Source: Paracyclopina nana (taxonomy: Eukaryota; Arthropoda; Copepoda; Cyclopoida; Cyclopettidae). From it: a DNA stretch of 64,000 bases. Location: NCBI GenBank assembly GCA_019096065.1, contig JAGUCH010000001.1, forward strand, positions 124,001-188,000. The letters run 5' to 3'. Position 1 is the first letter of the stretch, and each line of letters begins with the position of its first letter. Shown here one piece after another: positions 1-64,000 of this stretch. Position numbers and translations under genes: made by a program. A model generated the notes under the pieces. The model made no database searches. It was not told where the DNA came from and saw only the letters and a list, made by a program, of their open reading frames with translations.

Positions 1-16
1 CATTCAATTTTCATGA

Positions 17-99
17 AGTTTCCATAGCTCAGTGGCTAGAGTATTGAAATGCTGATCCAACTGTCTGAGGTTTGAATCTAGGATGATCCTCTCTTTTTT
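17..99 (+). repeat. tRNA-like pol III unit (degenerate tRNA or SINE head)
   Basis: The sequence shows a near-perfect A box (TAGCTCAGTGG, 25-35) and a good B box (GGTTTGAATCT, 69-79) at tRNA spacing, then a T6 run at 94-99 that could end pol III transcription. A D-arm can be drawn, and so can an anticodon stem with one mismatch and loop ATGCTGA (anticodon GCT). The T-stem pairs poorly and I find no convincing acceptor stem. A tRNA-derived SINE head or a decayed tRNA is therefore more likely than a working tRNA-Ser, which would also need a long variable arm. Confidence 0.5.
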
Positions 100-1063
100 C
101 TAACTTCTTTGGAATTTGGATTAGTTCCATGGAATATCATGGGCATAAAATTACTTAAAATCCCTCAAATTTGATTCCAGGGCCGTTAAGTTTTAATATC
201 CCCCAAACACTAGGAAATCGTATTACAGTTTATAAAGTACTTTAGAGTTCTTGATTTAGTGTGTTGAGAGATGCTTTAAGTATTTAAATTGAGATTCTGT
301 CTAGACTTGCTAGGCTCATTCAGCTCAAAAGCAACCTTTGGCTTTGAGGCAAGAGTAGTAAGAGTACACCTTTGTGCTACTCTTTTATTGACAAATAAGG
401 GGCAAGTTTAAGAGTGTATTTTTAGAAAGCTCTCAGGGAGTCAAGGCCAGCTAAATTGGCTCTCTATCCTTCTAGGCTTTGTTTCACCAACTTTTAGCCC
501 ACTACTAGAAGCTTAGCAAGGCCAGGAGGCTTGCTTTGCTGAATGTGCTATTATTGCTCAGTGAAAAATGAGTGATGCTCTTCAGAATGTTTTAGAAAGC
601 CACACAAAAAGCACTCTAGTGAGTTCAATTGCTCTCTCCCTCTCTTGTAATACTTGACATTTTTCCCAGGCAAGCAAGGCCTTTTGGGGGCTGATAAAGG
701 CCAATGGAGGTGCAATTGCAACATTTCTACTCTGGAGCAGCTGAGGCTTTCTAGTCAGTTCCACCCTGCTGTGCTTCTTCCTCGCCCTTCTCCACTTGGC
801 ATCAACCAAGGCCAAGTTTGTTCAAATGGGCATGCATTAAAAATCTTTTGGCAGCATGCAAAACTGGCCTGAAAAGCCTCATTAGACTAACATTACTGTA
901 AGAGTACCTGGATTTGATCACCAAGGTCCTCTTCGATACTCGATACTTTGATTAACCTACAGGGTGCGGCGCCGAAAATGCAACCGTGCTACAGCCAATT
1001 CGGCCGGTTTATTTACTACTTCAGAGCAGCCCGCTGTGTGCAGTTTTGTAGCATCATACTGTA
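100..1063. other. Gene-free stretch
   Basis: AT-rich DNA with many short GGCCTT/AAGGCC-type words. The open frames here are short and overlap on both strands. I see no exon with recognisable protein similarity. Confidence 0.5.
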
Positions 1064-1688
1064 TTTTTGTCGATAAGACATCAGAAGCTTAGGTGTACTA
1101 GTTACTAGAGACATTGGGTATCAAAAGTGATTACTTGATGTTTTTCCTTGACTCACTAGTTTCTGGTTGGTGAACAAAGGGTGAAGTCTTTGAATGCAAC
1201 AAGCCTTCATAAAGGCTTTGGCCAAGGCGTTATGCCAATTGAAGGTCATTTTTAGCAATTGTCCACCATCTGATCAGAAGGGCACCTGTTGTGGTGATGG
1301 CCTCTAATGCTGGGGTGAAAAGAAAGGCGCCTTTGAGGCCATTGTGAAAAAAGACCCCGAGGATATTTAAGCAACTTTTTTCATCATTTTCTCACTCTCG
1401 CCGCCTATATTTTTGAAGCCATTTCAGCTGCCTCATATTTACACTGCTCGCTGCAGGCCAATTTCACGCCTCTCAGCTCCAAAAGTGTCCACTTAAAAAG
1501 AATCAAAAGGCCTGGCAGTTTATGACGAGAGAAAGCCGTCTAAAAGGCTTTTTGCTTTTGCAAACTTACACCAGAGTTCACTTTCCAGCTACTAGGTCAT
1601 GAGAAGAAAACATCAAGTAATCACTTTTGATACCCTATGTCACTAGGAACTAGTGTAACCAATCTTCAGATGACTTATCGACAAAAAA
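1064..1688. mobile_element. Foldback/MITE-like element, ~77-bp inverted repeats
   Basis: Positions 1064-1140 and 1611-1688 are inverted copies of one another over about 77 bp with few mismatches. They share TTTTTGTCGATAAG at the outer end and GGTATCAAAAGTGATTACTT at the inner end. The ~470 bp between them shows no transposase-like frame. A non-autonomous inverted-repeat transposon is the simplest reading. The outer ends and a target-site duplication are not clear. Confidence 0.6.
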
Positions 1689-4179
1689 AGGCTAATTGTA
1701 AAACTTCGAACCTTGCTTGTGTTTTGCAATACCATTATCGCTTTAACATTTTGGTACTTTGGGAGAAAGCAGGAGGAGCATTCCTGGTCTTTTCTCATGT
1801 AAATACAGATCCTTATCCTGCTACACATGTCATGTGTGCTCCTTTGTTGGGTGTAATGATGTGAGCTAATGATAGTTCAGAAAATGATCATCATAAAAGC
1901 TACTACATTGGCCTTTTTCAAGGCTGCTGAAACAGAGCAAAGGCCACCAAGGATAACCTTCAAAAAAGGGAGCCTTTGAATGTGGTAGACATTCAGATTG
2001 GTGTCTTATTATGATATTGTGCAGCCTTCATGAAGGCCAACAAATATTAGTCCTCTGTGCATGATGGCTGCATTCTCGAAAGGCCTTGGTAGTTGGCAGT
2101 GCTCTCTAATACTTCCAGAGTACAGCAGTCTTTGGGGGGCCCACTGGCCATGAAAGTAGCCATTTTTGGCCTTCAAAGGCTTTTCCTCATTGGGTGAGGA
2201 GGAGAAACAAAACTGTATTTAAAAAAGCTAAACAAATCAGTGTAAAGGCCCTGCAGTGGACTGTCAAGGCTTTCCAGCCTTGCGTGTGGGGGCCAAAAGT
2301 CAAGACCAGAAGATACTCTACCTTCACTACAATAACAACTTACTTTTGACAGGGGAGAGAGAGGAGAAATATCATTATTATATGCCTATTGCCTACACCC
2401 TTGGATAGCAGGGCAATACATAAACTATGGCTGTAAAAAGGCCTGCTGACCTTGCTGCTTTCGAAAAAAGGCCAGCCCTTGTCTTTGTTTTTAATCAAGA
2501 AAAATGTTCACTGCAGTAGCAGTGTATGAATTCTGGGAGCATTCCCACTTTTTGCGGGGCCTTCATCTTCTATATACGTATATTTGTGGTAGCATGATGA
2601 AAATTGGCCTTTTTTCTTCGGCCTAAAGGCTTCGAGGTTTTCAGCGATGAACATTCATGTTGCTTTTTAGTGCTTAAAAATCTTCAGATGGTTGATTGCT
2701 TTCTGTAGCGGTTGGCTTTTTTTGTGTTCAATTCTGGTACCGTTCCAACTTTAGCATTTCACGCTCAAGAAATATGCCCTTTTTGCTAGTTTGGCTTATG
2801 AGTTTTTTGCCATACGTTGTCGGGAGAAATGCATTGCAACAAAAGCCTTTGCGCCACAAATTTCTTCATATGAAGCATTGCATTCAAATGTCTTTATGTT
2901 TGTTAGCGGATCAGCTGAGTGACTCGTTCATTGTCTTTGATTGTCGACAAAAAATGCCAACTTGAAACAAAAGCAATCGAGGCTGTGAAGATTACCCAGC
3001 AACAGCAAGCAGAAGGGATGTGCATGGGTGAAAACCTCGAAGCGTTTAGTCAAAAGCTCGTCAACTCAATACACGGTCATGACTTGAATGATTCAATTTA
3101 CAGAAATCACACCATTCAACCTCATGACAGAAGCATATCCGGGTGCTACGTCCGTTATGGGCGTTTGGACTTTGGGACTCGGACTTTTGGGTGACAGTGA
3201 GTTTTAGTGGCACTGCTTGAATTGAGCAGCAAATTTGAAAATGCAGATCATCACAACATCAGCTGAACTTTTTGTTTTCATCAAGGCTCTTGGCATGCAT
3301 TATTTTTGAAGGATTGAACAAGGGCGAAATCACATCTAAATTGAGCATATTTTTTCCTACCTATATAGTTGGTAATCTCCAAATTTCTTCGCCCTTTTCA
3401 ATCTTCCAGCCAGAGCTTTCTTTTGTACAAAGATTATTACTTTAGCAAAATTGTCATGTTCATGTCACTATGCTCAACTCTACACCAACTGTACATAAAA
3501 CTGGGCAAATCACACATATACACCTTGTACATAACTCTGACATGGTAGTATCACAAATCCACATCCTCATTCAGGTCTCAAGGGACAACTAGCTTTCTAA
3601 TTATGGTTGGCACCAATTGAAACTAATCAGCCTTAATTCACCTTGCTGGCCCTACAAAGGAACTTGTCCTATCCATCCATCTTCTAGCTGGCTGTATTTG
3701 CCTAATTAACATTGTAAGTTTTTCTGTTTCAATTTGGTATGGATTTCCCCTGAAGTTCAGCTTAATTTGAAGTGGCTTTTTGGTGCAATTGCCATTTCAG
3801 CTCTCTCCATGGATGTGTGTGTGAGTGTGTGCCAACTTGGGAAAATGCATTTTTACTACTACTACTACTTCTTCCTCAGCAGTGGAGAAAGCTATTCAAA
3901 CACAACTGTGTAATGGCTTTCTCAATTTCAGCTAGATTTTTACTTTGATCAATGAGGATCATCTTGCTGCTGCATTCTCAGTTGTACAATTCCATGGAAT
4001 CTCAAGGACTTCATTGCAAATTCAATCAGGGTATGTTTAATGCATTCAAGTCTTTGCGGTGGGCCTCTCCTAGAATTATGGTGGCCTTCCCACGACACAG
4101 CAAGGCCATTCGAGGTGGTTAACTCCGAAGCATACAGAGCTGATAGATATCTGCCTGGCTCGACTCCAACGTGGTGCCA
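1689..4179. other. Gene-free stretch
   Basis: No recognisable exon, RNA gene or large repeat. It contains CA/GT-rich and ACT-triplet microsatellite patches near 3810-3870. The longest frames, around 2696-3194, match nothing I know. Confidence 0.45.
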
Positions 4180-5330
4180 AACGATAACATGGCTCGCCTT
4201 TCAAAGAAAAGCCACAAGTCTGGTGGACCAAGCAGTTTTCCTCACTTGGCTTGACTACTTCGCTGTACTCTTCCATAATCTGGCGAGCCTTCCGGATCAT
4301 GCGACCTCCGTTAAGTCACATTATGAAATGCCCTTACGTGACTAGTTCTCATATTCCGCAATTTTAGTCTAGCAGACTAGCGAAGAATCTCATCCCCTAT
4401 ATGTAAATGACGATGCTAAGAAATGCTATCGCTAAACAATTTCATGCTCGGCTTTCTGCATTGAGCACAGCCATGCTGGCACTCATCTGTCGTTAAGTTG
4501 CTAAATGCGTCTTGGTTTGATTAACAAAGTTATGCTTATGCGATTATGCCAGAGCAGATAAGGAATTGGCTTATGAGCTTAGCGACTGCTAATGCAGTTA
4601 TCCCTCCCTTCCTAGCTTCCATAGTGGGACGAAAACAGAGAGCATTCAAAATCAAGGATAGACAAACAAGTGAGGCAGAAAAAATTGAGAGCGGATTCAG
4701 CCTTGTGAGTTTGTTTAATGCTTGCCAAAAGAAAAGCCTAGGGCCCATCCAAAGAATGGAGAATAGAGAAAAAGTTGTCAGCTGAGAGGAGAAACTTTGG
4801 TAAAGGATCAGGGATTGCTGTTGTGAAACCAACAATCGAGGAAAGACAAACACACACCAAAGATCTTTGATCTGAAATCTCACACCGACTGCTGGGAATC
4901 CTCAGATCTACATGCCTAAGCGCCTCTGGTTTCGACATTTCAAAGCGATAACATGTGAGCAAGGAAAATTGTTAATCTAGCAAAGACGCACTAAGCTACT
5001 TAACGACAGATGGGTGCCAGCATGGCTGTAATTAGAGCAGGGAGTTTTGAATGAAATTGTTCAACGACACATTGCTAGCCGTTGTTTTAAGCCGACATGA
5101 AGCAGTGTTTCATGAGCTATATGGTACTATTTTGCAGGGGATTAGCTAAATACATGAAAGCCTTACGCAATAGCACACACATGTATGCATGCCGAGTGGG
5201 GGTTATATGATCCCAAAGGTTTTCCAGATTCTAGCAGAGTATGGTGAAGTCATCAAGCTGCACGAGGAGAACTGCTTTCGAAACCAAACTTTTGGCTTTG
5301 AAACGAAGGTTCACCCATCTCACTGAATGT
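4180..5330. mobile_element. Nested inverted-repeat element
   Basis: Two sets of inverted copies are visible. The inner arms, about 4415-4535 and 4959-5090, share a block containing GCCATGCTGGCAC and ATCTGTCGTTAAGT. The outer arms, about 4180-4304 (minus) and 5206-5330 (plus), begin at a shared ATGATCC and match over roughly 75 nt before an indel. The interior codes for nothing recognisable. The structure fits a foldback or MITE-like element of about 1.1 kb, possibly nested or composite. Confidence 0.55.
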
Positions 5331-8300
5331 GAAAGCAATCTATACTGTGGTGCTTACGTAAGCATGGAAAAAACCAATTCGAGAATCAATTCCTTCATAA
5401 TTATTTCACATACCAAAAGGTTGTTGCGTAAGCCAATACGATCATGCCACAAATGGTTTTCCACTTTAATTGTAATGTCTTCAAATCATCCCACTTTTTG
5501 ACTGGAGCTTGTGATTGCTTTGTTAAATATTTCCTACTCTGTAATGAAAAAACAATGCATCAACAGTTTTATTGATCATTTGCTTTTACACCAGGCCAAA
5601 AGTTTTTTATTGCGAATTGAAACAAAAAAGTGTCCATATATTGGAGAATTGGGATAGGTTGCGCCAATACAGGTTGAATGAGGCAAAGTTTGACTTATTT
5701 TCTCTGTCTCAGTAATAATGCCTCTAGTTAAAAAAAGTTTTGCCTCACTAAAAAAAGCTGCTCAGTCTCTGCAGTAAATCCCTGCCTAATCCACGGAGTA
5801 TAGCGTCCAGTATAGCGACAAAAAAACTTGGCAAAAATTAATTTTTTCAACATTGCCACATAATATTTCTCAAAGCAATCTCAAGCCTCCTCTTACAATC
5901 GAGATGGTTTGTGCTAGTTACAATTTGAGTGTCGTTAATGTACAAGTGCACGATACTCTGGATAATATGTCGAAATCCGCCTCGATCCATCCTATTTCTC
6001 AATAATTAACCAGTCAGTGCTCTCGTGAGCACTTAGCAGTGGATGGAAAACATGCTAATCGACCATTAAGGAATATTGACGTCTTCAACTAAAAGTAGCA
6101 CTTTATGCATAAATACAGCTATATGTATTCAAAGCTGTAAGCAGGAGAAAACTTGGCAGTGAGAATACTGGAACTTTGAAGCAGATTGGAAAAAGCCACA
6201 TTTGCAATTAGTTGCTCACAGCTGGATGTGTAGCTTGTTTTTGTTGTGGTGATGTTCTTCTGTAGTAGTAGTAGCATGACAACAGCAAAAAGAAGAAGGA
6301 ATTGGCCCTTCAAGTTTTTCTGTGGGCCTCATTTTTTGGCCACATTTGTAAAGCCAGTAGCTGCCACAGATTTGGCCAATGAATTCAGCCCTTGTTTCAT
6401 ACTAGCATCCTAAACTCTCCCAGCCAAGTTGACCTTGGTAAAGTTGAGTCTCAAGATGGATAGATACAATTCAGGGCCTTAGTTTCCTCCTGCTACTACT
6501 TCCCAGCATCTTGGCATAGCAGCTGTAGACTTTTTTGCAATTTTCTTGCTTCAGAGTTTGGGGGGCTAAGAAGCTTCCTTCCATTCCATCAAGTGACCAT
6601 GCCTTGTACGGCTTTCATATCCATTTTGTTCGAACCATTTGGTAAATGTTAAAAAAAAATGAACTGGGATGAGTGAAGCTGAGTTCCAGCCAATTGCTTC
6701 AAACAGCCATTGTCATCACCAAAATTTCTTCGCTTTGACGTCAATGCTCTTGGCCTAAATAATATAATATAACATTTAAGAAAATGGATGTGGTGTCAAA
6801 AAGAATTAAGTAATAGTTCAATAAGAATTTTAATTTTGATGAAAATTCTTCATTAGTGAATGAAGAAAATTTGATTGGAATTGAGTATCGGTGTCTCAGA
6901 TGGAAAATCAGGGTGATACCAATTTTGAGTTAAAGCAATTAGATGAGAATCATACTTGTTCATTTAAAATCATTTCATTTGTCGTACAAGCAAGCGGTTT
7001 GGGATTTGGAATTTTCTTGTCGAAGAGCATTCAACCAAAATGGGAAAGTGGATCAAGTTAAGCAAAACCCAATCAAGTGTAGCCGAACTTGACATGCTGA
7101 GTTCAGCTGGAATCCAAAGTGAAATTCTATTTTTAGCTGTGGAGGAAAAATGCTCCCCAATATAGTAGCAATAATTGTAATTACCTGGGCCTTTGAGGTC
7201 ACCACCACCATGGTTCAAGGTAGGACACAAAGGCTTTCTCGAGTGAGATAAAAGGCCAAACGCAAGCTGAGCTAGATATTTGATATCTCTTTCCACTTTT
7301 GGGAGCATCTGTGGATGACAATTTCTAGGTTTCTTCTTCTTCAACACAATTTTCACCATTTCCTCTTGTTTTTGACTTCCTGCTCTGACATTTTAGCTAA
7401 AGTTGCTTTCTGTGGATCCATCCCATTGATTCAAGCTTGTGAAGCCCTTGAAGTTAAAGATATGATATTTTAAGTTACATATAAGTCTAAGGAATACCAA
7501 GTTTTCTTCATAACTTTATCAAAGTTCCTAGTGTCTAAGACATGCTTTAGTTATTTATATGATAATCTGAGGGCTGAAATGACTGTGTTACTTCAACTTG
7601 AAGCTGTTTTATACCAAAAGGTAATTTTAGCATTATAAAGCCAGAAGTATTTAAGTCCTCTGTCACTTAAGTCACTTAAAATGTCTCAGGAACATAAGTT
7701 TTCTTCCTAGTTCTCAACTTCAGGTGTCTTAGGCATAAAAATAGCATATTCTGTTTCAGCTAAAAATGGTTATATTTGTAAGGTAATTTGAGCATACCAC
7801 ATCTGAAGAGGCAACTTTTTCACAGCTTGTTTGGAACATCATCAAAGGCTTGCAACTTTTGCCAATACGAATTTTGCTGCTGGCTCAAAGTTGCTTTGTT
7901 TTTCAGGCCTCCATACCAGCTGTTGTAATATTGCTTTACACTTTTCGCATGTCATGGTGAATTAACCTATCTCTATGCCACATCTTGGCTTGGTGGGGGG
8001 TCACATTTTTCCTTTTTTCTCATATAATACATGATTTGCCTGACTAGTCAGCCATGTTATGATTGAGCCTAATTAATTCTCTGCTCATTCATGGTTGAGC
8101 CATTCTTCTGGTATATTGTGGCACTCCATTATTACTACTGCCTGCAATATAACAAATGTAGGGTCAGGGGTATCTTTAGAAAGCTGCCTGAAAGGCCATG
8201 GATCAATTTCAAAAGTTGCTGCTAGATTAGCCCATTGCATGTTGACTTGCAGGCAATGATACCTAGAATTAAGCGAAAGGGCCCAGCCAAGCATGGTTAT

Positions 8301-8636
8301 TCCATCAAAAGTGGCATTTACTGCATTATATGGCTAATGAGAAACTACTACTACCTTGGCACTCCAACCTGGAGTCTAGTATATGGATGACTTAGTGCAT
8401 AGGATCTTTCCTCAACATGTTTGTTTGATCCTCTCAAGTTCTCTCTCAGGAAACAAATGAAGTGGCCACTACTACTGCCAATGCTATCTCTCCCAGAGAA
8501 AGAATTGTACTCATTTGTCACAAGCTGGAGAGAAGAAAGAATTCCTGGGTAATCATCATCATCATTGAAGGGAACTTTGGCCAATTCAGGCCTTCATGTC
8601 ATCATCATTGTGTAGTATGCGAAAATAATCCTAGGG
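5331..8636. other. Gene-free stretch
   Basis: AT-rich DNA without recognisable exons. A 129-codon frame at 6970-7359 (-) has no family resemblance I can name, and is low-confidence as coding sequence. Confidence 0.4.
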
Positions 8637-9575
8637 GATTTGTCGACAAATCCTGGTTTCTTGAAACTGCCCTAGAACAAATGGTTTGATATCGAAAGAA
8701 AAAAAAATGTATATGCGTATGAAGTATAGTATCGTTCAAAGTTGGACAACAGGTCCAAGGCAAACATGCTAAGCAAATAAGCGAATGTTTGAGAAACTGT
8801 TGGCCATTGATATGCATCCATTTGATACGTTAACTTTAGGATTGTAACGGTGGGCTGGGGAGTGATGGCTTGCTATTTTCCCAGTGTGATTTGGTAACCA
8901 GTTCCTATGCAGGTCCTAGGTTGCCAAGAAAATCTTGGAAAGTTAATTGGAATTCTGAATGGCATAATTTTGTCGGGCCCCCCCCGCTCAAGGAAAAGTT
9001 TGCTGGCTTTCTAGGAAATTCAATGGTGGAGAACTTGACAAAAATGTTCCTAGGGCCACCACACAAATTATTGCCCTCTGCCCAGGCTAGTAGTGTAATT
9101 GAAGGCTGTCATTTACACCATGACCTAATAGCATTAAAAGCCAGCCTTGCCTTGGTGCTCCTAAACAAGTCTATATAGTGCTCAAAAACTGGGTGGGAAA
9201 TCACCAACCTTTTCTTGTTGCGGTGGGCGCCTGTAATGATTGCACAGATCGAAACCCAATTTTCCACAGGAGATTTTCTTGCCAATCTAGGACCAGCTCA
9301 GGATCTGGCTGCCAATTCGCAATGATAAAATATCGAGCCATTTTTGCCAGCCAACCGTTTCAATCCGCACGCTAACTCATCAAATGTTTCCATTCGTTCA
9401 ACAATGACGCAGCCAATGTGTGCACTGAGCTATTGCATAACTCTTGAATTGGATACGTTTGTGTACTATTACAAGTCGGAATAGCTCCACAATAATACGG
9501 AATACAGGTTTTTTTTTTGGCTCCTTTGTATCAAACCGTTTGTTCGGCTGCAGTTTCAATAAATCATGATTCAGA
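8637..9575. mobile_element. Diverged foldback element
   Basis: The segment at about 8640-8710 and the reverse complement of about 9505-9575 share TTGAAACTGC, GAACAAA.GGTTTGATA and an adjacent A-run, so they are diverged inverted arms. Similarity continues weakly inward (around 8780-8830 against 9380-9420). No transposase-like frame lies between them. Confidence 0.4.
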
Positions 9576-9592
9576 TTTCCCAGTCCAGCATT

Positions 9593-9631
9593 GCTTTTTC
9601 ATGCTCGCATAAGGGAACAGCATGAAAAAGC
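9593..9631. repeat. Perfect 13-bp hairpin
   Basis: The arms GCTTTTTCATGCT (9593-9605) and AGCATGAAAAAGC (9619-9631) are exact reverse complements with a 13-nt loop. The hairpin lies just outside the 8637-9575 inverted-repeat element. Its role is unknown. Confidence 0.75.
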
Positions 9632-10854
9632 CTACGTCAAATATCCAGGCCTCTGTCAAACATTGCGTGCAAGGCTCTTTATAAACTCACAGCAGCCTTG
9701 AGATGTTTTTCCCATCTCTTCTGTGATTCCCATTGATGATGATGTTCTTTGCTCCCTTTGAGTTTGTCCAATTCTGTTTTTGATGAAGGGGAAAACTTTT
9801 TTTTTCCCCTTCTTCTTACCTTTGGGTCAGTATGGTCATGTTTACTCCTCAGCTGAAACTTTGCCTCATAGTGGTGTTTTCTTCCTTGGCAAAAAGGCAA
9901 TAAGCTTCTTTTGACGATACTCTCTATGAATGGAACCACATGGAATGGCTGCACAATGCTTGGCCCTTCTTCTGCATTGCAAAAGCAATGGCTTTGCAAA
10001 AAATCTGAGCCTGGATTTGTTGTGACTGCATAGAAACAAACCATTTGTTTGTCATGCTACAAAAAAAGTATCGCTGTTTAGTGAAATGCGAATATAAAAA
10101 ACCAAGGCCATCAAAGGGGGGCTGATATGTAAAGAATGGGGAAAAGTTGATTCCGGTGAGGGAAATAGGCGAAAAATGAGTGTTTGCTTTGCCTCTAAGC
10201 CCCTAGATGTAGATGAGGTGGCAAATAAGCAAAAATCAAGCGGAATCTCCTGCATACTTTTCTCCAGGCTGCAAAGTATTTTATGAATAGGACACTCAAA
10301 TTTCACTCCCATTAAAATCTTGATGTCTTGATTCTCTTGACTTTTAACTGATGCTGCAGCCTTCAATGGAGAATTGAGGTAGGGAAAGGCTTATTTCACA
10401 TTCCAGCCATGTTCAGCCCAAAATGGATGCCTCTTACAAACTCTATGGCAAAGTAGGCTTCTTGCTAGAAGCTTCATACTTTATTCAAACAGGAGAAATC
10501 CACCACCAGCAATTTTTTAATATTTTTGGTGTGGTTTTGAAACAATGACTAGGGGACCATCAGTAGTGCTACGTGCCATATTCCCATTTCCTCAGAGGGA
10601 AATTGAATTCAAATTTATAGCATCCAAGAAGAACCTCTCAAACTTTCCTTTTTTCAAAAGTGATGACCTCAACAAGATTTTTCAGCAACTAAAGTGACTT
10701 TCAGTAGCTTTCTCCTCTTGCATTAATAAGCTTGCAGGAAACTTTTCAAAGCTCTTCTTTGCTCCCGGATAAAATTGCCTAGACAACTCCTTTTACTTAT
10801 CCCTTATTAGTGAGCTCTTAAAATATTTAAGTATATCGATGATTTGAAATTGCA
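9632..10854. other. Gene-free stretch
   Basis: Two consecutive minus-strand open frames, 9679-10044 and 10052-10366, occupy much of this stretch. Neither has a recognisable domain, a splice-supported boundary or distinctive codon use, so I do not call a gene. Confidence 0.4.
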
Positions 10855-11555
10855 CAATTCTGTGGAGAACAATCATTGGAAAATCTTTCAAAAAGCTTTT
10901 TAAGCCAGAGTAAATCTTGAATAATTCAGATTTATTGAGCTTTCTCGTGGATCACCTCTGTTGCTGAAAATGGATGCTACCACATTTTTTAAAAATCAAA
11001 ATTAAGTATTACACAATAATTGGAAGGCGATTTAACAAATAGGATTAGTTATGTAGTTTGTTGCTTAATGACTTAATGTTTCGAATGGAATGGGTGATTT
11101 CCAATTCTAGCAGGAACAATCGCAGAAAAATCTTGCAGAAAGCTCTTTCAGCTCAAGAAAATCAGAATAAATTCTGATCTATGCAGCTTTCACTTGTATC
11201 GACATGATTGCATATAATGGATATTAGCAATATTTGCTCGCTTTACCCATCACCTATAAAGCCGAAGCCTTTGTTAAAAGTGTATTTCTTATTCTAATCC
11301 ATATAAAGTATACGACAATCTTTGAAAAGTAAAAAAATACATAAGCAATGAGGCTTCATTACGTACTTTTTGATAAGAGATGTCATTTAATGCGTTAATG
11401 AATGAGCAATTTGCCAATTCTAGTTGGAACAATGACACAAAAATCTTGCAGAAAGCTCTTTCAGCTCAAGAAAATCAGAATAAATTCTGATCTGTGCAGC
11501 TTTCACTTGTATCGACATGATTGCATATAATGGATATTAGCAATATTTGCTCGCT
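10855..11555. repeat. Direct repeat in three copies
   Basis: About 150 bp at 11092-11243 recur nearly unchanged at 11404-11555 (offset 312). Both contain CTTGCAGAAAGCTCTTTCAG and TTCACTTGTATCGACATGAT. A much more diverged copy lies near 10855-10970. This is a tandemly arranged interspersed repeat with no coding content. Confidence 0.7.
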
Positions 11556-11755
11556 CTATATAGGCGAAGAGCATTATTTGCCTTGGGCAAACAATTCTCC
11601 CAGGAAAAAAACCTCTCAGACAGATACAGCTTTTCTCCCATATTTCTGCTTGTCAACTAATGTCATTTATGGAAAGCCTGACAATGGTCACGCTTTGGCT
11701 GTCACCTAATTAAGAAGAAAAGCACTATATCCAATATATATTTTTCCTTTTTTAG

Positions 11756-12026
11756 ATTCTACTTCAGCAGCAGCAGCAGGCCCAGAACCAGGGCAAACTG
11801 GTCCTAGGCTGTCAGTTCAGTGGAATAGTGAACTGGTTGAGTCAGCAGCTGAGTACAACTCAGACAGTGATTGCTCAGACTCTGAGGGAACCCCTAGTGC
11901 AACTGCTCAGCTCAAGTCTCTGGTTAGGAGGGTCACTCAGCAGCCAGCTTTAACCAGTTTGCCCAGTTTTAGTGAGATTCAGCAATATCAGCCCAGATTA
12001 AAGCGAAGACTTTCCTCTATTTGTAG
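11756..12026 (+). CDS. Probable third-cytoplasmic-loop exon of the amine receptor
   Basis: A pyrimidine-rich tract ending in TTTAG precedes the exon, and it ends at AG|GTATTC. One frame is open throughout. It starts Ser-Thr-Ser, runs through a Gly/Pro/Gln segment and an acidic serine cluster (NSDSDCSDSEGT), and ends in a basic stretch, PRLKRRLSSICR. This composition fits the long, poorly conserved loop between TM5 and TM6 of aminergic receptors. It lies 1.5 kb upstream of the TM6-TM7 exon on the same strand. The exon ends in phase 2; joining to an acceptor at 13563-13564 keeps the frame, while the better-looking AG at 13550-13551 does not. The assignment to this gene is inference. Confidence 0.5.
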
Positions 12027-12509
12027 GTATTCCCTAACATAACCAGTTCACTCATCAATGTCTAATACCCCTTCTAACTTGACTAATTTTAACTTGTCTT
12101 TGGTAAGGACTTGAAGGGGTTTTGTCCTTGATTTGCTAAAAAGTGAGAGTAATGGTGTTTTTTCATGCATTTGATGGTTAATGTGGCTGGTTAATCTCTA
12201 CTAATGTCTGGTTGGCATGCTGCTGACAATTAAGCTATTCATATAGCTTGATGAGTGGTGCTCACCACTTCTTCTCTTGGTGGTGAAATGTGTACTTGTG
12301 CTCTGCTTTTTTGCTGCCACCATAAGAAACCTCCTTTGATCGTTACAAGGTGTGGTCCAATATCAGCTGTGTAGTAGTACATGGCCTTGTCACGCAAAGG
12401 CCACAAGTAAAAAAGGCCTTCTTCTTCTGATTATACCTGCCTTTTTCCCCTACCTTAGATCACGCAAATTGTCTGGTGTTAACAAGATTTTGTAGTGCTT
12501 TTCATCCGA

Positions 12510-13160
12510 ATGTGTCCCTCGAGACTTGATGACCAAATTAGATAGTAGAAAGCCACAAAATATTTCAGGGAGTGGAGCAAAGCAATCCGATTGTCCTTGA
12601 AACTTTTGTTATCAATAACGTTCTGAAAAAGTAAGCGTACTTGAAAGCGAATAACAAATGAATTGGAATATCTCCAATCCTTGTTCGCTCTTTGGGTATG
12701 CTAAAGATTGTAGGAGTTGGACAAGTCAGACTTGGCTGCTTTCCGGATAACTTTGCGTCACTCATGTATATAACAAGTATGGTTGGCCATCATTGGGTAT
12801 GTTGTATATTATTAACCAATTTGGCGTATTTAATTTTCATCTGAAGTAACAAAAAGTGTCCCGCGAGACCTGGTGACCAAATTAGATACTAGAAAGCCAC
12901 AAAATATTTCAGGGAGTGGAGCAAAGCAATCCAATCGTCCTTGAAACTTTTGTTATAAATAACGTTTTGAAAAAGTAAGCGTACTTGAAAGCGAATTACA
13001 AATGAATTGGAATTTCTCCAATCCTTGTTCGCTCTCTGGGTATGCTAAAGATTATAGGAGTTGGACAAGTCAGACTTGGCTGCTTTCCGGATAACTTTGC
13101 TTCACTCATGTACATAACAAGTATGGTTGGCTATCATTGGGTATGTTGTACATTATTAAC
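12510..13160. repeat. Two direct copies of a ~300-bp repeat
   Basis: About 305 bp at 12510-12815 recur at 12857-13160 (offset about 347) with few differences. Both carry GGGAGTGGAGCAAAGCAATC and GTTGGACAAGTCAGACTTGG. The copies lie in the candidate receptor intron. A related copy in the opposite orientation follows the receptor stop codon. Confidence 0.8.
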
Positions 13161-13564
13161 CGGTTTTGCGACTCACACTTAACCTCGAGCCATTTTCAAC
13201 AGCTGTACATAACTATACACTACTATGAGGTCTGTGCATATATAGGCAAATGTTCCTTTTTATATAGCACAAAAGCTATATATTGTAACTGTTTGTGTGC
13301 CTCAAACAATAGTTTCAGCACTGCTCTCAGGCTTTTTAGTTGACCTCCAACAAAACATCAATATTGTATTGCTGAAACTTTTGTCTGTTCTTTGATTTAT
13401 TTAGAGCCACTCAGATATACACATAAAGTTGAGAATGTCAGGGCTTTTCCCATCAGCATTGTTCATTTTTCATTTCTCAAAACTGTGTGTGAGTGTATAT
13501 AGCTGAGTGGTTCCTCTTAACCAGTCCACTGAACCGAGCTGTTCTTTTTAGGGCTTCGAGAGAG

Positions 13565-13931
13565 GCACAGGATCCACACCTCCTGGAGGAAAGAGCACAA
13601 GGCCTTTGTCACCCTTGGCATTGTGATGGGGGCTTTTCTGATCTGTTGGCTGCCCTTTTTCACCTGGTACCTGACAGTGACCATTTGTGGAGACACCTAT
13701 TGCCCTTGCCCAGATGTTGTGGTCTCCATCCTCTTCTGGATTGGCTACTTCAACTCCACACTCAACCCACTCATTTATGTCATGACCAACAGAGACTTTA
13801 AGGATGCCTTCACTGACATCCTCAGGAGGATCTTTTGCTTCTGCTGCCCCAATAAGGGCTGCTCGTGTTGCTGTGAGGCATCGAATGGTGGCCCCGATGC
13901 CATGGCAAACTCCAACCTCGACTATGTTTAA
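13565..13931 (+). CDS. Octopamine-beta-like GPCR, terminal exon (TM6-TM7, C-tail)
   Basis: This exon encodes the end of a rhodopsin-class amine receptor that senses an extracellular amine and signals through G proteins at the plasma membrane. A basic lead-in (RKEHKAFVTLG) is followed by TM6 with the CWLPFF motif, a short extracellular loop with CGDTYCPCPD, TM7 with FWIGYFNSTLNPLIYV (the NPxxY motif), then NRDFKDAF of helix 8. A very cysteine-rich tail (FCFCCPNKGCSCCC), probably palmitoylated, ends with a stop at 13929-13931. The PCPDVVVSILFWIGYFNSTLNPLIY block is typical of arthropod and other protostome octopamine-beta receptors; dopamine and 5-HT receptors differ there. TM1-TM5 are not found in the window. 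The exon may instead start at 13552, after TTTTTAG, if it is spliced to a different upstream exon. Confidence 0.85.
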
Positions 13932-13954
13932 GCGACATTCTTGTTCCATCCTGA

Positions 13955-14100
13955 TGCGAACAGAGGTTATCCGGATTGCAGCCAAGTCTGACTTGTCTAA
14001 CTCAGAAGATCTTTGCTTTACCTGGAGTGCGAACAAGGATTGGAAGAATTACTATTTATTTCAATGAACGCTTGCTTTAAACGTTGTTCAACAACTCAAT
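13955..14100. repeat. Inverted, diverged copy of the 12510-13160 repeat
   Basis: The reverse complement of about 13955-14100 matches the two upstream direct copies. Shared words include CAATCCTTGTTCGC, GACAAGTCAGACTTGGCTGC and CCGGATAAC. It begins about 25 nt after the receptor stop codon, so it probably lies in the 3' UTR. Confidence 0.65.
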
Positions 14101-15498
14101 GTTGCAATGACCCCCAACTCTTCTGTGATATGTACCTAACTTGTTTTTACTTTTGCTTCAAACATCAAACTGCTTCCACTTCATTAGCCCCTCATTTGCA
14201 AAATATCACCACCCCCACAGCAAAGAAAAGTACTATGACAGTACCAAATAGTAAAATCCACTGTACTCTATGTAGTGACAGCAAAAATATGTGATCACAG
14301 ACAACAATAATATGAAGAATAATGATGATGCCTTGGTATACTATAGAAATATTATGTGGAAATTAATGTGTCAGCTAATTATTACCATGTAGTGAAATGG
14401 AAACAAAGAGATGCATCCATGACTTTTTATTCATCTTGAAGTGATTTTCATCTAGGTTTAACTGTACTTTTGATAGGTCACATTCACCAAGTCTTAAGAT
14501 CTTTGAAAAAAGCAGAAGAAAGCTTGATGAATGTAATCGTCCAAATTGCATAGTCATCTCTAAACACTCTGCAGTAAATATAAAGTAGGGCGGATTTTTT
14601 TGGCGAAAACCATTGAAGCTTTTCCATTCAGCAACCTTCACTTAATAGCCGTGAGTCGCAGTGAGTTCAGCTGCATTCGCATGCAAACCCGCTAACATAA
14701 AACCAGTCAAACCAGTAGCGAAAACAACGGATCTGTAAAAGCTCAATCGCATTTGCTTAAAAGGGAATGTGATTTCTTGATGTACGCTTCTTTGCTGCAA
14801 ATTATTTCAGCCTTTTTTGGGCATTCTTTGACGAATACTATTAGTTTCATGCAAGAAACTCGGCCACGTTTAAGCTCAACTTTGGACCGAAGTTGCCTCA
14901 AAAAAGTCGGCTCGTCTTGAAAAAGCTCCAACCTTCATCTAGCATATGCTCGTAATGTTCAGCTGTTTCTCGAGTCTGCCATTCTTTTCAAAAGAGTTTT
15001 TAGTCATCTCCCCATGTTAAAATTGCATTGCATACAAGTGAATGCAACAAGGATTCCAACTTGAAGGCTAATTTCATGATTGGCTTATCAACTTTTAGTT
15101 ACGTAATCAGCTTATGTTGGGGATCTACCAAATTGAAGGTTTTGTGGCTGACCACAAGCAATATTGCGTTTCTATCAAAGAAAAACCAATAATAATCCTT
15201 ACTTTTTGGCTCTTTTTTGGATTAGCTTATATCTCTTGAATAATTAGAGCTAGAATTCTTAATAATAGAGGCTTCATGCATGGACACTTTGGCTTATTAA
15301 AAGTGGGCCTTTTGCACAAGGAAAACTTAAGTAATAATAATGTGCATCATCATCATCATCTCTGGCACCAAAAAGTGCATCCATTTCAACTGTAGCCCTG
15401 AAATGAAGTCAGCTTTGAAATGGAGCATTCAACTTCACCTATTCCATTTATTGCACTTCCTGAAAATTGTTGTTTTTGGTGCTGTGAAAATTTTTTTT
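14101..15498. other. Gene-free stretch
   Basis: Intergenic DNA between the receptor (+) and the mosaic gene (-). I see no exon, RNA gene or strong repeat beyond an ATC-triplet patch near 15345-15360. Confidence 0.45.
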
Positions 15499-15690
15499 AG
15501 CAAAATTTACTCACCTTTCTTGACCACTTAGATGCTTATGAACTCTTTTTGGCTATTGTATCACTGAAAAAAACTACATTTGGTGTAAGATGTCTTCAAC
15601 AAAATTTAATCACCTTTTTGGACCACTTAGATACTTGGACATTCATATAAAAAATTTTATGAACTCTTGTTGGCTATTGGATCACTTGAT
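15499..15690. repeat. Imperfect tandem duplication
   Basis: The segment at 15500-15568 recurs at 15599-15690 (CACCTTT..TGGACCACTTAGAT, then TGAACTCTT.TTGGCTATTG), the second copy carrying about 23 extra nt. The second copy overlaps the possible stop codon of the last TSP1-like exon. Confidence 0.55.
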
Positions 15691-15825
15691 TCAGTATTTT
15701 GATGATACCTGATTCATTATAGCAACTGACATTGTTGTTACAATACCTGTATCGCCTTTGTAAGCCTCCCCCGCAACTTTTTGAACATGGCCCCCAGGGC
15801 CCAAATCCTGACCAACCTCCATCAA
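15674..15825 (-). CDS. Terminal TSP1-like exon
   Basis: The acceptor (TTTTTTAG at 15826-15833) is followed by a frame reading DGGWSGFGPWGPCSKSCGGG, then RRYRYCNN, a good TSP1 start. The usual NPxPxxGGxxC second half is missing; the frame runs into NVSCYNES and stops at 15674-15676. A donor after 15709 (phase 1) is an alternative end. Truncated module or true C-terminus cannot be decided here. Confidence 0.5.
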
Positions 15826-18800
15826 CTAAAAAGGTTGAAAATGCCTAAAATCACTTGGCTTGACTGGTCCGAAAGAAAAATTGTACTTGGACAATTCCTT
15901 GGCCCAGATAGAGCAACATCTGAATCAGTTGTAAAATTTGTGAACTTGAATAGGCTACAGGTTGCTGAGTCTTGCTCTGAGCTCAATTTCAATGTGAACA
16001 GTTCACATTGCTCTTCAGACAAGCACTTGTCCCAACATTTCAGCACTTGAGTTGGTGAAAAGGACTTGAATTGGGCAATAGGTTCTGCCTCATACTCTAT
16101 GGTCTTGAGGCAAACTCCTGATATGTGCAAAAGGTCTTAAGGCTTTAAATTGACATAAGGAATGACACACACAAACCTGTGGGACATGGGTTGCAAAAGT
16201 CATAGCTTATGTTTGAGCCCTGGCACATGCTTCCATTGAAAGAAGGAGCAGGATTGGTGCAAAATCTGACCCTGGTTGCAACACAAGACTCTGAACAATT
16301 TCCATCCATAGGGCTCAAAGTCACTCCAACCTCCACTAACTGAAAAATTTATAGATCCCAGTGCTAGAAAACTTCTTGTTTGGGCCAATAGACATTAGCA
16401 TCATAACAAAGACATCCCATCTACAGACATTTTTAAAGAAACACTTGGGAGTTGAACTCAAAATCGAGTTTCATTTTTAAGTATCAAGCCAGTATTTTTA
16501 GGGCGAGTAATTGTCTTAGATTGTTAATTTTATTTTGCTTAAGCTTAGCAATTTGATTTAAGTATCATTTGATTATTATAGATTTTCAATAACTCTTATT
16601 TTGTGTCATGAATGAATTATTTAAAAAGTGGGTCTTCACTTCGAACTATTACTCGAGTTGCAAAAAGACAGACATTCAGTTATTTACTAGAGCAGTGTCA
16701 GCTGAAAATCCTATGTGTTGCCCTTAAAGGCCGCTAGGATCGCCCTTCACCAATGTTATTGTTCTGATGCTAATGAGAATTACCTTTGGGACAAGTGTCA
16801 AAAGACACATTCAAGGTTTTCCCATGCTTAGGACAATCCTTGCCTCCATACTTTGGTTCCGGATTGTTACAGTACCTAACTTTGAAGCGCTTCCAAGATC
16901 TTGAACTAGAATCATAAGCGCAATTGTCCAAGTTTGCAACATGCCAATTGGACCATCCTCCATCAACTGAAAGAGTCTTAGTCAAAGTCAAGACTAGAAA
17001 AAGCATAGGTTATAAGACTTTACTTGGTAACACTCCCATGTTCAGCGCACAAAAATGCTCAAATTGACATAGATATCAAATAAAAAAACACAAAAAGTCT
17101 GAGCAGGGCACATAAAATCACAATTATTCTTTCCCAACCACCACCCATCACCACCCAAAATGATTTTGGATTTGGTCTTTTTTTCTGATCACCACCCATC
17201 ACCACCCAAACTGATTTTGGATTTGGTCTTTTTTTCTGATCACCACCCATCACCACCCAAATATGAATTTCGTTTTGCCTCTTTTTTCCCAATCACCACC
17301 CATCACCACCCAAACTGATTTTGTATTTGGTCTTTTTTTTCTAATCACCACCCATCACCACCCAAATATGATTTTGGATTTGGTCTTTTTTTCAGATCAC
17401 CACCCAAATTTGAATTTCGTTTTGCCTCTTTTTTCCCAATCACCACCCATCACCACCCAAACTGATTTTGTATTTGGTCTTTTTTTTCTAATCACCACCC
17501 ATCACCACCCAAATATGATTTTGGATTTGGTCTTTTTTTCAGATCACCACCCAAATTTGAATTTCGTTTTGCCTCTTTTTTCCCAATCACCACCCATCAC
17601 CACCCAAACTGATTTTGGATTTGGTCTTTTTTTCTGATCACCACCCATCACCACCCAAAATGATTTTGGATTTGGTCTTTTTTTTCTGATCACCACCCAT
17701 CACCACCCAAACTGATTTTGGATTTGGTCTTTTTTTTCTGATCACCACCCATCACCACCCAAATTTGAATTTTGTTTTGCCTCTTTTTTCCCAATCACCA
17801 CCCATCACCACCCAAATTTGAATTTCGTTTTGCCTCTTTTTTCCCAATCACCACCCATCACCACCCAAACTGATTTTGGATTTGGTCTTTTTTTCTGATC
17901 ACCACCCATCACCACCCAAACTGATTTTGGATTTGGTCTTTTTTTTCTGATCACCACCCATCACCATCCAAATTTGAATTTCGTTTTGCCTCTTTTTTCC
18001 CAATCACCACCCATCACCACCCAAACTAATTTTGGATTTGGTCTTTTTTTCTGATCACCACCCATCACCACCCAAAATGATTTTGGATTTGGTCTTTTTT
18101 TTCTGATCACCACCCATCACCACCCAAACTGATTTTGGATTTGGTCTTTTTTTCTGATCACCACCCATCACCACCCAAATATGATTTTGGATTAGGTCTT
18201 TTTTTTCTGATCACCACCCATCACCACCCAAATTTGAATTTCATTTTGCCTCTTTTTTCCCAATCACCACCCATCACCACCCAAAATATGACTCAAAATA
18301 TGAGATTTTTGACTCATTTTGAGTTTGAAAGTTTGCAAAAGTAAAGCATTTCGCGATGCGCAAAATTTGGCTCTCGCATAGTCAAAAATGAGTCAAAGTT
18401 TGACTTTGCTTCACATTTAGGGTCCAGATGCCTCAAATTATCAGCCACTACTGACATTTCGACTCAAAATTGACTAGTCCAGAATTTTGCATTTTCTCAA
18501 TAGTTTATAAGTAGCGTTAAGGGATGCGTAAGTTTTTATTTCTCTCATAGTCAAAAATAAGTCAAAGCTTGACTTTGCCTCACATTTAGGGTCCAGATGC
18601 CTCAAATTATCAGCCACTACTGACATTTTGACTCAAAATTGACTAGTCCAGAATTTTGCATTTTCTTAGTAGTTTATTAGCAGCATTACGCGATGCGCAA
18701 GTTTTGGCTCTCGCATAGTCAAAAATAAGTCAAAGCTTGACTTTGCCTCACATGTAGGGTCCAGATGCCTCAAATTATCAGCCACTACTGACATTTTGAC

Positions 18801-21800
18801 TCAAAATTGACTAGTCCAGAATTTTGCATTTTCTTAGTAGTTTATTAGCAGCATTACGCGATGCGCAAGTTTTGGCTCTCGCATAGTCAAAAATGAGTCA
18901 AAGCTTGACTTTGCCTCACATTTAGGGTCCAGATGCCTCAAATTATCAGCCACTACTGACATTTTGACTCAAAATTGACTAGTCCAGAATTTTGCATTTT
19001 CTTAGTAGTTTATTAGCAGCATTACGCGATGCGCAAGTTTTGGCTCTCGCATAGTTAAAGCTTGACTTTGCCTCACATGTAGGGTCCAGATGCCTCAAAT
19101 TATCAGCCACTACTGACATTTTGACTCAAAATTGACTAGTCCAGAATTTTGCATTTTCTTAGTAGTTTATTAGCAGCATTACGCGATGCGCAAGTTTTGG
19201 CTCTCGCATAGTCAAAAATAAGTCAAAGCTTGACTTTGCCTCACATGTAGGTTCCAGATGCCTCAAATTATCAGCCACTACTGACATTTCGACTCAAAAT
19301 TGACTAGTCCAGAATTTTGCATTTTCTTAGTAGTTTATTAGCAGCATTACGCGATGCGCAAGTTTTGGCTCTCGCATAGTCAAAAATGAGTCAAAGCTTG
19401 ACTTTGCCTCACATTTAGGGTCCAGATGCCTCAAATTATCAGCCACTACTGACATTTTGACTCAAAATTGACTAGTCCAGAATTTTGCATTTTCTTAGTA
19501 GTTTATTAGCAGCATTACGCGATGCGCAAGTTTTGGCTCTCGCATAGTCAAAAATGAGTCAAAGCTTGACTTTGCCTCACATTTAGGGTCCAGATGCCTC
19601 AAATTATCAGCCACTACTGACATTTTGACTCAAAATTGACTAGTCCAGAATTTTGCATTTTCTTAGTAGCTTATTAGCAGCATTACGCGATGCGCAAGTT
19701 TTGGCTCTCGCATAGTCAAAAATAAGTCAAAGCTTGACTTTGCCTCACATGTAGGGTCCAGATGCCTCAAATTATCAGCCACTACTGACATTTTGACTCA
19801 AAATTGACTAGTCCAGAATTTTGCATTTTCTTAGTAGTTTATTAGCAGCATTACGCGATGCGCAAGTTTTGGCTCTCGCATAGTCAAAAATAAGTCAAAG
19901 CTTGACTTTGCCTCACATTTAGGGTCCAGATGCCTCAAATTATCAGCCACTACTGACATTTTGACTCAAAATTGACTAGTCCAGAATTTTGCATTTTCTT
20001 AGTAGTTTATTAGCAGCATTACGCGATGCGCAAGTTTTGGCTCTCGCATAGTCAAAAATGAGTCAAAGCTTGACTTTGCCTCACATTTAGGGTCCAGATG
20101 CCTCAAATTATCAGCCACTACTGACATTTTGACTCAAAATTGACTAGTCCAGAATTTTGCATTTTCTTAGTAGTTTATTAGCAGCATTACGCGATGCGCA
20201 AGTTTTGGCTCTCGCATAGTCAAAAATGAGTCAAAGCTTGACTTTGCCTCACATTTAGGGTCCAGATGCCTCAAATTATCAGCCACTACTGACATTTTGA
20301 CTCAAAATTGACTAGTCCAGAATTTTGCATTTTCTTAGTAGTTTATTAGCAGCATTACGCGATGCGCAAGTTTTGGCTCTCGCATAGTTAAAGCTTGACT
20401 TTGCCTCACATGTAGGGTCCAGATGCCTCAAATTATCAGCCACTACTGACATTTTGACTCAAAATTGACTAGTCCAGAATTTTGCATTTTCTTAGTAGTT
20501 TATTAGCAGCATTACGCGATGCGCAAGTTTTGGCTCTCGCATAGTCAAAAATAAGTCAAAGCTTGACTTTGCCTCACATGTAGGGTCCAGATGCCTCAAA
20601 TTATCAGCCACTACTGACATTTTGACTCAAAATTGACTAGTCCAGAATTTTGCATTTTCTTAGTAGTTTATTAGCAGCATTACGCGATGCGCAAGTTTTG
20701 GCTCTCGCATAGTTAAAGCTTGACTTTGCCTCACATGTAGGGTCCAGATGCCTCAAATTATCAGCCACTACTGACATTTTGACTCAAAATTGACTAGTCC
20801 AGAATTTTGCATTTTCTTAGTAGTTTATTAGCAGCATTACGCGATGCGCAAGTTTTGGCTCTCGCATAGTTAAAGCTTGACTTTGCCTCACATGTAGGGT
20901 CCAGATGCCTCAAATTATCAGCCACTACTGACATTTTGACTCAAAATTGACTAGTCCAGAATTTTGCATTTTCTTAGTAGTTTATTAGCAGCATTACGCG
21001 ATGCGCAAGTTTTGGCTCTCGCATAGTCAAAAATAAGTCAAAGCTTGACTTTGCCTCACATGTAGGGTCCAGATGCCTCAAATTATCAGCCACTACTGAC
21101 ATTTTGACTCAAAATTGACTAGTCCAGAATTTTGCATTTTCTTAGTAGTTTATTAGCAGCATTACGCGATGCGCAAGTTTTGGCTCTCGCATAGTCAAAA
21201 ATGAGTCAAAGCTTGACTTTGCCTCACATTTAGGGTCCAGATGCCTCAAATTATCAGCCACTACTGACATTTTGACTCAAAATTGACTAGTCCAGAATTT
21301 TGCATTTTCTTAGTAGTTTATTAGCAGCATTACGCGATGCGCAAGTTTTGGCTCTCGCATAGTTAAAGCTTGACTTTGCCTCACATGTAGGGTCCAGATG
21401 CCTCAAATTATCAGCCACTACTGACATTTTGACTCAAAATTGACTAGTCCAGAATTTTGCATTTTCTTAGTAGTTTATTAGCAGCATTACGCGATGCGCA
21501 AGTTTTGGCTCTCGCATAGTCAAAAATAAGTCAAAGCTTGACTTTGCCTCACATGTAGGTTCCAGATGCCTCAAATTATCAGCCACTACTGACATTTTGA
21601 CTCAAAATTGACTAGTCCAGAATTTTGCATTTTCTTAGTAGTTTATTAGCAGCATTACGCGATGCGCAAGTTTTGGCTCTCGCATAGTCAAAAATGAGTC
21701 AAAGCTTGACTTTGCCTCACATTTAGGGTCCAGATGCCTCAAATTATCAGCCACTACTGACATTTTGACTCAAAATTGACTAGTCCAGAATTTTGCATTT

Positions 21801-24800
21801 TCTTAGTAGTTTATTAGCAGCATTACGCGATGCGCAAGTTTTGGCTCTCGCATAGTCAAAAATGAGTCAAAGCTTGACTTTGCCTCACATTTAGGGTCCA
21901 GATGCCTCAAATTATCAGCCACTACTGACATTTTGACTCAAAATTGACTAGTCCAGAATTTTGCATTTTCTTAGTAGCTTATTAGCAGCATTACGCGATG
22001 CGCAAGTTTTGGCTCTCGCATAGTCAAAAATAAGTCAAAGCTTGACTTTGCCTCACATGTAGGGTCCAGATGCCTCAAATTATCAGCCACTACTGACATT
22101 TTGACTCAAAATTGACTATTTTCTTAGTAGTTTATTAGCAGCATTACGCGATGCGCAAGTTTTGGCTCTCGCATAGTCAAAAATGAGTCAAAGCTTGACT
22201 TTGCCTCACATTTAGGGTCCAGATGCCTCAAATTATCAGCCACTACTGACATTTTGACTCAAAATTGACTAGTCCAGAATTTTGCATTTTCTTAGTAGCT
22301 TATTAGCAGCATTACGCGATGCGCAAGTTTTGGCTCTCGCATAGTCAAAAATAAGTCAAAGCTTGACTTTGCCTCACATGTAGGGTCCAGATGCCTCAAA
22401 TTATCAGCCACTACTGACATTTTGACTCAAAATTGACTATTTTCTTAGTAGTTTATTAGCAGCATTACGCGATGCGCAAGTTTTGGCTCTCGCATAGTCA
22501 AAAATGAGTCAAAGCTTGACTTTGCCTCACATTTAGGGTCCAGATGCCTCAAATTATCAGCCACTACTGACATTTTGACTCAAAATTGACTAGTCCAGAA
22601 TTTTGCATTTTCTTAGTAGTTTATTAGCAGCATTACGCGATGCGCAAGTTTTGGCTCTTGCATAGTCAAAAATAAGTCAAAGCTTGACTTTGCCTCACAT
22701 TTAGGGTCCAGATGCCTCAAATTATCAGCCACTACTGACATTTTGACTCAAAATTGACTAGTCCAGAATTTTGCATTTTCTCAATAGTTTATTAGTAGCG
22801 TTACGGGATGCGTAAGTTTTTATTTCTCTCATAGTCAAAAATAAGTCAAAGCTTGACTTTGCCTCACATTTAGGGTCCAGATGCCTCAAATTATCAGCCA
22901 CTACTGACATTTTGACTCAAAATTGACTAGTCCAGAATTTTGCATTTTCTTAGTAGTTTATTAGCAGCATTACGCGATGCGCAAGTTTTGGCTCTTGCAT
23001 AGTCAAAAATAAGTCAAAGCTTGACTTTGCCTCACATTTAGGGTCCAAATGCCTCAAATTATCAGCCACTACTGACATTTTGACTCAAAATTGACTAGTC
23101 CAGAATTTTGCATTTTCTCAATAGTTTATTAGTAGCGTTACGGGATGCGTAAGTTTTTATTTCTCTCATAGTCAAAAATAAGTCAAAGCTTGACTTTGCC
23201 TCACATTTAGGGTCCAGATGCCTCAAATTATCAGCCACTACTGACATTTTGACTCAAAATTGACTAGTCCAGAATTTTGCATTTTCTTAGTAGTTTATTA
23301 GCAGCGTTACGCGATGCGCAAGTTTTGGCTCTCGCATAGTCAAAAATAAGTCAAAGCTTGACTTTGCCTCACATTTAGGGTCCAGATGCCTCAAATTATC
23401 AGCCACTACTGACATTTTGACTCAAAATTGACTAGTCCAGAATTTTGCATTTTCTCAATAGTTTATTACTAGCGTTACGGGATGCGTAAGTTTTTATTTC
23501 TCTCATAGTCAAAAATAAGTCAAAGCGTGACTTTGCCTCACATTTAGAGTCCAAATGCCTCAAATTATCATTTTGTCTCAAAATTGACAAGTCCAGAATT
23601 TTGCATTTTCTCAATAGTTTTTATTTCTAGCATAGTCAAAAATGAGTCAAAGCTTGACTTTGCCTCACATTTAGGGTCCAGATGCCTCAAATTATCAGCC
23701 ACTATTGACATTTTGACTCAAAATTGACCTTATCAAGAATTTCGTATTTTCTAAGTAGTTTATTAGCAGCATTACGCAATGCGCAAGTTATGGCTCTCGC
23801 ATAGTCAAAAATGAGTCAAAGCTTGACTTCGCCTCACATTTAGGGTCCAAATGCCTCAAATTATCAGCCATTATAGACATTTTGACTCAAAATTGACCTT
23901 ATCCATAATTTCGTATTTTCTTAGAAGTTTACTAGCAGCACTATGAGATAAATACATAGCATCTAGCGATGCGCAAGTTTTCACTCTTGCGAACTCAAAA
24001 TGAGTCAGAAGTTTCACTTCTCCTCAAGTTTTTAGTCAAGTTGACTCACACTATCAGCGGCAACCAACACTTTGACTCAAAATTGACTTTTGTCAAGAAA
24101 TTCAATTTTTTTCAGCAATTAATTGGTAGTATAATGTGATGCCCAAGTTTTAGCTCTTGCTAGCTCAAAATCAAAAAAAGGTTGACTTTGCCTCAAATTT
24201 TGAGTCAAGTTGACTCACACTAACAGCTGCAACTGACATTTTGACTTAAAATTCAAGAGTTCTTAAATAAAACTGACTTTGAGCTAGCAAGCTGTGCTCA
24301 TTCTGGTTATAGTTGTTAGGATCTTGGAAAGTCCAGGTCCATCAGTCTCCCAGTGCAAAATCTGACATAAACTAGAATATTTTTAGCAACAACTTTTCGG
24401 TCAAGGAGCAAAACTAGCGTAGCGTACATGATTAATATACTGTTCATCTACCATTCCTTAAAGAATGCATTGTGACAAATCCATGCATACAACTCTACGC
24501 AGCTAATTTATGTACTGAGAACTCTTTGGCGCAAAGGAATTTTGAGTTCCGATTCCTTAAGGAGTTTGTAGATGAAGAGAGCATATTTGCCTGAGCAAAA
24601 TTGTATTTTTGACAACGTCTTACAAAGTTTTGCATTTTTTCACCATGTTTTAACTAATTTTGAATTTGTCATAGTGCTAACTTTAGCATCGTCTGGGTGG
24701 TGATGGGTGGTGATTGGGAAAAAAGAGGTAAAATGAAATTCAAATTTGGGTGGTGATCAGAAAAAAAAGACCAAATCCAAAATCATATTTGGGTGGTGAT

Positions 24801-27800
24801 GGGTGGTGATCAGAAAAAAAGACCAAATCCAAAATCATATTTGGGTGGTGATTGGTGGTGATTGGGAAAAAAGAGGCAAAACGAAATTCATATTTGGGTG
24901 GTGATGGGTGGTGATCAGAAAAAAAGACCAAATCCAAAATCAGTTTGGGTGGTGATGGGTGGTGATCAGAAAAAAAGACCAAATCCAAAATCAAATTTGG
25001 GTGGTGATTGGTGGTGATTGGGAAAAAAGAGGCAAAAACGAAATTCATATTTGGGTGGTGATGGGTGGTGATCAGAAAAAAAAGACCAAATCCAAAATCA
25101 TATTTGGGTGGTGATGGGTGGTGATTGGGAAAAAAGAGGTAAAATGAAATTCAAATTTGGGTGGTGATGGGTGGTGATCAGAAAAAAAGACCAAATCCAA
25201 AATCAAATTTGGGTGGTGATTGGTGGTGATTGGGAAAAAAAAGACCAAATCCAAAATCATATTTGGGTGGTGATGGGTGGTGATCAGAAAAAAAGACCAA
25301 ATCCAAAATCAAATTTGGGTGGTGATTGGGAAAAAAGAGGCAAAACGAAATTCATATTTGGGTGGTGATGGGTGGTGATCAGAAAAAAAGACCAAATCCA
25401 AAATCAGTTTGGGTGGTGATGGGTGGTGATCAGAAAAAAAGACCAAATCCAAAATCAAATTTGGGTGGTGATTGGTGGTGATTGGGAAAAAAGAGGCAAA
25501 AACGAAATTCATATTTGGGTGGTGATGGGTGGTGATCAGAAAAAAAAGACCAAATCCAAAATCATATTTGGGTGGTGATGGGTGGTGATCAGAAAAAAAG
25601 ACCAAATCCAAAATCATATTTGGGTGGTGATTGGTGGTGATTGGGAAAAAAGAGGCAAAATGAAATTCATATTTGGGTGGTGATGGGTGGTGATCAGAAA
25701 AAAAGACCAAATCCAAAATCATATTTGGGTGGTGATTGGGAAAAAAGAGGCAAAATGAAATTCATATTTGGGTGGTGATGGGTGGTGATCAGAAAAAAAG
25801 ACCAAATCCAAAATCAGTTTGGGTGGTGATGGGTGGTGATCAGAAAAAAAGACCAAATCCAAAATCAAATTTGGGTGGTGATTGGTGGTGATTGGGAAAA
25901 AAGAGGCAAAAACGAAATTCATATTTGGGTGGTGATGGGTGGTGATCAGAAAAAAAAGACCAAATCCAAAATCATATTTGGGTGGTGATGGGTGGTGATC
26001 AGAAAAAAAGACCAAATCCAAAATCAAATTTGGGTGGTGATTGGGAAAAAAGAGGCAAAACGAAATTCATATTTGGGTGGTGATGGGTGGTGATCAGAAA
26101 AAAAAGACCAAATCCAAAATCAGTTTGGGTGGTGATGGGTGGTGATCAGAAAAAAAGACCAAATCCAAAATCAAATTTGGGTGGTGATTGGTGGTGATTG
26201 GGAAAAAAGAGGCAAAAACGAAATTCATATTTGGGTGGTGATGGGTGGTGATCAGAAAAAAAAGACCAAATCCAAAATCATATTTGGGTGGTGATGGGTG
26301 GTGATTGGGAAAAAAGAGGTAAAATGAAATTCAAATTTGGGTGGTGATGGGTGGTGATCAGAAAAAAAGACCAAATCCAAAATCAAATTTGGGTGGTGAT
26401 TGGTGGTGATTGGGAAAAAAAAGACCAAATCCAAAATCATATTTGGGTGGTGATGGGTGGTGATCAGAAAAAAAGACCAAATCCAAAATCAAATTTGGGT
26501 GGTGATTGGGAAAAAAGAGGCAAAACGAAATTCATATTTGGGTGGTGATGGGTGGTGATCAGAAAAAAAGACCAAATCCAAAATCAGTTTGGGTGGTGAT
26601 GGGTGGTGATCAGAAAAAAAGACCAAATCCAAAATCAAATTTGGGTGGTGATTGGTGGTGATTGGGAAAAAAGAGGCAAAAACGAAATTCATATTTGGGT
26701 GGTGATGGGTGGTGATCAGAAAAAAAAGACCAAATCCAAAATCATATTTGGGTGGTGATGGGTGGTGATCAGAAAAAAAGACCAAATCCAAAATCAAATT
26801 TGGGTGGTGATTGGGAAAAAAGAGGCAAAACGAAATTCATATTTGGGTGGTGATGGGTGGTGATCAGAAAAAAAAGACCAAATCCAAAATCATTTTGGGT
26901 GGTGATGGGTGGTGATTGGGAAAAAAGAGGTAAAATGAAATTCAAATTTGGGTGGTGATGGGTGGTGATCAGAAAAAAAAGACCAAATCCAAAATCATTT
27001 TGGGTGGTGATAGGTGGTGATCAGAAAAAAAGACCAAATCCAAAATCATTTTGGGTGGTGATGGGTGGTGATTGGGAAAAAAGAGGTAAAATGAAATTCA
27101 AATTTGGGTGGTGATGGGTGGTGATCAGAAAAAAAAGACCAAATCCAAAATCAGTTTGGGTGGTGATGGGTGGTGATTGGGAAAAAAGAGGCAAAACGAA
27201 ATTCAAATTTGGGTGGTGATTGGTGGAGATTGGGAAAAAAGAGGCAAAACAAAATTCAAATTTGGGTGGTGATGGGTGGAGATTGGGAAAAAAGAGGCAA
27301 AACAAAATTCAAATTTGGGTGGTGATGGGTGGTGATCAGAAAAAAAGACCAAATCCAAAATCAGTTTGGGTGGTGATGGGTGGTGATTGGGAAAAAAGAG
27401 GCAAAACGAAATTCAAATTTGGGTTGTGATCTGAAAAAAAGACCAAATCCAAAATCATTTTGGGTGGTGATAGGTGGTGATCAGAAAAAAAGACCAAATC
27501 CAAAATCATTTTGGGTGGTGATGGGTGGTGATTGGGAAAAAAGAGGTAAAATGAAATTCAAATTTGGGTGGTGATGGGTCGTGATCAGAAAAAAAAGACC
27601 AAATCCAAAATCAGTTTGGGTGGTGATGGGTGGTGATTGGGAAAAAAGAGGCAAAACGAAATTCAAATTTGGGTGGTGATTGGTGGAGATTGGGAAAAAA
27701 GAGGCAAAACAAAATTCAAATTTGGGTGGTGATGGGTGGAGATTGGGAAAAAAGAGGCAAAACAAAATTCAAATTTGGGTGGTGATGGGTGGTGATCAGA

Positions 27801-30380
27801 AAAAAAGACCAAATCCAAAATCAGTTTGGGTGGTGATGGGTGGTGATTGGGAAAAAAGAGGCAAAACGAAATTCAAATTTGGGTGGTGATCTGAAAAAAA
27901 GACCAAATCCAAAATCATATTTGGGTGGTGATGGGTGGTGATTAGAAAAAAAAGACCAAATACAAAATCAGTTTGGGTGGTGATGGGTGGTGATTGGGAA
28001 AAAAGAGGCAAAACGAAATTCATATTTGGGTGGTGATGGGTGGTGATCAGAAAAAAAGACCAAATCCAAAATCAGTTTGGGTGGTGATGGGTGGTGATCA
28101 GAAAAAAAGACCAAATCCAAAATCAAATTTGGGTGGTGATTGGTGGTGGTTGGGAAAGAAAAATTTTGATTGTATGTGCCCTGCTCAGACTTTTTGTGTT
28201 TTTTTATTTGATATCTATGTCAATTTGAGCATTTTTGTGCGCTGAACATGAGAGTGTTACCCTTTACTTTTATTGCAAGTCACATCTTTCAATGCATCTC
28301 CTTCGCAGTTTTTCCCTCCATACAAAGGTGGTGGATTGGTGCAAAATCTGTACACAGATTTGGACCAAGTGTTTGTATTGAAGGTACATTTAGAATACAA
28401 AGATGAGTCACTCCATGAACTCCAGCCTCCATCGACTAAAATTAAAAAAAAAATATCAATGAAATAAAGGTCAGACTGAAAGTTAAAGCTGAACTCACTT
28501 GGCTTGCAAACTGTGGAAGAGTTTTCCATGCCATACTCATCTTTTTGACAATAATCACCTCCATATCGAGGACTGGGATTGTTACATGATCTCCACATTG
28601 GCTTGGTGTACGCTTGATCATGATCGATTCCAAGCTCTTGCAATTCTTTGCGTATTGGTTCGCTTACATTTTGAGTAAGTGCACATAATGCATTTTCTGC
28701 CAGCGTCCAGTTGGACCATCCTCCAGGTCCTTTTATAATTCAATGGCTTTCAATTTGTTTAATTACGACTTTGAGCTACTTACTAGGTGTACATTGAATG
28801 TAAGTGGTATTAAGTCCTTCACAGTCAGCACCACCAAATTTTGGTTCGGTGCAAAATCTTTCAGTCTGTCTAATCCAAGATGACCCATTGTTAAAGCACT
28901 CTGAACCATCAATTCGCCCCCAATCGGTCCATTCACCATTGACTTTAATCAAATTACCAATAATTGGAATAGTGATCAAGAAATTTTGATTTATACTTGG
29001 TTTGCAAAGAGTGGAAGAGTTTTCCATGCCATACTCATCTTTTTGGCAATAATCACCTCCAAATCGAGGAGTGGGATTGTTACATGATCTCCACATTGGC
29101 TTGGTGTACGCTTGATCATGATCGATTCCAAGCTCTTCCAATTCTTTGCGGATTGGTTCGCTTACATTTTGAGTAAGTGCACATAATGCATTTTCTGCCA
29201 GCGTCCAGTTGGACCATCCTCCAGGTCCTTTTATAAATCAGCGGCTTTCAATTTGCTTAATTATAATTTAGAGCTACTTACTAGGTGTACATTGAATGTA
29301 AGTGGTATTAAGTCCTTCGCAGTCAGCACCACCAAATTTTGGTTCAGTGCAAAATCTTTCAATCTGTCTTATCCAAGATGACCCATTGTTAAAGCACTCT
29401 GAACCATCAACTCGCCCCCAATCGGTCCATTCACCATTGACTTTAATCAAATTACCAATAATTGGAATAGTGATCAAGAAATTTTGATTTATTGACTTTA
29501 CTTGGGGGACAAATGGTTTCTTCGAAGAAAGGCTCATTTGGATCACACTCCACACCTTGATTGTCATATGACCAAGGATTCTTGCAAACTCTTGATCTTG
29601 ATTTCACCCAATTATTATCATTAAGTTTGCAATCATTCCAACTTGACCAATCAGAATACACTCCCATGTCTTTTAAAAACAAAATATATGATTTTTTTTC
29701 CTTAAGAGTTTTTTAGAAAGCTTACATTGTTTGTAGGGATTGAAAGTACATTCTCTTTGGCAAATGTAGTCCAAAGATTTTGCACAATCCTCCATGCTTA
29801 TTTCTGAGTTTTTTATGAGTTTTCCACATTTTTGCCCAGCATTGTAATGCTCAATCAGTCCATCTAATGTTGTTAGATCATAGGTCTCATTTGAGCCAAG
29901 CCAGTGAATTGAGTCTCCATTGAAAAGGTCCAATCCAATCCAAGCTTCCTTTTTGTTTGAATTATCTCGAGAGTTTCTCGAGAAGTAGTACATAATCTCG
30001 ACAAGTTCTTGGCTGTTTCCAGCCTGAGCCAATCTTGCTTCAAATTGGCTGCATTTTGCTTGAGCCTCTGAAAAATTCTCACTCACTGCAAAGTATCTGT
30101 AATTGTACTTGAAGTCCTCAAAAACTTCAAACTGATTTTTAGCACATTCTAGAAAATTTGGACTTTAACTAGTGCCAACAAAGCAATAAGTAATGTATTT
30201 TACCTTCATAGTAGTCATCAGTGCAAAGGGTCCTATCACAATATCCCCATTTTGAATAGCCAATTTCACACCAAGATTTGTTATGAGCATAATCAAACCT
30301 ACAACTTCTCTTCTTACTTTCAGAATATTGACTTTTGTCAAACTCAAACTCAATACAGCCTTCCTTATGATCTGTCATGC
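15674..30380 (-). CDS. Mosaic extracellular protein gene: FN2-like, CTLD, TSP1-like repeats, PAN
   Basis: I assembled this locus from splice sites and phase. In transcript order the exons are 30380-30204, 30148-29726, 29669-29502, 29440-29282, 29227-28997, 28942-28784, 28729-28499, 28435-28268, 16976-16784, 16339-16177, 16117-15897 and 15825 to about 15674. Internal exons start and end in phase 1, the usual signature of shuffled extracellular modules. The encoded modules are disulfide-rich, so a secreted or cell-surface protein is expected, with a role in adhesion, matrix or recognition; that role is inferred from the families only. The start codon and signal peptide are not identified; they lie above 30380. 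Most introns are 54-71 nt, but one spans 28267-16977 because it holds an 11.2-kb element. The exon at 16177-16339 carries a frameshift, so the 3' part may be decayed. It could also be two neighbouring genes. Confidence 0.65.
15897..16117 (-). CDS. PAN/apple-domain exon
   Basis: The phase-1 exon, between CATATCAG and A|GTACAA, encodes about 73 residues with cysteines spaced as in PAN/apple domains: GVCLKTIE, KCWDKCLSEEQC, a beta-rich stretch, ATCSLFKF and PRNC. PAN domains bind proteins or carbohydrate. The flanking introns are 59 and 71 nt. Confidence 0.6.
16177..16339 (-). pseudogene. TSP1-like exon with a one-base frameshift
   Basis: From the phase-1 acceptor the expected frame reads SGGWSDFEPYG, but the rest of the domain (NCSESC, RVRFCTNPAP, MCQGSN, FCNPCP) is in the +1-shifted frame, which also matches the phase-1 donor CACAG|GTTTG. 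One surplus base near the TATGGATGGAAA stretch (about 16300) explains both halves. Left unspliced and unshifted, the exon meets a stop. Decay of the gene or a sequencing/assembly error are the two options. Confidence 0.6.
16340..16783. other. 444-nt intron of the mosaic gene
   Basis: This gap lies between the exon ending at 16784 (donor AAAG|GTAATT) and the acceptor at 16340-16341. It is AT-rich and holds no feature I can support. Confidence 0.4.
16784..16976 (-). CDS. TSP1-like exon directly 3' of the 11.2-kb insertion
   Basis: The 193-nt phase-1 exon begins after CTCTTTCAG and reads VDGGWSNW, FKVRYCNNPEPKYGGKDC and FDTCPKG: a WxxW start, then the CNNPxPxxGGxxC core of the TSP1 family. The small-residue and aromatic spacing differs from vertebrate modules. 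The element's end is only about 50 nt upstream of this exon's acceptor. Confidence 0.75.
17018..17025. repeat. 8-bp target-site duplication, left copy
   Basis: CTTTACTT abuts the left terminal inverted repeat and is repeated exactly at 28262-28269, next to the right end. An 8-bp duplication is typical of hAT, P and some other cut-and-paste superfamilies. Confidence 0.85.
17026..17112 (+). repeat. Left terminal inverted repeat, unique part
   Basis: Starts GGTAACACTCCCATGTTCAG and matches the reverse complement of 28175-28261 with only a few differences. No tandem subrepeats occur in this outer segment, which may hold the transposase-binding site. Confidence 0.85.
17113..18288 (+). repeat. Left minisatellite arm (pyrimidine-rich strand)
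   Basis: About 22 units of roughly 52 bp. Each unit has CACCACCCATCACCACCC followed by one of two spacer types: a TGATTTTGGATTTGGTC type or a GAATTTCGTTTTGCCTC type, each with a T-run. Open frames through it (HHHPN, DLVFF repeats) are by-products of the periodicity. Confidence 0.9.
18289..24250 (+). repeat. Satellite core, ~168-bp monomer
   Basis: About 36 head-to-tail monomers. Length classes are visible: 168 bp (most), 157 bp (an 11-bp deletion, reading GTTAAAGC) and 152 bp (a 16-bp deletion, reading TTGACTATTTTCTTAG). Central copies are nearly identical, and those beyond about 23500 are progressively diverged. Each monomer contains AAGCTTGACTTTGCCTCAC and TTTTGACTCAAAATTGAC. The period is near nucleosome repeat length. 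Confidence 0.9.
24251..24693. other. Unique AT-rich segment of the element
   Basis: Lies between the decayed edge of the satellite and the right arm. It contains no tandem structure and no coding frame I recognise, apart from a short inverted pair of ATTCCTTAA-like words. Confidence 0.5.
24694..28150 (-). repeat. Right minisatellite arm (purine-rich strand)
   Basis: Same ~52-bp units as the left arm in reverse orientation (GGGTGGTGATGGGTGGTGAT plus two spacer types), but about three times longer. Internal duplications are visible: frames at 25072-25260 and 26252-26440 are identical (offset 1180), as are 27021-27305 and 27481-27765 (offset 460). Confidence 0.9.
28151..28261 (-). repeat. Right terminal inverted repeat, unique part
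   Basis: Reverse-complement partner of the left end, with the shared words GCCCTGCTCAGACTTTTTGT and GTGCGCTGAACATG, ending GAGTGTTACC. Confidence 0.85.
28262..28269. repeat. 8-bp target-site duplication, right copy (overlaps a splice donor)
   Basis: CTTTACTT on the plus strand is AAGTAAAG on the gene strand. GTAAAG (28267-28262) is the 5' splice site of the upstream exon, and the last two exon bases also lie in the duplication. Confidence 0.8.
28268..28435 (-). CDS. TSP1-like exon directly 5' of the insertion
   Basis: A 168-nt phase 1-1 exon after TAATTTTAG. It encodes VDGGWSSWSD, YRFCTNPPPLYGGKNCEG and DVTCNK: a full TSP1-like module. Its donor (A|GTAAAG) is the element's target site. Confidence 0.75.
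28499..28729 (-). CDS. TSP1-like exon with long insert, copy B
   Basis: A 231-nt phase 1-1 exon encoding PGGWSNWTLAENALC, an inserted charged segment (ELQELGIDHDQAY), then WRSCNNPSPRYGGDYC. It is the 498-bp-offset duplicate of 28997-29227 with few changes. Confidence 0.75.
28784..28942 (-). CDS. TSP1-like exon, copy B
   Basis: A 159-nt phase 1-1 exon encoding VNGEWTDWGRIDGSEC, ERFCTEPKFGGADCEG and TYIQCTP. Duplicate of 29282-29440. The donor A|GTAAGT is strong. Confidence 0.75.
28997..29227 (-). CDS. TSP1-like exon with long insert, copy A
   Basis: A 231-nt phase 1-1 exon with the same layout as copy B: PGGWSNWT start, charged insert, CNNPTPRFGGDYC core. It ends CKP|A with donor GTATAA. Confidence 0.75.
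29282..29440 (-). CDS. TSP1-like exon, copy A
   Basis: A 159-nt phase 1-1 exon differing from copy B by two clear residues (GRVDG for GRIDG, RQIERF for RQTERF). Its 54-nt downstream intron is also shared with copy B. Confidence 0.75.
29502..29669 (-). CDS. First TSP1-like exon after the lectin domain
   Basis: A 168-nt phase 1-1 exon. It encodes MGVYSDWSSWNDC, SRVCKNPWSYDNQGVEC and ETICPP. The WSSW and CKNP landmarks identify a diverged TSP1-like module. Confidence 0.7.
29726..30148 (-). CDS. C-type lectin-like domain exon
   Basis: A 423-nt phase 1-1 exon after TTTTCTAG encodes about 141 residues with the CTLD landmarks: ECAKNQFE, YRYFAVSENFSEAQAKC (alpha-1 region), EAWIGLDLF (WIGL motif), HWLGSNE and EDCAKSLDYICQ at the end. 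No EPN/QPD-WND set is clear, so calcium-dependent sugar binding is doubtful. Such domains bind sugars or proteins outside cells. Confidence 0.8.
30204..30380 (-). CDS. FN2-like cysteine-rich exon
   Basis: A 177-nt phase 1-1 exon between TTTTTTAG and GAAG|GTAAAA. It encodes GCIEFEFDKSQYS, RSCRFDY, KSWCEIG and KWGYCD. The four cysteines with WC and WGYC endings resemble a fibronectin type II module. The match is short, so the family call is tentative. The upstream exon with the start codon was not found. Confidence 0.5.
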
Positions 30381-33300
30381 CTAAAAAATTATACAAATCA
30401 GAAATTGCTTTGATGAGAATTTAGATTATTTTTACAAGCACAGTTTGTGTTGCATATCCATTGAAAAGTAGGCAAAATGACCACTTCAATGAAACAGTCA
30501 TGATTGACTGGATTTAACAAGAAATCTTCTTCACCTTTCATTTATTTAAGATAGTAATTATTACACTTTAGCTTAAAGCCTTTGCATACTTTTAATTAGT
30601 TTTACAAAACTTAAATTTTCTAAATTACAAATTCTTCTTTTTCCTAGTAATAACTAAGGAAACCTTTTGTTTATAGTACAGAATTGTGACTATAGAGGGC
30701 GCTCTCAGTGTTTGCATTTATTGAAAGCAATGATTACAGCGCCATAGTGGAGAATGAAGCAACTAAAAATTCTGAAAATCTCAGGAGAAGGTGGAAAATT
30801 GCTGAGTTGAGCCTCAAAATGCATGATTTACACATGCTAATGAAATCAAGATCCTTTTCCCTGGCTCTTTAAGAATTTTGCTTTGTACAGATTTGCTGGG
30901 AACAAATCATTGTTGAATTTGCCAAACAAGTTCACTAACTGTGAGCAGAAAAAATGATCAATAAGTGAATCGAAACTATGCTAACTCATCTTCGTGCTTT
31001 AAGAAAAAACATCAATAATAAAGTATGTTAATACTAATTCATTGTAACTGTTATTCAAACATTCATGCTTGCGAGAATATTTATTCATTCCTGAAGTATT
31101 GGAATAAAAATGAAAGTGAATAGAGTTGAGAAACAAATGTGAGGTGCATTTATTTTCAGACAAAGGCTTGCAAGGCAAATCAGATAATTCATCATGTTCC
31201 ATTCAACATTTTCAAGATGGCCTTTCGAAACAAATACATGTATTTAACATTTGTCCTGAAACTTTTTTCAGCTCTCAATATTTTTATGCGAAATGCATTT
31301 AAATAACACCACTATAAAATCATTGAACCTTAACATGAATGTAAAGTTAACATGATACATAGATTAAGTTTTAAAAATCATAGTTTGATTGCGTGATTGA
31401 CGATAACTAAAAAGTACACTTAATCTCTCATTTTTTCTGCACAAGATTAGCAACTTTTACCTCAAGATTCAATGAGGCTTGCAAAGTTGCAAACATGGCA
31501 AAATTTGTTGTTTTGCTACTAGTACTAAAGAAGACGTTTTCTGGTTTGTGTAATGCGGCTTCTTTGGGTTTCACTGTTGCTAAGCTAGGAGAAAAACACC
31601 ACAAAGGAGGATTTTTAGATGCCCTCACAAGTCAGAGAACCGTTAGAGCCCTCTTATTTTTAGCCTAGTTGCAATGAGGCTGTCAAAACAGTAGCAATCA
31701 CTTCCTTGTTCCATTTGACAGAAAAAAGGAAGAATTAAAAAAACTTGCCTTTTTTAAAAATTGGTATTTGAGTGAACTTTTTAGTCAGTTATTTCATTGT
31801 TTAGAAGCATATTTTAGCTAGTTTGATAAAAAACTGACTTTTTTTATATTAGAATGAGGCCTTTTTTCCATTGGTTTGTGACCCCCAAAATGTTTGTCAT
31901 TGTCAAGCTTAAAAACATCATCAATTCAATTATAGTCCACAGCAAAAAATTATCAAAAGGATTCCTGAAATGCTTGGAAATTCAATTGTCTATGGAAATT
32001 ATGATCATTGTTGAATTGCTTAACTCCAGTAACTTTCAATAAAATCAAACAATGAAAAATATACTAGTTTTTTCTGAAGGTTTGATATTTTCTGGTTATC
32101 TTTTATTTTTCATTTTGGTCATAGTGTGAAGATTTGGTGTAAACAATTCCTGCTGCTGGAGGTGAAAGTGAAATCAGCTGATGCTGAAAAGTTCCAAGAA
32201 TTGAGGCAACAACAAAATGCCAAAGATTTTTCAGAGCTACCAGATTTTGCAAGAAAAAGGGGTGACCAGAGGGAGGTTTCAAGCTTGCCAACAACAAAGT
32301 TGTTTTGGTGCTCTCAGACAGGATTTTAAATGTCAAATTCCCTGAAGGCAAAAACCAAATTTTCCTTTGTCTCTCCTCTTTTTATTTTCAACAACAATGA
32401 CTACAATGGCTTCTCCTTCTTCAGAAAGGCAATTCTTGAAGATTTGTAAACCAAAAACTAGATTTCAATCATCACTTTGCTCTAGTTTTCTTTTTTCATC
32501 TTTAATCCTTAAAAAATTTAACGCTTCCCAAAAAAATTGGTTTATATCTATCAACCTTAAAAAATTGATATTTTTAAAGTCATTTTGTGGTTTGACGTCA
32601 TTTCAAATCAAATCAGTTAATTGGAATTTTTTGTCGTCAAGTGACTCAGGAAACCCCGGAGAACTTTGCAAGTTAGTTTGAAATAAATCCCGCTGATTAG
32701 CCAACATGTGGGCATTTATTTCATTTATGCACAAATCAGGAAAATTATCCAACAATTTAAAAAGTGCGTTGTTTTAACGAGTTAGCAACAAGGTGAATAC
32801 TACACCAAGCCTCCATCTTGGTACATGCTTCAACTGAAGAATTTAGCCAACCAATAGGCAACATGGTAGCCAGGGTGTTCCCCCATCAAAAAATAGTACG
32901 CAAAGTTTTTGCACAAAGTTTTTGAAGCTTGAGTTTATTTGCCAAAAACAAGACTGGCTTGACATTTCACTCTGGTTGCATTCCAAGTAAACAACAAAGA
33001 GTTTTGTGGGTTTAAAGAGTCACTTTACGCCAAAAAATGCCAAATTGCTCATTAAAGGTCAACTTACAGCGATGACTCAAATGGACATAAGGAAAACTGC
33101 ACAATAATTGAAATTAAAAATCTGAAATGAATATGGACTTAAAAGGTGTTTTTTTTCACTTGTTAAACTAGATCATGCAAGGATTTTTCCCTGGTTTTTA
33201 AGTAAAACATCAAACGTAATTGGTATTTTTTTTAGAGAGAGAGCTTTATTTATTTTTTGGCAATTAGTCGAGCATGCAGTTTTTTAAGGGATAATCAGTG

Positions 33301-36300
33301 AACCACCTAATGCATGCAATTCATCAAGGGGAAACTCCTTTTTTCTATGATTTTACAGCTATTTCTGGCTGCCATCCTTCCAATTCTTCCATTTCTGTTG
33401 TAACCTGGTATCATAATAAATCTCACTGTTAATTTATTGCCACCAAAGGTCCTTGACATCTAATCTTCTTCTCCTTGTTTGTTTTGCATCCCCCCCTATA
33501 AATTACCCAACCAGGAATTGCTTTGAAAAAAATGCCAAATTGAGAAATGGAAAATTTCATTCCACAAATTGTAACTGTTTTTAGAAGGTTTATGGTACAA
33601 AATTGTTGAAAAGTGCAGTGAACCAAACAGGGGCCATTAATCAGAAACTTTTACCATAGCAAAGAAGAAAGAGGATTTGACAATCACACAAGTCTCTGAA
33701 CTGGTTATTTTTAATGGTTATGCAAATTTTTGGTTATTCAGTGCTCTGAACAAAGGGGGGAAAAGTTGACCAGAACAGCTTTTTTTCCCCCTACTTCATA
33801 GCATCAATTTCTCTAACTGAGCAAGTTGTGGTGAATCTGGTTTTCGCCTTGGAGAAAATCAGTTAATAGTCGCTAAGTTTATTTTAAGATGAACGCTAAA
33901 AATACAACTTAAAAAAATATCACCATTAGCTGCACATTCAACAATTGCCCAAGTCCTCTAGGTCATTTTTCAAAAGTAAGTATTTCTTTTCATCCTTTCA
34001 CTAGTTTCCTAGATTGCACATCAGTTAAAATTAGCACTTAGTTTCAAAGCCGATAAAATCAAGTACTATTATTGTCCAAAATAATAGCATATAGTACAAA
34101 TTTGGCATGTAGTAAGTTTTATTGAAAGTTAATGAAGTCAATGATTTCCATGTATCATTAAGTTTCTTCTTTCGTCATTCAGTTTGGTCAAGGCAACTAG
34201 ATACAAGCCTGGGAGAAATGTCATGTTTTAGAGTGTGGCATTGTAATCTTGCCAAATTGATAGCTGTGCAGTGCAAGCCGAGATTGTCAAAGGTTGCGTG
34301 GTGGATGTGATTTGGAAATGCGACAAATTCAAGCACGACACACACAGATCACAGAGATTGACCTAGATGATAGCATGAACTTGTTTGCTCAGTTTTCCTC
34401 TCTGAATGAGTCAGGTCTCTTGCCATACTGCAAATGTCACACTGGGGAACCTAAGCCTTGAAAAGGTTGTGCAATGAAAACCAAGCAAGGCTGTCCCATC
34501 ATGACTTTGCTGTCATATCAGTAGCTACCAGCTTAGTTTTGGTTTAAGGATTGATGCCTAGTGTGACTGAAGCTTTACAGTTAGGCCAGTTTGACACTTG
34601 CAAGCTTGGGTCAAAACTGTTACATTTTCTTCATCAGGGACACAACATAATTAGTGTTGAACAGAGAGAAAAAAGTGGACCAGAACACCACATGGAAAAA
34701 GACCATAAAATTGTCATGCTGGCTGGTTCATAAATAGATTTTCAGTGAAATTCAACAAAACTCTGAATAATGTGACTCTAATTGGTGCAAAGCATCATGA
34801 TGAAAATGCCAAAAGGTCATTTAGAGTCTTTTTTTTCACAATTCATGCTTGACTGGAGTTTTCTGCAAGAGTCCTCGATCTTTTGCTAATTATAACAGTA
34901 TCTGCATAGAGTTACCAGAAGGGCAGTGATGCATTATTCATTTGGGAAAAATGCAAAGCCATGATCTAGAGCCTGTCTCACTTATCAACCTTGATGATGA
35001 AAAATGCCAATGAAAAGGTGAAAGAAGAATTCACGACTTGCATTCAAATGTAGTGTTTTTTAAAGTTTTGGCACTGTAAACACTCAATTTATGAGCAAAT
35101 GCCATAAATAGCAAACCTCCATTTTTCAATTTTAAAAAAGTAATATTTTATGCAATTTTTTGCTAGCCCATCGGCATTCATTGTAGTTAACTAATGGTCT
35201 TTACGACGATACGTAATCTTTAAAAGTTAAAAGGCAAGGCAAGGCATTGAAATGTTGAAATTACAAAGAAAAGTCACTAAAACTTTTTGCCTCTTGTTCA
35301 ATTTCAAAGCTATCATATTTTATGACATTTTGGCCTAAGATCAATGGTTTGGTCTCAAAGGCCATCAAAGAAGAAGCATTTCGCAGGTATGTCGCTGCAG
35401 ATTCCAAAGTATTGAGCGATTTGTGGCTGGAGCTGATAAGTGCAATGCCAAAGGTGAAGAAGAAAGAAAAAAACTGGTTCTGCAGAAATATTGGTGCACT
35501 TGATGGTGTTTTATAATGATGCAATTTGCAGCAAATGCTGCAAAAACTTTTCAAACCTTTTACAATCAAGGATTCAAACTTTGAGTAATTTTCCAGCTAT
35601 AAAAGTGGCCCAAATCAGAATTTTCCATTCATTACTGGGTGTGGCCAGCCTAAAATTCATACTAGAGGATTCAACAAGTCATGCTGCGAAAAAATGCCCA
35701 ATTGTAAATGGGAAAAGTTTTGTGTCCTTGATGTTTCCGTTGAGCACACATCCATATGAAGTGTAAAAGTAGCGGTCAAACCTGATTTTCACTACTGTTA
35801 CTGCCTTCAAAGTGATTGCATCACATTTTCAAGAAATCCTGGTGCTGCGCCAAAATCTGCCCCAAGTCCAATTGGGTGCCTCAAATTTGACAGCCCACTT
35901 CCTATAGCTAAAATTAGGCAGAGTTAAAAAGAAGCTCTGAAGCAAAAATAGTTCAAAAGAAAAGATTCATTTTAATTTAAATTGTTTGGGGCTAGATTAG
36001 AACCCTCACTGATGAACCAGTTGGGCAAAGCAGTTCATCTTTTCTAAGGCAATTTTTGCATTTGCAGCGAAAATGTGAAAACTGTTATTGAAGAAATTGA
36101 AATCAAGGGATCGATTTTAAGTCAATCTGGTTTAACTCTCTTTGCTGAGTGGTTCTACAAATTTAAGGCATTTATCGATTTGACTTCTTATTTTAAAATA
36201 TTCAATCAGGGAAAAATAGAAAAAAAGGTTTTTAAATCAATTTCAAACATGGACCCTTTATTTTTCATAAGAAGCATTTTATCTCATTAAATTACCTTTT

Positions 36301-38879
36301 TTGCATAATGGCAAAACCCAGGCACGATTATAATTCAACTCACTTCCTTCTTTACATGTAGCTTGGTAGCACAGTGTGGTCAGGGGTGCTCAAAAAGTTC
36401 ATTTGTTGAATCACCTCTTTCAACTTTTTAAAAAGAAATTGCAAGGAAAAGTAGTTGTTTATTTTTTGTGTGTAACTTTGAGAGTTGATTAAAAAAATGC
36501 TGCATTTGCTGAAGGCAAAACAATCAAAAGGTTGAGCTCATTTGGCATCTTTTTTTGGCTTAGGGGATCATTAAAACTGAGAGTGCCATTTGGAGAAGAA
36601 TCCATTTCATAAGAGTACCAATGGCTTGTCAAATATCTGGTAAAAGTACCAAACCTTGCAAATATTTGGCTTCTTACTCCAAATTGTACTATGGAAGCCA
36701 AAAATCTATGGAAGACCACAAAAAACTCCTAAAGTACCACCATATTAGCATGAAAAGTATCTAACAAAGGAAACTTATTCGGCTTTAACGTGAAACAGGA
36801 TTTCAAGAGTAACGACAAAATTGATGATTGATATAAGACAGCAAAAAGCAATATTAAGCTTTGCAAAAGAGAAGCTCAATATTTACCAAAATTTTCTTCA
36901 ACAAGTCAGCTTTGCGTTGCTTCCAAAAGCAAATACGCTTTTTTCAAGTCTTTCTTCTTGCGTTCAGTGGTGGTATTAGCAGATGCTCAAAAGAACCAGA
37001 CATGTCCAGTTTGTACCTGATTTGAGGAAGTGCCATAGCAAAAAAGTACATGACGTGGGCCAACGAATTTTACACCATTATAGATCAGCTTCAAAGGGAA
37101 TGAACCGAGTTCTAGGAACTCGCAGTACAGCTGCACACTGGGGCCTGCTCACTTATACAATGACGCACTTTTTACCCACTATGTGCTCTGCCTACCTGAG
37201 TGCTTTTTGTACAACTGCGTTCTATCTTTAACTTTTCCTGCCAAAGCTTCATCGAGCAGCAAAAAGCTTTTGCCATGATGAAAATATTTGCTAATTTCCA
37301 GCTTCTCTTCATTAGAGCTTCCAATTGCTTTTTGCTGTTCAAGCCAACTTATCAACAATGTTGTACGTAACCTAATGTTCTGGTATCGACATTCGCTCAA
37401 CATCTCAGTGCTCATCTCTTTAGTAATTTTACATGATCTGCAGCAGACATTGTGGATAAAAAGCAATGGATTAAGGTTGACTTAAAAAAAACTCGCAAGG
37501 GATTAAAAAGTTCAAACAGCTGTGAAATGATCATACCTAAATTAAACTTTTGAAACTGGTGTGTTTCATCCCAATGATTGAATTTCAGGCTTTCAAACTT
37601 GATGGTTTTGTGCTTGAAGCCGGATTATTGTAAGACGTAGTTGTCTTGGTCATTGTTAGCTCAATCCCGGATCTGGTTGGACCAATCAGGTGATCTCATC
37701 CACTTGGCAACACCCTTCCTCTTTTATCTCAAATGAATACCAACAATTCTGATCTGCAAGCCTAAAAATGAAGTAACCGAATCACTAATTCAAATCATTT
37801 CAGTTTTTTAATTAATAATTGATTTTAACTAATGATAATGAATTAAACACTATACATGCTAAATAAATAAAAAACTACTTTTATGAAAAAAGTACATTTT
37901 AATGCAAAAACTGTTGACTTTTAAATACTAGTTATTTAAAAGCTTAAAAAGAAAAACTAGCTATACAAAATGACGATTTATCAAAAACTGTTATTTTAAG
38001 ATAAAACAAGTTACTGAAAAAAACCTAGTTTTTTACTTTAAACTATTTTTTTTAAAAAAACTATGAATCTGACCTGTATATTTTGTATTTGAAAAGCCAA
38101 TAATTGAAAAATCCTAGGCATTATTTGGAAAAACAATTGTTTTTTAAATAAACTAGTTTCTTAGTCTAATCTTGCAAAAATAATTATATTATTATTGATC
38201 TCCTCCACTTTCTATATATTAACTTAGAGACTTTTTTAATGGTTTCACATGAAAGTGAAGCTCATGTTTTTTTAAACCATCAATCAGACTGTATTGCAAC
38301 TCCTTTTTTCAAGCAGTAAAAAACTTCTAAGTAATCCAAATGGTGTTGCGGTTAACGGTGTCGTTTCCTTATGATGTAAGGACATAACTGCACGTTTATA
38401 TAGTACATATGGTGCAATCCCTGCACACTGTGGCCACTGGCCATTAAAAAATACACTGCAAATATTCAATTCAACTTTTTCTGCATTTAAAGTGATAATT
38501 TTTTAAAGAAAAAATAGGATTTTTTACAAGTTTTTTTAGGCTCATACCTCATTTTGTCCACCTTTTCAGGAAGTCCAGGATCTCAAGCTTCCAGGTAAAG
38601 GAGCACTGTGGGGATCCGGCCTGAAAACCCCCCATAGTCTTTTTGCAAATAAATCCTCAGTGTGGTCAGGTTTTAGTAACTAGGTTGCTAGGTCAAAACT
38701 CATAACAATATTTCATGCCTAGTGTAAACGCAAGATTACTCAGCACAAAAGTGACTTTAGTCAAAAGGGTTACTGTTATTGTTACTGCTATTGCTTCACA
38801 CTTTTACCCTACTGAGATTTTAATTTGTGCATGGAAACATCCTTTACTAAACTGAAATATTACCATTTCAAAATAGCAT
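30381..38879. other. Long gene-free stretch
   Basis: AT-rich DNA without an exon I can support. Scattered frames of 60-100 codons (for example 35322-35516 and 36983-37231, both +) have no recognised family. An upstream exon of the mosaic gene should lie in or beyond this stretch. A GAGGGCGCTC word at 30695-30704 resembles a CTCF core. Confidence 0.4.
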
Positions 38880-39300
38880 AATTTTAAGTTGATTTTAAAA
38901 AAGTTACTTTTTAAACTAGTTGCTTACAAAAAACAAGTTATTTATAAAAAACTAGTTATTTATAAAAAAACTAGTTATTTCTTTCAAATCTAGTTATTTC
39001 AAAAAAACTAGTTCATTAAAAAAACTAGTTATTTAAAAAAACCCAGTTATTTCAAAAAAACAAGTTATTTAAAAAAACTAGCTATTTAAAAAAACTAGTT
39101 ATTTCAAAAAAACTAGCTATTTAAAAAAAAACTAGTTATTTAAAAAAACTAGTTATTTCAAAAAAACTAGTTATTTCAAAAAAACTAGTTATTTAAAAAA
39201 AACTAGCAATTTTTTGAAAAGAACCGAGTTATTTATCTAAGAAAGTAGCGATTTTCAAAAAAATAACTAGTTATTTTTTTTAAAAAAACTAGGGTTGTTA
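38880..39300. repeat. ACTAGTTATTT minisatellite
   Basis: About 20 imperfect units of 17-20 bp built on AACTAGTTATTTAAAAA, very AT-rich. Scattered related words occur at 37850-38160. Confidence 0.8.
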
Positions 39301-40704
39301 TATTTGGGTTTTTTGTATCCTATTTTTTAACTTGGCATTAAAATTGTCAATTAAATTATTAGATGTTCATTTCCTGATTTTTAAATCTTTAAACTTTTAA
39401 AAAAGTTATCAAATATTCAAAGCAAAAATGCTTCTTTCGCTTTAAAAAAGTTATTCTAGTTTTTCCTAGGATTATTTGTGACTTGAGAAATCTTGAAAAT
39501 CTTGTCAAAATAAAAATGGAATTTTGGTAGGCATTGAAGCGTCATTTTGCATTCGCTTTACGCATGCTACACACACAAATTTCCTAACTGTTCTTGTTTA
39601 TTTGCCGTGACCTTTGATTTTACCTTTCACAGAGTTACGCTTAGATTTAAACTAGTTAAGTGCAAGCTACCAGATGTGGCATTAAAAAGTAGCCAAGTTC
39701 ATCCAAAAAGTTTATAGATTCATCTAATGACTCCTATCTAAGTTCTAACAGAGGAAATAACTGGTCTCAGAGCTACCAGACGGGGTTCCACTTTAAGAAG
39801 CAAAATTGAGTTGCATCAATAAATTATGGAGCTACCAGATGTGGCTTGTTTAAAGTAGCTTGGTTTTTGTTTCAATTTGCAATTTCACAGAGGATGGACA
39901 GCTAAAAGTAGTAAATTACAGCTTCCAAACTGCGAAAAAACCATGGCAATCTGCTGTGATCCACAAAATGAGAGATTTCACTTTAAAATTAATGAAATGT
40001 TTTTAAACTAAAAGTCAGTAAATCTTGAGGCTTTTTTCCTACATGTTTCAAATGCCACAAAAAAGAATAAAGGCTTTTTTGAATTGATGTTTTGGATTCA
40101 AAATTGCACATTTGCCTCATAATTTGAATTTTCCCGCCAAATTTTAAAAAGTCAGCTGATTTGACCAGTATGCGCGTAGGGAAGGGGAAGCCTGTTGTGT
40201 ACTTTTGAAATTTTTATTTACTCATTTTCTCAAGGATTGTTCAGTATGATGATAATCCCAGTTTGATTTTGTAACATTTTTTTGTTGGTTTTTTTCACAT
40301 TTTTTCTTCAGTTTTTGTAATGTCCATTTTAACAGTGGAATAGTAGTAGTAGTAGTAGTATTTTGATGTAGTAATAGTACATAGTTGTATTTTTTGGTAG
40401 CTTATGTATTTTATAGCTAAATACAAGGAGAAAGATTGCCAATTCAAAATTATGATGATGCTGTAATGTAATATGTAGTAATATTGGGGGGGATTATTAG
40501 GCCTCACACAATAATAAAGTTGGGTTGTTGTGGGGTTTTTTTTTGGTGTGCACAATCAGAGAAAAATTAGCATTTTTTGCTTCTTTAGCCTGTGTAGCAA
40601 ACACATGCTGCTTTTCATGATGTAATGGAGGAGATAACAGAGATCTGAAACTAAAGTGGACTACATTTGTCGAGAACTTGTCAGTTGGTAAGCGGAGCAA
40701 AGTT
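39301..40704. other. Gene-free stretch
   Basis: AT-rich DNA with the phrase GCTACCAGATGTGGC repeated near 39668 and 39831, and a TAG-triplet microsatellite at about 40340-40360. No exon is recognised. Confidence 0.4.
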
Positions 40705-41270
40705 GGCAGAGATGCCAGACTGGATCGGTGTCGTTTTGGCAAACGCTCCCCAAAAGTGCCAACTTGCTCCGGAATCCCATGAACACCCATGGGATAGCTT
40801 TGCAGTTGTGTCGCCAGCCAAGTTGAAGAAAGGCCGTCATTGTTATTTAGTCGCTAGCTTCTGGAAGATAGACACACACACATGTTGCTTGACGTGTTGC
40901 TAACTAGATGCTTTAAAAGTAGTAGAAGTAGTTTTGGAATTCCATTTGGCTCTGTCATGGAGATCTGAATTGTCGTCATCATCATCATTGTCAAAGGGCA
41001 CATCTTGATGGGGGCAGCCATGGAAAAATGCAGAAAAAAGTGTACAAAACACATCATGGGTTGCTGCTGCACCTCAAAACAATGGTCCTCTTCTTCTTCT
41101 TCAGGTGTTGTTGGTACATAGTACAACAGCGCAGAGGGAATCTCTATTTTGCTGTGACGCCAACTGCCAAGCACTTTGCGGGGTGTTGCGGGGTATGGCT
41201 AACAAGTTGGCACTTTTGCAAAGCGTTCAAACAAGCGATGTAGATCCAGTCTGGCACCCTCACAACTCCT
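40705..41270. mobile_element. Foldback/MITE-like element, ~110-bp inverted arms
   Basis: The segment at about 40705-40830 and the reverse complement of about 41147-41270 share TGCCAGACTGGATC, AAAAGTGCCAACTTG and GCAGTTG.GTC. The interior holds triplet-rich DNA and no transposase frame. It lies just downstream of the TENT5 stop codon. Confidence 0.6.
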
Positions 41271-41593
41271 GTCGGCTTAACGATACAAGAAGTGAATTTG
41301 GCGTTCGATGAGACACTCTCAAGCATGGGAGGAGGGCCTAGTAGCAATATCATTGTTCATTTGGGGACATCCGGAAAGCCAATCAGTTAAGTGGGATGAT
41401 GGTGTGCAGTTCCCCATTAGCAAAGAAGAGATCATCCTGGTCATCATCGAAAGGTACGGTTCCCTCACATCAAAAATAGTGTAGTAGTAGTACAAAGGCA
41501 TGTAGTAGGTAAATATGGCAAACTCATTCTACATGACACTGTCTTCATCGCTTCAGCTATCACTTAATACCCAAAGGGTGGTGGTCATGGTGA

Positions 41594-43836
41594 TCATGAC
41601 TGAAGCTGTTGCGGCTGCAGTTGCGGTGTCGTGGCTGCCCACTGCCCACAGGAGCAGGCCAGGCACTGGCCAGGTGTCACAGTCACCACATTGACCGTGG
41701 TGGGCGTGGCCTCGTGGCTGCCCGACTGCATGAACGACGTGTAGTAGTAGCCATTGGAGTAGACCACAGCGGGCTGACAGGAGGTCACAATCTCATAGGT
41801 GGGGATGGAGGCGGGGCTGGCTGCGGGCACACTGTGCTGCTGGGGCGTGGTGTTGTTGAGGATGGGTGTGGCGGTCCCACTGTTGCTGCAGCTGCTGCTC
41901 GCTGAGGACGCTGAGGACGAGGATGTCGACATGTTTGACGAGCATGAGGCCAAGGAGCAGCAGGAAGAGCTCGAGGAGCTCGTGGAGGCTGGGCTCAGCA
42001 GGCTGAGGTCATCGTGCCCATAGTAGTTGGCGGGGGGAGTGTAGACCTAAAATAAACAATATGCATCAAATTGGTTTGGCAGTCCTGAAAAAGCTTTCAA
42101 GTTACACTTGGTGAGGCGTTGCCAGCCCTCAGATTTGTTTCATTTATGTAGGGATATAGGTGTGAAACAAACCCCAAAGCTTGCGACACCTCTCCAAGTG
42201 TCCCTAAAGAGCTTGGCACCCAACGTCAAGACAATAATTGAGTGATTAGTTTACCTGGAAGGCCATGTCCTCGATAAGGGTAAGGGTGAGCCTCCGCTCA
42301 TGACCCATGAGGCACACTGTGGACTCATCCACCACCTGGTAGAGGATCATGAGGTAGTGGTACTTGGTCTCGTCCTCCGAGCTCTGGAAGTGGTTGTACA
42401 GGTAGTTTTCAAGCTTGGCCTGCTGCTGGTTCAGGTCAGGGAAGTCAATGAAGAACCTGGAGCACATGTACCGCTCCATGGTCTTGACCTCGTCATGCGA
42501 GGCCGGTCTGTAGCCCCGACACAGCAGGTTGCAGTACTTCAACAGTCCCCCTCCCCGGATCTCCTCGGGGTTCTTCGTGGCAATGAGTTTCTTGTGCAGG
42601 TGTTCAAAGGCCTCGTTGAAGTCGCCAAACATCGACTCGGCCACCACCGTGGGGTAGAAGTTCTCTGAGATGGGCGTGGCATCCGCGTTGCAATCGTAGT
42701 AGAGGAACAGAGTGTCCAGCATGATGTGGAACGAGTCCACGCTGAACTCGTACTGTCTCCTCATCTTGTCCACAAACTTGAGCTCCACTGTTTTCGCCCT
42801 GTTGTTACCTATGCATACAAACAGACAGGTGAAGATCAGTACACATGGAAAAGAGTTAGCCTTAGTGCCCCCCCTTAGGCCCCCTTGTGTCCTATGTACT
42901 CGAAAATTGAAGGCAAGACATACCCTATTTTCCTTAGTGTCTACCCTATGAAACCCCTTAAATCTATGAATTGGAAGCCATACTGAATGGGTTCCAATGA
43001 AAATGAATCCCTGTACGCCCCTAACCCTATATCCTAATGGACAGTTTATGTTCAGTTTGCCACACTGTGAAATCAAAGACCCCCTCTAAGTATTCGCCCA
43101 ACTATACCCTACTAATCTTAGTTTTACTCATTACTCTATGAATTGGAAGCCATATATGGTGTTTTAACCCCACGGGCTTTGAAGGCAGATTTTGCCTTTC
43201 AATTTCAGTGTGAAACATTAGAAGTCAAAGTGACATACCTAGGCTGATCAAACTCCATCGGTCTCCGGAATCGTTGACTTTGACCATTTTGGAGACATAA
43301 GCTTCCTTAAGGCTGCATGAGGACATTCGCTTGCGTGAGACACCCTCTGGCAAAAGCTCCATGAGCGACTCCATCACAGCAGCCTTGACCTTTTCGAAGG
43401 CCTTTGCTGTGGACAGGTCGACCGAGAAGATGAGATCGAGGTCATTGTAGCAGATGTCTGAGGTCGTGGCCAACACACTCGAGGCCCCCGAGCCGTTGAG
43501 CCGGATCTCATGGGTCTTCACCCCATCCAACTCCAGCTTGGCCTTGACCACTGAGACGAGGTCACTCAGCCTCACATCGATGGTGGGGAAGTTACCTCTG
43601 CCGTGTATGTTGATGACCTCAGACATCAGGTCATTCAACCGCTTGACCTGGTCATAAGACAGTACGGAGAACCTTGCATCCTTCTCATCCGGAATCTCCA
43701 CTTGGGCACTCAAAATCGTGCTGGCCTCGCCTGTCATCGTGATCTTGGGGGACTGGTGGTGGTGTGGTGGGGACAAGAAGCACTTTTTGCGGTTGCTAAC
43801 CTTAAGGTTCGCCTCGGTGATGGGTAAATGTCCTTT
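41594..43836 (-). CDS. TENT5: TENT5/FAM46 non-canonical poly(A) polymerase
   Basis: The enzyme adds A residues to mRNA 3' ends; animal relatives stabilise mRNAs for secreted and innate-immune proteins. Three exons join in frame: 43836-43239 (ending G|GTATGT), 42808-42255, and 42046-41594. Counted from the likely Met at 43737, the nucleotidyltransferase signature NGSGAS lies at about 81-86 and the NDLDLIF motif supplies D99 and D101. Exon 2 carries the family block [19 protein letters not shown], then [15 protein letters not shown] and [12 protein letters not shown]. About 500 residues exceed the roughly 390 of vertebrate proteins, mainly through a Ser/Thr/Gln-rich C-terminus encoded by exon 3. 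An acceptor precedes 43836, so an upstream exon (UTR or coding) exists outside what I could resolve. Confidence 0.92.
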
Positions 43837-45399
43837 CTGCAAGAGGAAAATATGTCTTGATCTCAAGCGATTGACAACTTAGCACAATCCTTTTGTTCAA
43901 CCGTGGCCAAGATTTCTTTCAATGACGCTACTTGAGTATCTATTGAATGATATTCAATCATGATGACAAAAGCAATTATGATGGCTAAATCAGCCAATTT
44001 GCCAAATCGCCTAAAATTGCCTTCCAAGGAATCAGATAGCTAGAATTGCCTTTCTGAATCAAGACGCTGCTGAAGCTTAACGTTACAACGCTAAAAGTTA
44101 AAAAAAAAATAATCTGAGTCACTCTTCAGCAATTGGATTGTTCAAAATTGATCCACACTTGGTTTCAAGGCAGGTTTGTTTCAAGAAAAAAGGCCAACGT
44201 TATCTTGAACGAAAGCCTCGGGTATTGAAAATCAACAAGTTGACCTTTGGTGTATGTAGCTATGGTGAAAGTAACTGTGCACACACACAGTTGCTTTCTA
44301 GCAAAAAAGGGCCACTGAAATGCTTGTACACAGGCCCCTATTATTATAATGCTGTATAAGGTTTTCTGTTGGCGGAAGCTAATTCCAACTGCTACTACTG
44401 TTTGATGTTCTAGAAATAACAGTTGTTGCAGCTTATCTTTAGCCCTATTTGAATAAGGGGGCCCGACTTGCAGCATCTTTAGAGCAGAAATCAGCTGAAT
44501 TTCACAATCTGTTGACGTCTGTGCTCCTAAGTCTTTGATAAACAAGCTGACATTGGAAAGTTTGGTGAAGGCGAAAACTAGTTTGTCAAGTGTGTTTAAA
44601 CAACGTTTTTTCCAACTCTGGAAGACTTGCTGAATTTTGGCAAAATTTTAGTAAAAAATATTCAGTTGCTTCTCAAACATTTTGAACTAAAAAGAGTTGA
44701 TTTCTACTCAAAACCTTATACAGAAGACATTTTAGCTTCTAAAGTTTAACTTTCATTATAAAGAATTATAATCACTGAAAAGAGGCCTTTACTAATTTTT
44801 TTTTTTTTTGATTTTTTCAAAATTCTTTAGGAAAAGCAAGGCTGATACTTTTAGGCCTGAATTTTCAGTAAGGACTGAAATTTCAGTAAGCTTAGGTGAA
44901 AACTTTCTTTCTCACTATTTCAGCTAGTTGGCCATTAAGGAAGAGAAACCTCTGGAACATTTTGCTGAGTACAAAAGTCTCTCTCTCTTTTATTCTCAAA
45001 TGGCCGCACTTCCAATTGGTATTGTCCACTGTGGAGGACAAGAAGACCAACTACTCACTCTGTGTTTTAAATCAATTTGCAGCAGGGCTTGAACACTGGA
45101 ACTGCTTCACATATGGTCTAAAGTCTGCACTTCAGGGGCATGCGCAGCTGGCAAAGGCTGCAGCCTTCAAAGGCCTTTCCTTTTTTGGACCCAAAGAGGC
45201 CTTTTTGCACTGCTAAAGGCCGGAGGACTCGATCACTCTCTGCCTGGCCTTGAATAAAGTCCAAAGGCCTCAAATCTGAGAACTCTCAATTTTCTGAGTA
45301 TTACAAGTGTATTTATGAGCTTCAATACAGTAATCAATGCCTTTTATGCCTCTTTGTAGACAACTGAGTGAACTGAGCTCTTGCGCTTCTGACCAAGGA
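43837..45399. other. Region upstream of TENT5
   Basis: Should contain the first TENT5 exon and promoter, but I cannot place either. Open frames here are short and unrecognised. Confidence 0.4.
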
Positions 45400-45428
45400 G
45401 AGCGCGCGCGCGCTGCGCGCGCGCGCTC
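45400..45428. repeat. 29-bp perfect GC palindrome
   Basis: Two 14-nt arms, GAGCGCGCGCGCGC and its exact complement, surround a single T at 45414. Alternating GC of this length favours cruciform or Z-form DNA. It stands out sharply from AT-rich surroundings; another CpG-rich patch occurs at 46090-46125. Confidence 0.85.
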
Positions 45429-46264
45429 GATCCAGAACCGCCAGCTCTGTTCCACAAGGACACACTGGGGCATAATTTGCTCTGGGCCCTCTCTATTTTT
45501 ATTGTCATTAGTTTTTGATGAAAAAGACAATTTTGAAATTGTTGTACTTTTTGAAATACACAGCATTTAAATTATTTACAGCAAAATCCTTGAAAATGCT
45601 TTCAAAGTCACTTAATGAGAAATACTGAAAAATTCACTTTTTGAAAAATACTTTAAAATTATTTTTTATCTTAAATGACCTTTCTTTTGAAAAATACTCT
45701 TAAGAGGCATTTTTTGAGAATACTTCAAAAAGTATTTTTAGAACAATACTTTAAAAAGCACTTTTTGAAAAATACATTACACTTTTTTAAAGTAATAAAG
45801 ATAAAAATCATAAAAAGATTTCCTGGAACACAAAATCAATAAGATATATTGTAGGCTTTTCAATATTTTTCGCTTCAAATGCAAAATGCAAACCTCTATA
45901 TTATATATTTCTTTATGTTTTATGTTTAAGTCACGTTAGCATGTATTTCGTGAAAAGTGCAAACAAATCTGAATAGATTGATCTTTGCTGTCAAAATTCA
46001 TGGATACGAAACCGGATTCAAGGTTTTTGCAACAGCTTTTGCCCCGCAGTGCACTGTAATGCGTCGTAGAATGCAGAAAACGCTAGAGCGTCCGCGCGCG
46101 CGCCCTCTCGCGTGCACGCGCACCCGCAACTTTGACAAGAAGGCCTCAATAAACGTGGCCAAAAACGGATTTACTTCAAATCACTCAATTGTCTTGGAGA
46201 CAATTGCAGCAACACCAATTTCCCCCTTACACTCTTTTGACACATTTCTAATTAGCTGAATTTT

Positions 46265-46640
46265 TGAGAATGGCCTAAATTAGCCTAAATGGGCCTAAAA
46301 AGGCCTTAATGTTAATTATGTATCTTTAAAAGGGCTAAAAATGGCCTTAAAGTTTCTTAAGCGCTAAAAATGGCCTAAAAGTATCTTAAGGGCTAAAAAT
46401 GGCCTAAAAGTATCTTAAGGGCTAAAAATGGCCTTAAAGTATCTTAAGGGCTAAAAATGGCCTAAAAGTATCCAAAGGGGCTTAAAAGGGCTTGAATAGG
46501 CTCAAATGGGCACAAAATGACATAAATGAGTATAAGGGACTGAAAAGGGCCTTGGTGGGCATTAAAGGGCCAAAATGGGCCTATTAGGGCAAAATGGGCC
46601 TTGAGCTCAAATGGGCCATTACAGCATAGGGCAAAATAGC
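46265..46640. repeat. GGCCTAAA-rich region with 29-bp tandem repeat
   Basis: Units of GGGCTAAAAATGGCCTAAAA plus GTATCTTAA recur with an exact 29-bp step (for example 46390 and 46419) across about 46325-46480. Looser GGGC-plus-A-run words continue to about 46640 and beyond. Confidence 0.75.
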
Positions 46641-47312
46641 CCCCAAAAGCCCTAAAGTTGAATTCTTTAGTGAAAATGACAATTGGGACTAATTAGAGCT
46701 AACAAGGGCAAAATAGGGCAAAAAGTTCAATGTTAAGTTGTTAAAGTAAAAAGGGGCCAAAAAAAGACAAAATGTTCAAAAAGGCCTAAAATTTTTATTG
46801 GATTGGGCAAAATAGGGCAATAAAGCCAATGGGCAAAAAAGGCCAAATTTGGGCTCATAGATAAAAAGGGGAATGCACTCGAATAATCTGGTGTGTTTGG
46901 ACGCCTATCTGCATTATTAGTTGATTTCACCAAAAATGTCATAGCTGCTGTACAAACAAGAACTTGTGTCAATATAAAGAACAAATGTGTTTGATTTTGT
47001 GGAAAAAGGCCTTTTTTTCAAGCTCACGCACGCATTTGCTGTGAACAGATAAACACTTGCTCATTTGACGTCAAAAAAAGGTGGTGTCATTCATCCAGAA
47101 AATGCCTTGCAATGTCTGGTAACACTTTTGTACTCTACCTCAGCCCATAGAACTTTCTAGAACAAACTGGTCTGGCACTTTTGGGCCACTTTTCAGGGCT
47201 TTCACTTTTTCTACTGCAGCTACACTAAAAAGACTGCAGACTTATTGATTGTAATGCTTCTAGAGAACGTATTTCTTGTATTTTGTTGCATTTTGGTATA
47301 TAGGCTCAAATT

Positions 47313-49015
47313 GAGCATAGCAGTCTTAACCAGTTTGATTGAATGCTACACTGATTATCACAACCTTTTATTGAAGAAGCGTTATCTTATTTCATTGTTG
47401 CAAAAGTTTGTTCGTCAACTAGGAGAGTGAAATTGAGTGCTGAAGATCACAGCCAAATTCAGGTTGCTTCAAGACAACTAGCTAAGTGAGTGAAGTAGCA
47501 AGCTAGGATTTTACGTGGCAACTAGGTTTTGTCTTAGAGTTAGCGTTCCATATGGCAACCTATTCATAGACATCGCTCTGTCTTCAATACAATGTGGATT
47601 ATCCATTTCTTGAAATTTGACGTATTTTGGTAATGACTCAAATGAAGCCATCGAGCATTTCAGTCTTGACCAGTTTGATTGAATGCAACACTGAGCATTG
47701 CAGCCTCTTATCAAAGAAGCTTTATCTTATTTCATAGTTGCAAAAAGTTTGTACTTCAACTAGGTAAGTGAAATTGAGTGCTGAAGATCACAGCCAAATT
47801 CAGTTTACATCAAGGCTACTAGTTAAATAGCAAGCTAGGTTGGGTTACATGGCAACTAGGTTATGTCATCCAGTTAGTGTTCCTGGCATCGACTCAAATG
47901 AAGCAATTTAGCATAACAGTCTCAACCAGTTTGATTAAATGCTACACTGAGCATTGCAGCCTCTGATCAAAGAAGCGCTATCTTGTTTCCTGTTAATAAA
48001 AGTTAATTTGCCTTAACCAGTTTGATTGAATGCTACACTGATTATCACAGCCTCCAATCGAAGAAGTGTTATCTTATTTCATTGTTGCAAAAGTTTGTTC
48101 GTCAACTGGGAGTGTGAAATTGTGTGGTGAAGATCACAGCCAAATTCAGCTTGCTTCAAGACAACTAGCTAAGTTTGCAAAGTAGCAAGCTAGGATTGTA
48201 CATGGCAACTAGGTTTTGTCTTAGAGTTAGCGTTCCATATGGCAACCTATTCATAGACATCGCTCTGTCTGCAAGGGCTAGTACAATAATCTGGCTTTCT
48301 CTTCTTTCACAAGTTGGGGGAGGGCCGACCTTCTCACAAAGAAGGAGGCAAGGGGCCCTTTTTGCCATATCTGGAGAAGAGGCCTGTGGTGACGTCATCG
48401 AGTGACGTAGAAGCAACATTCCAGAATGAATGGAAAGCTCACTTGGCATAAACATGCATTAATGAATACATGAGCTGAGCAGACTCCAATATGTGAAATG
48501 ATTGTTTCATGAATCCATGAAATGGAAATGAGACCTCAATCATGAGAACTTTCTGGAACTTTTGCCTTCCATGAATGAATGGAAAGCTATTTTTGGAAGC
48601 TGAAGAAGCTTACTACACACAGAAAAGTTGGCATGGCAGAGAAATGCGTCAGAGGTTGAATGAATGGTGGCCTAAAAGAAAGCCACATCATAGCGTATAT
48701 TGGAATACTTTTTCCACCTAGGATTGATGTAATGTCCTAGTGAAGCCTTTCAAGCTATGCACTAGTTTCTTTTTGGCAAGCTGACTTTTGCTGTCATTTC
48801 TGCTCACCAATTTCACCCTCCTAGCTCAAGATTGAAATCGAGGACAAAACCTAGTTGCCAAGTAAAATCCTAGCTTGCTACTTCACTAACTTAGCTAGTT
48901 GTCTAGAAGCAACCTGAATTTGGCTGTGATCTTCAGCACTCAATTTCACTCTCCTAGTTGATGAACAAACTTTTGCAACAATGAAATAAGATAACGCTTC
49001 TTCGATTTTTAGAGA
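47313..49015. repeat. Dispersed ~270-bp repeat, four direct and one inverted copy
   Basis: Direct copies start near 47313, 47655, 47908 and 48013 (shared words ACCAGTTTGATTGAATGC, GAAGATCACAGCCAAATTCA, TAGCAAGCTAGG). An inverted copy occupies about 48840-49015. The block TAGAGTTAGCGTTCCATATG is identical in copies one and four. The opposed copies around 48275-48840 make a foldback arrangement. Confidence 0.7.
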
Positions 49016-50727
49016 CCTTCTTTGGCTGATGATGGCAAAAAAGGCACTTTGTAAGTTTTCTATTTGTAACCTCCTCAGTTTTGACCTCATTGCTCTAGTA
49101 CTGATGGAAGCCATATATAGAATTCCTTATTCCTAATAGGGAAATTAATTTCCAAAAAGGCTTTCCCTCAAAATCTCTGGCTGTCTTTTATCTTGCAAAG
49201 AGGATTACTTCAATGGCAAGGCTCAAAATTCAGCTCTACCAAGCTTGCTATCGATGTTTGTCGAACAATTGGAAAAACTAATTTCTCTAATTTAAATCAG
49301 ACACATGAGTTGATGAAATTTGGTTCAGTGGTAAAGTTCAAGTGGGCTTTTCACACTTTCCCACCAAAATTTATCCATGATCAATTGGCAACTTTAGCCT
49401 TGACATTCGTCCAGAATTGATGTAGGATATTTGCAAAGTGCTTTCTTATTTAGTTTTTGTTCTAGTCTCGTTTGCTTCTCTAGGAATTTCTCAAATCTTG
49501 AGTTTTAGCCAAGAATGACTCACGCTCTTGCAGCTTACACGACTGCAGTAGTATTTAGAGTGACCCAGAGTTATTGGGCTTGATTTCACTTATGGTCAAA
49601 AAATCAGACAAAAAAAACAGCAGCAGCAGCTGATGGAAAGGCCAGCATTATTTACAGAAACATGTCAAGAAATGTGCTTCAAAAGAGATAACAATCAGAG
49701 TGGGAAAAGTGAAAGCTCTTTTTTTTGCTTAATGAGGAAATGCAGATTCAAGGTGAACAAAAGTGTGAGACTCCAATTTTTTTTAGGTTTCCTTCACTTT
49801 TTAATTCTACACACAAGTTTTTTTTTTAATTCAGTAAAGAAAGCATTTTTTTCCCACTGAAAAAAACATGTTCTGCTATTGGCTGTTCATGACAACAATT
49901 TACATGTGGTTACATTCATTGAACATTACATGTTCTATTTTTGTGAATTAAGTATGCCAGTTGACGTCAGAAATAATGATGCTTATTATTTTTTAGCTGC
50001 TGCATGACTTGCACTTGATCAGGAAAAAAGCTGGTAACAGACTTGAAAGAATAACAGTTTTTGTCGCGACAACTAAAAGGATTTTTTTTTTTGACATCAA
50101 GTCTGGCTGGATTTCAAGGCAAATAAGTTTAATTGTTATCGAAGAAATCTTGATGTTTGAGTAGGAAAAGCCCCAACTCACTCTGACCAAGATCCAAATT
50201 TCAGCAATCCATGCTCAAGATTTCTTTTGAAAAAATTAACAACGCTCCTTATTTCAATTAACGCTACAAATAACAAGCAGTTTATACTGAATGTAAATAT
50301 GAGCTTCATTATAACTGTAAACAATTTTTCCATAGCATGGATCACATGTCCTAAAAATCAAAGAGTAATTTGTGTTTATGATGTTGAACTGATTTTAAGC
50401 ATGGGAAAAATTCATAATCTGATTGTGTAAAAGAGGCCTCTATAATGCTACAGTGTGTAAAGCTGAAATGTATTCACAAGTGCACATAGCACAAACACTT
50501 GCTTGCTCTCAATCTCAGCTTGATTGCAATACTTTTATGTAAACAGATATGCAAGATGACTGTATCTCTGGAAATGATCAATTTCATGTCAATCCCTATC
50601 TATTATTTATTTGAATTGAAAATCTAGGACATTCTCAATAAATACTTTTTTCTTTTTTTGACAGAAACAATAAAGTGCTCTCAAAGGGCTTTTCCGGTTT
50701 GAAATATGCTCAATTCCAGGCCTTTTA
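49016..50727. other. Gene-free stretch
   Basis: AT-rich DNA with long T runs. No exon or named repeat is supported. Confidence 0.4.
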
Positions 50728-50961
50728 TCAAATTAATGTTTCCCAAGATACATTCATCTGAATATTACAATCAGGATTATTTGCATCATCTGGTACATGG
50801 TACTTATTTATAAGAATGTCGATACTGTTCCTTTTAAAATGTCCAATGAACAAAACAATATTTGGACGTGAGCTTTCGAAAGCACATGTGGTCATTTCAC
50901 TTGATCTGACTTGTGCTTCAAGCCAACTTGTGAATGTTGCTTTTTGGCAAGATTTCTCCAT

Positions 50962-51536
50962 ACCTGCATAAATGGCACCAGTTTGGTTTCCGGCTTGTTC
51001 TTTTCAAGCTGTTGGTGGCACGAGGCTTGAACATTTGCCATCGAAGTCCTGCAAGTTCTGGCACGTTGCTGATAGCTCTTATGAAATGCAGCTGGAGCCA
51101 TTTTTCTTCGTGCAGACGATGAACTAGGAGTAGGCCTTGTTGTCATTGCAGTAGCCATCATGGACTGAACAGATGTTGAATGTGAGGCCTCTGTATTCAG
51201 GTGTGCTCTTCAACTGTGATCAAGTGTGTATCATAAACTAGTTTTCCTTTTTAAAGTTATGCTGCTGCTTTAAGGGTTCTTCAAGCACTACTACTTTACT
51301 ATACGACAACTACATACAGTGGAGCAAGGGAAAACGAGAATTTGGGAAAAGTTGCCAACTACATTTTCTAAAGCTGACTTACTTCTTCTAGGCATGCCCG
51401 ACGTTGTGCACTCTGGGGGCAATCGGGGCAAAAAGCAACATTTCAAAAATGGCTTTTTGCACAAGTCATGCCAAGTGAAATGACCAGCTGAGCTTGCAAA
51501 AGCTCGAGCCTCGATATTGTTTTGTGAAGCAGACAT
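50962..51536 (-). CDS. Possible small unrecognised gene (two candidate exons)
   Basis: A frame from an ATG at 51536 (MSASQNNIEARAFASSAGHF) runs to a good donor, AGAA|GTAAGTC, near 51383. A second frame follows a TGTTCAG acceptor near 51170 and is open to about 50965 (Ser/Arg/Lys-rich, KSYQQRARTC). The phases are compatible. The continuation below 50961 needs a frame change, and I recognise no domain. This could be a decayed gene or chance. Confidence 0.2.
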
Positions 51537-51879
51537 CTGAAATACGCATTGAACGCTTACTTATGAATACATATGACGATGAATTTGCTCTCAGTTTTCC
51601 CCCGGTGTGCTGAAAAACATACCGAAGTGCTGCTGCAGCACATGTGGCTGGCCTTCAAGTAAGAAATGCTCTTTTGTTGCTAAAACTTTGGAAAAAAATA
51701 TTTTTTGAGCACTGTTTTGCCAGCCATTTTAGAATGAACTAAATAATCACTGAGCCTGGCAATTATTATTAATTATTATTAAGTAGCTGAGCTTTCTAAC
51801 TTGTTCTCTGGCTCTCAATAACTTTTTAAAAATGGCTGCTGCTTTCATTTCCCTGGAATTGACCCAGATTGCCTGCACT

Positions 51880-52400
51880 TCAACTAATCAGCTGCTTGTG
51901 CATTGTGCCTTCAGTCAGTCACTTTTGAACGGCTGATTTCAGCTGTTCCTGAAATATCAACACTTGACATTTATTATTAATTTATAGGTTCATCAGCTTT
52001 TTAAAGATAATGAATTACTTTTCAGTAATTGCAAGCCTTGTCAGCTGATTGTCAGTTGCTTTCTGCTGCTTCTGAGTGTTTCAGAACCTATCAGCTGATT
52101 TCAGCTATCATTAGTACATTTCATATTATCATCAGCTAATTTCAGCTATCTTCAGATGATTACAGCTGTAATCAGTTTATTTCAGCTGTCATAAGTTTAT
52201 TTCAGCTATCATCAGCTGATTTCAGCTGTCGTTTGCTGATTACAAATATTGTCACCTTATTTCAGCTGATTTCAGCTGATATCAGCCGATATCAAATAAA
52301 GTCCTCTCAGTTTAGCTGATTTCAGCTGTCATCAGCTGATTTCGCACGTTTACAGCTGATTTCACATGTTTGCAGCTGATTTCAGCTGTTAGTTACTGGA
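51880..52400 (+). repeat. CAGCTG-rich array, first orientation
   Basis: Irregular tandem units built on TCAGCTGATTTCAGCTGTCA. Most units contain CAGCTG, an E-box palindrome. Divergence between units is high. Confidence 0.75.
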
Positions 52401-52849
52401 ATATGCTACTTTCAGTCTCCTTTATTCACATTCAACATTGAAAAGCAGCAAAAGAAATCTCTCTATAGGGAAAATGCTTACTTGTTTCCAATGGTAAATA
52501 AATCATTACTTTGATTTCTTGCTTTATGGTAGCTGATGTCAGCTGTTCTCTTCCCAACTGCCCTAGCTCATTAAGAGTTATTGCTCTTATAATAAAAGTG
52601 AAAAATGTATGTAAACAAGCTGATAGTATCACACTTTTTGTTGATTTTGCCAAACTCACAGACGAATTCTGCTAATGCTATTAACACACCCTTGGCCTAG
52701 TTTTACCAACTCACGAGGGGGGAAATTGATGTCTTTTCTCCACATCAATCACAAAATCTGAGACTCCAAAATTCATCATAACTGTGGATTTATTAACATA
52801 TAATTTATTTTTAATTGTAGTGAAGCCAAATAAATTAAATTAAACTCAA

Positions 52850-54200
52850 CTGACTTAAACTGACATAAACTGACATAAATTGACTACAGCTGACTTTCAC
52901 TAGCTGCTTTTTTATTTAAAATATAACCTCAAATGGCTAAGGCTAACAAAATACTGACTTCACTTAAAATAGACAGATTGTGTCTGAAAAAAAGCTCTGT
53001 CGACATCAAATGACTATAGGTGTCACTACGAGACATCAGCTAATGTAACCTGACCACAGCTGATGTAACCTGACAACAGCTAATGTAACCTGACAACAGC
53101 TGACGTATCCTGAATACAGCTTGTGTGACCCGAAGATAATTTGAGCTACCTGACAACAGCTGACATAACCTGACAACAGCTGAAATAACCTTGCTGTAGC
53201 TGATATAACCCAACAACAGCTAAAGTAAACTGTAAACTGATATGTAACCTGACATCAGCTGACTCAAAGTGACTGCAGCTAACTTAACCTGACTACAGCT
53301 AACTTAACCTGACGACAGCTAACTTAACTTGACAAAAACTAAATACAACCGGACAACAGCTAACATAACCTGACTACAGCTAACTTAACTTGACAAAAAC
53401 TAAATACAACCTGACAACAGCTAACATAACCTGACAACAGCTGAAATAACCTTGCTGTAGCTGATGTAACCCGAGAACAGCTAACGTAAACTGTAAACTG
53501 ATATGTAACCTGACATCAGCTGACAAAAGCTGACATAACTTGACATAACTTGACTACAGCTGACTCAAAGTGACTGCAGCTAACTTAACCTGACTACAGC
53601 TAACTTAACCTGACTACAGCTAACTTAACTTGACACCAGCTAACTTAACCTCTCAACAGCTGACGTAACTTGACAAAAACTAAATACAACCTGACAACAG
53701 CTGAAGTCATCTGACGACAGCTGATGTAAGATAAAAACAGCTGGTTTAACCTTACATCTTTGACAACAGTTTACAAAACAGGACAACAGCTAACTTAGCC
53801 TGAATACAACTGATTTTAATCCTCACAATAAATCTTATTACAGGTAATGTTAATTGGTTGAGAGTGACATAAATTGAAAACAGCTTAAATAAAGTGACTA
53901 TACAATGAAATATACCACTTAAAGCTGACTCAACCAGAATACAGCTGATACATACAGATACATAATCTAGCAGCAGCTGAAATGAACTGATTTCAGCTGT
54001 AATAAATCGACCAAAAGGGACATTTTAAAATGATTAGAACTGACATTAGCTGACAACTGCTTAAATAAAGTGACTAGCTACAACAGGAATGCACTATTTC
54101 AATTTGAAAACAGAATACAGCTGACACATGCTCATTGCAAATAACAGCTGAAACAGCCAAGGTCAACTGAGCAGAACAGCTGAAATTGAATCAAACAGTA
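52850..54200 (-). repeat. AGCTG-rich array, opposite orientation
   Basis: Imperfect units of about 18-20 bp such as AACCTGACAACAGCTGA. Read on the minus strand they give TCAGCTGTTGTCAGG, resembling the 51880-52400 array. Longer duplicated blocks occur inside, for example around 53220-53260 and 53490-53520 (TAAACTGTAAACTGATATGT). Confidence 0.75.
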
Positions 54201-55419
54201 ATAACAAATAACTAATAACAAATGGTTGATAAGACATCAGACTTCTATGACAAAGGCTTCAAAATGCCTGTTGTTCACTAATTGCTACAAGGGGAGCTTT
54301 CTCTTTCAAATATCTACATCCATTCAGGATTTTTATTCTAAGAAGAAGGCTTTGAAGCTCCTATCAAAATTATGTACCTTCATAGGCTAGAATGATAAAA
54401 GGTGCTACCAGATGTCAGTTTTTGTCAGCAGACTGCATGTAGAAGCCCTGGTTTTTTTGCTCTCTTTGGCTAGACCAAGCCTGGCTTTTTTGCCTCTCTA
54501 CTTTTTTGTGAGTGAGTCTTTTCCCAACTTTTTCTCCCTTGTCTGGCTTTACTGAAGGGACTTTTACCAGGGAAGAAAGCAACAAGAAAAAAAGAGGCTT
54601 TTTTGCCTCTCTGCCTTTGTTCTTTGTAGAAGAATTTTCATGAATGTGGCTGACAAAAACTGGATTAGACCACCAATGAAAAAAGTGAAAACTCAGCATT
54701 GATAGCAGAGTCAAAGCTGGGTGGAAAGAACAAGTGTGTACTAAAGCTGTCTGCTGCTGCAGAAAAATGAATGCCACTCTTTGGCAAATATCAGCTAATC
54801 AAAGTGAATCCGGAAGCCCTTTTTTATCATCATTGTCATTACATTTTTTAACTTTGCTTTTATGTCATATTCATACTTGGATTTAACACAGTATAGCTTA
54901 GATAATAAAGTTATGATTTAAGCGTTTAAATTGGTATCCAGGTATCTTGACGTACTATTTATAAACTTCCAGGCATGGCCAATGATTTAGTGTCTCAAAA
55001 TAAATCTTAAGAGTCCACTTAGCAAATGGCTCTTGATGGTAACTTTAATGGTTATTCTAAAAGGCTTTTTGCATGTAACTTGAAATGAAAGCTACTTTCA
55101 CAATACTAAGCAAGCATTGCTCAAATAATGAGTATTGAAAGCCAGCTTGATTTTTTTTCAACAATATTGAAAAATTTGGGAAACAATTTGTAAAGGCTTG
55201 ATGACAATGATTGATTGGTCAACCAAAATTCATCCAGATTGAAGGCCAATTTGTGGATGCCAGTATTTCCTGATGTAAATATCAAGCAAAGTTGCCTCGC
55301 TTCACATCTTGAACGGCCTCCAGTGAGTGACCTCAGATCTCAACCATATTTGGTACACAGCCATCAATAGTCCTACTGAAGAATCCTACCAAGTTTGGTT
55401 CCAGTCGGCTCAGCAATTG
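54201..55419. other. Gene-free stretch
   Basis: A 120-codon minus-strand frame at 54415-54777 has no recognised domain. Nothing else is supported. Confidence 0.4.
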
Positions 55420-56540
55420 CCTACATTCAAAAAGCTTAGCTTAACTTAAAAGGGCTGCGCTAAGCTTCAAAGAGCTTTGCTTACACTAGCTTTACTTAAC
55501 TTCAAATGTCTTTACTTAACTTCAAAGAGCCTTGCTAAAATTCTAAGAGCCTTGCTAAAATTCTAAGAGCCTTGCTTAGCCTCAAAGTGCTTTGCTTAAC
55601 TCCAAACAGCCTTGCATAACTTCAAAGAGCTTTATTTAACTTCAAATGTCTTTGCTTAACTTCAAATGTCTTTGCTTAGCTTCAAATGTCTTTCCTTAAC
55701 TTCAAAGAGCCTTGCTTAGCCTCAAAGTGCATTGCTTAACTCCAAACAGTCATGCTTAACTCCAAACAGTCATGCTTAGCTTCAAAGAGCTTTGCTTAAA
55801 TTCAAAGAGCTTTACTTAACTTCAAAGAGCTTTGCTTAAATTCAAAGAGCCTTGCTTACATTAAACAAGCTTAGCTTAACTTGTAAGAGCTCCGCTAAGC
55901 TTCAAATGTCTTTGCTTAACTTCAAAGAGCCTTGCTAAACTTCTAAGAGCCTTGCTTAGCCTCAAAGTGCATTGCTTAACTCCAAACAGCAATGCTTAAC
56001 TTCAAAGAGCTTTGCTTAAATTCAAAGAGCTTTACTTAACTTTAAAGAGTTCTGCATAACTTCAAAGAGCTTTGCTTAAATTCAAAGAGCCTTGCTTACA
56101 TTAAACAAGCTTAGCTTAACTTGTAAGAGCTCCACTAAGCTTCATATGTCTTTGCTTAACTTCAAAGAGCCTTGCTAAACTTCTAAGAGCATTGCTTAGC
56201 CTCAAAGTGCTTTGCGTAACTCCAAATAGCATTGCTTAACTTCAAAGAGCTTAACTTAACTTCAAATGTCTTTGCTTAACTTCAAATGCCTTTGCTTAAA
56301 TTCAAAGAGCCTTGCTTACATTAAAAAAGCTTAACTTAACTTTTAAGAGCTCCTCTAAACTTCTAAGAGCTTTGCTTAGACTCAAATAGCCAAGCTTTAC
56401 TTAACATCAAATAGATTTGCTTAGCCTCAAAGTGCTTTGCTTAGCTTCTAGGAGTTATGCTAAACTATAACATCAGTTGAGCTTGCTTAAAATCAAAGAG
56501 CATTGCCTAATTTCAAAGAGCTTAAAAATGGGCTACTAAG
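55420..56540. repeat. 20-bp minisatellite with 240-bp higher-order period
   Basis: More than 50 units of AACTTCAAAGAGCTTTGCTT and close variants. A distinctive stretch (TTACATTAAACAAGCTTAGC and what follows) recurs with an exact 240-bp offset, ending positions 55860 and 56100 for its lead-in, equal to 12 units. Confidence 0.85.
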
Positions 56541-57646
56541 CATAGCAATGTTCAGCAAAGCTCATGCTGTGAGCATTAAAAGAAAATATTGAAGGCATAC
56601 AAAGGCTTGATGATTGATCAGACCCCTGACTGTTCCATAGCAATGTACCTACACAGCAATGCCATTAAGCCATATTCTGGGCACCAGATTTATGCCCTAA
56701 ATAGGGCAAAATGTCAAATTTTCTCTTTTTTATGTAAGTTCACTTAGTTATGTAAGTAATTTTTTCATAGGTTGGGCGAACAGCAGTTGATTTGTTGCGC
56801 TACTTTAACAAGTCACTTTTCCTTAATACAGCAAAAGCTTTGGCTGTCGTCTAATTTTTATTATTTTTTCCTCAAAATTAACTATTTTAAAATAGGTGTT
56901 TATTATGATTTGGCTCTGTTCTGTAAATGCTGCGCGCGCAACTCTCATTAGTGCTTGCAGCTAAGAAAGCTGCTTGAAAAGAAAGCTGTTCATAACAATA
57001 TCAAACAGCTGCTGAGGAAAATACAACTGAATATGTATCCGTATACATTGGGATACATGCGACATTCGATAGTGAGTAGCCTTCTTAAGTAATTTAGAAA
57101 AATGCCATCTTGTGCCATTCCCAAAAAGATCTCTACTCATTAGTTTTAAGACACTAGTTCATTGGCCATATGCCCAAGTTTGCTAAACGTTTCATAAGAT
57201 AATCAAAGTAGTGCATTATTTTAAAGATGGTGTTTATATGGTAATAATCAATTGTGTGTATTTTCATTTTGCTAGGAAAGCGAAAACTTTCTAGCGCACT
57301 AATTAAAAACTAAATGGCTTTCACATTCGCATTGATTAGTTGATGTTTGCTTTGCAGTGGCATTCATTTTTATGTGTTCAAGTGCAGCATTTTCACACAG
57401 ATTCACACCTGACTCTTCTCCCTTTTGTCCTGCTTTTGCCACACACTGTCACAAATGTGTAGTAGATCTTCTCAGATACAAAAGGCTCGCTTTCCTGACT
57501 CTCTAATGCTAGGCCTTTCCCAACAAGCTAGCTCATCTTGGACAAGAATGGAGCATGAGAATGACCTTTAGTAAAGCTTGCTCCCTTTTGACATTTGTTA
57601 CAGATGAAGGCAAGAATCCATTGAGGCCAACAGTCCCCAGCTTAAT
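56541..57646. other. Region upstream of the SLC45 gene
   Basis: AT-rich DNA expected to hold the promoter and 5' UTR of the transporter gene; no specific element is identified. Confidence 0.4.
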
Positions 57647-60600
57647 ATGGCTTCCACCATGGACAAGAAGCTGATTGTCAAACTCCTTGTGCAAAGGTAA
57701 AGATCAAATTACACCAAACTTGGCAATTCTCTTGCAATAATAAATTCACCATGAGTTGTGTCATTCAAAAGTCCAGTTCAAAATGGGAGGCTGCTTTGGC
57801 AAATTGAGATTATTCTTAGCAAGGTAGTATATGGATATTTTAGAAAAAGATGGCCTTAGCTGAAAATAGAAATGTATAAGTGTAGAATGTGAAAAACACC
57901 TGAGAAGGTTCAGTGCTGGACTAATCTCAAATCGTGGCAGTTGCAATAGCAGCTTTTGTGTTGAAAAATGGCTGCTGCTGACAAGGCTGACTTTTCTTCT
58001 GATTGCAGCAGTAGGCGTGGCAGCTTCACGCCCACTACCACACCCTCGACACTGGGTGCCAACCACAGGGTCACTGACCTCAGGCTCGTACTGGTTAATT
58101 TTGTCGTGGCTGGACTCGAAATCGCCTCTTCAGTGGCTTTCACCTTCATTCCCCCACTTCTGCTCAAGTCTGGATACAGCGAAACCCAAATGACCATCAT
58201 ATTTGGCGTCGGTGAGTCAAACCACCTAAAAGCATTTAGCCCAACCAGAAGTTTTTGCAAGTTATCTGAAAGTTATTGTAACCAGTACGCACTTCTTCAT
58301 TTCACCCAGGTTGAGGTTATGTCGTAATGTCACATTAACTGCCTTACCAGGTAAGTAATGAAATCTAAGGTGACTTGTAAAATTGGTGTTTTCGATTTTA
58401 CTTGTGCGGCAAGGGAGTTAATGTTACATAATGACATACGCTCAATGTTGAGGAAACGTTAAAGTTTCACTGAGGGTTATTAGGGCGTATAAATGCTCAG
58501 AAATTCTGGTTGGCTTGAATTATTGTAAACTTAAGGGATTTGTTTTTTCAGCTCCTCTGATAGCGCTGTTTACGGTGCCAGTCATCGGTCACTGGTCAGA
58601 CATTTGTGACTCCAAGTGGGGCAGGCGAAGGCCATTCATTTTTGGCCTTTCGCTCTTCCTCATCCTATCTCTGGTGCTTTTGTGCTTGGGCCAGACCATG
58701 GTGGCCACACCGCAACACCAATACAGTGGGCATGTATAATGCATACCATCAAGTTTAGACCTGCTTAAAACAGTTCTCTTTTCAGGATGTACGTTGTGGC
58801 CTTTGCAGTCATTCTGCTGGATTACGCCTCTCAGGCAGCCATCAACCCTTGTGAATCGTAAGCAGCCTTACCCAACCAGAAATGAAACCCTCAGTGAAAC
58901 TTTTATGTTTCCTCAACATCGAGTGTATGTCATTATGTAAAATTAACCTCCTTGCCGCACAAGTAAAATTGAAAACACCAATTTTACAAGTCACCTTAGA
59001 TTTCATTACTTACCTGGTAAGGCAGTTAATGTGACATAACGACATAACCTCAACCTGGGTGAAATGTAGGAGTGTGTACTGGCTACAATAACTGTTCCTG
59101 GTTTGGTATTGAACTTGTATTGAACAATTGCCAATAGACTATTCTATTTGCAGGCTGATGGCTGACATGCTGCAGTCCGCTGCCAATGCCAACACTGGCT
59201 TCATGATCTACAGTGCCATGCTCAGCTTGGGCTCTTGCGTGGGCTACTTGCTATCAGCTGTGGACTGGCAGATCTTCAACAACTCTTCCTCCACGTACTG
59301 CAGCTCAGAGCAAATGGCCATTCTCATTGTGCTGGTCCTCTTCACCATCACCCTCCTGGTCACCATGATCTTTGCCAGGGAGAGGCCACTGCGGAGAGCA
59401 CCAGTGTTGTCTTCCAGCCTCAACGGTGGTGGTGACCCTTTGACCCTAGAGTCTGGCTCTGCCATCAAGGAGGCCACAAGTGAGCAGCAGCCTTTGGCAG
59501 CCTTGAAGGCTGCAGCTCTGGTCATTCGGGCGCCTCCAATAACCTATGTGACAATCAAAAAGGCTATAGTGAACTCCTTCCGGATCTCCTTCCTACTAGC
59601 TTGCATCATCAAGGTATAAGATCTGTTCATGTTGAATACATAGTATTCCCAAGTTTTCTGAAAGCTATTGTAAAGTGATGACGCTCCTTTTTTTCACCCA
59701 TGTTGAGTCAATGTCGTTATGTAACATAAACTGCCTTGCCACCTATGTAAAGCAATCAAGGGTGACATGTAGAATAGGTGGTTTTGACATTACAAATGTG
59801 GCAAGGCAGTTAATGCTACACAATGGCATAAACTCGATGTTGATGAAACTAATGGTTATTTTGGCGTACAAGTGATCAGACTTTCCGGTTGTGAATTAGT
59901 TTGAATGTTGCAGGCTGTGACCAACTGCTGTCTTGCCATCCTGAAGCCCATTCGAACAGTGTACGAGGCCCCACTAGTGCTGCAAAGGCTCTTCTGGGCA
60001 GATTTGCTCTGCTGGATGGCCATCATGGCCCATTCCATGTTCTGCACAGACTATGTGGCCACTGTGGTCTATGGGGGCAGTGCTTATGCTGAGCGAGGCT
60101 CGATTGATGACATCAAGTTTGACGAGGGGGTGCGAATGGGGTCTCTAGGCTTGCTCTTGCACAGCACCACAGGTACAACAAGCCTTAATCAAGCTCCAGT
60201 TTAGCTTAGCAGTTGAACTGAGCCAGAGGAGGGACAAACTTTTTATCTAGATGGTGCTTTACGAGCAAGTATTTTTGGAGAAACTGTCATGTTCGAAACT
60301 TGGTCAAAAGTAGCAATTTGATTAGATGATCAGCGGAGCTAGGCTAGAAAAATTTGGTTTCAACAGCGAAAAGCTTGAAGATTTGCAAGCGTCGCATATG
60401 GTTTCACAGCTTGAAAGGGTGCCATTATGTATCTAGGTTACGTCATATTAATGAAGTTTTTATTGCAAGCGCTCCCAAAGCCAGACGATATCCGATTTTC
60501 GATCTTCTATGAAGCAAAGCCATTTCGAATGTACTTGCTCAAGTTGTCAGGCTAGATGGCGCTGCAAATCTAACGACTTTACGCCTTTGACTTATATCAT

Positions 60601-61079
60601 TCTTTGCAGCTTGCATCTTCTCGAGCTTTGTGCAGGACAGCGTGGCCAATCTGATAGGGCTGAAGAACACATACATCTTTGGGCTGACGACCTTTGGAGC
60701 CTCGATGCTCTTCACAGTCATGTTCCCCTCAGTGATGGTGCTCAACATTTGTGCAGCCTTCAGTGGTGTGGGCTTCGCAGTGGCCACAACCATCCCCTGC
60801 ACCCTGATCACCAAGTACCATGAGCAGCCAGACTTGTACTTCAGGGACACCCGCGAAGCCAACCAAGTGGTGGGCGTGGGTGGGGACATGGCTGTGCTGG
60901 ATTCCACCTACTACCTCAGCCAAATCATCCTGTCTGTCTTCATGGGCAAACTGGTGGAGGCCACTGGCCTTCCCCACTTTTACATTGCCACAGCCTCCCT
61001 CTGTGGCTTCCTCTCGGCCCTCATGGGCTCCAGGGTGGCCTTCACAGCCTCGGACTGCAACAAGGCCCTCAAGTCATAG
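57647..61079 (+). CDS. SLC45-family proton-coupled sugar transporter
   Basis: Major-facilitator transporter, predicted to move sugars with protons across a membrane. Seven exons join in frame: 57647-57696, 58009-58211, 58552-58729, 58786-58857, 59154-59613, 59914-60172 and 60610-61079, giving about 563 residues. The family signature WGRRRPF lies at about 107-113, NPCES at about 164-168, and hydrophobic segments fit 12 membrane spans; the last exon contains the final spans and ends ALKS. Exon 1 (MASTMDKKL) fits by phase. A start at 57968 (MAAADKADF), reading straight into exon 2, is an alternative. All introns are GT-AG except that after 58729, which needs a GC donor. The charged central loop is encoded in exon 5. 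Orthology to a particular SLC45 member is not resolved. Confidence 0.92.
58221..58512. mobile_element. MITE-like palindromic insertion in SLC45 intron 2
   Basis: Ends CCAACCAGAA and TTCTGGTTGG. The arms match over more than 100 bp, including CATTAACTGCCTTACC against GGCAAGGGAGTTAATGTT. Without it the 340-nt intron would be about 50 nt, like most introns here. Confidence 0.75.
58869..59105. mobile_element. MITE-like palindromic insertion in SLC45 intron 4
   Basis: Same family as the intron 2 element: CCAACCAGAA start, CCTTGCCGCACAAGTAAAAT, CAAGTCACCTTAGATTTCAT, CTGGTAAGGCAGTTAATG. Nearly identical to the reverse complement of much of the intron 2 copy. Confidence 0.75.
59648..59892. mobile_element. 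MITE-like palindromic insertion in SLC45 intron 5
   Basis: A more diverged member: AAACTGCCTTGCCACCTATG in the left arm, GTGGCAAGGCAGTTAATGCT in the right arm. The outer ends are blurred. Confidence 0.65.
60553..60563 (+). promoter_or_regulatory. CTCF-core-like word in SLC45 intron 6
   Basis: TAGATGGCGCT agrees with the core of the insulator-protein CTCF consensus known from flies and vertebrates. A single short match is weak evidence. Confidence 0.25.
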
Positions 61080-61251
61080 TGGCCTTGCCCCCTGAAGAAG
61101 AAGAAGATCTCAAAGATGCTCAAGATGATTACTTTACTAAGTGTTTGTACTTACACCTCTGTTGAAGATGTTGTTGTTGCTGTGTCCTCCAAACTTGAAT
61201 GTGATTCTTTAATGTGATCAACTTTAAAGCTACTTGACTTTAACATTTGGA

Positions 61252-61257
61252 AATAAA
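61252..61257 (+). terminator. Polyadenylation signal of the SLC45 gene
   Basis: AATAAA lies 173 nt after the stop codon, the first canonical signal downstream of the gene. Confidence 0.65.
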
Positions 61258-61920
61258 ATGATCAAATATGACACTATGTTCAGCTCTCACATTGATTTAT
61301 TTTAATGACTTTTTAATAATAACATTCTTGATTTAAAACCCAAAAGTTTAGCTAAGAAAGGGATTTTAGGTTGAAAAAATTATGTTGTTTTTTGGCTGGG
61401 AAAAGTGGACAAAACGTTGATTTTTCCATAATAACATGATTTTAAAATCTAAAACGGACACATTTTTGACACTTCTGCTTCGCGGACTTTTCAAGTTTTG
61501 TTATTGTTTGCTATAAAAAGCTTACCAGACTTCCATTGTCCGTGTTTGTTTACATTTCGGCTTTTTCCGCCAACTCGCCGAGGTTTCCGCGCGTTCATCG
61601 TCAACAATAACAAACCGAGTTGCTTTTACTAGGGCAACTCTTCCTCCTTACAAACATTTAATAAACAGATTTGGCGCATTTTACATACGCAAATGAATTC
61701 ATCATTGATTGCAATATTTAACTTGAGCATCTTGGCATAAAATTCTGGGCAAAAAAGAGTTTTAGTTAACGTTTAAAGGGGCTACTGCGGAGATTGGGCG
61801 ACTTTTTCGGTCCGTTGTCTCAAATTAAAGAGAGAGCAACTTTGACAGCCAAGCTCTCTTTTCACTCAAACTCGAAAAATGCTCTATTAACACCAATAAA
61901 AGAAAAGTCAAATAGTCAAC
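61258..61920. other. SLC45-DENND5 intergenic region
   Basis: Head-to-tail spacer. It should contain the DENND5 promoter and 5' UTR. No sharp promoter motif is identified. Confidence 0.45.
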
Positions 61921-64000
61921 ATGGAGGCCAAGTTTGCCAACTACTTCCTCATTGGCGGCCTCGAGTCTTCGCATGGCCTCGAAATCGACGAGGTGGATTC
62001 CATCAGTGAAAATCCCTTGGAAAGGTCCTACAAGCCAGCCATTTTAAGGCACTTACCAGAAGTAGGCAACTCATGGCAGAACTACAATCCGGAAGCCATT
62101 TCGCGACTCATCTTACCGAATGGCCTTCGCTTTTGCACCGACAAGGAAATCGACAACCTGAAGCCAAAGTCCCACTCCTTTGTCCTCACCAAGGAGGATG
62201 GGGAAAAGTCCTATGGAGTCAGCCTCATTTTCTATGAAGAAGTCAAGGACATCAACATTTGTCATGCCATTCACACGCTCCAAAAGATGTACACAACCGA
62301 AGTCGAGGTCATCGGAGGGGCCTCGAGTATTCGCAGGAATTCCCGAATGCAGGACAAGAGGCCACGGTCAGCTCAGAAACCTAGCACCGAAAGGTCAAGG
62401 TCACTACCGAGGCATTACCAGCAGTCGAGATTGTCTTCCTCGACAATGGACTTGTCGGATGCTTCGTACGACTACAGGAAATCCGTCCTTTATGTCACCA
62501 AGGCCATCGCACTGATCCTTTCGCAGCCATTGGTCTTTGCGGCCGACAAAGTGCTGACCTCCATGCACCGGTATGTGAGCAAGAGCGACTTTGACCTTCA
62601 ACTCCTTGAGGGCCTGGTGTTCAATTTGATCTATGATATTCCCTTGCCGAGTCCCGGACGGTCAGTCAAGTTCTGGAGCCTCGGTGAGGTTGTCCTCCTA
62701 TCCATGCCAAAGGTACTACTTCAAGTCATGTCTATATTGCTTTTTTATCATCATAGTTGTCTGGATCATGTACAGGTACCAATCGAGCTTCCGCTGTTGG
62801 ATTACAACCTGCTGGAGTTTTTCGACATGCTCGGAGTGGAGAATGCTGTCAAATTGATGGTGATAGTACTTCTGGAGCATCAAGTCATGGTCTACTCATC
62901 CGACTTGGACAAGTTGATGCTGGTTTGCGAGGCGGTCACCAACTTGATGTACCCCTTCAAATGGCCTCATGTCTATGTGCCAATTTTGCCCCCAAGTCTC
63001 GAAAACTTCCTCGATGCTCCAGTCCCCTACATCATGGGTCTCCTCAGGCCAACGCATGACCTCGAACTGCACAAGCGGGGCACTGTGGGAATCCTGGATG
63101 TTGACCATGGTATGCTGCTACATCATTTGCTTCTCTAAGTTCTACTTTAGTATCTTAAAGGTGAGCTTGAGCTACCTGAGGAGCTGCCCGAGTTCCCCTA
63201 CGAGGCTGAGTTTATTCGTGAAATCGAAGAGGCCATTCTCCACTATGGTGGCCGCGAAGGAGCCAAGATCCTCAAGGAGCATGCGATTGAGCAGCGAGAG
63301 AACCTCGAGTCCTCGCTGAACCAAAACCTTTCTGCCACCCCATCATCGAGGCAGGCCACCGCCAAGAAGTTTGGCTCCAGGGAAGACATCCTGGATGACA
63401 GCCTCGATACCATGGAACAACTCAATCAGATGATCTCAAAGTTTGAGAGCTTAAGTCATGCCAAAAAGGCCAATAATAATAACAACTCGAGTCAAGACCG
63501 GCTGAGGCTGAACAATGCTATTCGCGAGGTGTTTGTCAACCGCTTTGCTCACATGTTTCTGTCCTACGAGCACTTCATCATTGTCCATCACGACCTCAAG
63601 GAAGATGATGACCTCACCCCTGCCGAGTCTGATAGCAACACGCAAAACTTTGACAAGATCAGCTTCTTGTCGGATCAGAACCATGCACACCTCCCCTTCT
63701 TGTCGAGCTTTCTCGAGACCCAAACATTCTCCACCTTCATCGATGAGGCCATCGATAAAGTGTCCTCTGATGTGATCACCGAGGACTCGTTCGACCATAG
63801 GCTCAAAGACATTCGTGACAAGTTTGGAGAGAGCCTGGTGCGAACACCAACCTACACCCCCTGCGAGAACATCAAGGTCACGGATGACCTAGTGGTCTCA
63901 CGACTAACTAGAATTGAGCTAACTGTCACCCCACAAAAGGCATCTGGATCCAACAGCTATGGCCTGTCTGGCATCTTCCCCCTTCTTGAGCCTCACAAGT
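61921..64000 (+). CDS. DENND5: DENND5 (DENN-domain Rab exchange factor), 5' part
   Basis: DENND5 proteins bind Rab6 and act as exchange factors for Rab GTPases in Golgi-endosome traffic. The exons are 61921-62712, 62776-63109 and 63161 to the window edge, with 63- and 51-nt introns. The first intron is a multiple of three without a stop, but it interrupts the family sequence and has clean GT-AG ends. The ~655 residues visible begin FANYFLIGGL (uDENN), continue through YVTKAIALILSQ and LPLLDYNLLEFFDMLGVENA, then HVYVPILPPSLENFLDAPVP (cDENN, about 265-355), a Ser/Asn-rich linker, and IREVFVNRF with FDKISFLSDQ and LPFLSSFLETQ (dDENN, about 490-585). The RUN and PLAT domains expected at the C-terminus lie beyond the window. 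Confidence 0.93.

Follow-up and report, generated by a model that had tools for sequence, protein, structure and literature searches.

An 11-kb foldback-type insert with minisatellite arms and a satellite core at a splice donor of an animal gene

How does an ~11-kb, non-coding, transposon-like block come to lie against the edge of an exon, and was the satellite at its centre carried there by a transposon or born within one? The locus, at 17026-28261 of the window (the whole 64,000-nt stretch of DNA analysed here), places two tandem arrays of different unit inside one bounded, apparently mobile unit, and an old-to-young gradient can still be read at one edge of its core. If other insertions share this core with varying copy numbers, the question of whether satellites are born in or carried by transposons would become testable in one genome. 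Our preferred reading, to which we give a probability of roughly 0.78, is that of a non-autonomous foldback DNA transposon, mobilised in trans, that inserted at a 5' splice site, with arrays that lengthened and a core that grew inside it. All evidence comes from one copy at one locus, and the array sizes depend on the assembly. The features are as follows.

17018 to 17025, unstranded: left copy of the target-site duplication (TSD), CTTTACTT, 8 bp; AAGTAAAG on the gene strand; spans the 5' splice site
17026 to 17137, plus strand: left outer terminal inverted repeat (TIR), 112 bp, beginning GGTAACACTC; 96.4% identity with the inverted right end
17139 to 18285, plus strand: left arm, ~22 units of a 52-bp minisatellite; GGTC-type and GCCTC-type bodies with CACCACCCA boxes between them
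18286 to 18344, unstranded: left spacer, arm to core; resemblance to the monomer weak at most
18345 to 23940, plus strand: satellite core of 168-bp monomers, homogeneous in the centre; a second type alternates near the right edge (337-bp dimers)
23941 to 24260, plus strand: degenerate edge monomers, one at 71% of consensus and one partial
24261 to 24693, unstranded: non-tandem spacer of ~430 bp, core to right arm; no Pfam match above cut-off in the scanned frames
24648 to 24691, minus strand: putative inverted monomer remnant, 44 nt, adjoining the right arm; a hint only
24694 to 28157, minus strand: right arm, ~66 units of the left-arm minisatellite in opposite orientation
28150 to 28261, minus strand: right outer TIR, ending GAGTGTTACC
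28262 to 28269, unstranded: right copy of the TSD, CTTTACTT, 8 bp

Borders of the insert and the gene that holds it

The borders of the insert are exact. A first-pass annotation of this DNA had described terminal inverted repeats and an exact 8-bp target duplication, and both are present: the element ends in GGTAACAC termini, its 112-bp inverted ends differ by four substitutions, and identical 8-mers flank them. The inverted match of 108 out of 112 bp by itself excludes chance. Identical 8-mers are shared by 208 out of 2,000,000 random pairs of positions in this window, or about 1 in 10,000, and by three out of 52,748 pairs at the spacing of the insert, the real TSD pair included; because they are this rare, a duplication at exactly the insert borders is not expected by chance. 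As a word, CTTTACTT is not rare in this DNA: of its eight occurrences in the window, two are the flanking copies, five fall within the array at 55.5-56.4 kb and one lies at 29496. The last, in the same gene and apparently at another donor, makes it also a natural sequence of the host gene, which counts against our preferred reading.

The intron that holds the insert belongs to a minus-strand gene whose cysteine-rich repeats carry WSxW motifs and are, in our view, TSP1-like; Pfam gave no match for either of the two ORFs tested. An ORF with a C-type lectin domain probably belongs to the same gene, judging from adjacency. When the flanks are joined without the insert, they read as an exon, a 57-nt phase-1 GT-AG intron (GTAAAG...TTTCAG) and an exon, and with the exons joined a single frame out of three stays open throughout (...VTCNK-IDGGWSNW...). 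By eye, a neighbouring repeat junction shares this phase and reads similarly. Because removal of the insert restores this intron, the flanks were contiguous before the insertion. The gene carrying the insert also contains a 498-bp tandem duplication (95.8%) of exon-bearing sequence at 28497-29492.

On the gene strand, the TSD (AA|GTAAAG) takes in the last two bases of the exon and the first six of the intron, which gives each copy a full donor. As the duplication copies the 5' splice site, the insertion could be neutral for splicing, and the duplicated donor suggests how an 11-kb insert at the edge of an exon could be tolerated. It would be tempting to see here an introner-like element, one that makes the intron in which it lies: the TSD holds the splice donor, the start of the TIR (GGTAAC) is donor-like by eye, and some introner families, in the excerpts of PMC9860276, take a splice site from the TSD. 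However, the intron pre-existed the insertion, given that a complete 57-nt GT-AG intron remains without the element and shares its phase with the neighbouring repeat junction, and the element is far longer than the medians of 30-654 nt given for introner families in the same excerpts (PMC9860276). Membership among introners is rejected on the ground that the element did not create the intron, and we find this origin hardly credible.

At the single copy seen, the insert has the terminal inverted repeats and the exact 8-bp TSD of a Class II TIR transposon, together with the long inverted repeats holding tandem repeats that are typical of the foldback type. The absence of a visible transposase, also noted in the first pass, holds in the frames examined. 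The region 18286-23940 is overlapped by just two stop-to-stop frames that reach 60 aa, both repeat-derived by eye; in the arms, the longer frames simply translate the minisatellite. For 23940-24700, seven out of the 16 overlapping frames with 30 aa or more were scanned with Pfam, and none scored above the cut-off (one match, E 0.13); a search of the window with Rfam gave nothing at gathering scores. If it is mobile, the element is non-autonomous.

A second full copy of the ends was not found within the window, where just short matches at chance level occur. Six other inverted-repeat pairs in the window have at best a flanking duplication of 4 bp (three pairs) or none (three pairs), and none has the ends of this element at its BLAST borders. 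Exact matching of a 29-mer from the end against viral_contigs and genome_contigs, and of a 35-mer from the monomer against viral_contigs, gave no matches, which says little, since the DNA in these collections is viral and prokaryotic.

Arms, satellite core and the order of their growth

The arms bear out the earlier description of one 52-bp minisatellite in opposed orientations. Tandem Repeats Finder (TRF) reports 22.4 copies of 52 bp at 17139-18285 and, in the opposite orientation, 66.2 copies of 53 bp at 24747-28148, and the sign of GC skew is opposite between the arms. Both are built from the same pair of body types, with CACCACCCA boxes in between, and eight of the 12 distinct left-arm bodies, two rare ones among them, are found exactly in the right arm. 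The arms are unequal in length (1.15 kb on the left vs 3.4 kb on the right) and collinear over their outermost ~445 bp, with whole-unit changes further inward. Two blocks of the right arm are duplicated, one of 716 bp with one mismatch at an offset of 1180 and another of 485 bp with two mismatches, 460 bp away. The outer 145 bp hold seven arm-to-arm differences vs two in the next 309 bp, both at the far end (Fisher P 0.006, for a split of 145/309 bp that was chosen post hoc); the fewer differences in the inner 309 bp may reflect recent exchange between the arms, within the terms of that post hoc split. The outer TIR has no similarity to the arm units, its scores being reached by 1726 and 1048 of 2000 shuffles on the two strands.

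The core had been put at ~36 copies, and we count 35 anchored monomers in 36 intervals, degenerate edge intervals included, with one boundary placed by hand to split a long interval. TRF gives 31.6 copies of 168 bp at 18345-23570, with related rows up to 23940. Pairwise identity, computed with indels ignored, averages 97.7% among monomers 1-30, 98.9% among the 27 first-type monomers and 92.5% between the first and second types. Against the consensus, first-type monomers stand at 97.6-100%, the three of the second type, which lie near the right edge, at 92.9-94.0% and the left-edge monomer at 91.7%. Approaching the right arm, the final intervals fall through 93.7, 94.0, 85.6 and 71.3% to a partial copy; because second-type monomers inside the array are also at 92.9-94.0%, the case for decay proper comes down to the final two or three monomers. 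A 1247-bp block of the core is duplicated with two mismatches at an offset of 2308.

Between the degenerate edge and the right arm lies a 44-nt stretch that hints, by sequence resemblance, at a degenerate monomer in inverted orientation. Its score of 20 was reached by two of 2000 shuffles and by none of 710 chunk-strands from the rest of the window, and the stretch is also listed at 73% complementarity. The signal is the strongest of eight comparisons, apart from the control of degenerate against clean monomers, and weakens under other scoring (23 of 2000 shuffles with a clean consensus; of 300 shuffles, two under loose scoring and 50 under strict). The left spacer resembles the monomer weakly (8 of 300 shuffles twice on one strand; 56 of 2000 in a second comparison). 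Set against each other, the inner left and inner right regions gave no signal, their score being reached by 993 of 2000 shuffles; this argues against a simple inward extension of the TIRs. The satellite has no significant similarity to the arms (1230 and 1241 of 2000 shuffles) or to the outer TIR (115, 271, 207 and 212 of 300; 1403 of 2000).

Long near-identical blocks such as those of 716 and 1247 bp are where assemblers err, and an assembly might have wrongly joined or duplicated the inverted arms or the arrays. The flanks, however, are unique and differ from each other, the TSD is exact and the restored intron leaves an open frame; a misjoin does not make such features, and we consider an error of this kind very improbable as the source of the insert. 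This argument covers the joins; the array sizes could still be wrong, as large near-identical repeats can be mis-sized in assembly.

Under our preferred reading of a trans-mobilised foldback transposon, a transposase encoded elsewhere would recognise the GGTAACACTC ends, make 8-bp staggered cuts and move the element in trans. Its point of entry, as the flanks record, was the donor site of a short intron in a minus-strand animal gene. The arrays of arms and core would have lengthened, before or after the insertion, by unequal exchange or by block duplication, the duplicated blocks themselves being visible. The homogeneous centre, the decay at the right edge and the possible inverted remnant hint at growth of the satellite within the element, most likely from a few old monomers that were already there, a direction that we infer from the edge-to-centre decay.

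Two other histories of the core have to be weighed. In one, a short foldback element or MITE, made of the outer TIRs, a few arm units and one or two monomers, inserted and the arrays grew in place, so that the satellite was never cargo. In favour of it, the arms are collinear over their outer ~445 bp and yet of unequal length and differently ordered further in, the block duplications in the right arm and core are nearly identical and thus recent-looking, and the first-type monomers (98.9%) resemble one another more closely than do the two TIRs (96.4%). Note that divergence between the TIRs can predate the insertion and homogenisation keeps monomers alike; therefore, the apparent ages of monomers and TIRs are not clocks. 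We give this history a chance somewhat short of even, and because it is a sub-case of the best explanation, the confidences in the two overlap. What remains of the first-pass annotation is a single inserted foldback unit, upheld by the TIRs, the TSD, the arms and the rejoined intron; the satellite as a transposed cargo is just one of two histories, as the data equally allow a smaller element to have inserted and its arrays to have grown in place afterwards.

In the other history, the element picked up part of a satellite array that already existed in the genome, its degenerate edge included, and carries it as passenger DNA. Satellite arrays often have degenerate edges, and such an edge would come along with the captured chunk; the monomer, moreover, lacks significant similarity to the outer TIR and to the arm units, and the direct left-to-right comparison of the inner regions is without signal. 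Against capture, the weak, putative remnant of an inverted monomer that adjoins the right arm suggests that the sequence belonged to the inner repeats of the element, and we hold capture to be unlikely.

Within growth inside the element, we offer tentatively, and as rather unlikely, a two-stage nursery. An inner inverted repeat would have given rise, on one side only, to the unrelated-looking 168-bp satellite, which would spread with the element; the arms would expand independently, with their outer parts kept alike by exchange between them.

Known elements of similar build

Foldback elements or MITEs that give birth to or spread satellites have been published, among them Tetris (PMC4079207), miDNA4 (PMC12628747, PMC9659126) and Merlin (PMC8101967), and reviews list many cases of transposons turning into satellites, miDNA4 included (PMC12628747, PMC9659126); we compare them here as excerpts of these articles describe them. 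Given these precedents (Tetris, miDNA4 and the tandem-repeat Merlins), the insert is not a new kind of element. What looks new is the nesting of two different tandem arrays in one foldback element, with the satellite in the middle, and the element looks unusually large. In the open-licence literature, the exact layout is not described in the titles and abstract starts among the matches listed, a search on MITEs and core repeats gave no match, and a text search for GGTAACACT gave nothing on transposons in the titles and abstract starts of its matches.

The closest known system, as far as the excerpts describe it, is Tetris, a foldback element of Drosophila virilis (Dias et al. 2014, PMC4079207). 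Like the present element, it is non-autonomous, with composite long TIRs that join an outer unique part to an inner part of tandem repeats, TSDs of 8-10 bp, a middle without apparent coding capacity and repeats that expanded into satellite arrays. In Tetris the satellite is the arm repeat itself (~220 bp), whereas here the 52-bp arm repeat and the 168-bp satellite are without significant similarity and the satellite lies in the middle. A 37-bp stretch is common to the outer TIR and the repeat of Tetris (PMC4079207); in contrast, shuffle comparisons found no link to the outer TIR here. miDNA4, a Xenopus MITE with an internal satellite (Scalvenzi and Pollet 2014, via PMC12628747 and PMC9659126), is likewise an inverted-repeat element with an inner satellite, present as one monomer or as a variable array. 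It differs in being a Tc1/mariner MITE according to the reviews, whose excerpts do not mention foldback arms.

As to superfamily, Merlin and then Mutator are most likely, as a lead only. Merlin elements have 5'-GG termini, TSDs of 8-9 bp, TIRs of 24-462 bp and, in several families, internal tandem repeats (PMC8101967). The GG start (GGTAACACTC) and the 8-bp TSD agree. The TIR length fits this range only if it is taken as the outer 112 bp or as the collinear stretch of ~445 bp; the full arms (1.15 and 3.4 kb) exceed it. In contrast to Merlin, the present element is without a visible transposase, and the excerpts of PMC8101967 do not describe kilobase minisatellite arms. The Merlin transposase domain, DDE_Tnp_IS1595, was not seen inside the element in the Pfam-scanned frames. 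Mutator has TSDs of 8-10 bp, with which 8 bp is compatible, and a MULE transposase; no transposase was seen in the scanned frames. The hAT superfamily has 8-bp TSDs and CA/TA-type terminal bases. It is rejected: the TSD fits, but the terminal GG does not.

Galileo, of another superfamily (P), also has long TIRs with internal tandem repeats, and these carry extra transposase-binding sites (PMC3688188, in excerpt). By analogy, arm units might be gained because they help the transposase, a logic that is analogy only here, because the arm units lack similarity to the outer TIR. Tm1, a Mutator/foldback element of root-knot nematodes, differs in its 9-bp TSD, ~14-bp motif and asymmetric 7-bp terminal motifs, as excerpted from PMC3169594.

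Surroundings in the window

The window is animal DNA, with a TENT5-type nucleotidyltransferase (Pfam NTP_transf_7; PDB matches TENT5C, 5A and 5B), a DENN-domain protein, a rhodopsin-type receptor and the C-type lectin domain. Inverted pairs also lie at 12.6-14.1 kb and 47.3-49.0 kb, and another (58268-58478 / 58886-59097, 93%), near possible transporter gene frames, was found to have no target duplication. Among those frames, 60591-61079 matches MFS_1 below the Pfam cut-off. Upstream of a receptor exon, a 344-bp unit forms two tandem copies (94%) at 12512-13161, and an inverted piece related to it lies at 13966-14061. Arrays of ~20-bp units occupy 53032-53722 and 55488-56523, the latter also with a 240-bp period, and an AT-rich array of ~18/35-bp units (AAACTAGTTATTT) lies at 38913-39276.
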